Below, in pieces: positions 1 through 64,000 of a stretch of DNA of 64,000 nucleotides. Source of the DNA: Bolinopsis microptera (Eukaryota; Ctenophora; Tentaculata; Lobata; Bolinopsidae); NCBI RefSeq assembly GCF_026151205.1, contig NC_087078.1, forward strand, positions 13,437,118 to 13,501,117, in the 5' to 3' direction. The first letter of the stretch is position 1. Each line of letters begins with the position of its first letter. Below the pieces are notes generated by a model. The model was not told where the DNA came from. It made no database searches and saw only the letters and a program-made list of their open reading frames with translations. The position numbers were made by a program, and so were the translations under genes.

Positions 1-239
1 GGGATTTTGACCGGGATTTTTTACATAATTTCATTCACTGTGATTTTAAGTTTATCCTTTCATTCATTGTGAATTTCGTCTTTAAACATCCTCTGAGCCA
101 AATACAACAATGTTTAAAATTGCTAAACAAGTTTGAGTAATAAATTATGATCATGAATTAACCAGTAATCGACCGGATTACCGGACCAGTAATCGGTACC
201 GGGAATCCCAGTACCGGGATTGGCAATTTTGAGCTATCC

Positions 240-405
240 CCGTCCCGGTCCCGGTCCCGGTCAAGTCACATTTTTCATCCCGGTCCCAGTCCTGGTAAAT
301 TGATATTCTCAGTCCCGGTCCCGGTCCCGGTCCCGGTCAAGTCACATTTTGTATCCCAGTCCCGGTCCCGGTCCCGGTCAGGCCTGAAATCATGTCCCGG
401 TCACC
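240..405. repeat. CCCGGT simple-repeat tract
   Basis: Runs of the hexamer CCCGGT occur in three blocks separated by the short spacer AAGTCACATTTT and variants of it. The flanking bases 150-235 carry looser copies (ACCGGGAAT, CCGGTACCGGG). An open frame exists across it, but it only reads the repeat (VPVPVPV), so I do not call a gene. Confidence 0.8.
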
Positions 406-699
406 TCCTGTCATTTAGAAGAGAACTTTACAGCCAGAAATTTGATATAGGCCTTCAAACATTTTTATTTCGATTTTGTAAATCTTGGGACCACTAAAAA
501 TCGTTAAAGAACGAGGTCAAAGAATTTCATAATCGAATTAAAAGTCTTAAAAAAGGAAAGATTTCAAAGTTCTGGCTCTAGAGTTTTCTTCCAAATGATC
601 CAGGAACATATCCTGAAAGTTTGAGAGAGATTGAAATGTATGAGAAGATAAATGGGTCAGAGACTAGAATCCCGACGTCATCACCAGGACAACCATGTC

Positions 700-1000
700 A
701 GCGGGCTATTGACCGCTTTTGAATAGCCGGCTAGTGGTCACCTAGTAGCCACTATAAATAAAGAAGGTAGTAGTCGGCTAGTGACCACCTAGTAGACAGT
801 AAATGGTCACTAGCCGGTTATAAGCCAGCGTTTGCTGTTGAATAGTTGGCTAGTGACCACTTTCTAGTTGAGGCTTGATTGTGTCCTGGTTGTGACATGG
901 TTGTGACGCCTGTCTGACGTGGTTATGTCCCCGTTATATCTTGGTTCTGACAGGGTTGTGTCCTGGTTATATCTTGGTTATGTCCTGGTTATTACGTCGA
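700..1000. repeat. Degenerate repeats: GGCTAGTGACCAC, then TGGTTATGTCC
   Basis: GGCTAGTGACCAC or its reverse complement recurs about five times between 715 and 865, so the block is partly self-complementary. From 885 to 1000 a looser unit (TGGTTATGTCC or TGGTTGTGACG) repeats. No coding frame is supported. Confidence 0.6.
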
Positions 1001-2711
1001 GTTTCTAATCCATGGCCGTAAGTATTAGTCTGATCACACCTTTATTTCATTTTCTGTGACGGACTTTTAACCAGGTTTACCTTTTCTAGCTATGACAAGT
1101 AACCGGTCGGAGCAGACAGTTGCGTAACATCGTTTGTAGAAGACTACTGTCTAATCGGTAAGTATTAATAATTGTTATATATAAAGTGATATATTTGGAA
1201 TTGCTTAAATAGGGAATTAGAGTTATTTTATTGTGTAATAAAGTATTTTGTTTTGTACATACGAATAAGGAATTTCATTTGGTATCTAACAGTAAAACCT
1301 TTAATTTTATAAATGTGATCTCCTCGGATGTTTCGAAATGGCCACAACCCATCTCGATAATTTTATATCTCTCATTCCGTCAAATCTTACATTTCTAACA
1401 GTGAAACCGTAAAGTGTCCATTGAGAGCAATTCAATATCAATCCATCACGATAAGTTATGTAGAAGATTCAAATTGTCAAACATGGAAGACTTTTGAGGA
1501 TTAAGCATATGATAAGAACGGTGGGAATAAGTATGAATGAGCACTTCACATCAATGAGAATACATAACAACATAGTTAATAAACAAATTCCGCATCGAAA
1601 TGGTATTTAAATAGAATATAATAGAATATAAACGAATTCGGAAACGAAACAATTAAATTAAAGAGCTACTAACGTATTCGAGTGAACATATGACAGTATT
1701 TTCTTTAGCGCTCGATTTTCACACTTCGATGTAAATTGTCGAAAATATGCGCGGCACATCCAACATCTTATAGGATTTTGATTTCATTTTATAATGATTT
1801 TTTAGCGGGAATACATATATATTTATATATATATATACAGCAACGAAATATATATATATATATATATAACATTTAAATTAGTCTTAACTATTGATTATAA
1901 GATTAATTAAAAATTTTCCCACGATTATATATTTATTTGTATCACGTTGCGACCCCAACGGTCGTTTCACTATTTCACCGTTTCACTGTTTCACTGTTTC
2001 ACTGTTTCACCCTTTATAGTCCTGACGATACAGGGGAGCCGCGCACTCGTGCACGGCGGGTCATACAACGTATGACAAATATTTATATAAAGCGCGAAAG
2101 CCTAAATTTGACCACTTTTTGAATTTGCTTTGGATTAAAAATCTTGAAATAATTATTTAATTTTAACTGTTAACATTATCTTGTGCGATTCCAAAAAACT
2201 CTACTGATTAGAGTTTAAAGGGTGATCATACTCGTAAAATATATGTTCCAAAGACCGTCAACGAGTCCAATTCGGCGCATAGCATGTCTTGATAAGTTAT
2301 TAACTTGCTCTAACCAGAGCCCTCTCGCTTGCAGTAGCGCGCGACGGCCGAAACAAGCGCGTCACGCAGTACGCGTACACACATGGCTATGTCAAGTTAT
2401 TAACATACTAGTTAGAGTCTATCTCCAAAAGTAAAATAAATATCAACCTCCGTTTTTCAGCAAAATTTTTATCTCGTAAAACTAAAGTCAGCTTCCGATC
2501 CCAGGAGCACAATTTGAGATTACCTATAAGCTTGATTAATAGTTCTCACATATGGGTGCGATTACAGATTAGATTTTGGTCGTTCTCATGTAGCTGTGCA
2601 CATGCTCATACGTTTTTGTTTTGTTGTTTATGAGTAAGCTATGTGACTTTGAAAGTAAGCTGATTTCGAATAAAACTTATTACTGATTACATAGCATGAA
2701 AATCATTTTTT
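1001..2711. other. Non-coding stretch with AT microsatellite
   Basis: No gene seen. It holds an AT/ATAT tract at about 1806-1868 and a 10-bp unit, GTTTCACT plus two variable bases, repeated at about 1965-2012. Short open frames at 1937 and 2222 have no recognisable content. Confidence 0.6.
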
Positions 2712-2719
2712 GACGAGTT

Positions 2720-2805
2720 TTACTGGGCCGCGCTCAGCCTGTCATTCCGCCGAATCTCTATATCATATATGTTTATAAACATAATAGCCTGAGGTCCCCA
2801 GGTAA
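2720..2805 (-). mobile_element. Tiny hAT-like MITE, complete copy
   Basis: An 86-bp element with imperfect terminal inverted repeats, TTACTGGG at this end and TTACCTGGGG read from the other end. It is flanked by a perfect 8-bp direct repeat GACGAGTT (2712-2719 and 2806-2813). The interior has the palindrome TGTTTATAAACA and the conserved box GACAGGCTGAGCGC. A second complete copy at 27465-27562 has a different perfect 8-bp flank, so both ends and the duplication length are supported. An 8-bp duplication suggests hAT-type mobilisation. That class is inferred, since no transposase is encoded. Confidence 0.85.
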
Positions 2806-2813
2806 GACGAGTT

Positions 2814-4341
2814 ATGATCAAATAACCATTTTTATCAGACGTGCGCACGTAACAGGCTTGTTAAACGATATTTTAGCTGAATTTATGCTTTATATATAAT
2901 TAAAAATTGAAAATACAACCATATACACAGGCCGCCGCGCACACAGCTACACATTGTTGAGATATCCTTAGATGCGGCTGTAAGCGTCGCGCGCAGAGTC
3001 TATTCAATTGTTATTGTACAATTACATGTCACATTTATTAATTACTAGAGCCAACATTTCAAAAGCAGAATAATTTTAGGGTTATTTTGTATTTTGCGCG
3101 CGAGCTCAAACTTGCTGTAATAAAAAGCTTGACATACGTTGCATGCCACTTTTCGCGCGCGAAGCGCGCCGCCGAAGGCGGAAAAATAATATTTGTGATG
3201 ATATTTGTGATACGTAACATGTATCAATAAAAAGCATTTCAAACTTAAACCTATCGCGATGCAAATTTTGCTGATATTTTTCTCGAAAAATCAAAGACAA
3301 CATTGATCATGCATTATTTTTTTGCATTTTTGGGCTATCTCAGGATTACTGATTATCAACAATCATGTGTGCCTAGTGTTTCGAGAAAAAATAGGCGCGC
3401 GCTACTTCAAAGAAATTCAGACGAGTATCATCCGTCAATATTTTGAAAATCGGTGCGATGCACCACTGGGCCACGCTGAACTGCGAAAGATTGACATTTT
3501 CTATCAATAATCACGTTAGCTAGTGAATCTGAAGAAAATTCTTTCGAAACTGATAGAGTGTAGAGGAAGTGGCTTAAAATGTAAAATGTTAATTAGGACC
3601 AGCTGTTGTAGGTTTACAACCTACTAGAACGCGCGCCGAGTTGGACTCGGTCCAATATTGAATATATGGAACAGATATTTTACGAGTATCACCCGTTAAG
3701 ACCAGCTGTCTTTATGGTCCCATGTAAAATATGGTTCCTTCCCATTACAAAATTATCGCTGGTTTAAGGTAAGCGCTTGAGTGTAAAATATGTATTTTAT
3801 TCGATTTTGGAAATTTTGGAACTCTAAAACATAAAAATTGCGTCAACAAAAAGGATTCAAGATTTTAAAAATCAAACAAATATTTATTCAATCAAACTAG
3901 TTAAGTAAATAAATAAAAATAATATCTTTGAATTGATCCATGCAGCATATCCTAAAAGTTCCAGGGTGATTGCTCAACAAATGTAGGAGAAATTGATGTT
4001 CCCCCTACCATCGAGTGTAGAAATAAGTAATCAGGTTTGGATATAGGAATACAAGGAATACAAGGAATATAAGGAATACAAATAATACAAATAATACAAA
4101 TTTAAAATCTTAAGTTACAATAGTAACTGTTAAGATAATAACAATATCATAAGATTTGAATTTATTATATTAATATAACTTAAACTAAAGTGATAAATAA
4201 AGATTTTGACAAAAAAAATTTTGTTTACAGTCGCCTTGGTAATGCTGTGTGCTGTAATGCGTATATATATTAAGCCAGGCCACTTTGCACTCGTTGTTGC
4301 GCGAAAAGAAACAAAAGCGCTGGTACAGTGATTTTCAGTGT
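2814..4341. other. Non-coding stretch
   Basis: No gene seen. Bases 3145-3182 form a GC-rich self-complementary patch (GCGCGCGAAGCGCGC then GCCGAAGGC). Bases 4045-4100 carry an AATAC/AATACAAGG short repeat. The short open frames here have no domain signal. Confidence 0.55.
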
Positions 4342-5094
4342 TCATGTACTGGCCAGAGAGTCGACGAATTTCTTGCGGTTGTTAAAACACGTAGTGGCAA
4401 ATCTTCCAACGACTCTCGTGAGGTGGACTTGACTTTCGTTCGTGATTAATTCAATGATTTCACCGTTGTTGCTGATGAATTTGAGGACGTTTGCTCCAGG
4501 GATGTCGCAGATGGTTCGATTGGATTTGATATGAGTGACTGGATCTTTTCTAAGACTTTTCGCCTCGATGAAGCGTTAAGATTACAGTGGTTGATTGCAA
4601 CTATATATATATTGCACCAGGAGCATATTCGTTCATCGCGATGAGTTTAATTATATAGGCTAAGTTCAATTTCGAGTCGATGTGCACTGATCCGCAGTTT
4701 TGTGATATTAGCACGGCCTCTGCATATTTAATGACACTGTCGTCTAGGCAATACTCTTTGTTAAATATGAATTTTAGGTCACGATAGAATTCTAATTTCC
4801 GAGAAGTGTTGATACAGGACCCCCAATATTCTCTAAAGCTACATTTCAAAGTTTTAGTAATGACGTGTGGTGTGAATATTTTACTCCCAACGGGTTGTGT
4901 TGATTGCGGAGGAAACCGTTGTGAATAAGAAAGTCCTTTTTTGGTGGTTTTGCGATACTCGGGTTTCTTTCGAAAATTAGCTTGGAGTGATTGTTTTTGA
5001 GTGTGCGGTAGGCTGTGACATGATCGGTAGAGAAACATGGGTCTAGCGCGAGGACAGGCTTCAAACCCCTGTACCAGTCCAATTTCATGTTCAT
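4342..5094 (-). pseudogene. Broken minus-strand coding-like region, unidentified
   Basis: Three overlapping open segments on the minus strand look like pieces of one older reading frame. They are about 5094-4846, 5038-4601 (145 codons, ending at a TAG in an ATATAT run) and about 4580-4342 in another frame, ending in TGA. The last segment has normal-looking protein composition (for example ICDIPGANVLKFISN), which is unusual for chance sequence here. I do not recognise the family. It lies just beyond the 3' end of the CR1-like LINE, so older transposon debris is the simplest guess. A frameshifted host gene or a gene with small introns is also possible. Confidence 0.3.
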
Positions 5095-5388
5095 CTGTTC
5101 TTTGAAAGCTAAGGAGACAAGGAGTTATCTTTGAGATTTTTCAAGCGTTGGCTATATTTGAGAGTGATTAGATTAGATTAGATTAAGAATAATGACATAA
5201 ACATCATCACTAGTTTTAAACATTCTTTCTGATTTCCTCATTATCAGAACTGTGAACATTTCACAGCCTTCGTCATTAAAAAACAAACAAATTCTATAAC
5301 TAACATAATTGTCATAATTTATTTACATTTAAAAAAGTTTAAAAAGTTAAAAACCGTTAATTTAAAAAATAAATAAATAAAAACAAAT

Positions 5389-8385
5389 TCATGAGATATT
5401 TATTCCCTTTCTCTTGGCAACACACGGATTTTTATATAAATATTGGACTTGTTGCTTCTTCTTTTCGATATAATTTACACCCTCTATTTTTGCTAAAACT
5501 ATATTTGACACTTCCCAAAAATTGCCTGTGTCTACTAAATTATTAGTCTTTTTAAATTCTTCTAGATTAATTTTAAAATCAATAACAGACACTGAATTTC
5601 TAACAAAAGATGGCAATTTATTCCAAAAGCTGATAACACGCTCTGATAAAAAATTATTAGACAAGGTTTTAATATTTCTATCAATATTGTTAGATTTAGT
5701 GCTAACAATTTTATCTCCCGATCTACTTAAATTGAAAATATCTTTTCCATACTCAACCAATCCATTTACAATTTTGTAGGCTTCAATCAAATCTCCTCTA
5801 ACCCGTCTCTCTGCGAGTGTTGTAATCTGTAAGGCATCCAACCTTTCACTGTAAGGAAGTGTTCCAATATCATCAATAAGGCGTGTGAACCTTCTCTGGA
5901 CATTTTCCAGTTCAATGATAGTAGCCCAATTCCCATGGCAGGCAGGTGGAGACCACAACTGAGCACAATACTCCAAGTGAGGTCTTATTATAGTTTTATA
6001 AACATTTCTCATAACATTAATTTCTCTTATAATGAGATTCCTTGTAACCCATGCAATCATACTGTTTGCTTTACTAATACAACTTTTAATATGTTTCGAC
6101 CATTTCAAATCTGAAGAAGTTAAAACTCCAAGATCTTTCTCTGCTTCAATACATTCAAGTGTAACACCACTAAATACATATTCTTGAAGGGGATTTTCAT
6201 TAAATGGAACATGCATTATTTTGCATTTGCTAGGATTAAACTTTAACAGCCACACATTTTGCCAGTTTTGCAAGCTTTCTAACATATTGAAAGTGCTTTC
6301 AGTGTCATTGGTATCCATAATAACTTTAAGATCATCTGCAAACAGTTTTGATATACCATTAATACAATCAGGCAAGTCATTGATAAAAATGACAAACAAT
6401 AAAGGACCTAAAACAGACCCTTGTGGGACGCCTGGTAAAACATCACGAAGGTAGGAATATGCTCCACCAACAAATGTCTTAAATCTTCTTCCAGATAAAA
6501 AGTCTTTCACAATATCTAAAGTGTTACCACTTATACCCAAATTTCTCATTTTTGTAAGTAGTCTATGATGTGGAACACTATCAAATGCTTTACAAAAATC
6601 TAAGTAAAACACATCTACGGGTGCACCATCTTCTAATAGTTCGATGATACATTCTACACTCTCTAATAGATTAGATAAACAAGATTTACCTTCTACAAAT
6701 CCATGCTGGTTTGGATTTATCTTCTTACTAACAAAACTCATAATATGCCTCCTTACTAATTTTTCATATAATTTACATAAAATGCATGTAAGTGACACTG
6801 GCCTGTAATTTAGGGCATCTTTCCGACTACCCTTTTTATAAAGAGATGTAACATTTGCTGTCTTCCACTGTTCTGGAATTTTTCCACTTGAAGCACATGT
6901 TTGAAATAATTTAGTCACAGCAGAAACAAAACTTGAATTATGTTCAAGTTCTTTTAATAATTTAGGATGAATGCCATCTGGCCCTTTACTTTTACTAATA
7001 TTAATTCTTTTCAGTTCTCTGCCAACATCATCCATTGTTATCTCAATATTTTCAATGTGTAACTCATCCGCAATAAAATAACATTCTCTGTTCAAAGGTC
7101 CATCTGGTTCTTTGACAAAAACTGAAGCAAAAGCATCAACCAATACTTCGGCAGTTTCAAAATTACTTTTGGTCAAAGATCCGTCCGGTTTTTCCAGGGA
7201 TGATACACAACTTTTTAACACTCTTTTCCCTCTTAAATATGCATAAAATGGCTTCGTATTATATTTCATACACTGTGTAATTTTTCTTTCATAATTAACT
7301 TTACACTTAAATGACTTACTATCAAACTGTCCTTGTTGGTTCAGTGCAACATTAAGATTTTCAGAAGAAGGATTATTATCAAAAATATACCAACATTTAT
7401 CTGTCTTTTTCCTGCATCTTTTTAAGGATGAATTTGCCCAAGGCTTACATTTAAAGTTCTTTTCCGTCGGAACTATATCAGATACTAAGTTAAGCTTTGA
7501 GTGTAACTCACTCCACATATCTTCAGAAGTTAAAGTACCCTCACTAAAAGACCAGTCAATTTCAGCTGATCTGTGTAACAATTCTTTGCCAGAGACTTTT
7601 CCCCATAACTTTCTAGGCTCCTTTGCAGCCTCATCATCTTGCTTACTGTTACTAAGACTTAGATTTAATTCTACATTAAAACAAACATGATCGCTCTTCC
7701 CCAAGGGGGAGACAATCATTACTTCATTGACAATAGCTTCGTTTGTAGAGAGAACCTGATCTAGTGTACTCTCTTGAAGTTTACCGCTGACAACTCTACG
7801 TCTGGTAACTTCATCTGTGATATACCAAACCAAGCCATTGTCTTGTACACATTCCATAAAATTCTTTTCTATAATTAAACCCTTATTACTTGTTCCTAAA
7901 GGAGCATTAACAGTTCCACTAAGCCAAGATACATTTGGTAAATTTAAATCTCCAACTAGGATTGATTCAACATTAAAAACAGCTAGTTTTGCAATCATTT
8001 TGGTCATCGCATTGTTCTGTGCTTTAGAAAGAGACATTGATCTATAAATACATGCAATATTTACCCTACCAATGTTGCTATCGAATTCAACAGCAATCGA
8101 ATCAGTGACCCTAAACCAATCTATGACAACTGGATTCAAAGAGTCTTTAATATAAATAATACAGCCTCCACCACTACTAACAGAACTTTCTCCTACTTCT
8201 TCATTAACTGTAAAATCTCTATCTTTTCTAAATATTTTGAAACCAGGTATGCTAATTTCAGCATCAATAATTTCATTGTTAAAATGAGTTTCATTTATGC
8301 AAACAATGTCAGACTGGTACAGCGAAACAGCATTTCTCAATTCACAAAACTTATTATATAAACTATTACTGTTACTATAAAACAA
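5389..8385 (-). CDS. LINE ORF2: AP-like endonuclease plus reverse transcriptase
   Basis: This protein would nick chromosomal DNA and reverse-transcribe the element RNA at the nick (target-primed reverse transcription). Counting from the first residue shown, the N-terminal endonuclease/exonuclease/phosphatase domain shows NETH at about 31-34, GDLNLP at 145-150 and SDH at 231-233. The reverse transcriptase shows KGPDGI at 467-472, the first catalytic aspartate in YLDFCKAFD at 594-602, GVPQGSVLGP at 652-661 and the FADD active site at 682-685. A thumb and C-terminal region follows to residue 998. The frame begins at a TTG codon, and the same frame is open upstream through CLNLKLFYSN, which overlaps the end of ORF1. 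Translation therefore probably depends on ORF1 (reinitiation or frameshift), not on an ATG of its own. All key catalytic residues are present. Length is normal for a CR1-type ORF2. Confidence 0.92.
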   Translation of the reverse strand: MFYSNSNSLYNKFCELRNAVSLYQSDIVCINETHFNNEIIDAEISIPGFKIFRKDRDFTVNEEVGESSVSSGGGCIIYIKDSLNPVVIDWFRVTDSIAVEFDSNIGRVNIACIYRSMSLSKAQNNAMTKMIAKLAVFNVESILVGDLNLPNVSWLSGTVNAPLGTSNKGLIIEKNFMECVQDNGLVWYITDEVTRRRVVSGKLQESTLDQVLSTNEAIVNEVMIVSPLGKSDHVCFNVELNLSLSNSKQDDEAAKEPRKLWGKVSGKELLHRSAEIDWSFSEGTLTSEDMWSELHSKLNLVSDIVPTEKNFKCKPWANSSLKRCRKKTDKCWYIFDNNPSSENLNVALNQQGQFDSKSFKCKVNYERKITQCMKYNTKPFYAYLRGKRVLKSCVSSLEKPDGSLTKSNFETAEVLVDAFASVFVKEPDGPLNRECYFIADELHIENIEITMDDVGRELKRINISKSKGPDGIHPKLLKELEHNSSFVSAVTKLFQTCASSGKIPEQWKTANVTSLYKKGSRKDALNYRPVSLTCILCKLYEKLVRRHIMSFVSKKINPNQHGFVEGKSCLSNLLESVECIIELLEDGAPVDVFYLDFCKAFDSVPHHRLLTKMRNLGISGNTLDIVKDFLSGRRFKTFVGGAYSYLRDVLPGVPQGSVLGPLLFVIFINDLPDCINGISKLFADDLKVIMDTNDTESTFNMLESLQNWQNVWLLKFNPSKCKIMHVPFNENPLQEYVFSGVTLECIEAEKDLGVLTSSDLKWSKHIKSCISKANSMIAWVTRNLIIREINVMRNVYKTIIRPHLEYCAQLWSPPACHGNWATIIELENVQRRFTRLIDDIGTLPYSERLDALQITTLAERRVRGDLIEAYKIVNGLVEYGKDIFNLSRSGDKIVSTKSNNIDRNIKTLSNNFLSERVISFWNKLPSFVRNSVSVIDFKINLEEFKKTNNLVDTGNFWEVSNIVLAKIEGVNYIEKKKQQVQYLYKNPCVAKRKGINIS

Positions 8386-8402
8386 TTTAAGGTTTAGGCA
8401 TT

Positions 8403-8954
8403 CTATAGTTTTGCTTTCTCTGCAAGTCGCTTTCTCCGTTCCTGTCTCACAAAAAATTGGACGTCTCTGTCAGCTCTGTTCAGATCCTGATTGATCCAAT
8501 AAACTTCTTTCTTCGTTTTCTCAGAATCCACTTCTATCTTCCAACCTTTCCCATAGTTACTCCAATACAATGCAGCCTCTTTTGATTTGAGTTTTACAAT
8601 CAGCGGTCTAGGTTGATGTTCCCTGCTTTCACCAGATTCAGTTAATTTACCTGCCCGAAAACAGGACACGATCACGTCTTCTTCCATGCCACAAATTTCA
8701 TGTAAAAACTTGAGATCATTGCTTTGAGATCTGTTCTCTTTGATATCCATTTCGGGAACGTGTCTAATGATCACATTACATTCTCTTTTGATCCGTTGGA
8801 TCTTGTCAGCATCAATCTGTTGGACTGTTGCCTTCACTAATTGAGTTGGTGGCTTGTCACTAATAGTTGCCTGGAGGTCAACCTTCGCTGCATCAACGTA
8901 GCTCTTCACTTTTGAAGATGATTCATTGACTATATCTTTTTTGACAGCAGCCAT
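8403..8954 (-). CDS. LINE ORF1-like protein, probably 5'-truncated
   Basis: 183 codons immediately upstream of ORF2, ending in TAG at 8403-8405, where the ORF2 frame is already open. A charged, helix-prone N-terminus (about residues 1-60) is followed by a compact segment with VIIRHVPE and VSCFRAGK, then a basic C-terminus (RQERRKRLAEKAK). This layout, helical then RNA-binding-like, is common for ORF1 proteins that package LINE RNA. No zinc knuckle is visible. The frame is open some 40 codons further upstream without an ATG, so the annotated start may not be the natural one. Assignment rests mainly on position. Confidence 0.6.
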   Translation of the reverse strand: MAAVKKDIVNESSSKVKSYVDAAKVDLQATISDKPPTQLVKATVQQIDADKIQRIKRECNVIIRHVPEMDIKENRSQSNDLKFLHEICGMEEDVIVSCFRAGKLTESGESREHQPRPLIVKLKSKEAALYWSNYGKGWKIEVDSEKTKKEVYWINQDLNRADRDVQFFVRQERRKRLAEKAKL

Positions 8955-9180
8955 TGCTGTTGGTAACTCATTCTGCAGACTGTTCTTAACAGCATTGGTA
9001 ATCGTTTCATTAATGAGGTTAATATATATGAGTATGTGAAACTTTGCAACGGTGAGGACAGAAGCTGACTCTTATTTACCACACCCTTTCTGCAGGGGCG
9101 AGTATTTTGCTGTCTGACGACAGTCATGTGGTAATTAATTGCATTGACAGCAACCAGCTTTGTTCAGTGGTAAAAAGTTA

Positions 9181-9848
9181 TAATGTCAGAATATATATAC
9201 AATAAATTAAATCAAGTGATGCAAATGGCAGAGCACAATCGTAAATCCTGAGCAATAAATATGATCTATCCCTCGTAGCTCTTCTCCTCAGGTATCAAGT
9301 TGTTGAAAAGTCATTTTCGATAGCCTCTGAGTCTGAAGGCCGAGCCCCCGCTCATATTGCACAGGGGAGGCCTGCCTTCCATGATCGCAGTACAAAGGGG
9401 AAGCCTTGAGTCCAAAATCGTGTAACGATCGAGGGGTGGGTGTGGAATTTGAAATACCAAAAAAACATCTTCGGTTACAGCAGGGTAACATGGAAAATAA
9501 ACTAAAGTGATTTCCAGGATAACTTTGAAACATTTTTGGCTTAGAAAATTTTCAGTCCAATTCATCCCAATACGTACTTCTGAAGGCAGAGCTTCCGAGT
9601 TCGGTTTGCAAAGAGGAGGCATGCTTTCCGGGATTGAATCGCAAAAGGGAAGCCTTGATAGGTTATGAATATAATAGGCTGAAGGCTCCTAATGAATAAG
9701 GCTCCTTCCAATTGTCCAAATTGTGTGCGAAAAATTCTCATAATGATAGTCTGCTAATGTTTGCCAATGTCTGTCCAAGCCCCCCTCCCCCCGCCCTCTT
9801 GTTTGTTTTAGAATAGCTTCAGATTTAATTACTATTCTTTTATCAGTT
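9181..9848. other. Intergenic, with a diverged ~100-bp duplication
   Basis: Bases about 9325-9415 and 9575-9655 are diverged copies of each other (CTGAAGGC-AGAGC-TCC, then CAAAGGGGAAGCCTTGA). No gene seen. A C-rich patch at 9780-9800 and an acceptor-like TTTTATCAG precede the SR gene A start codon, so a non-coding 5' exon may lie upstream. Confidence 0.5.
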
Positions 9849-12800
9849 ATGGCTAAGGTTTATGTGGGAAACATAGACAGAAGAACTGAAAAGCGAGATC
9901 TTGAACAAGAATTTGGCAGATTTGGGAAGATAAGACAGATTCAAATTTGGGCTGATCGACATCCTGCTGGATTTGCTTTTGTGGAGTATGAAGATGACAG
10001 GTTAGCTTTGCAATTTGACTTTTTATATCTATGACAATAAAAATGAGATAAGCTAGCTCTATAGAAGGTCACAGTACAAAATAACGGTATAAATCAATAC
10101 AATGCTATCCATAAATTCTCAAATCATATCAAACTGAAGCGGATTATGTACAGATTGAACTTGGTGTTGTAAATGTGGAAACTTAAAGAATGGTCAGAAA
10201 TTCCTAGGAATTTATATATTGTGCTATTCATGCATAAATTTGATCTCTGTTCAAAAGTTCTGTGTGTTGCAATAGTTATCAATAATAGTTCCAATGGTTG
10301 TTGCAAATATGTCTGTATTAGAATAATGTTGAAAATGAGGGAACATCCAACTGTCCTTCACACTTCTCCATTGGGATACTCATCTTCAAACTCCACTTCC
10401 TCGATATCAGCGTATCTGAGAGTTTCCTGATCTTCTCCATAGAACCTCCTGTAATTCGACTGAGCCTGAACCATACTTGCTATCTTCTTCACTGGCAGAA
10501 CAAATGCTTCACAACCATACTTGGTGAAAAAGAACACCAGAGGGTAGGCAGCTGCACGTATTGTGTTGATGAAAAGGGAAGCATAAAATGATTTCAGGAT
10601 GACAGGGAACAGTTCTTCACAGTCCTCTAGAAAAGTCAGCTGTGCCCCCCACAGAACATGCTGGAACACTTCAGGAGAATCAGTAATCAGGTAGAAGATC
10701 GCATAAGCAATAACAGTCAATGTATCTTGTGTCTTTTTTACGGAAGCCTCCACATGACCCTGTTTAATATTGGAGTAAAGTATGACATTAGCCAGTAACA
10801 GTGTCCCAGTAACAAGGTAAAAGTAAAGGTACGGGATTACTTCAGTAATAAAGAGCCATGCCATGTAAATTCTTGAGTTCCATCCCCCTAAGAAGTCACT
10901 GTTGATAGGCATAGGGTGAGGAATAAAGGAATAAAAGTGAAACCTTGTGCCCATTATCATAGGTACTGCCAGACAGATACATTCGGTAGCAAACCAAGCC
11001 ACTCCCATCAGGAAAACAAACAGCTTAGTTCTGTTCATGAGGTTACTGAGTACAAGAAGGGCTAAGAGGGCTGCTAGCCACTCATGATTCACTAATTTCA
11101 GAAACCCCCAAAACTGGTTGAATTCATCAGATCCAAAAGCCATGGGTTTCTTGTTGTGAATGTAGCTGATTCCAACAAATAGATCTAGTAGGACAGTCAC
11201 CCAGTTTGAGGCACTGATCATTAATGTACAAACGTCCACTGTACTTTTTATCCCTTTCCTTTTAATGGCATGAGCCACTAGAATGTTCATGGTGAAACCT
11301 AGCACGAAAAATACACAGTTGAGCTGCCCAAATGTATTCTCGATTTTATCATGATCTTTGAAGGTATCTGTTGCATCATTCCAGGCCGGTGTAGTCGGGT
11401 AGTCATTCGATGTCATCTCCTGTAAATGAAGTTTAAGATTTATGAATTGAGTTTTATTCAATATTTCAAACTATTGGGTAACAGTGAAATGAATGAAATG
11501 AAATTAAATAATTTAATGTGCTTGTATATGATTAGCAACTAACACAAGTGTCAAGTGCTAACCATTCTCTGGTTAACAGATTTCAAATGTTTAATTAATT
11601 TGTAGCATGACAGTAAGGTATATAAGATGTTATTTAATTTTGCTTGGGCTATTATATTGACTATTGAGGTTTAATGATGATATGGAATTTGAATTTTATA
11701 TAAATTTACACTATGTGGTTGGGGCATTTTGCATAGTAAATATGGTTACTACTCCTATATATCATATTATTTGATTGGTATTCGATTTCTGATTATTTCC
11801 CTAGGAATATGATTATTATATCTCAATTTGGCTTTAGGTAGGGTGCCCCGCTAAAAGAACTGGATTCTTCCAGGAAGCATCCCGTGCACAGAGCTTGGTC
11901 TACATATATATTAAATTATTAAACATTCATTCTGTATGTGCACGAAAATTTATTTCAATCAAAAAATGCCAGAGCGGTTCTAAAGGGTGAGGTGAAAATA
12001 TTCAGCAACAATCAACTAGATCATCTCAAAATCCAAATTTATTCAGAAAATATCACTTTAGTTATATATCATATAGGAATCATAGGAAGATTTATTGATA
12101 TATTACACCCTTAGAAATAAAGATATACCACCAACAATGCAAGGATTGATGCAAGTGGGCCATCGGTAACAGGAGAAATATGCCTCCACCAAGAAATCCT
12201 TGACAAAATTCTATCATCGAGCCTTAGTGGCTGATGGTATAACTCACTGGATTCTCTAGAGAAGTGGACCCAGGTTGAAACTTATCTCTTTAATCTCACC
12301 ACCGTCTCGACACAAAGAGACAGAACCTTGGCCACGTGTTTTAAAAATGACCGGAGGGGGAGACGGATCCCCACCAGAGGCACATATTAGGTGCGGTAAA
12401 AAAATCGAAATTATGCGGTACCACACCCGACTATAAAGGTAAAATGTGCGGTAAGGTGCGGTAAATTTTTCACAACAGTCCATGACGTTGTGATGTAATA
12501 TAGAGTAATCAGATATTGTGGTGAAGTTACGAATTTTAACTGATACACTATAATCGAAATACGGTAACGACGAGGGTTCCATAACGGCCTGGGCACGGTC
12601 CCGAAAGGGCCTTGGTCACGGTCCCGTAGGGGCCTGGGTAACGGTCCCGAAAGGCCCTGGGTCACGGTCCCGAAAGGGCCTGGGTCACGTGGTAACCGGG
12701 TCACGTGGCCTAGGCATGAGTTCCAAAAGGGCCTGGGTCACAGTCCCGAAAGGGCCTGGGTCAGGGTCCTGATAGGGCCTGGGTCACGTGGTAACTGGGT

Positions 12801-15800
12801 CACGTGGCCTAGGTATGAGTTCCAAAAGGGCCTGGGTCACGGTCCCGAAAGGGCCTTGGTCAGGGTCCCGAAAGGGCCTGAGTCACGGTCCTAAAAGGGC
12901 CCGACTTTTAACATATTTTGGTTTTTACACTCGAAAATCTTAACGCGAAAATGTCAAAATTATGCGAAATTACGCGGGAAATGCTAGATTATGCGGAAAT
13001 ATGCAGAAAATTACAAAATGTGCGGAAATGTGCGGAAAACAATAAATTATGCGGAAATGTGCGGAAAACGGTAAATTGTGCGATCCCGCACCCATCGCAC
13101 CTAATATGTGCCTCTGATCCCCACCACTTTCCAAGCAAGTCACCAGGAGAATACAGTGATCTACACAACTCCCTGTTACCAACGACTCAGGATCCAGAGA
13201 AAGAGAAATAATACAAGAACAAAACAACAGTACTTATCAAATACGGTCATATATAAATAATAATGCTAAAGGCTACCTTTGAAACTGTCTATATTACGTA
13301 GTGATCGTATCTCCCAGGGAAGTGAATACCATGTATTTGGTGTATAGTCAGTGAAACGCCATCAATTGATTTTATTCTTTGTCATTTTAGGAGTCTTTAA
13401 CCTGTAACAATCTCCTTCTACCTTCGATCTGGTATTAGCTGACATCAGTGTGTTTTCAATCTCTACAAGTTTTTTATGTAGTCAGGTGAAATCCCATGTT
13501 CAGCTTTATATGTAAGGAGGCAGACTTTAAAGAAAATCCGTTGGTCAAGAGGAAGGATTTGTGCTCTCTTGTAGTAGGGAAGTAGGTCTTCTGATCGGTC
13601 TTTGATATTGTAGATGAACCGAAACCTTTAATTTTTGTTCATGTCAAATGTCAATGAGGAACTGCTATTGAATATGGGCAGAAAACATCCCTGATTATAT
13701 ATTTTAACGAAATCTTGTAATTATATTTATAAATTTCGTTGAACGACATAGGGACTTATTATTTAAACAAGACTGAGAATCGAGAACCATGTATATGCCA
13801 TTATAAAAGCGAGTGATCAATTTTCGCCCGGATGGAATTCAGTTAAAGAGTTCTGTTGAAAAATATTTGATAAAATCAAATAAATAATAAGAATCACAAA
13901 TACAATTACAAGATCACAGACTTTCAAAAGAAATGATACAAACTTTCAAACAAAAAGCGTCTCGTTTAAAAAGTCAAATACGAAATGCAAAAAACAGCCA
14001 AAAAATAATACAGAAGACTGTTATAATTAAAGAATGCAAAAGAAAGTTCAAATCATCATTTTCGCAACTATATAATAGTCGAAACTTAAGTTGCACTCAC
14101 GCAACAAAGAAATATTGAATCAGTAATAGAGTTGCCATTTTTGTCAACAATTAATTAATTCCATCTGTATGACAAATCTGGGCCCACAGTAGTTTGCTGG
14201 CAGTTGTTCTGTGTAATGACTGAGGCTGAGGGGCCATCCAACAGTAACTGTCCTTCACACCTAGACCTCTTCAACGGGATGCTCCTCAACTTCTTCGATA
14301 TCGGTGTACCTGAGACTTTCCTGATCGTCTCCATAGAACCTCCTGTACCTCGTTTGAGCCTGAACCATATTTGCTATCTTCTTCACTGGCAGAACAAATG
14401 CTTCCCAACCATACTTGGTGAAGAAGAACACCAGAGGGTAGGCAGCTGCTCGTATTGTGTTGATGAAAAGGGAAGCATAAAATGATTTCAGGATGACAGG
14501 GAACAGCTTCTCACAGTCCTGCAGAAAGGTCAGCTGTGCCCCCCACAAAACATACTGGAAGACTTCAGGTATATCAGTTATCAGATAAAACGCTGCATAG
14601 CTAATAACAGTCAACGTATCTTGAGTCTTCTTTCTGGAAGCCTCTACATATCCTTGTTTGATGTTGGAGTAACGTATGACATTAGCCAGTAGCAGAACCA
14701 AGGTGGTCAGGTAAAAGTAAAAGTATGGGATCACTTCGGTTATAAATAACCATCCCATGTAAAATCTTGATTTCCACCCTCCAAGGAACTCGTTGTTGAT
14801 TGGCAAAGGGTGAGGAATGAAGGAGACCCAGATGAACCTAGGACCTAATGCAAGGGGAATCATGAGGAGAATGCACTCTATAATCAATCCGGCTGCAGCC
14901 ATCAGGAAAATGAACAGTTTAGATCTGTTGATAAGGTTACTGAGCACTAGGAGGGTTAACAGGGCTGCTAACCACTCGTTATTCACTATCCTCAGAAACC
15001 CCCACAGTTGGTTAGACTCAAATGATCCAAAAGCCATGGCCTTCTTGTTGTGAATGTAGCTGATCCCAACAAATAGATCTAGTAGGACAGTCACCCAGTT
15101 TGAGGCACTGATCATTAATGTACAAACGTCCACTGGACTTTTTATCCCTTTCCTTTTAATGGCATATGCCACTAGAATGTTCATGGTGAAACCTAGCAGG
15201 AATGATACACAGTTTACCTGAGCAAATGTGCTACCGATTTTATCATGATCTTTAAAAGTATCTGTAACGTGCCATACAGGTGTTACAGTCACAATATCCC
15301 TCTCTTCAAACTGACTTCCGTTCATAGCCTGATACGAAAAGGATATTATAGAAAAGTCTCGTACGCACAATTTGTGATATATCGCATTTCTCCTAGATAA
15401 CAGTATAATTTCGTATGTCTACTAGTATAGCCGTCGTACACGTAGAAACGTAATGTTATGAGAAAAGTTAGCAATAATCAGACTAGGTGCTCTTATCACG
15501 TGATAGCTAGTTGGAATTAGACTCGCTCCTTCTAAATAAGGGACATTGGGAGTTGGGACCTCTTTTTCAATTTAACCACGAATGTAGAAGCGTCAAATTC
15601 AAAGCACGGTCAGCAGTCGTAGGAAATAAACCTGGCAAGCAACAAGTAACGAATATACTGACTCAGAAATAATAATCGAAATATGCGTGGTAAGACTGTT
15701 AAAAACATTGCTCTAAAGATACACTCCGAGAGTGCCAAACAACAACGTGCATGACTAACAACACTCTCAAACACCCGAATATCAAAAATATTACGTACGT

Positions 15801-18800
15801 GATAACGAGAAAAGAATCTGGAAGAATCTGAAAGAATGAGCCTAACTGAACATATCAGAACACATACAATATTCTAGTAATAACACAAACGAAACGTGTC
15901 ATTTAACGCTGTAATTTAAAAATAAATAACTCCACCATCGCCGAGTAAAGCCCATATCAAGTTACAACTGCTAGAATCAGTACAAATGTCTGACATATTG
16001 GTCAGTAGTTTGTGTACCATACAATAAGATTGCACTAGTATAATATACGCACTATATTCTCAAGTAACCTGGCTGTAAGACAACAGAACAACATTCACAC
16101 AGAACTACTACTCGGAGAGGCTACACAACAGAGTTACACGAGAAAGGACAAAGCATGGTCTCCCTCTCTTTCCGTTATTAATACTCTTTTTGTAGCTAAC
16201 CGGAGTATGAGTAGTGGGGTGAGAATCACGTGACACGATCATGTGATCTGTCATTTAATACCGTGAGCTTATTTGACACGTTAGGGAGACAGTGGAGAGT
16301 GTTCAGATCGTGCCGGGTATCTTACCTAACACTTCAGGAAACCTTCCCTAAATACATTGCTAAGAGAACGTGCTCACTAGAGAGTGCTGAGTGTCAACAC
16401 CAGTGTACCGCTGCTGCCGGGACTCATGATCTCATTCGTAGTTAACGTTGCTAAGAGAACGTGCTCACTAGAGAGTGTCAACACCAGTGTACCGCTGCTG
16501 CCGGGACTCATGATCTCATTCGTAGTTAACGTTGTTAACCCCTCTGCAAAACTCGGAGCAAAGAACAAACTGAATATGTGGGAAACGTACTGTGTAGCAT
16601 GTACCGGGGCTCAGGGACCCTGTGTTGTAGATAGTAGGATGTGGAATGTAGGGAATCTAGTCACCGGGACTACACCCAGAATCTGTGTAATTCAATCCAG
16701 TTAAAAGTTTTATTATGTGCGGGGGAGAGATGTGACTAGTGATATAGGGGAGAACATTAAGTCATGTTGTAGAACATTTGTTAACGACCCTGGTGTCGTG
16801 TTATTTCCGTCCTTTTTACCGGTGCTTCCTTGCACTTGTGCCAATGGGTAATATTACGTTGTGGAGAGAAAATATGTTAAAACTGGTCGCCGCCAGTATT
16901 GATGGTGGTAACTAGTTGGGAAGATTAGAGTCTGGAGGTCACACAGAAACATTCTAAAGAACTATCGGCAAATTATAAAACATAGCCTCATATGAACCAA
17001 TATGTTCAACTTTTATTTACTATTATTATTAATCGTTCACTATTTAAAGGCATTTACCGCCAATTACTACCAATTATGATTTACAGTTGATGTCCCTCCG
17101 ACGACGGACGTCCGACAGGTTACATGATATTGCTAATTTTTCTCACTTCAAGGTCTTCTCAGGAGATAGAGTTTCTCCTAACCACTTCATTTCAGGGATG
17201 CAGAAGATGCGATAAAGGACCTGGATGACAGACAGTTTCTGGGTAGTCGACTGAGGGTAGAGTGGGCCAGATCTACCGGACGTAAACCACCTCCCCGCAA
17301 AAGGTAATTCATAGAATGATCCATTAATCGACTAATTGTATCACGATCAGTTGTAGTCATAACTATGGTAACAATTACCAGAAACTAGAGCAATAAAACT
17401 TTATTTTCAGTTTATTAGATGTTGATCTTCGAGCCTTTTAAGCGTTCTAAGATGCTTCATTAAGTCCATGAATTAGTGATTTGAAATAAGTATTTATACG
17501 TATATAATCTGATAATGGGTAATATAATACAAAATGCAACTTAACTTCACGAAAGTGGATATTGATAATTTATTAATTCCAAACCTAATTTGTTGTGGAT
17601 GTAAAGGAATTTGTCATATAAATCCTCATTGAAGTATCCATTAAACCGTTTCCAATTAGGGTTTGTTTCTCCCACGGAAGGTAAATTTGTGTTAAGGTCG
17701 GTATTTCTAGATTTACAAACCATAACTAATGTTCGTGATCTGGTTTTAAAGTTATGCTATGAGTTAAGCTAGATGGAATAGAAAGATCCCTTAAATTTAT
17801 TGAATGAAAAGTTGATAAAGATCAATAAGTAAAGATTAACAAAAACTAAACTAACATACTGTTAACTCCAGCTACCACCATTGTCTGTCACTGATACCTC
17901 TGTGAGCGCTGCACTCTGACTAACGCACTCTTACTCGCACTAAATCTCGTGTCTACTTGCACTCTCTCACGCGCCACACTTCTAAACGCGCTCGCCTCCC
18001 AGACGTACCACCAGTCTTCTCGCACAAGGTGTGCCGGCGTAATGTGTGTTGCTCGCAACACAAGCTCGCAACATGGGGTTGCATCAAGTTGGCGCTCTCT
18101 CAGACCTACCTCAGCTACTCAGACCCCCGGCTTGAAAACAGCTTCTCTCTCATATCCAGACCTTCTCTCTCGTACTTACAATCTAACTGCTATACCTTAC
18201 TAGCTCGCTCTATCTTTGCTATGCGGTACAGGGTAACACTTATATAATAACCAGTTTACTTCCGGGTTTGAACCAAAACAGATTCGTAGACTGAGTTGAG
18301 GACTGTTCTTCGTCAGACAGTGTTTAGCTAGGTCCTTCGAAATCACTGCTCGTAATTAAGATTCAAAACTGCTTTTATCATTTTCAACAAAAAATGCCGC
18401 TTTCTTAGACCAAAGCTTTGCATGAAGGGGAGGTACATTTAAAGTAAGTGTTAGAACTAACCACTAAAAGTGTGTTCTCGCAGGTCTCCTGCTGCTAGAC
18501 GTGGTGGAAGTTATAGACGTTCGCCATCTCCTCCTCCAAGAAACCGGCGCTCCAGGTATAGTATTATACATCTGTTTCTGTTACCCAGATTTGAAGTGAA
18601 ATCCTCGCTCATGTGATTAATTACTTAATTCACCCATTTAAATACCTCATATGTATGGTCATAAACCTTATCTAATTCATGAACTTTCAGTGTAATTCTA
18701 AGAAGAAATTTTCCATCTACCAAGTTTTATTAATTTGCTTATAACCACACCCTACAGGTCTCGCAGTCCCGCTGTCGGCGCTGCAGCAGCTGCCCGCAGA

Positions 18801-19126
18801 AAAAGTCCTTCTCCAACCACGCTGTAATAATAATATACGCCTCAAATATCTGATCATAAGTACTGTGTATAGTTTAGAAAGTTTCAATTCCGTTAATTTT
18901 GCTCATTACTCCTCCTTTCAGATCCCGAAGTCCAGCTCCCCGCCGACGCTCTCCTTCTCCCCGCCGACGCTCTCCTTCTCCCCGCCGACGCTCTCCTTCT
19001 CCCCGCCGGCGCTCTCCTTCTCCTCGCCGCAAGTCGCCATCACCCCGCCGCAGGAGCCCATCTCCTCGCAGACGCTCCTTATCTCGCTCTCCTCGTCGCA
19101 GCAGAACACCTCCCAGTCCCCGATAA
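9849..19126 (+). CDS. SR gene A: SRSF3/SRSF7-like SR splicing factor
   Basis: A nuclear RNA-binding splicing regulator of the SR family. Five coding exons: 9849-10000, 17196-17303, 18484-18555, 18758-18823 and 18922-19126. Every junction is GT-AG and every intron is phase 2, giving 200 residues. Exons 1-2 form one RRM: RNP2-like VYVGNI near residue 4, RNP1-like AGFAFVEY near 40, and the last strand LRVEWARS. Exons 3-5 form the RS domain, with seven RRRSPSP-type repeats in exon 5. No zinc knuckle is present, so the layout is closest to SRSF3. Intron 1 is 7.2 kb and holds two antisense receptor genes. Exon 4 could also end at its own TAA (18825-18827) if the GTAATA donor is skipped, giving a short form. 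The exon chain is inferred from splice sites and phase, not from transcripts. Confidence 0.88.
10358..11416 (-). CDS. Atypical rhodopsin-like 7TM receptor 1 (nested in SR gene A)
   Basis: 352 residues, seven predicted membrane helices at about 32-51, 61-84, 103-126, 132-154, 184-212, 230-256 and 271-298. This suggests a plasma-membrane G-protein-coupled receptor of unknown ligand. Helix 1 has the GFTMN pattern with the usual asparagine. The DRY position after helix 3 reads SNLMNR, and the NPxxY region of helix 7 is replaced by NTIRAAAYP, so coupling may be unusual. I chose the ATG at 11416 because TTTACAG lies three bases upstream. That is a splice acceptor at the same place as in the paralogue at 14261-15325, implying a non-coding first exon. 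The cytoplasmic tail is acidic (DIEEVEFEDEYPNGEV). It sits on the opposite strand inside intron 1 of SR gene A. Confidence 0.85.
   Translation of the reverse strand: MTSNDYPTTPAWNDATDTFKDHDKIENTFGQLNCVFFVLGFTMNILVAHAIKRKGIKSTVDVCTLMISASNWVTVLLDLFVGISYIHNKKPMAFGSDEFNQFWGFLKLVNHEWLAALLALLVLSNLMNRTKLFVFLMGVAWFATECICLAVPMIMGTRFHFYSFIPHPMPINSDFLGGWNSRIYMAWLFITEVIPYLYFYLVTGTLLLANVILYSNIKQGHVEASVKKTQDTLTVIAYAIFYLITDSPEVFQHVLWGAQLTFLEDCEELFPVILKSFYASLFINTIRAAAYPLVFFFTKYGCEAFVLPVKKIASMVQAQSNYRRFYGEDQETLRYADIEEVEFEDEYPNGEV
11417..12375. other. Intron/upstream region, no gene seen
   Basis: This lies upstream of receptor 1 and within SR gene A intron 1. It probably contains the promoter and non-coding first exon of receptor 1, but I cannot place either. 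It is AT-rich with no recognised repeat apart from the target sequence of the adjacent MITE. Confidence 0.4.
12376..13115. mobile_element. Non-autonomous DNA transposon with 10-bp target duplication (MULE-like)
   Basis: A 740-bp element with perfect 20-bp terminal inverted repeats beginning AGAGGCACATATTAGG. It is flanked by a perfect 10-bp direct repeat GATCCCCACC (12366-12375 and 13116-13125). A 9-10 bp duplication is typical of Mutator-like elements, and class membership is inferred from that alone. The interior is a minisatellite of GGTCCCGAAAGGGCCTGGGTCAC-like units (about 12590-12905), followed by repeats of TGCGGAAA (12960-13085). It has no coding capacity. It lies inside SR gene A intron 1, between the two receptor genes. 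Confidence 0.88.
13270..13625 (-). pseudogene. 3' fragment of a CR1/L2-type LINE ORF2
   Basis: The minus strand reads the conserved region downstream of the reverse transcriptase core in CR1-like elements: RFIYNIKDRSEDLLPYYKR, LPLDQRIFFKVCLLTYKAEHG and SPDYIKNL, then a TAG and a frameshift. Beyond the break come TRSKVEGDCYRLKTPKM and WYSLPWEIRS in another frame. It is a 5'-truncated, dead copy and is not the same lineage as the intact LINE at 5-9 kb. The neighbouring MITE inserted beside it. Confidence 0.75.
14261..15325 (-). CDS. Atypical rhodopsin-like 7TM receptor 2 (tandem paralogue of receptor 1)
   Basis: 354 residues, colinear with receptor 1 over its whole length and clearly its tandem duplicate. 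The segments VDVCTLMISASNWVTVLLD and FYASLFINTIRAAAYP are identical in both. Seven membrane helices; helix 1 GFTMN; DRY replaced by SNLINR; NPxxY replaced by NTIRAAAYP. The N-terminus has a possible N-glycosylation site (NGS at residues 2-4). The start is the ATG at 15325, three bases after the acceptor TATCAG; codons upstream of it are probably intronic. Divergence from receptor 1 is greatest in the N-terminus, helix 4 and the second outer loop, as expected if ligand preference differs. Antisense and nested in SR gene A intron 1. Confidence 0.86.
   Translation of the reverse strand: MNGSQFEERDIVTVTPVWHVTDTFKDHDKIGSTFAQVNCVSFLLGFTMNILVAYAIKRKGIKSPVDVCTLMISASNWVTVLLDLFVGISYIHNKKAMAFGSFESNQLWGFLRIVNNEWLAALLTLLVLSNLINRSKLFIFLMAAAGLIIECILLMIPLALGPRFIWVSFIPHPLPINNEFLGGWKSRFYMGWLFITEVIPYFYFYLTTLVLLLANVIRYSNIKQGYVEASRKKTQDTLTVISYAAFYLITDIPEVFQYVLWGAQLTFLQDCEKLFPVILKSFYASLFINTIRAAAYPLVFFFTKYGWEAFVLPVKKIANMVQAQTRYRRFYGDDQESLRYTDIEEVEEHPVEEV
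15326..17195. other. SR gene A intron 1, distal part, with a tandem duplication
   Basis: No gene seen. It probably holds the promoter and 5' exon of receptor 2. CACGTG at about 16228 and CATGTGATC nearby are E-box-like. A direct duplication of about 85-92 bp lies at 16359-16535 and is listed separately. Confidence 0.45.
16359..16535. repeat. Two-copy tandem duplication (~90 bp)
   Basis: The block starting GCTAAGAGAACGTGCTCACT is present twice head to tail (16359-16449 and 16450-16535). The first copy has seven extra bases (CTGAGTG). The copies are otherwise nearly identical, so the duplication is recent. The open frames across it simply repeat and are not a gene. Confidence 0.85.
17304..18483. 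other. SR gene A intron 2
   Basis: No gene seen. Bases 17880-18210 are pyrimidine-rich and less AT-rich than the surroundings, with open frames of low-complexity Ser/Leu/Arg content. The 3' part (from 18366) is the proximal edge of the duplicated segment found again at 24566. Confidence 0.5.
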
Positions 19127-19544
19127 AATAATGTGATGGATAAAACTTTAAAATCATAACGAGCACTGCATAGTTGCCATGTTTCTACTTGTTTACTTTT
19201 TGAACAGTTTTGAGTTGCGATAATGTTAACAGAACACCAGAGCCATGCGAGCTCTTTATTCCTCTGTCGCCCATTTTAACCCAGAAATTAAATTTTATAT
19301 GTTATATTCAAATTTCCGCGTTTGATGATAATTTGTCGAGTTACTCTTGCTTCTTACAATTTTAATTTAAAAGCTGATATCGCTGAATACTTAATGGCTG
19401 ATCAAGTCAAAAAATAATTCTATAATAAATAAATTGCTTGTCATTAAACAAAAGATGCTGCTAGGATTCTATTAAAACTTATGATATCCGAACATCCCAT
19501 ACTTTCCATTCCTAATGTTTTATCGTCCACTCTAGTGTAGCAAG

Positions 19545-22500
19545 ATGGCCAAACTTTACATTGGTAATGTTGATAAGCACACCGACAAGCGCGAGCTGGA
19601 GACGGAGTTTGCTAAGTTCGGAGCTCTGAGAGAAGTCTGGGTTGCCCGACACCCTCCTGGATTCGCTTTCGTCGAGTTCGAGGATGACAGGTAGACGATA
19701 TTCCTTGCTATTTTTAGGCGAAATCTTTAAATTTTCAATCAATATACAATATTTGAATATCAACAGAGTACAACCAACTAATCAAGCTGCACTACATTGA
19801 CATGCAAAGGTTGCATGTGAATGTAGTTGATTGAACGCTCATTGTTTTCTTTAAGAAAACATTATTAAATTATTGGTAATGTTTATTTTGTAGTGCAGAC
19901 CGTATAAAAAATGAACATTATTAACATTATAAACACTTTCCCATCAGAGACGCAGAAGATGCCATCAGAGAAATGGACGACAGGAGTGTTTGTAACAGCA
20001 GAATCAGAGTAGAGTGGGCCAAGTCTAACGGCAGAAAACCCCCTCCTCGAGACAGAGGTGGTTTCAGTGGCAAACGAAAATCCAGGTACTTCAGAGTTTG
20101 ATATTTTTTTGTCGTTATAAATACTCAAGTTTACTCTAGTGCTGGAATTTTCTCGTACGTTTTGCGTCTGTTTGGACGCGGCGGACTCTTTGTAGGATTC
20201 ATAAGGTGGAATTTGTGTGACCCATTGTAGTGTGGTTGTTGGCGGAGTGTAAAATTCTTAAGATTCTTACGTCTTACAGTTCAAGACTTTGAGTCCGGTG
20301 TTGTCCAAACAGACATAAAAAATTTAACCGAATACATCTAGCCCTGGAGTAAGTTGTTAAGTAATATTTAAAAACTATTCGAGACATAACCTCCTATCAT
20401 ATTAGGGTGCTCGCCCGATCTCGAACGATCGTAGCATCGCATCCCTTCGCTGCCACCACTTCGCATCGTATCTCACACCGCACTTGTATCCTCGTCTCGT
20501 AAGATCTAACATCGCATCGTAACATCGCATCATTTCTCCCGCAACCTACACATCAATAATTGGATTTACAAACGGCGGCTGTTGTCTGACGTCATGTCAC
20601 GTGGTGTGTGACGTCATGTCACGTGTTGTGCGAACAACCGCCTATAATAATCGTCCCGGCAACAATTTGTAGCATCCTCCAACAATTTGTGGGTCATCTT
20701 AAGTCAGCTCTGGTAAGAGACACGGACAAGTCTGGCAATGAAATGTTCAATGACTTTTCCTAACATGGGGCTGTTTTGATTCTCTTGTAAAAAACGTAAA
20801 AAATGTACTTTCTGTTTTGGTCTTGATTTTATTTCCAAGGCTCCTCAATCAAGTGCTATGCATGTTCAATTAAACCGAATATTTATTACTTGCATATTTT
20901 CTACCATCATGATATTTAGGTCTAGAAGCCCACCCCGAAAGAGGCGCAGTCCTCCTCCAAGACGACGATCCCCGTCTCCAAGAAGACGATCTCCTTCCCC
21001 CAAACGATCCTCCCCGAGACGATCTCCTAGACGATCTGCCTCCCCCCGGCGAGCAGCAAGGTGGGAACATTTATCTTAAATTAAGAAAATTGTAAGATCT
21101 GTCAAGCACACTTGAGATGTGAGAAATGGCTCGCATGTCTACTAACATCCCCTGTGCTTACTAAGTAACTATGTCTCAGTGCATCATGTTTATTTTATTA
21201 AACATAATGCACAAGTTTTTAAAAATGTTGTTAAATTTGGCGTTCCATTCTCTACAATACTTGTGAAAACACTGCAAATAAATTGGTGATCAATATCATC
21301 ATTCGATAAAAGCTGATTTCTGGTATGCATAAATTTACGACACACGATTATTTCCATTTAGTATTTGCCTTGTTTCACTTGCTCTTCCTTGATGATCCAT
21401 ACTAAACACTACAGCTATTTGACATGTCTGCTTTATAAACACGGTTAAATCGGTGTAAAACTACCCTGCTCAGGACGGTCGTCTCCGAACAGTACAACAC
21501 ACGTTATGATTATTTCTGCACGTTTCTGTTCGCCGAATAAAAGGAACTAACACTTCCCGTGCACGGAACGCGCGAAATAGCGTCTTCAGTACAAACGCAT
21601 AGTTTGTAACCATTTTCAGGAGATGCGAGCGCAGCGCGCGCGCTCAGTCACGGCTGTTCAGAACGTCGATTTTTGCGATTCTAATTAGATAGGATTACCC
21701 TAGGATTTATCCTAGCGCGTCCGAGATATCTCGGATTTTATCAATCCTAACGCCGATCCAGTCCCCCCCCAGGATACCTCCGATGAATTCCTATCGCCGA
21801 GCGGCGATAGGATGTGTAAGTTCCGAGAGGCGATAGGATTTGCTCTCGGACCCGATAGGAAATTAAAAACCTATCGGATCCGAGCGCTAATCCTAGCGGA
21901 GATAGGATTTAACAATTCCGAGTGCCGAAAGGATTTGCTCTCGGACCCGATAGGATACTCAAATCCTATAGGATCCGAGAGCAAATCCGAGAGGCGATAA
22001 AATTTCAAATATCAGGACCGATATAATTGGAAGACGACGCATATCTAACTGTAGGTTGAAACTTCAAGCTTTCTGTCAGTTAACTTCAGGATCATATCAG
22101 ATCGCTTTATCTTAAGTTGATCCACGGTTGCCTGCAGGTTACAACAACTTGGAGGTTGTTTAGGTTAAATTAAGTAGATAAATGATAACTTTAAGCTAAC
22201 TTGTAGTTCTCTATAAGAGTTAACTCTAGGATACCTTGTAGTACTCTTCAAGTTAACTTCAGAATACCTTGTAGTACTCTTCAAGTTAACTTCAGGATAC
22301 CTTATAGTACCCTTCAAGTTAACTTCAGAATACCTTGTAGTACTCTTCAAGTTAACTTCAGGTTACCTTGTAGTACTTTTTGAGTTAACTCTAGGATACC
22401 TTGTAGTACTCTTCAAGTCAACTTCAGGATAACTTGTAGTTCTCTTCAAGTTAACTTCAGGATACATTGTAGTACTCTTCAAGTTAAGTTCAGGATACCT

Positions 22501-23702
22501 TGTAGTACTCTTCAAGTTAACTTCAGGATATAACCTTGTAGTACTTTTTGAGTTAACTCTAAGATACCTTGTAGTACTCTTCAAGTCAACTTCAGGATAA
22601 CTTGTAGTACTCTTCAAGTTAAATCCAGGATACCTTGTAGTACTCTTCAAGTTAACTTCAGGATACCTTGTAGTACTTTTCGAGTTAACTCTAGGATACC
22701 TTGTAGTACTCTTCAAGTCAACTTCAGGATAACTTGTAGTACTCTTCAAGTTAAATCCAGGATACCTTGTAGTACTCTTCAAGTTAACTTCAGGTTACCT
22801 TTTAGTACTTTTTGAGTTAACTCTAGGATACCTTGTAGTACCCTTCAAGTTAACTTCAGGATACCTTGTAGTACTCTTCGAGTTAACTTCAGGATATAAC
22901 CTTGTAGTACTTTTTGAGTTAACTCTAGGATACCTTGTAGTGCCCTTCAAGTTAACTTCAGGTTACCTTGTAGTACTTTTTGAGTTAACTCCAGGATACC
23001 TTGTAGTACTCTTCAAGTTAAGTTCAGGATACCTTGTAGTACTCTTCAAGTTAACTTCAGGATATAACCTTGTAGTACTTTTTGAGTTAACTCTAGGATA
23101 CGTTGTAGTACTCTTCAAGTCAACTTCAGGATAACTTGAAGTACTCTTCAAGTTAAATCCAGGATACCTTGTAGTACTCTTCAAGTTAACTTCAGGATAC
23201 CTTGTAGTACTCTTCAAGTTAACTTCAGGATACCTTGTAGTGCCCTTCAAGTTAACTTCAGGATACCTTGTAGTACTCTTCAAGTTAAATCCAGGATACC
23301 TTGTAGTACTCTTCAAGTTAACTTCAGGATAACTTGTAATACTCTTCAAGTTAAACCCAGGATACCTTGTAGTACTCTTCAAGTTAACTTCAGAATACTT
23401 TACGTACTGCAGTACGTACGTGCGAGCGTATATATATACCGCGCGATCAACATTTTAATTTAGCGGTTACATTTTTTGTGTTCTTTCGGAAACCTTGAAA
23501 AATATAATTTTATGACTATCAGCCCATCGATTAAAACTAACCCATATAGAACATTTCTGCTACTTCCTGCTAATTACATGTCAATGATTCTAACACTCTC
23601 CTCAGTCGTAGTCCACGAAGGAGTCCTGACAGAGAGATGTACCGCGGCGGCAGCCCCAGCAGAAGAGGTGGCAGCCCCAGATACGACGATTACAACAGAT
23701 AG
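19545..23702 (+). CDS. SR gene B: SRSF3-like SR splicing factor
   Basis: Coding exons 19545-19690, 19948-20085, 20920-21060 and 23606-23702, all with GT-AG junctions and phase-2 introns, give 173 residues. The RRM (about 3-75) has LYIGNV as RNP2 and PPGFAFVEF as RNP1, with the VWVARHPPGFAFVEFED run typical of the SRSF3/SRSF7 group; the last strand is IRVEWAKS. The RS domain is shorter and more irregular than in gene A and ends in a Gly/Ser/Tyr tail (RYDDYNR). It starts about 420 bp after the gene A stop in the same orientation. Gene A and gene B differ more than B and C do, so A/B is the older split. Intron 3 contains a 1.2-kb minisatellite. An AATAAA signal lies at 24109-24114. Confidence 0.9.
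20132..20351. mobile_element. Hairpin MITE-like element in SR gene B intron 2
   Basis: About 220 bp with imperfect inverted ends (TACTCTAG.GCT at the left, TACTCCAGGGCTAGA read from the right) and a stronger inner inverted pair GTCTGTTTGGAC...CGGACTC. Four bases, AGTT, are repeated at both flanks. The same element sits at the homologous place in gene C, so it inserted before the B/C duplication. Class unknown. Confidence 0.5.
20587..20625 (+). promoter_or_regulatory. Paired CRE plus E-box module in SR gene B intron 2
   Basis: TGACGTCA occurs at 20587-20594 and 20609-20616, each followed four bases later by CACGTG (20598-20603 and 20620-20625). This is a direct 22-bp tandem of CRE then E-box. 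TGACGTCA is the palindromic CREB/ATF site and CACGTG the bHLH-ZIP site. A good donor, CTGGTAAGA, lies about 85 bp downstream (near 20710). The block could therefore be an internal promoter with an alternative non-coding first exon; that is inference. Conserved in gene C at 26260-26298. Confidence 0.5.
21690..22015. repeat. Palindrome-rich GATAGGATTT/CGGACCCGATAGG repeat
   Basis: Both orientations of GATAGGATTTGCTCTCGGA and related words (CCTATCGGATCCGAG) recur several times over about 320 bp, so the sequence can fold on itself. It is absent from the matching intron of gene C, so it was inserted in B or lost in C. Confidence 0.55.
22195..23396. repeat. 33-bp minisatellite in SR gene B intron 3
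   Basis: About 36 tandem units of 33 bp, core TTAACTTCAGGATACCTTG then TAGTACTCTTCAAG. Because 33 is a multiple of three and the unit lacks minus-strand stops, the minus strand reads an 11-residue repeat (KSTTRYPEVNL type). I treat that as a by-product: no start, flanking exon or composition supports a protein. Variants (CTTTTTGAG, AAATCCAGG, GATATAACC) recur in the same order, showing higher-order duplication. Absent from gene C. Confidence 0.92.
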
Positions 23703-24183
23703 AAAGTCCAAAGCTACCATACCCATCCAAGGCTGAACTCAATTTATTCGGGCTGAACATCTTTTCTGTATATCCGTGGACTAAGTTTTAATGGTTACGA
23801 AAAACGTTACTTTCTTATTTGTATCGCAAATACACGAAGCAGACTTATTTTTACTTTACTGTGCTAGATGTAGTCCCTTTCACCCTTGAAACTTTCACAT
23901 GCTTTCTTGAGTTCGAAGAAGTCTTCTTACAACACCGGATATTTATTATTTACTGAATATTTTGATATTATATGATTGTAATTCTTCACTCTTGACGTAC
24001 AACGATATGAAAGTCTTACTTGGTTTTGTTCTCAACTATCATACTTGAATTTTATTAAAAAAGGTATCATCACAGTAATTTGATAAATTATTATATAAGT
24101 TACTTAATAATAAATGAGCGAAAATAAGTTTCTTTATTGATCGCATACTGCTATTAATCAGCACACAGCTAATGCTATTAGTA

Positions 24184-24565
24184 TCACTGTATTGAGTCCA
24201 AGTCAGTCATTGAACCAACAATGTACACGCCCAATAGTTCCTCTGCTCCGGGTTTAGACTGTTGTCTATCAATTCCTCTCTTTCTAGAGGTTCCTCCAAT
24301 GGTTCTCCGTTTTCCTGCGACATTCCTTGTTCCTGCAGCTCTCTTTTTTCCAGCAATGCTTCTTTGTCTGGAAGTATTATCCGGGTCTCCGGCACCTCCC
24401 CGTTTTGGAGATGATTGGTTCTGTTCTGTGGTAGTCCATCGTTTTCCAGCAGTTCTTCACTGCTTCCTAAACATTTCTCTTCAATATCTAGCTGCCCTGT
24501 TCTTATCCCATCGTCTGTTTCGGTATCGCCATTCTCCTTTAGTTTCCTCTTACTTAGAATCTGCA
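24184..24565 (-). pseudogene. Truncated copy of the receptor 3/4 cytoplasmic tail
   Basis: The minus strand encodes the C-terminal tail of the receptor intact at 36339-37826 (PETRIILPDKEALLEKRE and PLEREELIDNSLNPEQ), but one T is missing near 24244, shifting the last residues out of frame. The copy stops abruptly at CTGCAGTTC (24565), where it joins a copy of SR gene A intron 3. This is one breakpoint of a tandem duplication, so no receptor can be made here. Confidence 0.9.
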
Positions 24566-24688
24566 GTTCAAAACTGCTTTTATCATTTTCAACAAAAAAT
24601 GCCGCTTTCTTAGACCAAAGCTTTGCATGAAGGGGAGGTACATTTAAAGTAAGTGTTAGAACTAACCACTAAAAGTGTGTTCTCACAG

Positions 24689-24760
24689 GTCTCCTGCTGC
24701 TAGACGTGGTGGAAGTTATAGACGTTCACCATCTCCTCCTCCAAGAAACCGCCGCTCCAG
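24689..24760 (+). pseudogene. Orphan copy of SR gene A exon 3
   Basis: 72 bp almost identical to 18484-18555, with acceptor CTCACAG and donor GTATAG preserved and the frame open. It has lost exons 4 and 5 of gene A: the copied segment jumps from the equivalent of about 18706 to 19241. Since it is phase 2 at both ends, it could be spliced between exons of SR gene B or C without breaking the frame. It may be a dead fragment or an occasionally used exon. Confidence 0.85.
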
Positions 24761-25220
24761 GTATAGTATTATACATCTGTTTCTGTTACCCAGATTTGAA
24801 GTGAAATCCTCGCTTATGTGTAATAATTACTTAATTCACCTATTCAAATACCTCATATGTATGGTCATAAACCTTATCTAATCCATGAACTTTCAGTGTA
24901 ATTCTAAGAAGCCATGCGAGCTCTTTATTCCTCTGTCGCCCATTTTAAACCAGAAATTAAATTTTATATGTTATATAATATATTCAAATTTCCGCGTTTG
25001 ATGATAATTTGTCGAGTTACTCTTACATCTTACCATTTTAATTTAAAAGCTGATGTCGCTGAATACTTAATGGCTGATCAAGTCAAAAAATAATTCTATA
25101 ATAAATAAATTGCTTGTCATTAAACAAAAGATGCTGCTAAGATTCTATTCAAACTTATGATATCCGAACATCCCATACTTTCCATTCCTAACGTTTTATC
25201 GTCCACTCTAGTGTAGTAAG

Positions 25221-28200
25221 ATGGCCAAACTTTATATTGGTAATGTTGATAAGCACACCGACAAGCACGAGCTGGAGACGGAGTTTGCTAAGTTCGGAGC
25301 TCTGAGAGAAGTCTGGGTTGCCCGACACCCTCCTGGATTCGCTTTCGTCGAGTTCGAGGATGACAGGTAGACGATATTCCTTGCTATTTTTAGGCAAAAT
25401 ATTTAAATTTTCAATCAATATACAATAGTTGAAAATCAACAGAGTACAACCAACTAATCAAGCTGCACTACATTGACATGCAAAGGTTGCATGTGAATGT
25501 AGTTGATTGAACGCTCATTGTTTTCTTTAAGAAAACATTATTAAATTATTGGTAATGTTTATTTTGTAGTGCAGACCGTATAAAAATTGAACATTATTAA
25601 CATTATAAATACTTTCCCATCAGAGACGCAGAAGATGCCATCAGAGAAATGGACGACAGGAGTGTTTGTGGCAACAGAATCAGAGTAGAGTGGGCCAAGT
25701 CTAACGGCAGAAAACCCCCTCCTCGAGACAGAGGTGGTTTCAATGGCAAACGAAAATCCAGGTACTTCAGAGTTTGATATTTTCTTGACGTTATAAATAC
25801 TCGAGTTTTCTCTTGTGCTGGAATTTTCTCGTATGTTTTGCGTCTGTTTGGACTCGGCGGACTCTTTGTAGGATTCATAAGGTGGAATTTGTGTGACCCA
25901 TTGTAGTGTGGTCGTTGGCGGGGTGTTAAATTCTTAAGATTCTTACGTCTTACAGTTCAAGACTTTGAGTCCGGTGTTGTCCAAACAGACATAAAAAATT
26001 TAACCGAATACATCTAGCCCTGGAGTAAGTTGTTAAGTAATATTTAAAAACTATTCGAGACATAACCTCCTATCATATTAGGGTGCTCGCCCGATCTCGA
26101 ACGATCGTAGCATCGCATCCCTTCGCTGCCACCACTTCGCATCGTATCTCACACCGCACTTGTATCCTCGTCTCGTAAGATCTAACATCGCATCGTAACA
26201 TCGCATCATTTCTCCGCAACCTACACATCAATAATTGGATACAAACGGCGGCTGTTGTCTGACGTCATGTCACGTGGTGTGTGACGTCATGTCACGTGTT
26301 GTGCGAACAACCGCCTATAATAATCGTCCCGGCAACAATTTGTAGCATCCTCCAACAATTTGTGGGTCATCCTAAGTCAGCTCTGGTAAGAGACACGGAC
26401 AAGTCTGGCAATGAAATGTTCAATGACTTTTCCTAACAAGGGGCTGTTTTGATTCTCTTGTAAAAAACGTAAAAAATGTACTTTCTGTTTTGGTCTTGAT
26501 TTTATTTCCAAGGCTCCTCAATCAAGTGCTATGCATGTTCATTTAAACCGAATATTTATTACTTGCATATTTTCTACCATCATGATATTTAGGTCTAGAA
26601 GCCCACCCCGAAAGAGGCGCAGTCCTCCTCCAAGACGACGATCCCCATCTCCAAGAAGACGATCTCCTTCCCCCAAACGATCCTCTCCGAGACGATCTCC
26701 TAGACGATCTGCCTCCCCCCGGCGAGCAGCAAGGTGGGAACATTTATCTTAAATTAAGAAACAGTATAACACACGTTATGATTATTTCTGCACGTTTTTG
26801 TTCGCCGAGTAAAAGGAACTAACACATCCCGTGCACGGAACGCGCGAAATAGCGTCTTCAGTACAAACGCATAGTTTGTAACCATTTTCAGGAGATGCGA
26901 GCGCAGCTCAGCTAGTACGTACGTACGTACGTACGCGCATACATATATATACTGCGCGGGGGGGTACCAATGGCATAAATGGCATAATGGAGAATTGGCC
27001 AAGCAAAATTTCCATTTATGCCATGAAATTTCTATGCCATTTGACGATTTTTATGCCATTTGTCTCCATTTTATGCCATTCGAAATATGAAATTTTAAAA
27101 CTTTGAACTGAGAATTTAATAACGAATAGTCTGCACCCCACTAGTACTGTCACCTTTATCTCTATTTGTTGTACTGACCCTGGTCATTAGAAACACCCCT
27201 AAAAGTTCGTTTTTTGACAAAAAATTGAAAACTTCTGTAATTTCATTTATGTTTTAGTTACGCATTTGATTTTTGGTATGCGTATAGAAAATCGATACGG
27301 CTTTAAAATGAGATGTTCGGCGACCTCCTAGCTCACTCACTAGACTCAGTAGGAGTGATTTAACTGCGAGGGACAATTGAGGCTAACAAATTAGCCTCAC
27401 CACTTTCAAAAAAGAACTTTCTCATGTTACGTCCATGATATTCAAGTTGCAAGTATAATCCATATTACCTGGGGACCTCAGGCTATTATGTTCACAAACA
27501 TAGAGATTATGTTCATAAACATAGAGATTCGGCGGAATGACAGGCTGAGCGCGGCCCAGTAAAATCCATAGTGATTATACTTGATCGAGATCTAAGCTTT
27601 AAATATTCGAGGTGAAAATGAGGCTAACCACCTTTTGAGAGGGTGAAATGAGGCTAACAAGTATACTTTTGTGTATATTTTCGAGTTGGTTCGGTATTGT
27701 GACTATCTAATATGTCAACAATAAAGATTGATTCATCCTCTTCAAACTCAACATTTCAGAAATCGCCGAGTCTACTTGTAGGAGGCCAAAATGAGGCTAA
27801 TAAATAATTCGACCGCATTTTAACTTTAATGTACGGAAACAGGTTAACAGCTCACACGTTACTTGATATCCATGTTGCACATGAAATTCCTTGGGATTAT
27901 ATTTAATCGGTATTTAAGCTTCAAATATTCGAGGTGAAAATGAGGCTAACCACCCTTTGAGAGGGTGAAATGAGGCTAACAAGTATACTTTTGTGTATAT
28001 TTTCGAGTTGGTTCGGTATTGTGACTATCTAATACGTCAACAATAAAGATTGATTCATCCTCTTCAAACTCAACATTTCAGAAATCGCCGAGTCTACTTG
28101 TAGGAGGCCAAAATGAGGCTAATAAAAAATTCGACCGCATTTTAACTTTAATGTACGGAAACAGGTTAACAACTCACAAGTTACTTGATATCTATGTTGC

Positions 28201-30562
28201 ACATGAAATTCCGTCGGATTATAGCTTCAAATTTTCGAGGTGAAAATGAGGCTAACCACCTTGTGAGAGGGTGAAATGAGGCTAACAAGTATACTTTTGT
28301 GTATATTTTCGAGCATGTTCGGTATTGTGACTATCTAATGTGTCAACAATAAAAATTTATTCATCCTCTTCAAGCTCAACATTTCAGAAATCGCAGAGTC
28401 TTCTTGTACTTGTAGGAAGCCAAAATGAGGCTAATAAATGATTCGACCGCATTTTAAGTTGTAACTTTAATGTACGGAAACATGTTATAGACCCACTATA
28501 AAACTTGTAACTGTAGCCCGAAGGTTATTGAGACTTTATCGAAACTTATGTGAGGTTGGATTGAGGCTACCTTCCCTCCTTGAGGCAAAATTGAGGCTAA
28601 CAGATACACTACACAGACAATTGTCACAATTGTCACACTGTGCCAGCTATAAGTAGTTGCTGAGCAGCAGCAGCAGTTAGATGAAGAAAATGAAGTTGAG
28701 GATGGAAATGTATTAGAGCTGTTGGCTAGAGTAGGCCCCTTACTTCTATGGAGTTCTCTGGCCAATTGCTCTGGCAATGCTCTCCATGGGGCCATGTAAT
28801 ATCACATGATCTGATATCATGCCAAATTAGACTCTAAACTATAAAGTATAATAAAAATGGAACTGTTTGAGAAAAAACATTTTTCGTTACTTGGAAAGAG
28901 AATACTTACTCAGCTGTCAGCATAACGAATCAGACGTACCTTGATCTTATATGTACTTGTGACGGTCTTGTTTTGTATTTAACTCTGCTGAAGAAGCAAT
29001 TCCCTAATGCTGAAATCGTCACTTATTACCTTGGAAGTGATCAGAATGAGCAGCTGTTTGCATTTATTCGGGTTTCTTTTTCATCTGGTCGCTCAAGAAA
29101 TATGGATGCGATAACTATGGCCCATGGAATGGAGAGAAAGAATGTGTACAGTGCTTTATCATTACATGAAGACACATCTGCAATTGCACATGCACGTGGA
29201 AGTACAGTTTTGCATCCTACAGTTCACCTCAAAAAGGTTAAATCTACAAGCCAGAAAGCAGAACGAGTGAAATGGACTGGTGGTATGATAAGCCTAGGCA
29301 AGTTGGCAAAAACGCTGGACAGGGCATCGAGGGACTGCATTCGAGAAGGGAAAAGAAACAATTACCCTGTGTTCGCCGCAGTCGCAGATCCTGAAGAACG
29401 GAGTGGGAAGCCAATCGTCCATGGCCAAGAACTTTTTTGGGAAGCTGTAGATGATGAAGCTGGATGCCTCGAGGATGAGGACGACTTAGCTTATGAGGTA
29501 GAACCTGGAGTTGATGATTGTGATGATGGAGAAACGATATCAACAGATAAATATGGAACACTATCCTTCCGGTCTTTTGAGACACTCACGCTCAATGGAG
29601 GAAGAAGCACTTTATCAACAAAATCTCGTCTTTCAAGATTCAAGGGGGACGCGTTTGGAGTGTCTTCTGATGTTCGCATATACAATCAACCTGAATGCGG
29701 ATGTTCAACAGTTTTGAAAGCTGGCAGTACAGAAACTCTTAAAGTCTTCAAATCTCAGCAGGACTTTGCAACAGGAGTGGTTAGATTTATTTCTTATAAG
29801 TCATGCCCCATGAAGTACTACTGCCAGGAACATAGCCTAATCAATGGATCTCCTAATGTTTGGCTACTCGTCGAAGACAAATACATCAGATGCATTGTTC
29901 CTTGATGACATTCAAAATCGTTGTGTTGTCAATGTTTGTATTCTGTACATTTTGAACATCTCACAATTTGCTTTTCTTGAATAGTGAAATGTTTGGTATA
30001 TATTTGATATAATACATTTCTATTTTCTTTATTTGTCATATGAATCTTTGACTTTAACGATCATTCCAAGCGTTATAAAGCATGAAACATGTCTCTTATT
30101 CAAGTACTAATAATATTTGCGAATCTAAAGTCATCCTAAAGGTCAAATATGAAGACCTAAATTCATGGCATAAATTGGCATAAATGGAGAATTGGCCAAG
30201 CATAAATTTCCATTTATGCCATGAAATTTCTATGCCATTTGACGATTTTTATGCCATTTGTCTCCATTTTATGCCATTGGTACCCCCCCTACTGCGCGAT
30301 CAACATTTTAATTTAGCGGTTACATTTTTTGTGTTCTTTTGGAATTCGGAAACCTTGAAAAATATAATTTTATGACTATCAGCCCATCGATTAAAATTAA
30401 CACATATAGAACATTTCTGCTACTTCCTGCTAATTACATGTCAATGATTCTAACACTCTCCTCAGTCGTAGTCCACGAAGGAGTCCTGACAGAGAGATGT
30501 ACCGCGGCGGCAGCCCCAGCAGAAGAGGTGGCAGCCCCAGATACGACGATTACAACAGATAA
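25221..30562 (+). CDS. SR gene C: recent duplicate of SR gene B
   Basis: Coding exons 25221-25366, 25624-25761, 26593-26733 and 30466-30562, all phase-2 GT-AG introns, give 173 residues. It differs from gene B at only a few codons: Arg to His in exon 1, NS to GN and Ser to Asn in exon 2. RRM (LYIGNV and PPGFAFVEF), RS domain and RYDDYNR tail are intact, so it should work as a splicing factor like B. Its third intron lacks the 33-bp minisatellite of B and instead carries a 3.3-kb DNA transposon. It also lacks about 410 bp present in B after exon 3. An AATAAA signal lies at 30964-30969, about 20 bases from the opposite-strand signal of receptor 3. Confidence 0.9.
25808..26027. mobile_element. 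Hairpin MITE-like element, gene C copy
   Basis: Orthologous to 20132-20351 by position, with the inner inverted pair GTCTGTTTGGAC...GTCCAAACAGAC preserved. It was carried along in the gene B/C duplication and is not a new insertion. Confidence 0.5.
26260..26298 (+). promoter_or_regulatory. Paired CRE plus E-box module in SR gene C intron 2
   Basis: TGACGTCA at 26260-26267 and 26282-26289, CACGTG at 26271-26276 and 26293-26298, with the same spacing as in gene B. No base of the four boxes has changed, but the B/C duplication is too recent for that to prove constraint. Confidence 0.5.
27465..27562 (+). mobile_element. Tiny hAT-like MITE, second complete copy (nested)
   Basis: 98 bp with ends TTACCTGGGG and CCCAGTAA and a perfect 8-bp flank AATCCATA (27457-27464 and 27563-27570). 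The interior matches the copy at 2720-2805, including GACAGGCTGAGCGCGGCCC, with an internal duplication of the ACATAGAGATTATGTTCA part. It is inserted inside the larger transposon, so it is the younger of the two. Confidence 0.88.
27598..28490 (+). repeat. Three tandem ~310-bp units with GAGGCTAA words
   Basis: Units start near 27598, 27917 and 28225, each with ATTCGAGGTGAAAATGAGG, then GAGGCTAACAAGTATAC, then GCCAAAATGAGGCTAATAA. The word TGAGGCTA occurs about a dozen times between 27378 and 28592, nearly always in the same orientation. Such spaced repeats in a transposon may be transposase-binding sites; that is inference. No coding frame crosses the units. Confidence 0.85.
28973..29905 (+). 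CDS. Transposase-like ORF of the 3.3-kb DNA transposon
   Basis: 310 codons from the TTG at 28973; the frame is already open from 28871 (about 34 more codons) with no ATG, so the true start or an upstream exon is unseen. The segment LGSDQNEQLFAFIRV (near residue 21) resembles the D-x2-E-x2-F-x2-IR pattern near the C-terminal catalytic part of P- and hAT-type RNase H-fold transposases. The middle is acidic (DEAGCLEDEDDLAYE), and the end has Cys/His residues (ECGCS, CPMKYYC). No complete catalytic triad can be seen, so this is likely the C-terminal part of a transposase. Function is inferred from its position between the transposon ends. It carries no internal stop, so the copy may be fairly young. 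Confidence 0.6.
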   Translation: MYLTLLKKQFPNAEIVTYYLGSDQNEQLFAFIRVSFSSGRSRNMDAITMAHGMERKNVYSALSLHEDTSAIAHARGSTVLHPTVHLKKVKSTSQKAERVKWTGGMISLGKLAKTLDRASRDCIREGKRNNYPVFAAVADPEERSGKPIVHGQELFWEAVDDEAGCLEDEDDLAYEVEPGVDDCDDGETISTDKYGTLSFRSFETLTLNGGRSTLSTKSRLSRFKGDAFGVSSDVRIYNQPECGCSTVLKAGSTETLKVFKSQQDFATGVVRFISYKSCPMKYYCQEHSLINGSPNVWLLVEDKYIRCIVP

Positions 30563-31039
30563 AAAGTCCAAAGCTACCATACCCTTCCAAGGCTGAACTC
30601 AATTTATTCGGGCTGAACATCTTTTCTGTATATCCGTGGACTAAGTTTTAATGGTTACGAAAAACGTTACTTTCTTATTTGTATCGCGAATACACGAAGC
30701 AGACTTATTTTTACTTTACTGTGCTAAATGTAGTCCCTTTCACCCTTGAAACTTTCACATGATTTCTTGAGTTCGAAGAAGTCTTCTTGCAACACCGGAT
30801 ATTTATTATTTACTGAATATTTTGATATTATATGATTGTAATTCTTCACTCTTGACGAACAACGATATGAAAGTCTTACTTGGTTTTGTTCTCAAATCTC
30901 ATACTTGAATTTTATTAAAAAAGGTATCATCACACTAATTTGATAAATTATAAGTGACTTAAGAATAAATGAGCGAAAATAAGTTTTTTTTATTGATCGC
31001 ACACTGCTATTAATCAGCACACAGCTAATGCTATTAGTA
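30563..31039. other. Convergent 3' flanks of SR gene C and receptor 3
   Basis: No gene. AATAAA on the plus strand at 30964-30969 (SR gene C) faces AATAAA on the minus strand at 30989-30994 (receptor 3), 19 bases apart. The same pair exists at 24109-24114 and 24133-24138. At the third copy the plus-strand signal has decayed to GATAAA (about 36264) while the minus-strand one is kept (36288-36293). Confidence 0.7.
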
Positions 31040-31491
31040 TCACTGTATTGAGTCCAAGTCAGTCATTGAACCAACAATGTACACGCCCAATAGTTCCTCT
31101 TGCTCCGGGTTTAGACTGTTGTCTAATATCAATTCCTCTCTTTCTAGAGGTTCCTCCAATGGTTCTCCGTTTTCCTGCGACATTCCTTGTTCCTGCAGCT
31201 CTCTTTTTTCCAGCAATGCTTCTTTGTCTGGAAGTATTATCCGGGTCTCCGGCACCTCCCCGTTTTGGAGATGATTGGTTCTGTTCTGTGGTAGTCCCTC
31301 GTTTTCCAGCAGTTCGTCACTGCTTCCTAAACATTTCTCTTCAATATCTAGCTACCCTGTTCTGATCCCATCGTCTGTTTCGGTATCGCTATTCTCCTTA
31401 AGTTTCCTCTTACTTAGAATCTGCAGTTCTTCCTTATTTCCATAAGATCTCTCACCGAAATTTGCATCAGTAGAGGGACCGGCTAGTTTGT
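31040..31491 (-). pseudogene. Decayed tail of receptor 3
   Basis: Continuation of the receptor 3 cytoplasmic tail, cut off by a one-base loss at about 31499 and by a further in-frame TAG at about 31354, where the intact copy has Gln in TGQLDIE. The downstream tail (PETRIILPDKEALLEKRE ... SMTDLDSIQ) is otherwise well preserved, so the damage is recent. Confidence 0.88.
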
Positions 31492-32529
31492 CTAGAGGTT
31501 TTTTACTACGCTTGAGTTAGCCTCTCCTATTCTTCTGTGGTATTTAGAGGTGACTTCTGGAGAGCTGACTGCTCGACTGGACTTTAACTCTGACATCTTA
31601 GTGAAGATTCCAGATGACGTCTCAGCTGCGGTAATCTTGAACTTTGTGAAGAGGTTGAACACAAACTCACTGTACCGTTTGTTGGTAAATTTGTAGATGA
31701 AGGGGTTTCCCACTGAGTTGATGAAAGGAAAGAAATGTGATATCTTCACTGCCCAAGGGATCTGTTTCTTAGTGATTGTCACCACGGTGACGTAGATCAA
31801 CTTGGGGGTCCACGAGATAACAAAGAGACCAGAAACTGCACAGATCGTGAGCAGAGCTCGGGAATGGGACCCTTGACCCCTGGCTCTCACTACTTTTCTG
31901 GCCACCTGGTAGATCCAAAGGTTACAGAAAATGATTACCAGTAGGGGAACTCCAACAGGTATGGCAGCGTTCCATAACATCAGAGTAGGGTGGGTAACAT
32001 AAATCTTACTAATGCATCTGCTAACTGGGGGAGCATACATTCCGCTCTTGGCTAGGAAAATACTTTCAAATAACTCCACCCCAGCCAGGAGGTAAGACAG
32101 TAGGACCAACAGCCAGGCATGAGTTGTGGTGAGATCACGCATCCTGAACGGCATCTTGCACATCAGGATCTTGAAAATGGACAAGTTGAGAACGAGGTAG
32201 ATATTAACCAGGACAGGTATAAAGTTGAAGTGTCCAGTGATGTCGCAGAGCAGGTCTCCTAAGATCCACCTCCCTGTAAACATGGTGATGACGGTAGGCA
32301 AGACTGTGTTGATGATGGCGAGAAAGTCCGCCACCGCTAGTTGTCTGACAAACACGATGGTAACTGCGTCCATGTCGATGGAGTTGTAGAGGTGGGACGT
32401 TATTAGTACAAACAGGTTTCCTGTGAACCCTAGAATGAAGGTAGCCACGGTGTATGTGGCTTCGAATACCTCTTCAGCTGTCCATGTGTCTGAGATTATG
32501 GAAACTGTCCCGTTTTGATCAGGTCCCAT
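31492..32529 (-). CDS. Rhodopsin-like 7TM receptor 3, truncated tail
   Basis: 345 residues. The seven-helix core is complete and nearly identical to receptor 4 (36339-37826). Helix 1 has GN in GFTGNLF, helix 2 has LAVADF, cysteines 95 and 172 can form the usual outer-loop disulphide, helix 6 has ISWTPK and helix 7 has GNPFIY (NPxxY). The DRY position reads SIFKIL, so the usual ionic lock is missing. A frameshift after SSVVK gives an immediate stop (NL), so the product lacks about 150 residues of acidic cytoplasmic tail. It could still be made and inserted in the membrane, with altered desensitisation or trafficking; otherwise it is an early pseudogene. N6 in NGT is a possible glycosylation site. 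Convergent with SR gene C. Confidence 0.82.
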   Translation of the reverse strand: MGPDQNGTVSIISDTWTAEEVFEATYTVATFILGFTGNLFVLITSHLYNSIDMDAVTIVFVRQLAVADFLAIINTVLPTVITMFTGRWILGDLLCDITGHFNFIPVLVNIYLVLNLSIFKILMCKMPFRMRDLTTTHAWLLVLLSYLLAGVELFESIFLAKSGMYAPPVSRCISKIYVTHPTLMLWNAAIPVGVPLLVIIFCNLWIYQVARKVVRARGQGSHSRALLTICAVSGLFVISWTPKLIYVTVVTITKKQIPWAVKISHFFPFINSVGNPFIYKFTNKRYSEFVFNLFTKFKITAAETSSGIFTKMSELKSSRAVSSPEVTSKYHRRIGEANSSVVKNL

Positions 32530-33479
32530 GTTCCAGCGGTATCTTGGTTGCTCAACCGGTATTTCTTCCTGTTTTGGAATCTAGAGTGGGATAATTCGTC
32601 ATTGCAACGGCCAACCTACAGAAATTATTGATATAAACAAGAATAGGAGTATGGTTTAACTTATGGGTTATATGGTCATTGCAGATTGCTCATGGTGGTT
32701 AAAAAATCAGTTTCATCATCATGGGTTAAAAACAGTTTGAAGTATTTAAGTGCACATTTCATTTCCTGCACTGTCTAAATGAAACCAACGAATCGCTTCT
32801 TAAAAACCACAAGATCATTTTTAAAGGTATTATCAACAACAAATTAACATTCAAGTACAGAAATACATAGCCATGGCCATGTTTTGAAACGTTAACTTAA
32901 CTAGGCCTGATGCCAAGTTGCTTAACTTGCTAATGCTATGATCGCAGTAAATTAAACTTTAGTCGTTCGTACAACTACAAGACCTAAGTGAGGCTCATAT
33001 TATTTCAATCCCTCTCAAAAATTATCACGTGACTTAGGGTTTACTGTTTTATAGCCGCACCAATCGCGAGGGTATAATCTAAACCCCAACCACAACCCTA
33101 ACCACAACCCTAGCCACAATCCGAAGCTAACCATAACTATAGTAACCACAAACCAAAACCCTAACCTTAACGCTTAACCTAAGCCATAAAATATCGAATT
33201 GGTGTTTTACCAGGCTTTCACGTGACCAAAACAGTTTGTTACCCATAACTCCCCAGTGAATCATTTTTACTTAATGTTATGGGTGATGGGGGTGAATCGG
33301 AATCAGCGTCTAAAAATACATCTAGTGATGATAGTTTCATTCCCTCAGGGCCTTTTCAAAAGATTTGAAAAAATCAGGGCGAGCGATTTATAGTGGTTAT
33401 ATTGTAATTGTATTAGTAAGATTACTGAAGCACAAGATATATAAGAATTATATAATATATATGTATTAACTTTAAGAAA
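32530..33479. other. Receptor 3 upstream region
   Basis: No gene seen. An acceptor (CCAAAACAG) lies about 40 bases before the receptor start, so a non-coding first exon is likely. Bases 33075-33185 have degenerate CCCTAACCACAA repeats. The whole stretch recurs upstream of receptor 4 (37830-38640). Confidence 0.55.
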
Positions 33480-34170
33480 ACTGCAAAGGAAATGTGTCAA
33501 AAATGAAAACCGAACTGTGCAAATAAAACATTATCAAAATGTTGTTCTTTACAAATTTTATCACTTTGAAAACAGGTGCTTTATAGAGGTCATAGATATC
33601 AGTTAAGGTGTGTCCACAAATGGATTGTCTTAACATAGCGATCAAGTAGAGGCAAGGACAAAGCAAATGGAAAGTTGTCTCGGGTTCTATAAAGTAATGT
33701 GAGCATAATGGTGGGATGTTTCAGTCGATTTTAGAATTGAATAAATGTAGATGGGAATGAACGGATATCATAGGAGTCAAAAGTTGTGTTAGTATTAGAT
33801 AGTATTAGGATTAGATAAGCATGGTCTTGAATAGTTTTGTTAGTGCTTTTATTGGCGGTGAGAAGAAAGAATGATCTAAGTTTATTTTTGGAGTTCGATT
33901 GTGGATTTCGATTGTAAAGTTAATGTTTTGTTCTTAATGGCTATATTTTTTAGTAGTTCTTGTCTTCGTTTGACATGTAATAGGGAAGGTAAGATGATGG
34001 GTGATAACTGATGAGTATGTCATGTTGTTGTGCAAATGTTTGAACGGGCGAGATGGTCAGCTTCTTCGTTCCCTTTGATGTTTTGATCACCGGGAACCCA
34101 GTGTAGGTAAACATGGTGTGATTGACCAATTACGTTTAAATGATGGAATTGTATAGATAATTTATATTTT
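33480..34170 (-). pseudogene. LINE remnant with RNase H and Cys/His tail, copy 1
   Basis: The minus strand at 34103-34034 reads HWVPGDQNIKGNEEADHLA, the C-terminal signature of a retroelement RNase H domain. Further along (about 33720-33600) it reads CSHYFIEPETTFHLLCPC, the Cys/His tail common in I-clade-like LINEs. Frames are broken between. This is a different lineage from the CR1-like element at 5 kb, which has no RNase H. A second copy lies at 40905-41625. Confidence 0.8.
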
Positions 34171-35204
34171 GATTAAAAAAGTTCAAAGATTTGATTTCTG
34201 ACACGAGATGCTTGATATTTAGGTTATGAGTGAGGTCAAGATTAATATAAAGTGAGGCGTTAAAGTATAACTGTGAATAATTAATAAACTGAATTTTAAA
34301 ATCTGAAAACATATCGGTGTGATATTTGTGAGGGTGTACAGCACGTGTGAGACGAACATGACTAGAATGCTCGTGTTATTGAGCGGAGTGATCGTGAACC
34401 AACTTAACCCACGAAACCTTACTGGCACGGGCCTAACTTTGAAAGTAAAAGAGATAAATACTTCCGGTTTTTAGTATAAGGTCACAGCTTTATAACTTTG
34501 CAAATTGATGTGGTTGTCATGACTCCATGGATGAATTCAAATTTTAACACGCGTGTAGTAGGGGGGGGGGGGGGGGGGAGCTTGAGAAGGGGGGGGGGGG
34601 GGGGAGTTAGGGGGGGGGGGGGGATATATTTCGATATAAGGTTTATTTTGACGGGAAAAGTATGAAGTTTTAAATAAATAAAAATCGATTTTGAAGGTGA
34701 AGATCGAGTTTTTACGACCCTACCCCTTTTGTGTTGACAAAATTCTTTTATACTTATAGTGTCTTTTGGCACTTTAAAATTGAAATTTGACTTAATTGGT
34801 GGTGATTTATGTTTTGTCAAAGTGGAAGTTTTTAAATGAAATCGAAAATCTTTAAAATGCGCGTTGGTTATGACATGAATTTGGTGTGAAAAGTACATTT
34901 TGTTTGTGGCTGAATACCAGATTAGTGATTCATACGTGATATATTTTGCTGGAAATATATATCAATAATCTTCTTCTGCTCTCGCGAAAAGTATACTGGA
35001 AGTTGCAGCACTCTTTATGAGAGCACTACTCACTAGACTATTTTAGTGGAATCAAAAGTAACCACGACAATAGACATTGAGTTCACTCTTGAGTGGCAGT
35101 CGTGCATTTCTAAATCAAATGGTCCATTCACAGCTGATATTCTTTAAACTCGGGTTCAAATATTGATTGCAAGTCTTTGCAGTACGTGGTATCGTAACTA
35201 GTGA
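34171..35204. other. Rest of duplicated LINE debris, with long G runs
   Basis: Paired with 42700-43330. Bases 34559-34623 hold three poly-G runs of about 14-18 bases. The minus strand at 34950-34650 has a coding-like stretch (SIKEFCQHKRGRVVKTRSS) that may be left from an ORF1 gag-like protein; this is weak. The reverse transcriptase portion of the LINE is missing. Confidence 0.45.
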
Positions 35205-35375
35205 GTTGCAGTATGTCAAATATTAAACGACAGCTGTGTCCCTGGCCTGACCAAGTGACCAGTGACCTAAATACTCCTGATCAATGAATATATAGAAAGA
35301 TAAATATATAGATCAGGAGTATTTAGGTCACTGGTCAGGGACACAGCTGTCGTTTAATATTTGACATACTGCAAC
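35205..35375. repeat. Long hairpin with ~65-75 bp arms
   Basis: Left arm 35205-35282 and right arm 35311-35375 are reverse complements, starting GTTGCAGTATGTCAAATATT. The left arm carries an extra CTGACCAAGTG-like insert, and the loop is about 28 bases of AT-rich DNA. Only the right arm is present in the duplicate (43363-43440). It may be a small MITE or an inverted duplication. Confidence 0.85.
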
Positions 35376-35765
35376 TCCATAATCCAATTTGGAAATGGTC
35401 CGACGACCTAAATTCTACATGCGTATCACAATGCTGGCAAGCATGGCCGTGCCTCTTATATTCACAATACTATTTACCCCCTCAACTATTTACCCCCTTT
35501 ATTATTTACCCCCTTTACTATTATACCCTGTTATCATTTTTCAGGCATTAAGACTCATCGAAAGTAGTTCAGCAGGTATATTTAAGTTCAAAACATTCTA
35601 ATTCAATGTTAAAGATGACAGGAATAAAAAATAGTTATGTGGAACTGGAGGTTTTTAATGGTGATTTATCTGACTATTAGCCCATCGATTAAAATTATAA
35701 CCCATATAGAACATTTCTGCTACTTCCTGCTAATTACATGTCAATGATTCTAACACTCTCCTCAG
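35376..35765. other. Junction region before third SR-exon/receptor copy
   Basis: No gene seen. A TATTTACCCCCT short repeat lies at 35465-35520. Similarity to the SR gene C intron resumes at about 35670, marking the left edge of the third duplicate. Confidence 0.5.
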
Positions 35766-35862
35766 TCGTAGTCCACGAAGGAGTCCTGACAGAGAGATGT
35801 ACCGCGGCGGCAGCCCCAGCAGAAGAGGTGGCAGCCCCAGATACGACGATTACAACAGATAG
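35766..35862 (+). pseudogene. Orphan SR gene B/C terminal exon
   Basis: 97 bp matching 23606-23702 and 30466-30562, with acceptor CTCCTCAG and final TAG intact, but no upstream SR exons between it and gene C. Its AATAAA has become GATAAA. It could serve as an alternative last exon only if gene C were transcribed 5 kb further through receptor 3. Confidence 0.85.
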
Positions 35863-36338
35863 AAACTGAAAGACCAAAGCTACCCTTCCAAGGCTGAACT
35901 CAATTTATCTGGGCTGAACATCTTTTCTGTATATCCGTAGACTAAGTTTTAATGGTTACGAAAAACGTTACTTTCTCATTTGTATCGCAAATACACGAAG
36001 CAGACTTATTTTTACTTTACTGTGCTAGATGTAGTCCCTTTCACCTTTGAAACTTTCACATGATTTCTTGAGTTCGAAGAAGTCTTCTTACAATACCGGA
36101 TATTTATTATTTACTGAATATTTTGATATTATATGATTGTAATTCTTCACTCTTGACGAACAACGATATGAAAGTCTTACTTGGTTTTGTTCTCAACTCT
36201 CATACTTGAATTTTATTAAAAAGGTATCATCACAGTAATTTGATAAATTATAAGTTACTTAAGGATAAATGAGCGAAAATAAGTTTCTTTATTGATCGCA
36301 TACTGCTATTAATCAGCACACAGCTAATGCTATTAGTA

Positions 36339-37826
36339 TCACTGTATTGAGTCCAAGTCAGTCATTGAACCAACAATGTACACGCCCAATAGGTCCTCTT
36401 GCTCCGGGTTTAGACTGTTGTCTATCAATTCCTCTCTTTCTAGAGGTTCCTCCAATGGTTCTCCGTTTTCCTGCGACATTCCTTGCTCTTGCAGCTCTCT
36501 TTTTTCCAGCAATGCTTCTTTGTCTGGAAGTATTATCCGGGTCTCCGGCACCTCTCCGTTTTGGAGATGATTGGTTCTGTTCTGTGGTAGTCCCTCGTTT
36601 TCCAGCAGTTCGTCACTGCTTCCTAAAGATTTCTCTTCAATATCTAGCTGCCCTGTTCTTATCCCATCGTCTGTTTCGGTATCGCCATTCTCCTTTAGTT
36701 TCCTCTTACTTAGAATCTGCAGTTCTTCCTTATTTCCATAAGATCTCTCACCGAAAGCTGCATCAGTAGAGGGACCAGCTAGTTTGTCTAGAGGTCTTTT
36801 TACTACGCTTGAGTTAGCCTCTCCTATTCCTCTGTGGCATTTAGAGGTGACTCCTGGAGAGCTGACTGCTCGGCTGGACTTTAACTCTGACATCTTAGTG
36901 AAGATTCCAGATGACGTCTCAGCTGCGGTAATCTTGAACTTTGTGAAGAGGTTGAACACAAACTCACTGTACCGTTTGTTGGTAAATGTGTAGATGAAGG
37001 GGTTTCCCACTGAGTTGATGAAAGGAAAGAAATGTGATATCTTCACTGCCCAAGGGATCTGTTTCTTAGTGATTGTCACCACGGTGACGTAGATCAACTT
37101 GGGGGTCCACGAGATAACAAAGAGACCAGAAACTGCACAGATCGTGAGCAGAGCTCGGGAATGGGACCCTTGACCCCTGGCTCTCACTACTTTTCTGGCC
37201 ACCTTGTAGATCCAAAGGTTACAGAAAATGATTGCCAGTAGGGGAACTCCAACAGGTATGGCAGCGTTCCACAGCATCAGAGTAGGGTGGGTAACATAAA
37301 TCTTACTAATGCATCTGCTAACTGGGGGAGCATACATTCCGCTCTTGGCCAGGAAAATACTTTCAAATAACTCCATCCCAGCAAGGAGATAAGACAGTAG
37401 GACCAACAGCCAGGCATGAGTTGTGGTGAGATCACGCATCCTGAACGGCATCTTGCACATCAGGATCTTGAAAATGGACAAGTTGAGAACGAGGTAGATA
37501 TTCACCATGACAGGTATAAAGTTGAAGTGTCCAGTGATGTCGCAGAGCAGGTCTCCTAGGATCCACCTCCCTGTAAACATGGTGATGACGGTAGGTAGGA
37601 CTGTGTTGATGATGACGAGAAAGTCCACCACCGCTAGTTGTCTGACAAACACGATGGTAACTGCGTCCATGTCGATGGAGTTGTAGAGGTGGGACGTTAT
37701 TAGTACAAACAGGTTTCCTGTGAACCCTAGAATGAAGGTAGCCACGGTGTATGTGGCTTCGAATATCTCTTCAGCTGTCCATGTGTCTGAGATTATGGAA
37801 ACTGTACCATTTTGATTGGGACCCAT
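36339..37826 (-). CDS. Rhodopsin-like 7TM receptor 4, full-length
   Basis: 495 residues: an intact paralogue of receptor 3, with helices at about 23-47, 57-80, 95-121, 138-160, 182-206, 225-250 and 262-285. Helix 1 GN (37-38), LAVVD (64-68), C95 and C172 for the outer disulphide, SIFKIL in place of DRY, ISWTPK (238-243) and NPFIY (275-279). The third inner loop is short and basic (ARKVVRARGQGSHSR). After the core there is a ~200-residue hydrophilic tail, rich in Glu, Ser and Gln, ending DLDSIQ. Ligand unknown; an orphan class A receptor is the safest name. An acceptor TTCCAAAACAG upstream suggests a non-coding first exon. Its poly(A) signal is at 36288-36293 (minus strand). Confidence 0.9.
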   Translation of the reverse strand: MGPNQNGTVSIISDTWTAEEIFEATYTVATFILGFTGNLFVLITSHLYNSIDMDAVTIVFVRQLAVVDFLVIINTVLPTVITMFTGRWILGDLLCDITGHFNFIPVMVNIYLVLNLSIFKILMCKMPFRMRDLTTTHAWLLVLLSYLLAGMELFESIFLAKSGMYAPPVSRCISKIYVTHPTLMLWNAAIPVGVPLLAIIFCNLWIYKVARKVVRARGQGSHSRALLTICAVSGLFVISWTPKLIYVTVVTITKKQIPWAVKISHFFPFINSVGNPFIYTFTNKRYSEFVFNLFTKFKITAAETSSGIFTKMSELKSSRAVSSPGVTSKCHRGIGEANSSVVKRPLDKLAGPSTDAAFGERSYGNKEELQILSKRKLKENGDTETDDGIRTGQLDIEEKSLGSSDELLENEGLPQNRTNHLQNGEVPETRIILPDKEALLEKRELQEQGMSQENGEPLEEPLEREELIDNSLNPEQEDLLGVYIVGSMTDLDSIQ

Positions 37827-38770
37827 GTTCCAGCGGTATCTTGGTTGCTCAGCCGGTATTTCTTCCTGTTTTGGAAGCTAGAGTGGGATATTTCTTCATT
37901 GCAACGTATAGAAATTATTGAAATAAACAAGAATAGGAGTATGGTTTAATTTATGGGCTATATGGTCATTGCAGATTGCTCATGGTGGTTAAAAAATCAG
38001 TTTCATGGGTTAAAAGCAGTTTGAAGTATTTAAGTTCACATTTCATTTCCTGAACAGTCTGAATGAAACCAATGAATCGCTTCTTAAAAACCACAAGAGC
38101 ATTTTTAAAGGTATTATCAACAGGCAACAACAAATTAACATTCAAGTACAGTAATACATGGCCATGTTTTGAAACGTTAACTTAACTACTTAACTAGGCT
38201 TGATGCCAAGTTGCTTAACTTGCTAATGCTATGATCGCAGTAAATTAAACTTTAGTCGTTCGTACAACTACAAGACCTAAGTGAGGCTCATATTATTTCA
38301 ATCCCTCTCAAAAATTATCACGTGACTTAGGGTTTACTGTTTTTAGCCGCACCAATCGCAACGGTTTAATCTAAATCACAAGTCACAACCCTAACCACAA
38401 CCTGAAGCTAACCATAACTATAACCACAACCCTTAACCCAAGCCATAAAATATCGAATTGGTGTTTTACCAGGCTGTCACGTGACCAAAACAGTTTGTTA
38501 CCCATAACTCCCCAGTGAATCATTTTTACTCAATATTATGGGGGTGATTCGGAATCAGCGTCTAAAAATACATCTAGTGATGATACTTTCATACCCCCAG
38601 GGCCTTCTCACAAGATTTGAAAAAATCAGCTGGCGAGCGATTTATAGTGGAACTGGAGCGTTATACTTGTAAATAAACTTTCAGCGTTCAATTTTATCTC
38701 ATGTAATTGTAACCACACGTGGTTCCGTGTGGTTCCTTGGGCTGTGAGTGGACACGGGTATCGGACAAGA
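37827..38770. other. Receptor 4 upstream region
   Basis: Duplicate of 32530-33400 with small indels, probably holding the promoter and first exon. Similarity ends at about 38645 (GGCGAGCGATTTATAGTGG). No gene seen. Confidence 0.55.
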
Positions 38771-38777
38771 GGGCGAA

Positions 38778-39524
38778 GGACACAAGGTCGGTGGACACAA
38801 GGGCAGAGGAGTAGGACACAAGGGCGGAGGAGTAGGACACAAGGGCGGAGGAGTAGGACACAAGGGCGGAGGAGTAGGACACAAGGGCGGAGGAGTAGGA
38901 CACAAGGGCAGAGGAGTAGGACACAAGGGCGGAGGAGTAGGACACAAGGGCAGAGGAGTAGGACACAAGGGTGGAGGAGTAGGACACAAGGGCAGAGGAG
39001 TAGGACACAAGGGTGGAGGAGTAGGACACAAGGGTGGAGGAGTAGGACACAAGGGCGGAGGAGTAGGACACAAGGGCGGAGGAGTAGGACACAAGGGTGG
39101 AGGAGTAGGACACAAGGGCAGAGGAGTAGGACACAAGGGTGGAGGAGTAGGACACAAGGGCGGAGGAGTAGGACACAAGGGCAGAGGAGTAGGACACAAG
39201 GGCGGAGGAGTAGGACACAAGGGCAGAGGAGTAGGACACAAGGGTGGAGGAGTAGGACACAAGGGCAGAGGAGTAGGACACAAGGGTGGAGGAGTAGGAC
39301 ACAAGGGTGGAGGAGTAGGACACAAGGGCGGAGGAGTAGGACACAAGGGCGGAGGAGTAGGACACAAGGGCAGAGGAGTAGGACACAAGGGTGGAGGAGT
39401 AGGACACAAGGGTGGAGGAGTAGGACACAAGGGCGGAGGAGTAGGACACAAGGTCGGTGGACACAAGGTCGGTGGAGTAGGACACAAGGGCGGAGGAGTA
39501 GGACATAAGGGCGGAGGACACTGG
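38778..39524. repeat. 21-bp minisatellite (GGACACAAGGGCGGAGGAG type)
   Basis: About 34 tandem 21-bp units. Three variants differ at two bases (GGGCGG, GGGCAG, GGGTGG). A nine-unit order (CAG, CGG, CAG, TGG, CAG, TGG, TGG, CGG, CGG) occurs twice, 13 units (273 bp) apart, showing segmental amplification. Since 21 is divisible by three and the unit has no stop in five frames, very long open frames exist on both strands. None has a credible start, splice context or composition, so I do not call a gene. Confidence 0.95.
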
Positions 39525-39559
39525 GGCGGATCACATGATACTCTCCTTAACATAGACAC

Positions 39560-40904
39560 AACGGTGGAACAAAAGACCATCTCAAATGATGAACTAGTTG
39601 TACCATTGCACAATTGGACATGATTGGACACAATTGGACATAAATGAGCATGTCAAAAAATGTCACCCATTGTACATGAGTAGAGCTGTGCAAATCGGTG
39701 ATTTATGTTCCAGCCAATGAACTTATTTGTTGCGGAAATAGGGCGTTATGTACTGAATTATGTAAACTCGGAGACCGAGAAACTGCGTGTAACCTCATCA
39801 ATGATTTAAAAATACATAAAAAGAATTGTTGAATGGATAGGAAAATGGTCAAACACGCGAGTGATGAGGTGTAACAGTCGTGGTGCAGGGTAAACGTTAC
39901 CTGGGGACCACAGGCTATTATATTTATGTTCATAAAATGACTAAGCGAGGAAGAACTAATTAAATGAATAATGATTGGGCCGAATTTAATTAGTTTTCGC
40001 GTATTTTTGGTAAATCGATATGCAAACTTATGTCAATCAAAAGTCAATTCGATCATTTAATGAATAATCGGCGAATGAACTGGATTCAAACGTTACTTAT
40101 GAGAAATCAACAGACTATTGAGTATAAACAGCTGGACTATATTATCTAGATGCGCCTACTACAGTACTACTAAGTACGGTATCAGAAATCTCCTCTGTTG
40201 CTCGATACAACTTATGCATAAGATTGAGCTGTTCTGAGATGATATAGGTTGATTGTCTGATAAGAAATGAAGGACCTTGCGATAAAAAGATTGCCCAATT
40301 TAATCACGCGTAAATTTGGAATTTGGGATGAGGTATAGAATCAACCTAATTAATCACTGAATATCAAAAACATTTCGTAAGACTCGGTGTTTCTTAGTCT
40401 TTATACCACGATTCATTATGAAAATTCAGCAATAGGTTGCGAAAAAATTGACAAATTTTATGAGAATTCGCATTAAATACGATTTTTAATAAAATCAGAG
40501 AATCTCATCAGTTCCTGTTACCAAGGACAGTTTTTAGCGCAAATTATATTGAAATTCTTACTCAAGGTTTACACTTACTAGCAGGAACCCGTATAACCCT
40601 AAAATGGTGCCAAGACTCAAGAGACTAAAATGATTATTACCTATTTAATTCGCGTTTTTAACACCACTCGAGGGTCCAAATTTTGGGCTCTAAACTCCTA
40701 TTCTTTGGCCAATTGTTTATTTTTTCATGCTGATTTGACCCAGTCAAAAAAATTTCAGTTGTATATCTTTTACGGTTTTTGCGGAAAGTCGCGTTAAAGT
40801 TGATGCCGTGGTGTCAGTAAAAGGGTACGGATAAAAACATTCATATAATATATGACGATATATTATATCGTCTCGCTAGTAAGATACTTGAAATAAAGTA
40901 GGAA
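39560..40904. other. Non-coding stretch with MITE fragment
   Basis: No gene seen. Bases 39899-39940 match the 5' half of the tiny hAT-like MITE (TTACCTGGGGACCACAGGCT), truncated before the second box. The rest is AT-rich and has no counterpart in the first copy of the duplication, so it is an insertion or a loss there. Confidence 0.5.
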
Positions 40905-41625
40905 AATGTGTCAAATGGAAATATGCATATAAAACCCTGTATATAGTTATAAATACTATATTATCAAAATGTTGTTCTTTACAAATTGTATCACTTTGAA
41001 AACAGGTGCTTTATTATAGGGGTCATAAATATCGGTTAAGGTGTGTCCACAAATGGATTCTCTTAACATAGCGATATAGAGGCAAGGACAAAGCAATTGG
41101 AAAGTTGTCTCGGGTTCTATAAAGTAATGTGAGCATGATAATGGTGAGATGTTTCAGTCGATTTTAGAATTGAATGAATTTAGATGGGAATGACCTGATA
41201 TTACAGGAGTACAAAGTTGTATTGTGTTAGTATTACTATTAGATAGTATTAGGATTAGATAAGAAGTCTTGAATAGTTTTGTTAGTGCTTTATTGGCGGT
41301 GAGAAGAAAGAATGATCTAAGTTTATTTTTGGAGTTCGATTGTAAAGTTAATGTTTTGTTCTTAATGGCTATCTTCTTTCAGTAGTTTTAGTCTTCGTTT
41401 GACGTGAGGTAGGGAAGGTAAGATGATGGGTGATGAGTATTGAGTATGTCATGTTGTTGTGCAAATGTTTCATGGTTTGAACGGGCGAGATGGTCAGCTT
41501 CTTGATCGTTCCCTTTGATGTTTTGATGACCGGGTTCCCAGTGTAGTAAACATGGTGTGATTGACCAACTACGTTTAAATGATGGAATTGTATAGATAGT
41601 TCATGTTTTGATTTTAGTGTTACTG
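40905..41625 (-). pseudogene. LINE remnant with RNase H and Cys/His tail, copy 2
   Basis: Duplicate of 33480-34170. The RNase H segment (about 41545-41461) has extra small insertions compared with copy 1, and the Cys/His part lies near 41140-41020. Similarity to copy 1 continues after the 13-bp minisatellite (42800-43440), so the minisatellite arose or inserted after duplication. Confidence 0.78.
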
Positions 41626-41683
41626 AGAGATGATAGAACAGAGTCTGAGAATATGTTGATAAGAAGCTGCCGGGAACGGTGAT

Positions 41684-42170
41684 TCAGCAGATATATTCAG
41701 CAGGTATATTCAGCGGGTATATTCAGCAGGTATAATGTATATTCAGCAGGTATATTCGGCGGTATATTCAGCAGGTATATTCAGCAGGTTTATTCAGCAG
41801 GTATATTCAGCAGGTATATTCAGCAGGTTTATTCAGCAGGTATATTCAGCAGGTATATTCAGCAGGTATATTCAGCAGGTATATTCAGCAGGTATATTCA
41901 GAAGGTATATTCAGCAGGTATATTCAGCAGGTATAATGTATATTCAGCAGGTATATTCAGCAGGTATATTCAGCAGGTATATTCAGCAGGTATATTCAGC
42001 AGGTATATTCAACAGGTATATTCAGCAGGTATATTCAGCAGGTATATTCAGCAGGTATATTCAGCAGGTATATTCAGCAGGTATAATGTATATTCAGCAG
42101 GTATATTCAGCAGGTATATTCAGCAGGTATATTCAGCAGGTATATTCAGCAGGTATATTCAGCAGGTATA
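41684..42170. repeat. 13-bp minisatellite, block 1
   Basis: About 37 units of TATTCAGCAGGTA, with a shortened unit giving GGTATAATGTA at intervals. The open frames (IQQVYSAGIFSR) are a consequence of the period. A few isolated units precede it (41684-41730), and a lone CAGCAGGTATATT occurs at about 35569 in the other duplicate, which looks like the seed. Confidence 0.93.
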
Positions 42171-42413
42171 TGTAATTATGGTTTTACCACCGTGTTTTGG
42201 TTCAGCCGAAATACATTTTACTTTGATGTTTACATAATGTTTTTCACTCCAGCTGCAGTCTGGTAGTGTTGAGTCTCATGAATATTTTTCTAGCTCTCTT
42301 TTTCCATGTTTTTGCCTCACAGGAGATATTGTGGTCTTTTCTATTGAATATTATAACTGTAATACATTGACGTAAAGTTTATTTGAATTTTGAAATTAAA
42401 AAAAAAGAGTATA
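42171..42413. other. Unique spacer between minisatellite blocks
   Basis: About 240 bp of ordinary AT-rich sequence with no repeat units and no coding signal. It either interrupted a single array or was included when the array was duplicated. Confidence 0.6.
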
Positions 42414-42652
42414 TTCAGCAGGTATATTCAGCAGGTATATTCATCAGGTATATTCAGCAGGTATATTCAGCAGATATATTCAGCAGGTATATTCAGCAGG
42501 TATATTCAGCAGGTATATTCAGCAGGTATATTCAGCAGGTATATTCAGCAGGTATATTCAGCAGGTATATTCAGCAGGTATATTCAGCAGGTATATTCAG
42601 CAGGTATAATGTATATTCAGCAGGTATATTCAGCAGGTATATTCAGCTGGTG
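42414..42652. repeat. 13-bp minisatellite, block 2
   Basis: About 18 units of the same TATTCAGCAGGTA sequence, again with one GGTATAATGTA variant. Units are almost free of mutations, so the array is young. Confidence 0.93.
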
Positions 42653-42699
42653 GTATTATGTGCAGATATGGCTACAGTAAAAATATTGTTTGTATAAGG

Positions 42700-43480
42700 T
42701 GAATTAAAGAAATCTGGAGAAAGGCCAAGATTTGTTGTGGCAGCGAACTAACGGTAGTAATTTGACCTGTAATGGATGAGGTCAACCTCTGTTGGTTTCG
42801 GTGAGTTCAAAGATTTGATTTGTGACACGAGATGCTTGATATTTAGGTTATGAGTGAGGTCAAGATTAAAGTGAGGCGTTAAAGTGTAACTGTGAATAAT
42901 TAATAAACTGGATTTTAAAATCTGAAAACATATCGGTGTGATATTTGTGAGGGTGTAGAGCACGTGCGAGACGAACATGACTAGAATGCTCGTGTTATTG
43001 AGCGGAGTGATCGTGAACCAACTTAATGAAGTTGGTGTGAAAAATACATTTTGTTTGTGGCTGAATACCAGATCAGTGATCCATACGTGATATATTTGCT
43101 GGAAATATATATCAATAATCTTCTACTGAGCTCTCGAAAAGTATACTGGAAGTTGCAGCACTCTTAACGAAAACACTAGAATATTTTAGTGGAATCAAAA
43201 GTAACCATGACAATAGACATTGGAATCACTCTTGAGTGGCAGTCGTGCATTATCTAAATAGTCCATTTACAGCTGCCATTCTTTAAACTCTGGCTCAAAT
43301 ATTGATTGCAAGAATTTGCAGTACGTGGTATCGTAAGTCTTAATGACTAGTGAGTGACTAGATCAGGAGTATTTAGGTTGCACTGGTCAGGGACACAGCT
43401 GTCGTTTGATATTTGACATTATACTGCAACTCCATATTGGAAATGGTCCGACGACCTAAATTCTACAAGACGTGTATTGT
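42700..43480. other. Distal part of duplicated LINE debris, copy 2
   Basis: Matches 34150-35400 without the poly-G runs and without the left arm of the hairpin. No gene seen. Confidence 0.6.
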
Positions 43481-43694
43481 GTATACTGTATACGTTAAAG
43501 TAAATATGGGATTTTTCTGATGAAGCCCAACCGCAATGCCCATTGTTATATATTAAAGTCACCCCTTCGGTTTCAGTTCCTTGTTTAACACTGCCGTACA
43601 GCAAGGACATCCACCGGGTTCTCCAAGGATGGGCACATAGCTCACTCCACACTATGCTCTGTCAAATGTTGCTTATATACAGTGATATATCAAT

Positions 43695-43799
43695 ATGAGT
43701 GATCAAGCCATCCCCAGAGTTGCAGATCAGAGTCCTTGTGAAATTGTTGCATCTCTAGAAGAGAAATTCACATTACTTGAATATGGATATGTTATCAGG
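43695..43799 (+). CDS. Possible first coding exon, unidentified
   Basis: 35 codons from ATG (MSDQAIPRVADQ ... LLEYGYVIR), ending at a good donor AGGGTAATT. Composition is protein-like and unlike the AT-rich surroundings. I could not find a following exon with a matching phase, so this may be a first exon whose partners are far downstream, or chance. No domain recognised. Confidence 0.25.
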
Positions 43800-44431
43800 G
43801 TAATTTTGAGCACGTTTTTAATCGCAACACTAGGAAAGCAGAGACAAAAGCTAATTACAATGTACACTGTAATTTACTGTAAAATCGCGCAGATTACCAT
43901 GTAAACCCCGATTTACCGTACTAATTTCATATTCCTTGATATTTGTGTGACTGTATTTAAATTAGAAAAGTACTCTTCTAGTTCTGGAACTTCATAGCCG
44001 TTGGAACAGACAAAAATAAAATATATGAACGGAAATAAGGTTTTCACAGATATTTTTCATTTGAGTTAGGAGATATTCGCGACATAACTCCAAACCAGAT
44101 GTTCAATCTAGGAATCAATTGTTGTAGCTCTTCCACTCTTTGTTGGATAATAGCAGGAGACAAGGAGACAAGGAGTATGATCTACTATATAGTGCTCACC
44201 TGGCTTTTCTCGATCACTCAGTCGTGAAGAAGTAATAGTGTTTAAGACCTGGTGATTTTTCCGACAGATAATGGTAAAGTAGCTCGCCACGAAATCTTAA
44301 AATTGAGTGAGAGGGTGTGGTAACTCCAATGGAGTGGTAAATCGACCGGTTTTCAAGTTTGAAGATGGGTTTTACAATTTTACTGTATATTATCTAAATA
44401 CTAAAGAGGAAGTGGCGAAGGTTATATAATA

Positions 44432-44484
44432 TAGAGCGCTCGCTTAGCATGTGAGAGGTACCGGGATCAATGCCCGGGTTATCC
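44432..44484 (+). tRNA. tRNA-Ala(AGC)-like fragment, 5' part lost
   Basis: GAGCGCTCGCTTAGCATG followed by GAGAGGTACCGGGATC and the T-arm CCGGG-7-base loop-CCCGG matches the anticodon arm (AGC at 44446-44448) and T arm of a eukaryotic tRNA-Ala. The 5' acceptor strand and the GCTC half of the D stem are absent (replaced by GGTTATATAATAT), so the cloverleaf cannot form. This is a tRNA pseudogene or the head of a tRNA-derived SINE. Confidence 0.75.
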
Positions 44485-44747
44485 AATCATTATTTTTTGT
44501 TATCAAGTGCAAGTTGTAGAGATTTAATTCTGCGCTTCTACGGCCCCCATATATATTAATAGTATCTATAGATTTAAGTATACATTAATTCCGTTAAAAG
44601 ATATGAGGAGGACCAAAAATAAAAGTAAGAACTAAGAAAAGAAGCAAGGAAAATATGTAAAAAGGAGTATAGTGTGAGCTGTAGAGCTGCTATTGGTACG
44701 GCTACAAGGTATCAACTATTACCATCTACACTGCACTGGACCTTTAA

Positions 44748-47417
44748 CCCATTAGGGACGATAGGGTCGTTTACGACCCACCTTTTCTAGAGGCTATAGA
44801 GGACAAACCAAAATACTAAACACCACGAATCTTTCGCACATACGCTCAAAATTTATTGGGCTACATTATTGACTTTCCAGTCGAGACCCAATTAATCACT
44901 AACAATTAAATAATTAGACTAATTAGTCGTCATAATTGGAAAATATTTCACTTAACTTCTTGCCTTGATTGGGACATTAAAACTTTATGTAGGCTTATTT
45001 TTTTGAGAACAAAATAGTTGCGGGCAACGATTTTCTTGGCACAAATGAAAAGCCCGTGATAATCAAATGTTCACAAACAGAGCTAGACGCTGTTTACTAA
45101 CTGCGGTCGCATACGACCCACTCGTCCGGGTCGCAAACGACCCATCACGGTTTTTCAGCTATTACTTCTGAAACAAAGACGTTAGGACAAAATAAAAACT
45201 GTAGCATAAGTTAAAAACGTATGGTCAATACTGTGTGACTCTAACTTTTCAAAAATAGAGAATTTGGGTCATCAACGACCCACTCGGCTCACTTGCTTAT
45301 TACTACATTTGTCCATGTAACTTCTTGAGTTCCGCCTAAAACATGACATCATAAGTGCAAAATCGCCTCTCAGCAAGTGATTATCATCATAAATTGCGAA
45401 AAATCGGTTAAATGGGTCATTAGCGACCCACTAGGACCACAAAATTGATTAATTAAATATAATGTTGTCAAACTATTACAAATATTAGTATAAAAACATA
45501 TTATATCTTGGTCATTACTCCTGTACGTTGATTTAACTTCTTAAATCGATCGACTGGGTCAATAACGACCCACTCGGAAGTTGAACCACTTCATTAATTA
45601 TCATGCTGTTCCACCATCAAGAAAGACACTCGTAGGTCTTAATTCCACACAAACCACGGTGGCTGACAACTAGCCCTTCTGAGATCCAGGGCCAACTGAA
45701 GGGCAGTCATCACTCATCAAAGAGCTGCGAGAATAACACGACTGCATATGCCTGGAGTTGCGTCCTGACTATGGTGTGTGGAAATCTGTACCGAAAGGAC
45801 CGTGGCCGTGTCGTAAAAGAAAAGGAGATCGGCCCTCGTTCCTAACTTGCTAGGTTATAGCCATGCTGTTGTTGTTGCTTATTAGATTCTGTTACCTTTT
45901 TCGTCAATTTCGAATCTTGGTAAACGACCTGCTACAACTCACCGCTTGAGACCCAGGGTCCCACGGTGATCAGATCATGTCACTCAAGAAAATCCCCTGA
46001 ACGAAGTTTACGAGATATCCTGTAACCTTGGGTAAATACTGAAAGAAGAGCGGTCAAATTGCATATTCTAATCCAACATGCCAATCTGTTTGACATTCCT
46101 AGAAAGTACAAGAATAACTAAACAACTGCTGCATTCAGATGGCTGAATCTACAGCTCTGTGAAGAAGGACAAGGAAAAAGCCCCCCCCCCCCATCTGGCT
46201 GGTGGTACTGCAACCTGCAATCTCTCAGACAACTACTTCGTTGTGGGTAACAACCCCGCAACAACGAGGCAGCTTTCAAAACGAAACCAAGTATTACGTA
46301 ATCGGCCGAGAGAGAGGGGGGTTTCCTAATGATTACGCTAGTGTAATTTTGACATAATAGCTGTGTGGTGGGGTGTGGGGGGGGGGGGGCGGGGCTAAAA
46401 ATTGTCCAATAAGTGATTACGTAATATTATGTCAATATGAACGGCCCCTAAGAAGTAAAGAAAGGAAGCTGCGAAATGAGTAGATGCAGCCATCTGAAAT
46501 CTGAATCCAGCAGTTGTATAGTTAGTTCTTCTTGGACTTTTTAGGAATCGGGAAAAGATAGGCACGTTGTTTGTTGTCTCACGACATTACGGTCGTGTAC
46601 TAACAGCTGATAAACTCACCTACCTATCAATCCAATTCTGCCCATTATTCGTCAGTGATTGGGTGACGTGATCTGCACAGATCACCTTGAGACTCCAGAT
46701 CTCAGGAGGGCTAGTGGTCATCCACCCGTGGTTTGCGTGGAATTAAGACCTACGAGTGTCTTTCTTGATGGTGGAACAGCATGATACTGATAATTAATGA
46801 CGTGGTTCAACTTCCGAGTGGGTCGTTATTGACCCAGTTGATCGATTTTAAAAGTTAAATCAACGTACAGGAGTAATGACCAAGATATAACATGTTTTTA
46901 TACTAATATTTGTAATAGTTTGACAACATTATATTTAATTAATCAATTTTGTGGTCCTAGTGGGTCGCTAATGACCCATTTAACCGATTTTTCGCAGTTT
47001 ATGATGATAATCACTTGCTGAGAGGCAAGTTTGCACTTATGATGTCATGTTTTAGGCTGAATTCAAGAAGTTACACGGACAAATGTAGTAATAAGCAAGT
47101 GAGCCGAGTGGGTCGTTAATGACCCAAATTCTCTATTTTTGAAAAGTTAGAGTCACACAGTATTGACCATATTTTTTTAACTTATGCAACAGTTTTTATT
47201 TTATCCTAACGTCTTTGTTTCAGAAGTAATAGCCGAAAAACCGTGATGGGTCGTTTGTGACCCGGACGAGTGGGTCGTATGCGACCATAGCTGTATCTTT
47301 TAAAGTAAACGAGATACAGATTAGCTTTTTTGGATATCTCATTTTTGCTGTAATGTGACCTAGTGTGTTAAACGGCATCAAAATCGGCAAACTTTAAAAC
47401 TCGTCGTCCCTAATGGG
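44748..47417. mobile_element. piggyBac-type non-autonomous fold-back element
   Basis: Flanked by TTAA (44744-44747 and 47418-47421), with terminal inverted repeats CCCATTAGGGACGA. TTAA targets and CCC ends are the hallmark of piggyBac elements. Beyond the first 14 bases the outermost 150-370 bp differ. From about 45105 inward the left half and from about 47290 inward the right half are reverse complements almost to the centre (near 46300), so the whole element is one giant imperfect palindrome. Along each arm lie five or six 16-bp palindromes of the form GGGTCGTNNACGACCC. No transposase is encoded. Poly-C (46181-46193) and poly-G (46376-46389) tracts lie near the centre. Confidence 0.9.
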
Positions 47418-47421
47418 TTAA

Positions 47422-50400
47422 TCGGTGATTACTAATAATCAGGAAAATGTACGGACCTTTTGTCGTGAGGAATGAACTGTTATTGTGACATCACAGTTGT
47501 AACCCATTAGTGCCAGGGGAGCCTAAGTGTTTATAAACACTAATGAAGATATTGTGGAGTGACAGGCTGAGAGCCGTCCATTGACCATTCCAGTAAATTG
47601 GTGCACCCTCGTGTCAACATTAAACAATGAGAAACTATTATAATTTATACAAGTAATGGTTCTAAAATCTAGATCTTCCAAACTATTGTGGGAATAAAAT
47701 GATGTTATTCCTTCTCATTTGTAACCCATTAGTGCACCCTCCTGTCAAAAAGTATTTCTGTTCGTTGTGAGGGATGGAATTATGTTTTGTCTTTTTAGTT
47801 GTAGGACTAGGACATACGGGGACCTTCCTGCTAATAGTAATAATCAGAAACTACAAGTTGTGAGGAATGGAATGATGTTCTGACTAAGACTTGTCGGTTG
47901 TAGCCTCCCACCATGCTAATTGCTAAAGGTACACGCGAGGGAAAGGGAGTGGTCTGGAGCTTTCCAAACTATTCGCCTTTACAGTTATAAAGTTATAAGT
48001 AAAGTTTACTCATTTTAAACTAAAAATTGTTTGCGCATATATTTATTTAAAATAGTCAGTAATAATATTTATAAAGGAGTCAGATGACTTATACTAACAA
48101 CCCTGTAAATGACCTGCAATTTTATACTTATAGGGTATACCCAGCTTTATTTAAACCCGTCGTGTTCGACACTCAATTACGATAATATTGTCGACACTAC
48201 TCAATATTCGTAGTAACATAATTATCATAAAGTCATAATATTCCTGAATAACGACAACTTACCTGTCTTCCTTTTTACCCTCCTGTCTTTTGCCTGCCTA
48301 TCCCTTTATCTGCTTATCCTTTAACTTGCTTATAAGGCCGGTTCATATTTTCAAAATGTGATCGATTAATTAGCGAGCATTGCTTATCCATCGCTCCTTA
48401 GGTTCATTGTGATTGACATTTTACCACTAATTTCAAGTTCCTCGACTATCTCGACCCCACTCGATCCGACCACGGTTTCCTTATCTTTTCACCTGCCTAT
48501 CTCTCTATGTCTATATTTTGCCACAATCAATGCTTTATAAACCGTTATTTCAACACAATATCACATTCCATGTTTCCATAATCTGCTCCTTTATAAATAT
48601 TACATTCCATGTTTCCTTGAAAAGCCCGACCTGGAAGACAATACATCCTAACAAGTTTTGCTTATCAGATATAATATTTGGGCAGTGTACACTTTCATCA
48701 CTGTAAAGATAAGAATTAGGGTAGCCTAGGGTAGCCTGACTATTATTTACTGACAGCTCGTTCAAACTTAGCAATGTGAATGTGATGTCATTCTTTGGCT
48801 GTCTGCAGCTTTTGTCTTATTTCTAGATGTTCTTTATTCAGTAATTCTAAATCTGACAGCGCTTAACTTATAGCTATCCAGTAATAGTACGGGTAATTTT
48901 TAGCGCTGCATTCATAATTTGGCATGGACGATGGCGTCATTTTCTTGCTCGATTATTAATGTATTAAATATTAATTAGGAATACCTGAAAATTGAAGTTG
49001 TACGTGTCTAAATTAGTCAACTTTCATTGCTCTTCCTCACTTTAATTACGTTCATGGCAACCCACATTTTTTTCGGGTACTTGGATACTTAAATCCTTAT
49101 TGAATTAATTATACTCTTATTTTTATCTTCATCTTAGACGTCGCCAGCAGTACTGCTATGAATAACTCTTGTTAAACTTGACTCGACTATGCATGAAAAT
49201 ATCGACCATTGCAACTGTACTGCTTATCTGTGTTAAAATCACCTGATAATCGTATATAATACGCATTATCATCTTGGACCCCTTTAATGATGCTTGTAAT
49301 ATAATATCGAATTATAGCTTGTAATCCAATACAATAATATTACTTTTTTTTTGTTTGACTTTACTTCGTTGCATTAGTTTGTTTAGTTTATAGTATTGTG
49401 TTACTCTTGAGTTTTTCCATCTACATAATAAATTTATAATAATAAATCAGACCGCACAGAAACCATTTCAGCAGACTTTAAAACTTTCCGCACATATTCC
49501 CGCATAGTATTAAAGTTATTTATAGTATATAATAGTATATATAGTCTCTTGTAAGTTAAGTTATTAAGTTGTACCACTTAATAAAGTGTCCACAATGAAC
49601 ACTGAACAGTGAACTACAACAAGCTAGCAAATAACATGTCCTTTAACGGATAATATCACAAATATTACTTCCAAGTTCCAGGAAACTTTAAATTGCTCTA
49701 TAAGTTATTTATTCTTATTGCATTGCTAGTCGGTTAGGGGGAATATTTTTGTATTGGTTAGTTTTACTCATTAGTACCTATACCTGCTGTTGAAAGTACG
49801 TTCAGTTGATAAATATTATTCATATTTATCATATGATATCTCATATTTTATCCTGAATTCTTCTAGTATATAGCTTTACTAATACTGTCCAAAATATTCT
49901 ATTTTAGGCACGTTGCTTAACTTTGCTTATTTGGTCGTTACGATTTTATTGCTCTGAGTCTGGGTGGGGCACTGCAGATTACTGGTTATAGTTCAAGTTG
50001 TATTATACCCTTTTAATAAACCATAGTCTTTAATAGTACATTTTAAAATATTGGTATTGTAACTGCAGTGACTAACAACAAAATCATTTATGAAAACGAT
50101 AAAGTAATACAAAACGAAGCAATTTTTCTACTAAAAACATATATCTTATTTTATGGAGCTAGGTGAACCGAGCAGCACTGGAAATCAATTTGGTAAACAA
50201 GGTGCAAACAAATAAAAATAGCCGTTCCACAATCTTCATATTATGTTTCAGTTAGAATACCTCATTAGTGCTTCGGAAGTGTCAAACGTCTAGGGTTGCG
50301 TGGATCCTTATACTATACTATACTTATAGTACTCATTATAGTACTGTGCTGCAGAGAAATCTACACTGAAAGCACCGTGGAGGTACTGCAAAAGAGAAGG

Positions 50401-50844
50401 ATATCGGCACTTCGTCTACGAGCTTGCTGGGGTCGCCTCATTCAATAGAACCTGTTTTTACTTAATCTTTTGTTCGCTACCGTTCAGGTGTCTTGAAGGC
50501 TAAATGTCGCTGAACTTCTAGCAATATAGTCCTAACTATTATCTTATATCTAGCAGGTGTTATGGGACTTCAGCAGGTGTTATGGAGACTATACAGTGTA
50601 TAGTGTGTGTTCCTTTTTCAAGATAGATCTCTTGTATCCAGTATTTGCACTAAGCAGGATAGGAAAGGTTAATTCTTCTGCCGCAACGCTTGATTCACAA
50701 ACTCCTAGAACACTAATATAACTACCGTATAAGTAGGGAGGAAAATAAGCACCTGCCAGGTCATCCTACAGTCTGCTATAACACCTACCAGATAATAGCT
50801 TGGGCTAGACTGCTAGTTATTGCTATCAGGACAAGGGTTTGGTA
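47422..50844. other. Gene-free stretch with two diverged repeats
   Basis: No gene seen. Bases 47512-47584 are a degenerate relative of the tiny MITE (CCAGGGGAGCCTAAG, TGTTTATAAACA, GACAGGCTGAG). Bases about 50350-50432 resemble 45760-45850 inside the piggyBac element (GAAATCT.CAC.GAAAG.ACCGTGG). Otherwise AT-rich. Confidence 0.5.
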
Positions 50845-51101
50845 AGTCACGTGACCAGTAACAAAGTCACGTGACCAGTAACATAGTCACGTGACAAGTA
50901 ACAAAGTCACGTGACCATTAACAAAGTCACGTGACCAGTAACAAAGTCAAGTGACCAGTAACAAAGTCACGTGACCAGTAACAAAGTCACGTGACCAGTA
51001 ACAAAGTCACGTGACCAGTAACAACGTCACGTGACCAGTAACAAAGTCACGTGACCAGTAACAAAGTCACGTGACCAGTAACAAAGCACGTGACCAGTGA
51101 T
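50845..51101. repeat. 20-bp array of GTCACGTGAC E-boxes
   Basis: Thirteen tandem units of AAGTCACGTGACCAGTAACA. Twelve keep the palindrome CACGTG (the sixth reads CAAGTG; the last unit is 19 bp). The box with its flanks, GTCACGTGAC, is the preferred site of TFE/MITF/USF-type bHLH-ZIP factors in animals. Whether it is bound is unknown; a simple satellite that happens to contain the box is equally possible. Confidence 0.95.
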
Positions 51102-54100
51102 GTGAGTGTGTAAAGTATGAGCGGGGTTTAGGAGGAAGCTTTTTTACCCGGAAGAGGATTTAGTGTTGTTTATTCTCCTCCGCTCTGTAATCATCCCTTT
51201 TGTGGTATATAGTGGGGCGTTGTTTACATAGCTCATTTTTTGCTCTTTTCGTCCAAATATGTACATTTAACGTTTCTTCTTGTGTTAGACAATACACATT
51301 CCTTTAACTTGTTCCATAACATTCCACTTCCAGTTGATAAAGTTATACATCTGATCAGTTTGTTTAATCATCGTTCTTAATATAAAGGAGGGGACTCGTT
51401 GTCTCCCAACATAGATAAATATTCTTAATACCTAAATAACTATAGTACCACTACCCAGAATACACTCCTATTATTTTATATGGCCCCAGTTCCTCGTGCA
51501 ATTGTGTCATCCACAGACAGAGAAACGATTCATCAGATTTCTACCATAATGACACTCGGTTTGCCACTTACCTAGAACTATATGATATGCTAATTAACAG
51601 TGTTAATTAGCTAATTAGCAATTGGTAACACTAGCTATAACGAGCAAACAGGATAGACCAACTCCTGCCTGTGATGCACAACCTTATGAATGATGGATGA
51701 GGAATGGTTGTTATAGAGCCCGGTACGCTGTCAGTATTAGCCAAGTAACTATAGGGTACCCCTCGTTATACAACCCAGGTTTAGCGTGCTGGCTGGACAC
51801 CACTCTGTATTATAGGGTTCATTATTATCCACCTCTCATGCTCCCCCGTTGTACACGGTATAGTATTAGTGTATACTGTCCCCCTGTCTCCATGCAGGCC
51901 CAGATAGATGATAACGAGTAGTGGTGGAGAGAGAAATTAGAGCCCTCAAATATGCACGCCAACTCTCTCCCGACTCCCATTGTCCACCAATACATCACAA
52001 CCAACCACACTTCTGGTGGGACCAGCTCTCTCGACCAGTCACCACATTGACAATACGTTGAAGTAATGTGCATGTCACAAATCCATAATCCCAGCTCTCC
52101 TACCAATATATTATCCTCCTCTCCTCTCCTCTCATCACCAGTACCTCTTCTCTGCGCTCTCTAAACTTAGTTCTTATATCAAAGTATCAACAGAATCTCT
52201 CCTGAAAATATTGCTTTCTATTCTCCGCGCTCAGTAAACAATTTAATTCGTCTAGTTTTAGTTCACTCTAGACGTGTTTAGCGTGATGTGTGTGAGTCAG
52301 CGGTCCGGTAGTAAGCAAACATCATATATGTGCCATGTGCCAGATATACATGACCTCTAATGCTTAGTGTGCTGTGCTCAGGAGGATATTATCGTCTTTT
52401 TGTTTGTTTGATCCTTGTTTCATGTTCCGCCGAGATTTTGTTATAGCGTCGTCGGATGGAGTAGGCCCCAGAAAATACTGCAAATTATTTTCAATATTTG
52501 TGGGTGTTTCTCACCACCATTGAAAAAGGGGGTGGTGTGAAGTGTGAACCAAAACACGGACAACTTTAATCATCATTCAACAAAACTACAAAGTTCCTGA
52601 ACCAGGAACTATAATGAACTTTTGTCGGGATTGTGCTGCAAAATTATACATATCAGCATGACATGCTTTAATTCCAGTCACGTACTGAGTCGTGCTTTAT
52701 CCACCACGTACTGAGTCGTGCTTTGCGGTCACGTACTCTGTCGACGTTTGACGCATGTTCGACATATTTCACGTTCCTGGGCATATTCCGGCAGATTTCC
52801 GTAATACCCTGCGTTCCTGGGAGAGAGAGTTAAACGCGCTCAAAACATTTCCGCCAGATATTATGTCATGTTTTGATCTCTTGTTTAGCTTGTCCTCAGT
52901 CTAAATTAGCGGAAGACAGATTTAATTTGACCCAGAGTTGTACTCAAGTCAGTGTTGTGTGGGTTGACTTATTGTATTACCAGTGCTAACAGTAGCACAC
53001 AGCACAGTGCTAATAGTAGCACACAGCAATGGACGCAGACATTAACCATATTATGATAGGATTGTCAATTGTCAAATTTAGATTGTTCTATATCGTTCTA
53101 TATGCGGGCTTAGTTTTGATTTGTCAGTATTGTGCGATTTTATTTCTGCAGTTAAATTAGCGAGCTGATGTTTTGGGCTTTCGGAGATGTTTCATTATTT
53201 CACCATGTTGTCGGTACTTTATAATATTTCACTCTTAAAGTTCATAGTACGTCCAACTGATGCTTCAAGTTCATACTTTTCTCCCGATTATTTCAGCTTG
53301 TATTGATACAAATGCTTGTTTGAATTATTTTTACTCTGTCGACTTTTGACTTTTCGGTCCCTAGAATTAAATATTTCCCACCGTTGACCGTTTAATCGCA
53401 CTTACTGAAGAGAGATTTGTGGAAGGTCATGATGGATCCGAAGTTAGTAACCCTTGAACCATGACGGTTTCGGTAATCGTATCAACACTTATTAGCCCCC
53501 ACTTATTAGCCCCTTCTCCTTCAGTTAAACCCTCATTAAAAAGACCAGGCGGCTGTTTAGTAACCTGATATAATTATTGACATCAGGTCTAAACTCTAAA
53601 TCTAATTAAGCCGGTGTATGAAACACCAAAGTTAAAGTTTGATAACATCTCCATATCAGGATACCCCTCTACAAAACCACTGTCATAACCACCACACTTC
53701 ATCCCTCACCATCATTCCAATTCTTAAATCCCAGCTCTGACCCCCTCATTCACAACCAGTCGAATAGAAGGATAAAACCTAAAATCCTTCCTCGTAAGAA
53801 ACAGGTTAGAGAGGTACGTGTTAACGTGTATCTTGATAATATCAGGACCCCGTTTACAGTGATCTGATTAATTACACAGCTCCGCTAATTGGGCTGGAAT
53901 GATTGCGGAGTGTTGCTGGAATGTTTAGCACAGATTTTGGAGAGAGAGAGAGAGACAATATGAGATACATATCCTGCTATAGCGAGGAGGGTGTGAGCAC
54001 TGATTTAATGTTTATAACCGTTTCCTAGCTCCGTGTATCTGGGTCACTTTCAACAAATGGTTTCCATTTTCTTACACAGTTTTACTTGTCTTATTATATC

Positions 54101-56811
54101 TTATCGAGTTTAAATTCGTCTACAAATGCAATTAAATTTAAAGTTATCACAGATAAACTTTATGGCTCCATTTTCCCTTGAAAAGTGATATCTCTCAATC
54201 TGTTTAATAGTGTAGTTCTGCTTTCTGTTTGCGGCAATTTTTGAAATACCGGTATCATGATTGTTATTGTCTCCTGATCGGCAGTTTGGCTTCAAAGCAA
54301 GCTTTCAAATTTATCTAAAACATATTGTTACTCATCATTGGTGGCCCGTGGCATTGGCAACTATTCAGTAATTAATGGCGTTAGCCAATAAAAGCAAAGG
54401 TTAGTGCCAATTTGGATGGCTAATGGCACTGAATTGCCATGCCTCCTTCAATCGGATCTACGATAATTACATCTGATTATAAATAACCTTTTGTCGTAAA
54501 TATAATTTCTTGTTTTAACAAAGAGGTTTAACATAATTTCCTAGTTTAAAACTTTGACGTTTCTAAAATTAAAGTGCAATTCAAGTCTTTATTGCCTCCA
54601 AACCGTCTTTACTGCATGCCATACAGTGTAATACTGCTTTATGTTCATCGCGCGGGACGGTTATATAAACCAAGTAAATCACAGTAGACGAAGGTTGAAT
54701 ACCAATACCATTAAACGACAATAAAACGGCATAAAGCAATGCTGTTTTGCTGTTGTAATTAGGATAGGCCGACTCTTAAACTTGTCGTCAGGACTATTGT
54801 GCGAAAATATGTGGACAGAACTAAGAGCGCACGGTACAACATGTTTTTCATTCGATGACATTTTAGATACCAATTCAGTGTGTCACCTACTGTAGTGGAT
54901 ACCAAGCCAGTGTTGTCACATACCCAGGTAAAGCAGCTTGGAAATTGCATATTTAAACTTTGCCACCTGTCACAGGGTGAGCCAGTTTGTTTTGTAACCG
55001 TAAGTGTTTTATCCCACCCTCGGAGATACATGACCCTTGAGCAGACATGCCTTGTAGCTTCTCACATATACAAAATGAAACATTCTTTCGAAAACGTGCA
55101 GGAATTTTCAACTTTTTTATGGGTTTAAGCGCAGCTTTGCTGTGTCTCTTTTTCGAACATTGTGGTAGTTTTAGTGATATTACTAATTGATTCATAGTTT
55201 CCAGGCTTCAGAACCAGCATGCTGATACTATGATGCTGATGAAATAAGTGTACATTGCATGGGATGCAGACCGCAACCCTCCAACTTACTAGTCACTATA
55301 TATATATCAACTGTAAGCAAGCTCCTCAATTGCTCTCTCTAATTTAAGATGTGTGGTTATTTTTGGGATTCTTGAAAACCTGAAGCTTGTCCGCTTGTAG
55401 GATTTCTTTTAATATGACACTTGGCAGTCTTGACTTTTGACTAGCTTTGACATGCATGGAATTTGAGACACGAATTCAAGTATTGAGTAGAAGAGCTGTA
55501 AGATGACTCATGCTAAGGTCCTAGCTACTTTAAACGAGTGTAAGGCTTGCTGACTCTAATTATGAACTTCTGTTTTAATTTAGACAGCATTAACAGTTTT
55601 ATACCAAGTATAGCTCAGGAGGGTGTCGCCTCCCCGGAATAGCTCCGGAACGGCTCCGTTTCCGTGGCTCTGGTGTTTGGACCAGTATTCAAGACCATGC
55701 TGTGTTGACAGCATTAAAATATACACTGGCTAGCAACTACACCTGTCCGGGTCCCCGCAAAGTTATCATCACACATATCGTGTTGTATCCACCTCTCCGC
55801 AAAGTTATTTCCAGTGTTAACATATGTGGAGCTGTGTAATGAAGTTATCTCCTATCTGGTGGGGTTTGTCACGAGGTGGTATACACAAGTATTCTCGAGT
55901 TGTCTGGACCATATCATCTTCCATTGTTGTGTTCCTGTATATAGGTGATGCCGCATAAATGCTGGCAGTATGTTCTGCTAGTGTGCCCGTTTTTACAACT
56001 CTGTTTCTCGAGTTGTCCACTCAAGTTGTTTAAGCGCCGTTTTAAGACACCTAGTGGAATATAACTCCCCTCAAGACGCCGTGTCCTATCTTTATCATTA
56101 TAAGTCCTTGTTGAAGGTTGATACTTGATCATGGTTGAGAGACTGAAATACGCGTTATTATTATCCTTGCGGGGTTTAAGGTCTCCCCTGAAATTGGATT
56201 CCACATACTTTGCTTCCCCTAGCCGGCACGGTTGAAGGTATTCCATGTGTTACCCAACTATTCATTCCGACATGTTTACAGTTTAACATTTTTAACCGAT
56301 AGTTGTTCTAATGTTCATCTTGTGTACCTTTCTCCGCAAAAGACCCGAATAGGGATGGGGTTATAAAGTCATAATGAGGTTGTTCTGGTATTTATAGTTA
56401 TATGGTGTAGGTGTTGTTGTAGCGGGTTATGCGATTTTGATTGATGATTATTGATTACATCCTGTGCATACTGCAGGTTGTCACTTGTCAAAGCTAGCTT
56501 AACCGTCACTTCCTCTCGTGTAGCAAAGTCTAAAATATTGTAACAGTTATCTCCTCGAATATAATTCCGTCATAATCTGTAATTTTCGCTTGTTACTGTT
56601 AAACCTCTGGAGTTTTGTTGGAGGTGTCAGCTATGTAGGTGCTCTCCGCACAGCATGTCCTCTTTATTTTGTTACTCTTTCAGACTTTCAAGTCTTTTCT
56701 TCATCGCTCCCATGCTTTAGAATACTACGCTACGATAGTCTATATCTTGCGTCAAAGTAGTAGGTGTCTCCCCGGCTGCTGTCTGAGCGGTATTGTAATC
56801 AGACAGCCGGG
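51102..56811. other. Gene-free stretch
   Basis: No convincing exon on either strand. Simple features only: a GAGAG tract at 53940-53956 and a duplicated CACGTACTGAGTCGTGCTTT at about 52680-52725. The region leads toward the gene starting at 61978 and may hold distant regulatory DNA, but I see nothing specific. Confidence 0.45.
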
Positions 56812-57716
56812 TATAGGACGCAGCGGCGGAAGTCACTGCGGCGGTGTACAGTCCGGCGGAGGACGGTACAGCGGAGGACGGTACGGCGGTAGTTTTCAAA
56901 AAGGTTGGACGGTACGGCGGATCACATGACACCCACTTTACTTTGGACAGTACGGCGGTACTACTTCTACTAGAAACTGTACCTATAAGATAGACCTAGC
57001 ACTGCTAATATAACAAAATCGATTAGCTTTAAAAAGTTCTATTTTCCTCTTTGTTACTTCGAAATTAATTTTGATTAAAATTAAATTGGATAAAGTTTAA
57101 CATATACATTGTGATTACTAAAAGCAGTTCTTGTTCCACTTTCTGGTTCGTATCATATCGCGTCCGGTCTGCACAACGGTGGTTAAGCGATTGCATGATG
57201 AGCTTGTTACGGTGAGATCTCATATCACTGCGCCGAGATGCAATGGGTAATAACAAGGGCATGAGAACACGAAGTGTTATGTGAATTATTGATTGCTGTA
57301 ACTTCTTGATAATGATTTGTGGGATTTAGATATTATTGCTATTGAGTGTGTCAAGTTATATTAACTTTTTGATTTTCAACAACTCAATATTCTCGATTTA
57401 CATTGTCTGCAAAGCCCTGAATAAAAAAAATGAACAACTAAACTAACAAGAATTATACAAAATGATAAAGAGAAAAGAAAAAATAAAACTTATAATGCGA
57501 ATCTAGAACAAAACTTAGAAACAAGTTGAATGTGTAAGTTCTGTCTTAGGTACAGTTTCTAGTAGTAGTAGTACCGCCGTACTGTCCAAAGTAAAGTGGG
57601 TGTCATGTGATCCGCCGTACCGTCCAACCTTTTTGAAAACTACCGCCGTACCGTCCTCCGCTGTACCGTCCTCCGCTGTACCGTCCACCGCTGCAGTGAC
57701 TTCCGCCGCAGTGACC
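56812..57716. mobile_element. GC-rich fold-back element with ~170-bp arms
   Basis: Left arm about 56812-56990 and right arm about 57545-57716 are inverted copies. Both contain GCGGAGGACGGTACA units, TTTTCAAAAAGGTTGGACGG, then GGCGGATCACATGACACCC and AGTTTCTAGTAGTAGT. The spacer of about 550 bp is AT-rich and shows no gene. The word GGCGGATCACATGA also ends the 21-bp minisatellite at 39525-39538, linking the two loci. Target duplication not identified. Confidence 0.8.
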
Positions 57717-60700
57717 GGTTCCCCAGACAGCCACGACACTGGAGTTGCTGCAGGATCCTGATCTTAAGAGCCGTCAAAGCAGAGCTGAAATCTCCTCTTC
57801 TGCATCCCACACTTACAACCTAGTGTTGTCGTTACACGGGAGTTAGCGGAGAGAGAGGAGAGGACTGTAATTTGGCGCCGTCTTTAGTCACCCAGCTACT
57901 GATCCTTGGAGTTTATAAAGTTGTACATTGTTGTGTAATGTGTATATTGTTGTACAGTTTATGTTTCTACAGTTTATATGCTACTACAACAGTTTATGTT
58001 ATACTGTACTTTTACTTTAAATACTTGTACTGCTACTAGGCACTTAGACGGTTGTGGCTGTACACTTGTACATTTGTACATGCACTAATTTTATTAGAAG
58101 TTCTACAAAATATGTCATGTACTTAGGACTTGGTAACCATGCGCTTAGTACTTGATCGCAGCCGTTAGTGCCCTTCTTTCTCTGCATGTATTTTATAATA
58201 CTACACTATAAAGCACCTGGATCACAAGGTGCTGCATTGTTTGCCAACACTAAATTATCACAATTTAGATCACAAAGATACAGACTGAAGGTCACTTCAG
58301 ATCGCTTCTAGATGCTTTGTATTACAAGTATGGTATAATCTTCGAGCTCAGCGTGCATCTAGTCTTGTATATTATAATACGTATTATAGATCTTATTTCC
58401 TTATTTCCTCGCTGCATTGCGTATAACATATACTCTATATAAGCTCATCATTCTTAACGTAAATCATCTCTTTTAATTGTTAATGTTTTGTTCCATGATC
58501 GGACAGTAGACGATGAATATTGTGGTAAGATCCAGAATTTGTGAATCCGTTGATTTTTCGCCAAAGTTTCCGCTCCGCTCAGTGTAAGATATCATATTTG
58601 TTGTTACTAATCTTAGTGACTGAGCGGAATCTAAGAATAGACTGCCCAATTTGCCAGTCCTAAGTTTTCTTTGTTCATTTTTGGAAAAACACATTTTCAC
58701 GCTACGACTGCCGCTCGATCCACAGCTTCATGTTAAGTCCTCTGTTACTTACTTCGCAAGTATTATTATATACATGTACGGAACGAAAGTACAAACTTCT
58801 TTGACTTCTTCTGTAGTCGGAAGCGGGCCTACACTTACGGGTTAGGGTTCATTTCACACCACACTGCTGGTCCGAAACATTCTCCAACAGGCCAGATAGT
58901 ATGTAGCAGTTAGGTTGGAATGTTGTAGTCACTATAACAGCTGTTATACAAATGTTGACGCTGTTTTCGTGAAAATTCCGCTAATTAGTAGCTCTAAAGA
59001 CGGGATTGTGTTCTCTCGTTTGAGTGAAATCTCACGTTGTACTTGTTAGCCACACACTTTACCACGTACCACGCGAAAAGTGGCAAACGATTGAAGCTGC
59101 TGCGGTAAACGAACATTAAATTATTAAAGTTAAGTTACTAAAGTTAAGTTATTAAATATTGCTGCGATTGTATCACGGATGCAGACTGGATTTTGGAACA
59201 CTGACCAGAGCTATTATAAGTGTGGTCCCGATCAGAGAGTGAGCAGTAGTATTCCGAGTGATCTGTCTATTGTGCTCCTTTGTAATATGCTTTGTAACGT
59301 GTTATGTCTCCTACACACCCGGCCGTGTATCATGTGTAACACCGACTAAACGATGCCCCAAGCTCGACCCCCCTGAAGGGGTGCCGCTAATAGTCAGGCG
59401 GCGTGTAAAAACAGATTTGTTCGTTCTGCTACTTACACTATGTTTAACCTTGAAGTTGCTGATGGTGGAGTTTGAGACAGTGTTTTAGAGTTTTAACGTT
59501 TTTCTAGTGTTCCGTCAGTTACCGTTATAATAAGCGCTGGAAAGTGTCAGAGTAGTACGTGTTTATTTTTAAAACGACGCCAAAGGAGCCAGGCACCATA
59601 ATTGATATCCTCCTTTACACTATTGATTTTCTTCTTTGAGCCATACTTTTTACTTTGACGCACGTTTTTTTCCTGTACCTACAAGAAAGTTTTAGAGCAA
59701 ACTCTTCCATCGACAAGACACTGACATCCCTCCAGAAAAAAAGCTCTATTTTGGGACGCTCATTGTACGTGATCATGTCTCCATCGTGTATCAATCATCA
59801 GTTTGTAGTGAAGTATTAGGTCGTGCCCGGTACGTCCCCAAGTTCCGCTTCATTTCTGGCGTCATTATCATCACGATATATACAACTCAACTGTGTATCT
59901 CATAACTGCAGACATACTAGAAAACTGGCATACCTTTACAGCGAGATGTTAAAATATCGCCTTTTAATCCAACATATGTATAATTTCAACTATCGGTAAA
60001 GGTATTATATCTACCTCCATCTTATTATGTTCACTACTTTTTCTTTAGAACTAATTATTCGGTGTTTTGTTTGTTTTTTGTTGGCTCCGTTCAGTCATTT
60101 AGAAAAATAGAGGGTAGTATTTTATTTCACATTTATCATTATCACAAGCTGTCACATTAGATAATAAATATTTGCTAAGCAGTTCCTCGATTAATATGAG
60201 TGTCATATAATCGCTCTTTTATCTGTCAAATGTCACTAATCCTTCCTTATTGAAATGACTGCAGTTCGGGCAAGAAGCCAGCCAGTTGTAACGTGAAGGG
60301 ATCTCGTGAATATGGCTTTGCAGCTGATCTCAAGCAGCTCGTGTAGCACACTCGCCGTACCTAAAGCACGCTGATTTTATCGTGCATAACATCCCTCCAT
60401 TGTCACATGGATTGCGTAATTCATGCTCAGCCGCTGGGACTCCCGTCAAAATTAATGTGGATCATTAAGATTAACTTAACTCTCTCGTATGCTGCTTGTG
60501 TAATCTGTACGCTCAACCACCCAGCTAAATATCATCCTGCCCCCAAATTAGCTCCCAGAGACTACCTCATTTCCCGTCTGACATGCACCAAACCTCTCTG
60601 CTAAATTAGATAATCTTACCCCTCTTTGTACACATCACTTCGTCTCCATTTTCCTGCAGCCTTGAGAAGCCTGATTTAGAGTTCAGCGGTACTTTTCTTC

Positions 60701-61977
60701 GCAAATAGACGAGCTCGAGGCATACAGCTCGCACGAAATCCGTCATAAATTAGCTCTCGACGAAGGCTATATTTGTGTTCTACTCGGTAGATGGTAATCA
60801 TAATTCATCTTGCTGGAATATTGCTGGATATAGAAAATTTGATTACCATCTGTCATGGTTTTCCTTTTTATGATTGGAAAACTGCGTTGTATTTTTCGGT
60901 ACGGTTTGTGCAACCACAGCCCATGTTGGATTAGCATATTTACAGTTCACTTATATGTTTAAATAATATTCGGTGGCTTATTCTTACCGCTCACGTATTG
61001 TGTGGTCACAATTACATTCACTTTTCTAATCAAATTTTGCCTGTGATCGTACAAATCAGTGAAAGAGGAGACCCCGAAGCCCCGGTGTTGATTTGATAAG
61101 GTTATAAATTAATAAATATTTCCACGTCTTTGATATTGATCCTCGGAATTAGGATCGATCTGTCCTTTCGATGATCGCTGTTCAACTCTGTTGAAGTGAA
61201 ATTTCTAACGATCTGGCAGAATGGCAAATGTTGATTCTCATTAAATTAGCTGGCACAAAAAATCTTGGGTGTTATAATATGAGCAATTTTTAATGTAAAT
61301 TACACTTTAACGAGATATTACACTTTAACGAGAAATTACACTTTAACGAGATAAGAGCTTTGTTTTGAATTCGACATATTTTCATCTTATTATAACTAGA
61401 CCGCAGACAAGATCTTTAGTTACTCATTTGCATAATATGATCTGTATATTTACCATATTAATCCTGTACCTGACCATTTTAGTTTGGTCGATATAAGATA
61501 ACTTTGCTTGCGTTTACTTTCATTATTTCTGCAGTCTATGATTCTCGTGACGCATTTGTAATTAAGTTTATTATATCGCTGAATATTTAAGCCAGTCATA
61601 ATCATGCAATTAGAAATTATCCTCCATCAACATCTAGACTAGTATTCGTATGTTATATATTTATTATCTTTGATAGTATCTCAATGAAGAGTAATTCAAT
61701 TAAATTCTGTTTAATAAAAGGATTGGTAGGGCGGTCTCGTGCGACTTGTAGTAAGGCGTAATTAAACACAATTTTTACTGACGTAAAGTTTCAAAGATAT
61801 TACCAATCGTTGTAAACATGTAAAGATCGAATTTAATTATTTAGTGTCACAAGGAGTACATGGCAGTTCTATTAGTCATTTTAATCACCATATTCATAAA
61901 TCATAATCATTAAACATTATGATTAAACATTCATAATCACTAAACATTTTACACTCCGATTATTGTAGTGGTAGTAC
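57717..61977. other. Gene-free stretch upstream of the last gene
   Basis: No convincing exon. Bases 60260-60780 are less AT-rich than their neighbours and contain several AAATTAGCTC/AATTAAC-type homeodomain-like words, which might mark a regulatory block; this is weak. A three-copy 18-bp repeat lies at 61300-61354. Confidence 0.4.
61300..61354. repeat. Three-copy 18-bp repeat
   Basis: ATTACACTTTAACGAGAT occurs three times head to tail with one or two changes. Nothing else to say from sequence. Confidence 0.8.
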
Positions 61978-64000
61978 ATGCTGTCCGACGAAGAAGAGGC
62001 CAATGAGGTGATCAAAGTCTCTAACTTGGTTGCTAAGTTTGAGAGTGAGATTAGACGACAAAATGCTAATGAGCGTCTGATCAGCACTGTTCGCCAGGTT
62101 TGTTCAGAATTTTGGTTGTTTTTACAGGGAGCAAACTTGCCACATAGGTCCAGGATCAAGATAAAAATATACAGGGCTGCCCAGAGTAAATTACCGTACC
62201 CTGTTATATACCGAACTTACTCCAAAGTCTTAACTAACATAAATATAGATAAAATGAAGTAGAATGATCTTAAAACTGTCCACTGAAAAGTCGAAATTAA
62301 TTGAATAAAAACATTGTGCTGTGGATGAGGAGGGACCTGTTAGAGACGTGTCACTTTGCAGTTACTGTGACTACTCATTGAGTACTCATTCGAGGATCCT
62401 TTCGCCAAAATTTATTAATTCGGTTGTTTTAGACCACACCCATTCAACATTAAATTGCTTATACTGAGTGATGATAGCAAGTCATTTCAGAAGGAATTAT
62501 TTAAATCTGACAGGCAGTGACTGAGAAATAAGCCCACATGTTTGCGCTCTAACATTAGACCCCCCTGTAACACTATTATTTCTATCTTGTAATTGCTTCC
62601 TTCAAACAAAGTCTCAAAGTTACAAATTCTATTGTCAATATTCTTAGCTACCTTCGTTTTTTGACAACTAGGGGCATTCACCAGTTTAAACTTAAAAACT
62701 TTGCTGACAGATCAGTTAAACACCAAACAATTCTCCAATTTCTGGGTAAGGTGCGGCTCACTTTAAGGCTCGTACTGTTCAGGTGTTGAGAGAGTCGAGG
62801 AAGGTACACAAACACCCTCTCCAGCAGCAGGAGGGTGAGGAGCGTCCTGAGTATATCATATCCACTGCTGATGTTAAACCGGTTAGTATTTATAGGTGGA
62901 ACTATATTTTAGATGAGGGTGATTTTGAATAATGTTCTGCAAACACTGTTGGCCGCTGTTAGTTTTACCTGGGGAGTGGGGACCCCAGGCTTAGTGTTTA
63001 TAAAACGATCGAGGATGTGGCGGCTCGACAGGCTGAGCGCCGTCTAGTAACCGCTAGTTAGTTCTAAAACGCGTTTTCATCAGGGACCGGATCAAGATCT
63101 CTCTGCGTGTACTGACCAACCTCGTGTGAAGACCAGAGTGTTACAGCACAACCGATTCTCTCAACTCAAAGAAAAATGTAGTGAAATCATCACCAAAAAT
63201 GTCCGTAACAAATCAAAACCAAATCCGACATTGTCAATGTCCCAGAGGCCTAATTCGTTTAGCCATAACACTGGTAAAACCAACAAAAACTGTAAAACTG
63301 GGTCTCTTCCTGATAGGCGAGCAACGTATAATTGCAATCGAACGCCCAAGACTTATGAACTTGAAGACGTTGGTGATATCGGGGAAGGTTTCGAAATCAT
63401 AAACATCGGAGACTGTTTAAGTGGCGATGAAGAAGTTCACCGCCGTAGTCCAAAAGTGGAACTTCTTGATCTTTCTGAGAGGAATTCGAGAAACAGATCT
63501 GTTGAATCATTGGATAGTGGATGTGACATAGACACTCCCCGAGCCAACCACATTGACAAACAGGTTGGAGTGTTTCAGAAGTTGTGTCTCGATGACAGTG
63601 ATGCGAAAAATTTAGAGGAGCAAAATCTAAGTAATGCGAAAAATTTAGAGGAGCAAAACCTCAGTGATGCGACAAATTTGGAGGAGAAAATGTTTAGCGA
63701 AAGTTCGGTTATAGAGACAAAAGTTATCTCCAGAGAAATCTCAAGACAGGATTCAGAATCTGGAATAGCAATCAGTGTGGTCTGTAATATTCAGGTCGTT
63801 TCAGGGCTGCCGATTGAAAATCAATCCAGTTTGAATCCTGAGCCTTCCCAGCAATGTTGCAAGGAACAAGAAAATTCGAACCCAGACTCGCCACAACACA
63901 ATCCTCACGACAGTGAAACTTCTGAACTAAATGAAATGAGAACTTCAGAGGAGGACGAAGACGACGACTTGCCTCTTCGATTCAACGAAATATTCAAGCT
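61978..64000 (+). CDS. Unidentified acidic, Ser/Glu-rich protein, 5' part (runs off window)
   Basis: Three coding exons, all joined in phase 0: 61978-62097 (donor CAGGTTTGT), 62783-62881 (acceptor CTGTTCAG, donor GTTAGT) and 63084 to the window end (acceptor TTTTCATCAG). The third is one open frame of 917 bp. At least 378 residues are visible. Exon 1 reads MLSDEEEANEVIKVSNLVA and looks helical. Exon 3 is hydrophilic with basic patches near its start, then long acidic Ser/Glu-rich stretches (SVESLDSGCDID, EEDEDDDLPL) and a three-copy 11-residue repeat (DAKNLEEQNLS type, about 63600-63690). It is probably a largely disordered cytoplasmic or nuclear protein, with any folded domain to the right of the window. 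Family not recognised. Intron 2 carries a MITE relative ending 33 bp before exon 3. Confidence 0.75.
62968..63050 (+). mobile_element. Diverged hAT-like MITE copy next to a splice acceptor
   Basis: TTTACCTGGGG, then GGGGACCCCAGGCT, TGTTTATAAA and GACAGGCTGAGCGCCGTC, ending AGTAA: same order of boxes as the complete copies at 2720 and 27465. The flanks (CCGCTGTT and CCGCTAGT) are only partly matching, so the insertion is older. It ends about 33 bases upstream of exon 3 of the last gene. Confidence 0.7.

Follow-up and report, generated by a model that had tools for sequence, protein, structure and literature searches.

A young DNA transposon with G-run ends and a probably P-like transposase lineage in the ctenophore Bolinopsis microptera

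The closest described counterparts of the element reported here are found in the P superfamily of DNA transposons (P, 1360, Galileo; THAP9/Pdre2; PDB 6p5a, 6pe2). The ends of P elements in general start with CA, and those of hAT elements such as Hermes and hobo are likewise of the CA type. The P-like element Pdre2, for instance, is described with ends starting 5'-CATACC (PMC10983969). The superfamily is characterized by target site duplications (TSDs) of 7-8 bp, and internally deleted copies have been reported for Pdre and Galileo. Two aspartates of the P transposase, D528 and D444, contact a GTP cofactor, and the enzyme is called unique among transposases and integrases in its use of GTP in a review (PMC7776569). 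This cofactor hydrogen-bonds the terminal base of the transferred 3' end. Target preferences have been given as GTCCGGAC for Drosophila P and as GTNCGNAC for the hAT element hobo, and TSDs of 5 bp for two Transib families (PMC3276498). The DxxH motif is common to hAT, MuDR, Kolobok and Dada (PMC9587614, PMC3706591), and therefore does not decide placement by itself. Dada, which is distantly related to P, hAT, MuDR and Kolobok, combines DxxH with TSDs of 6-7 bp and inserts in RNA genes, and the Dada families described have no terminal inverted repeats (PMC3706591).

The window analysed here is a stretch of 64,000 nucleotides of the B. microptera genome (NC_087078.1, positions 13,437,118 to 13,501,117), and window positions are used throughout. 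It contains a DNA transposon of 3332 bp at 26958-30289. An earlier note on this DNA had reported a G7-ended transposon at 26950-30297; the element is real, but that span takes in the TSDs as well. The left terminal inverted repeat (TIR), GGGGGGGTACCAATGGCATAAA (26958-26979, forward strand), opens with seven G (26958-26964) and is complementary over all of its 22 nt to the right TIR (30268-30289, reverse strand), which closes with seven C (30283-30289). Next to the ends lie two subterminal blocks of ~110 nt in direct orientation on the forward strand, the left one (26970-27080) with ATGGCATAAA-like words and the right one (30165-30278) a direct repeat of it, with 75 nt identical between the two. 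The first 218 bp of the element (26958-27175) are common to the other structural classes that were read, which diverge past this point. They are followed by the non-coding interior that marks the class of derivatives to which the window copy belongs (27176-28872), within which three tandem units of ~300 nt each carry ATGAGGCTAA words (27562-28489); all nine exact occurrences of this word in the window fall inside the element. The direct blocks and the arrayed words had been described correctly in the earlier note, as had the dissimilarity of the ends to those of the superfamilies considered. An open frame of 344 codons (28871-29905, forward strand) occupies much of the remainder. No description of the element was found in the literature searched; Repbase lay outside this search and may hold a record.

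The insertion is documented by an 8-bp TSD, TACTGCGC, at 26950-26957 and 30290-30297. When the two flanks are joined, they align without a gap at the junction to a paralogue at 23401-24035, in which a single uninterrupted site, TACCGCGC (23437-23444), differs from TACTGCGC by one mismatch, in line with what had been claimed before. The right arm of this alignment measures 598 nt. The left arm reaches only 42 nt, all of it low-complexity flank and with two small gaps, because ~1.8 kb of different sequence occupies the interval 21635-23401 of the paralogue; on the far side of this sequence, the paralogue matches the flank of the element again. RS-rich coding sequence adjoins the element, and the RS-rich host gene region is represented at least three times in the window (20685-24035, 26357-30898 and 35671-36196) at ~96-99% identity.

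The window element belongs to a repeat family, here called family I. The 5' 201 bp, used as a query against the 265-Mb assembly, gave 40 scored matches at 96-100% identity, of 297 candidates. All 23 copies of family I for which both ends were read are flanked by an exact 8-bp TSD, 22 of these duplications being distinct, in a scan that considered positions inside the G/C runs and tolerated as many as two other letters per run (a stricter scan missed the 8-bp TSD in L016 and L040). Loci with no right end in the sequence read (L018, L034, L058, L060, L063 and L064) are outside this count. Two copies ~3.8 kb apart, L013 and L042 (C5:19.875-19.882 Mb), have the same TSD and flanks, and the region was therefore probably duplicated after insertion; their end runs are by now different (8/11 and 10/19, respectively). 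Seven G is the commonest run length at each end of family I, with a range of 5-28 on the left and 6-39 on the right; runs of at most seven are present at both ends in 6/23 copies and at one end in 12/23, and both runs are longer in 5/23. This variation looks like slippage after insertion, with homopolymer assembly error as another possibility. The median copy of the open frame differs from the majority at 7 positions per ~1030 nt, and family I was therefore active recently.

The target sites of family I show a symmetric preference, TG[GA]-N[TA]CCGG[AT]N-[CT]CA. The preference amounts to 2.69 bits over 16 positions, compared with a mean of 1.01 and a maximum of 2.22 in 5000 shuffles; individual sites are not palindromic (41/154 pairs, null 37.7, p 0.29). 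The CCGG centre fits the preference of P best, without being exclusive to P, since the hobo motif is partly similar too.

Family I comprises several structural classes. Longer copies with additional 5' coding sequence, a search for which had been suggested in the earlier note, were found in L017 and L018, where the upstream coding sequence runs straight into the frame seen in the window; the window frame is therefore the C-terminal piece of a transposase, homologous to the longer copies from 28873 onward, and the non-coding interior of the window copy replaces the 5' sequence and coding of L017 and L018. In a genome search, 29 matches retain the 5' segment adjoining the shared 218 bp. Seven such loci were read. 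Five of them, L058-L062, have reverse-transcriptase frames in mid-element (Pfam RVT_1, 5/5) and rejoin the transposase frame at differing points, and they were consequently rejected as the source of the N-terminal coding part; in the portions of L063 and L064 that were read, no ORF was seen. Several kinds of internally altered copies thus have common ends. No autonomous family I copy was found in the genome search, which may miss weak matches.

In 6/6 LINE-type insertion events seen within family I (L014, L017, L058, L059, L060/L061 counted as one, and L062), the inserted sequence is antisense to the transposase frame; five of the events were recognised by RVT_1 and that of L017 solely by similarity to a LINE ORF1. 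The latter ORF, which carries 2OG-Fe(II) and GDSL domains, lies beside L021 and has a weak relative inside L017 (tblastx). It was considered as a second transposon gene and rejected, because in L023 it is followed by an ORF with a PHD finger and an endonuclease, so that it is taken as a probable LINE ORF1. In the ORF1 of this probable LINE (L023:270-1883 and 2672-3727; L021:4272-5876), an AlkB-like oxygenase of the 2OG-Fe(II) type (Pfam 3.1e-19) is combined with a GDSL domain (2.3e-4), and 11 near-full copies at 99-100% identity were present among 81 scored matches.

The 344-codon frame is counted from stop to stop, and its first Met is codon 78. It starts about 60 codons ahead of the catalytic Glu deduced from the relatives, which is codon 29048-29050 of an SDQNEQ motif (29036-29053, forward strand) that also holds an Asp three residues earlier; the window copy accordingly retains only the Glu part of the catalytic core. 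Toward the C-terminus, a C-x-C ... C-x2-H module (29696-29833) forms a possible zinc site, and a similar pattern is present in relatives. A genome search returned nine near-identical copies, that of the window included, that are open over codons 1 or 2 to 344, together with numerous interrupted copies and more remote relatives whose frames reach 766 aa. Private changes in 21 family I sequences number 69 nonsynonymous, 20 synonymous and 6 stop (omega about 1.09), for a neutral expectation of 0.71, 0.22 and 0.07, and shared changes 17 nonsynonymous and 6 synonymous (omega about 0.89). The window frame drifts neutrally between copies. Pfam and PDB sequence searches with this frame alone gave chance-level matches only.

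Related proteins occur in further families with G-run ends. Family II has a C-terminal frame of 521 aa that is about 30% identical, has GGGGGTGATGCAACGACC ends, and carries an exact 8-bp TSD in 8/8 loci with both ends, out of 11 loci scanned (L008, L048 and L049 are one-ended); its private changes in seven sequences are 37 nonsynonymous, 14 synonymous and 1 stop, again with an omega of about 1.09. The ends of family III consist of 8-14 G followed by CCAAGTGGATATTTGTAG, and its TSDs measure 6 bp in 4/4 copies with both ends, that of L045 being 6 or 7 bp and that of L012 less sure, as this copy sits in a tandem repeat; L022 has one end only. Duplications of ~6 bp were seen at L043/L054, L044/L056, L045/L055 and L012/L057. 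The transposase of family III is related to those of families with 8 bp, and the length of the stagger thus seems to have shifted among these relatives. Families I and II fall within the 7-8 bp of the P superfamily, whereas family III (6 bp, one 6 or 7) does not. In L011, which is 48-52% identical, a G17 end was seen on a single side. TIR/TSD scans of the more distant relatives L005, L019, L020 and L021 found no ends.

Homology connects the window frame with the 766-aa frame of L005 and with L019-L021. L005 carries a further frame of 206 aa ~1.6 kb beyond the first, the latter part of which matches the C-terminus of the transposase, and between the two lies an antisense frame of 376 aa without a Pfam match, which is read as LINE-like. 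Four motifs recur in every relative whose sequence covers them: [IV]D[AS]T...G in L005, L019 and L020; [GD]DGD in L005, L019, L020 and L047; DxxHxxKK in the same four and in family II; and SDxNEQ in family I, family II, L005 and L019. The N-terminus of L005 has a C-x2-C...H-x5-H pattern resembling a C2H2 finger, and neither this protein nor the N-terminal ORF of L019 has a Pfam match to THAP; the N-terminus of the family I transposase itself did not turn up in the copies read. A C-terminal C-x(n)-C...C-x2-H pattern is present in 6/7 proteins inspected, L019 having C-x-H instead.

Profile searches gave no significant match for these proteins. Pfam searches with 15 aligned members yielded two families at chance level, one member each, and no match to a P model, and an hmmsearch of the group profile against PDB gave none. 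The MULE model PF10551 had no match in the proteins of the group; elsewhere in the same genome it had 88 matches, none of which, compared by eye, fell within the stretches fetched for the elements. The models PF12017 and PF21787 (Tnp_P_element and TNP-like_RNaseH_N) had no match in the genome, but none in the controls either. The same holds for PF18758 (KDZ / Zisupton), for which hmmscan of the group's proteins was negative as well. Two queries against viral contigs returned no relatives. The profile search proposed in the earlier note gave nothing significant in Pfam or PDB, but the fold prediction that it had also proposed does place the transposase.

A model of the whole 766-aa L005 protein had a pLDDT of 40 and no Foldseek match at E 0.001. 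A later model of the L005 core, built on 397 residues with 15 aligned sequences, reached pLDDT 58 and pTM 0.63, with 142/397 residues below pLDDT 50, and is thus of moderate confidence. The best Foldseek match of this core is the Drosophila P element transposase 6p5a (E 2.4e-7, probability 1.00), followed by Transib (1.3e-3). VIA aligns 294 residues with 6p5a at 3.5 A and 12% identity (Z 21.9), over a range of 6p5a (212-545) that takes in the helical insertion of P, whose boundaries are given as 339-528 (PMC8230255). Z scores were lower for Transib (11.5), RAG1 (9.3) and Hermes (8.1, at 7.6 A). In the model, D301 lies in beta1, the second Asp just past beta4, DxxH directly past beta5 and E663 in the last helix, which is the placing described for D, D, DxxH and E in the RNase H core of P (PMC8230255). 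The RNase H core and all-helical insertion of this relative are thus predicted to form a P-type fold. The earlier note was also right about a faint P/hAT-like motif in the open frame. Since the ends of L005 were not found, homology to families I-III is all that joins the P fold to the G-run ends.

The similarity may extend to the GTP site. D660 of L005 precedes the catalytic Glu by three residues, as D528 does in P, and D588 follows D486 by 102 residues, where D444 of P follows the DxxH residue D339 by 105. By spacing, D660 and D588 would therefore match the GTP-contacting aspartates of P, and use of a GTP cofactor might be inferred by analogy; no equivalent of P residue N447 is evident in L005.

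In our interpretation, the window element is a cut-and-paste DNA transposon that is young and non-autonomous and belongs to a P-like lineage, with a probability of about 0.82. Besides the predicted core, with its all-helical insertion and D/D/DxxH/DxxE order, the group shares with P the 8-bp TSD (families I and II), the symmetric target preference with CCGG centre and the occurrence of internally deleted copies. It differs from P in the G-run ends of families I, II and III and of one L011 end, as opposed to CA-type ends, in the C2H2-like finger of L005 and in the C-terminal cysteine-histidine module. In the absence of a THAP match and of CA ends, it is therefore not filed as a P element proper. 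The earlier note's view of the transposase as unplaced no longer applies at the level of the fold; its ends, N-terminal domain and sequence nevertheless lie outside described P elements. These same differences, along with the lack of a significant Pfam match, the 12% identity to P, and duplications of 6 or 8 bp, could also be taken to delimit a separate, undescribed superfamily that stands beside P as its sister and does not belong to it. This differs from the P-like reading in rank and is compatible with it, and we consider it possible although doubtful: the fold, the order and spacing of the motifs, the 8-bp TSD and the target centre are those of P, and ends and DNA-binding domains can change inside one superfamily. 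A bolder version, in which the sister superfamily has functional G-runs, GTP pairs in Watson-Crick fashion with the terminal C during end recognition, and the length of run and duplication (6 or 8 bp) is free, is unlikely. It is suggested by the terminal base of the transferred end, the partner of GTP in P, being C in G-run elements, which makes a role of GTP in end recognition a candidate.

Other origins are less probable still. An affiliation with hAT, which has an 8-bp TSD, C/DxxH and a helical insertion domain ahead of the catalytic Glu, and whose member hobo has a partly similar target motif, is very improbable, as the Hermes structure is much less similar to the L005 core than that of P (Z 8.1 at 7.6 A versus 21.9 at 3.5 A) and no hAT Pfam domain was reported. 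Transib and RAG1 share an RNase H core with insertion domain and rank directly behind P in the fold search, but they are set apart by their Z scores. Unlike Dada, the G-run elements have clear TIRs, and the insertion sites read differ from one another. With regard to the open frame itself, truncated repressors occur in P elements, and a functional product under selection could explain why nine copies are open throughout and why family II retains its 521-aa frame in several copies. However, substitutions look neutral in both families and no Met precedes codon 78; the frames are still open because the copies are young, and selection on a product appears quite improbable. Capture of a host-gene fragment by the transposon, an origin that the earlier note had named as one that would speak against its reading, is scarcely credible: nothing was found in its favour, and most of the frame is homologous to transposase-like proteins from other repeat families, which have TIRs and TSDs of their own.

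For the P-like reading, the following mode of transposition can be proposed. The transposase would be supplied from elsewhere and have an RNase H core of the P type (D, D, DxxH, E), interrupted by an all-helical insertion domain. It would bind the words repeated in the subterminal blocks, cleave the element at its G-run ends and link the 3' C ends to a target cut in staggered fashion, giving rise to the 8-bp duplications. The window copy has kept what such an enzyme would act upon, namely the ends and subterminal repeats, along with about the C-terminal third of the transposase frame. As the rest of the transposase has been replaced by repeat-rich non-coding DNA, this copy would be movable only in trans, and it was presumably mobilised in this way.

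The sequence of the families allows annotation of elements that are missed by Pfam. A divergent lineage that combines the predicted core of P with different DNA-binding domains, ends of G/C tracts and duplications of 6 or 8 bp would furthermore offer natural variants that bear on the function of GTP at the tip of the transposon and on which part of the enzyme sets the stagger length.
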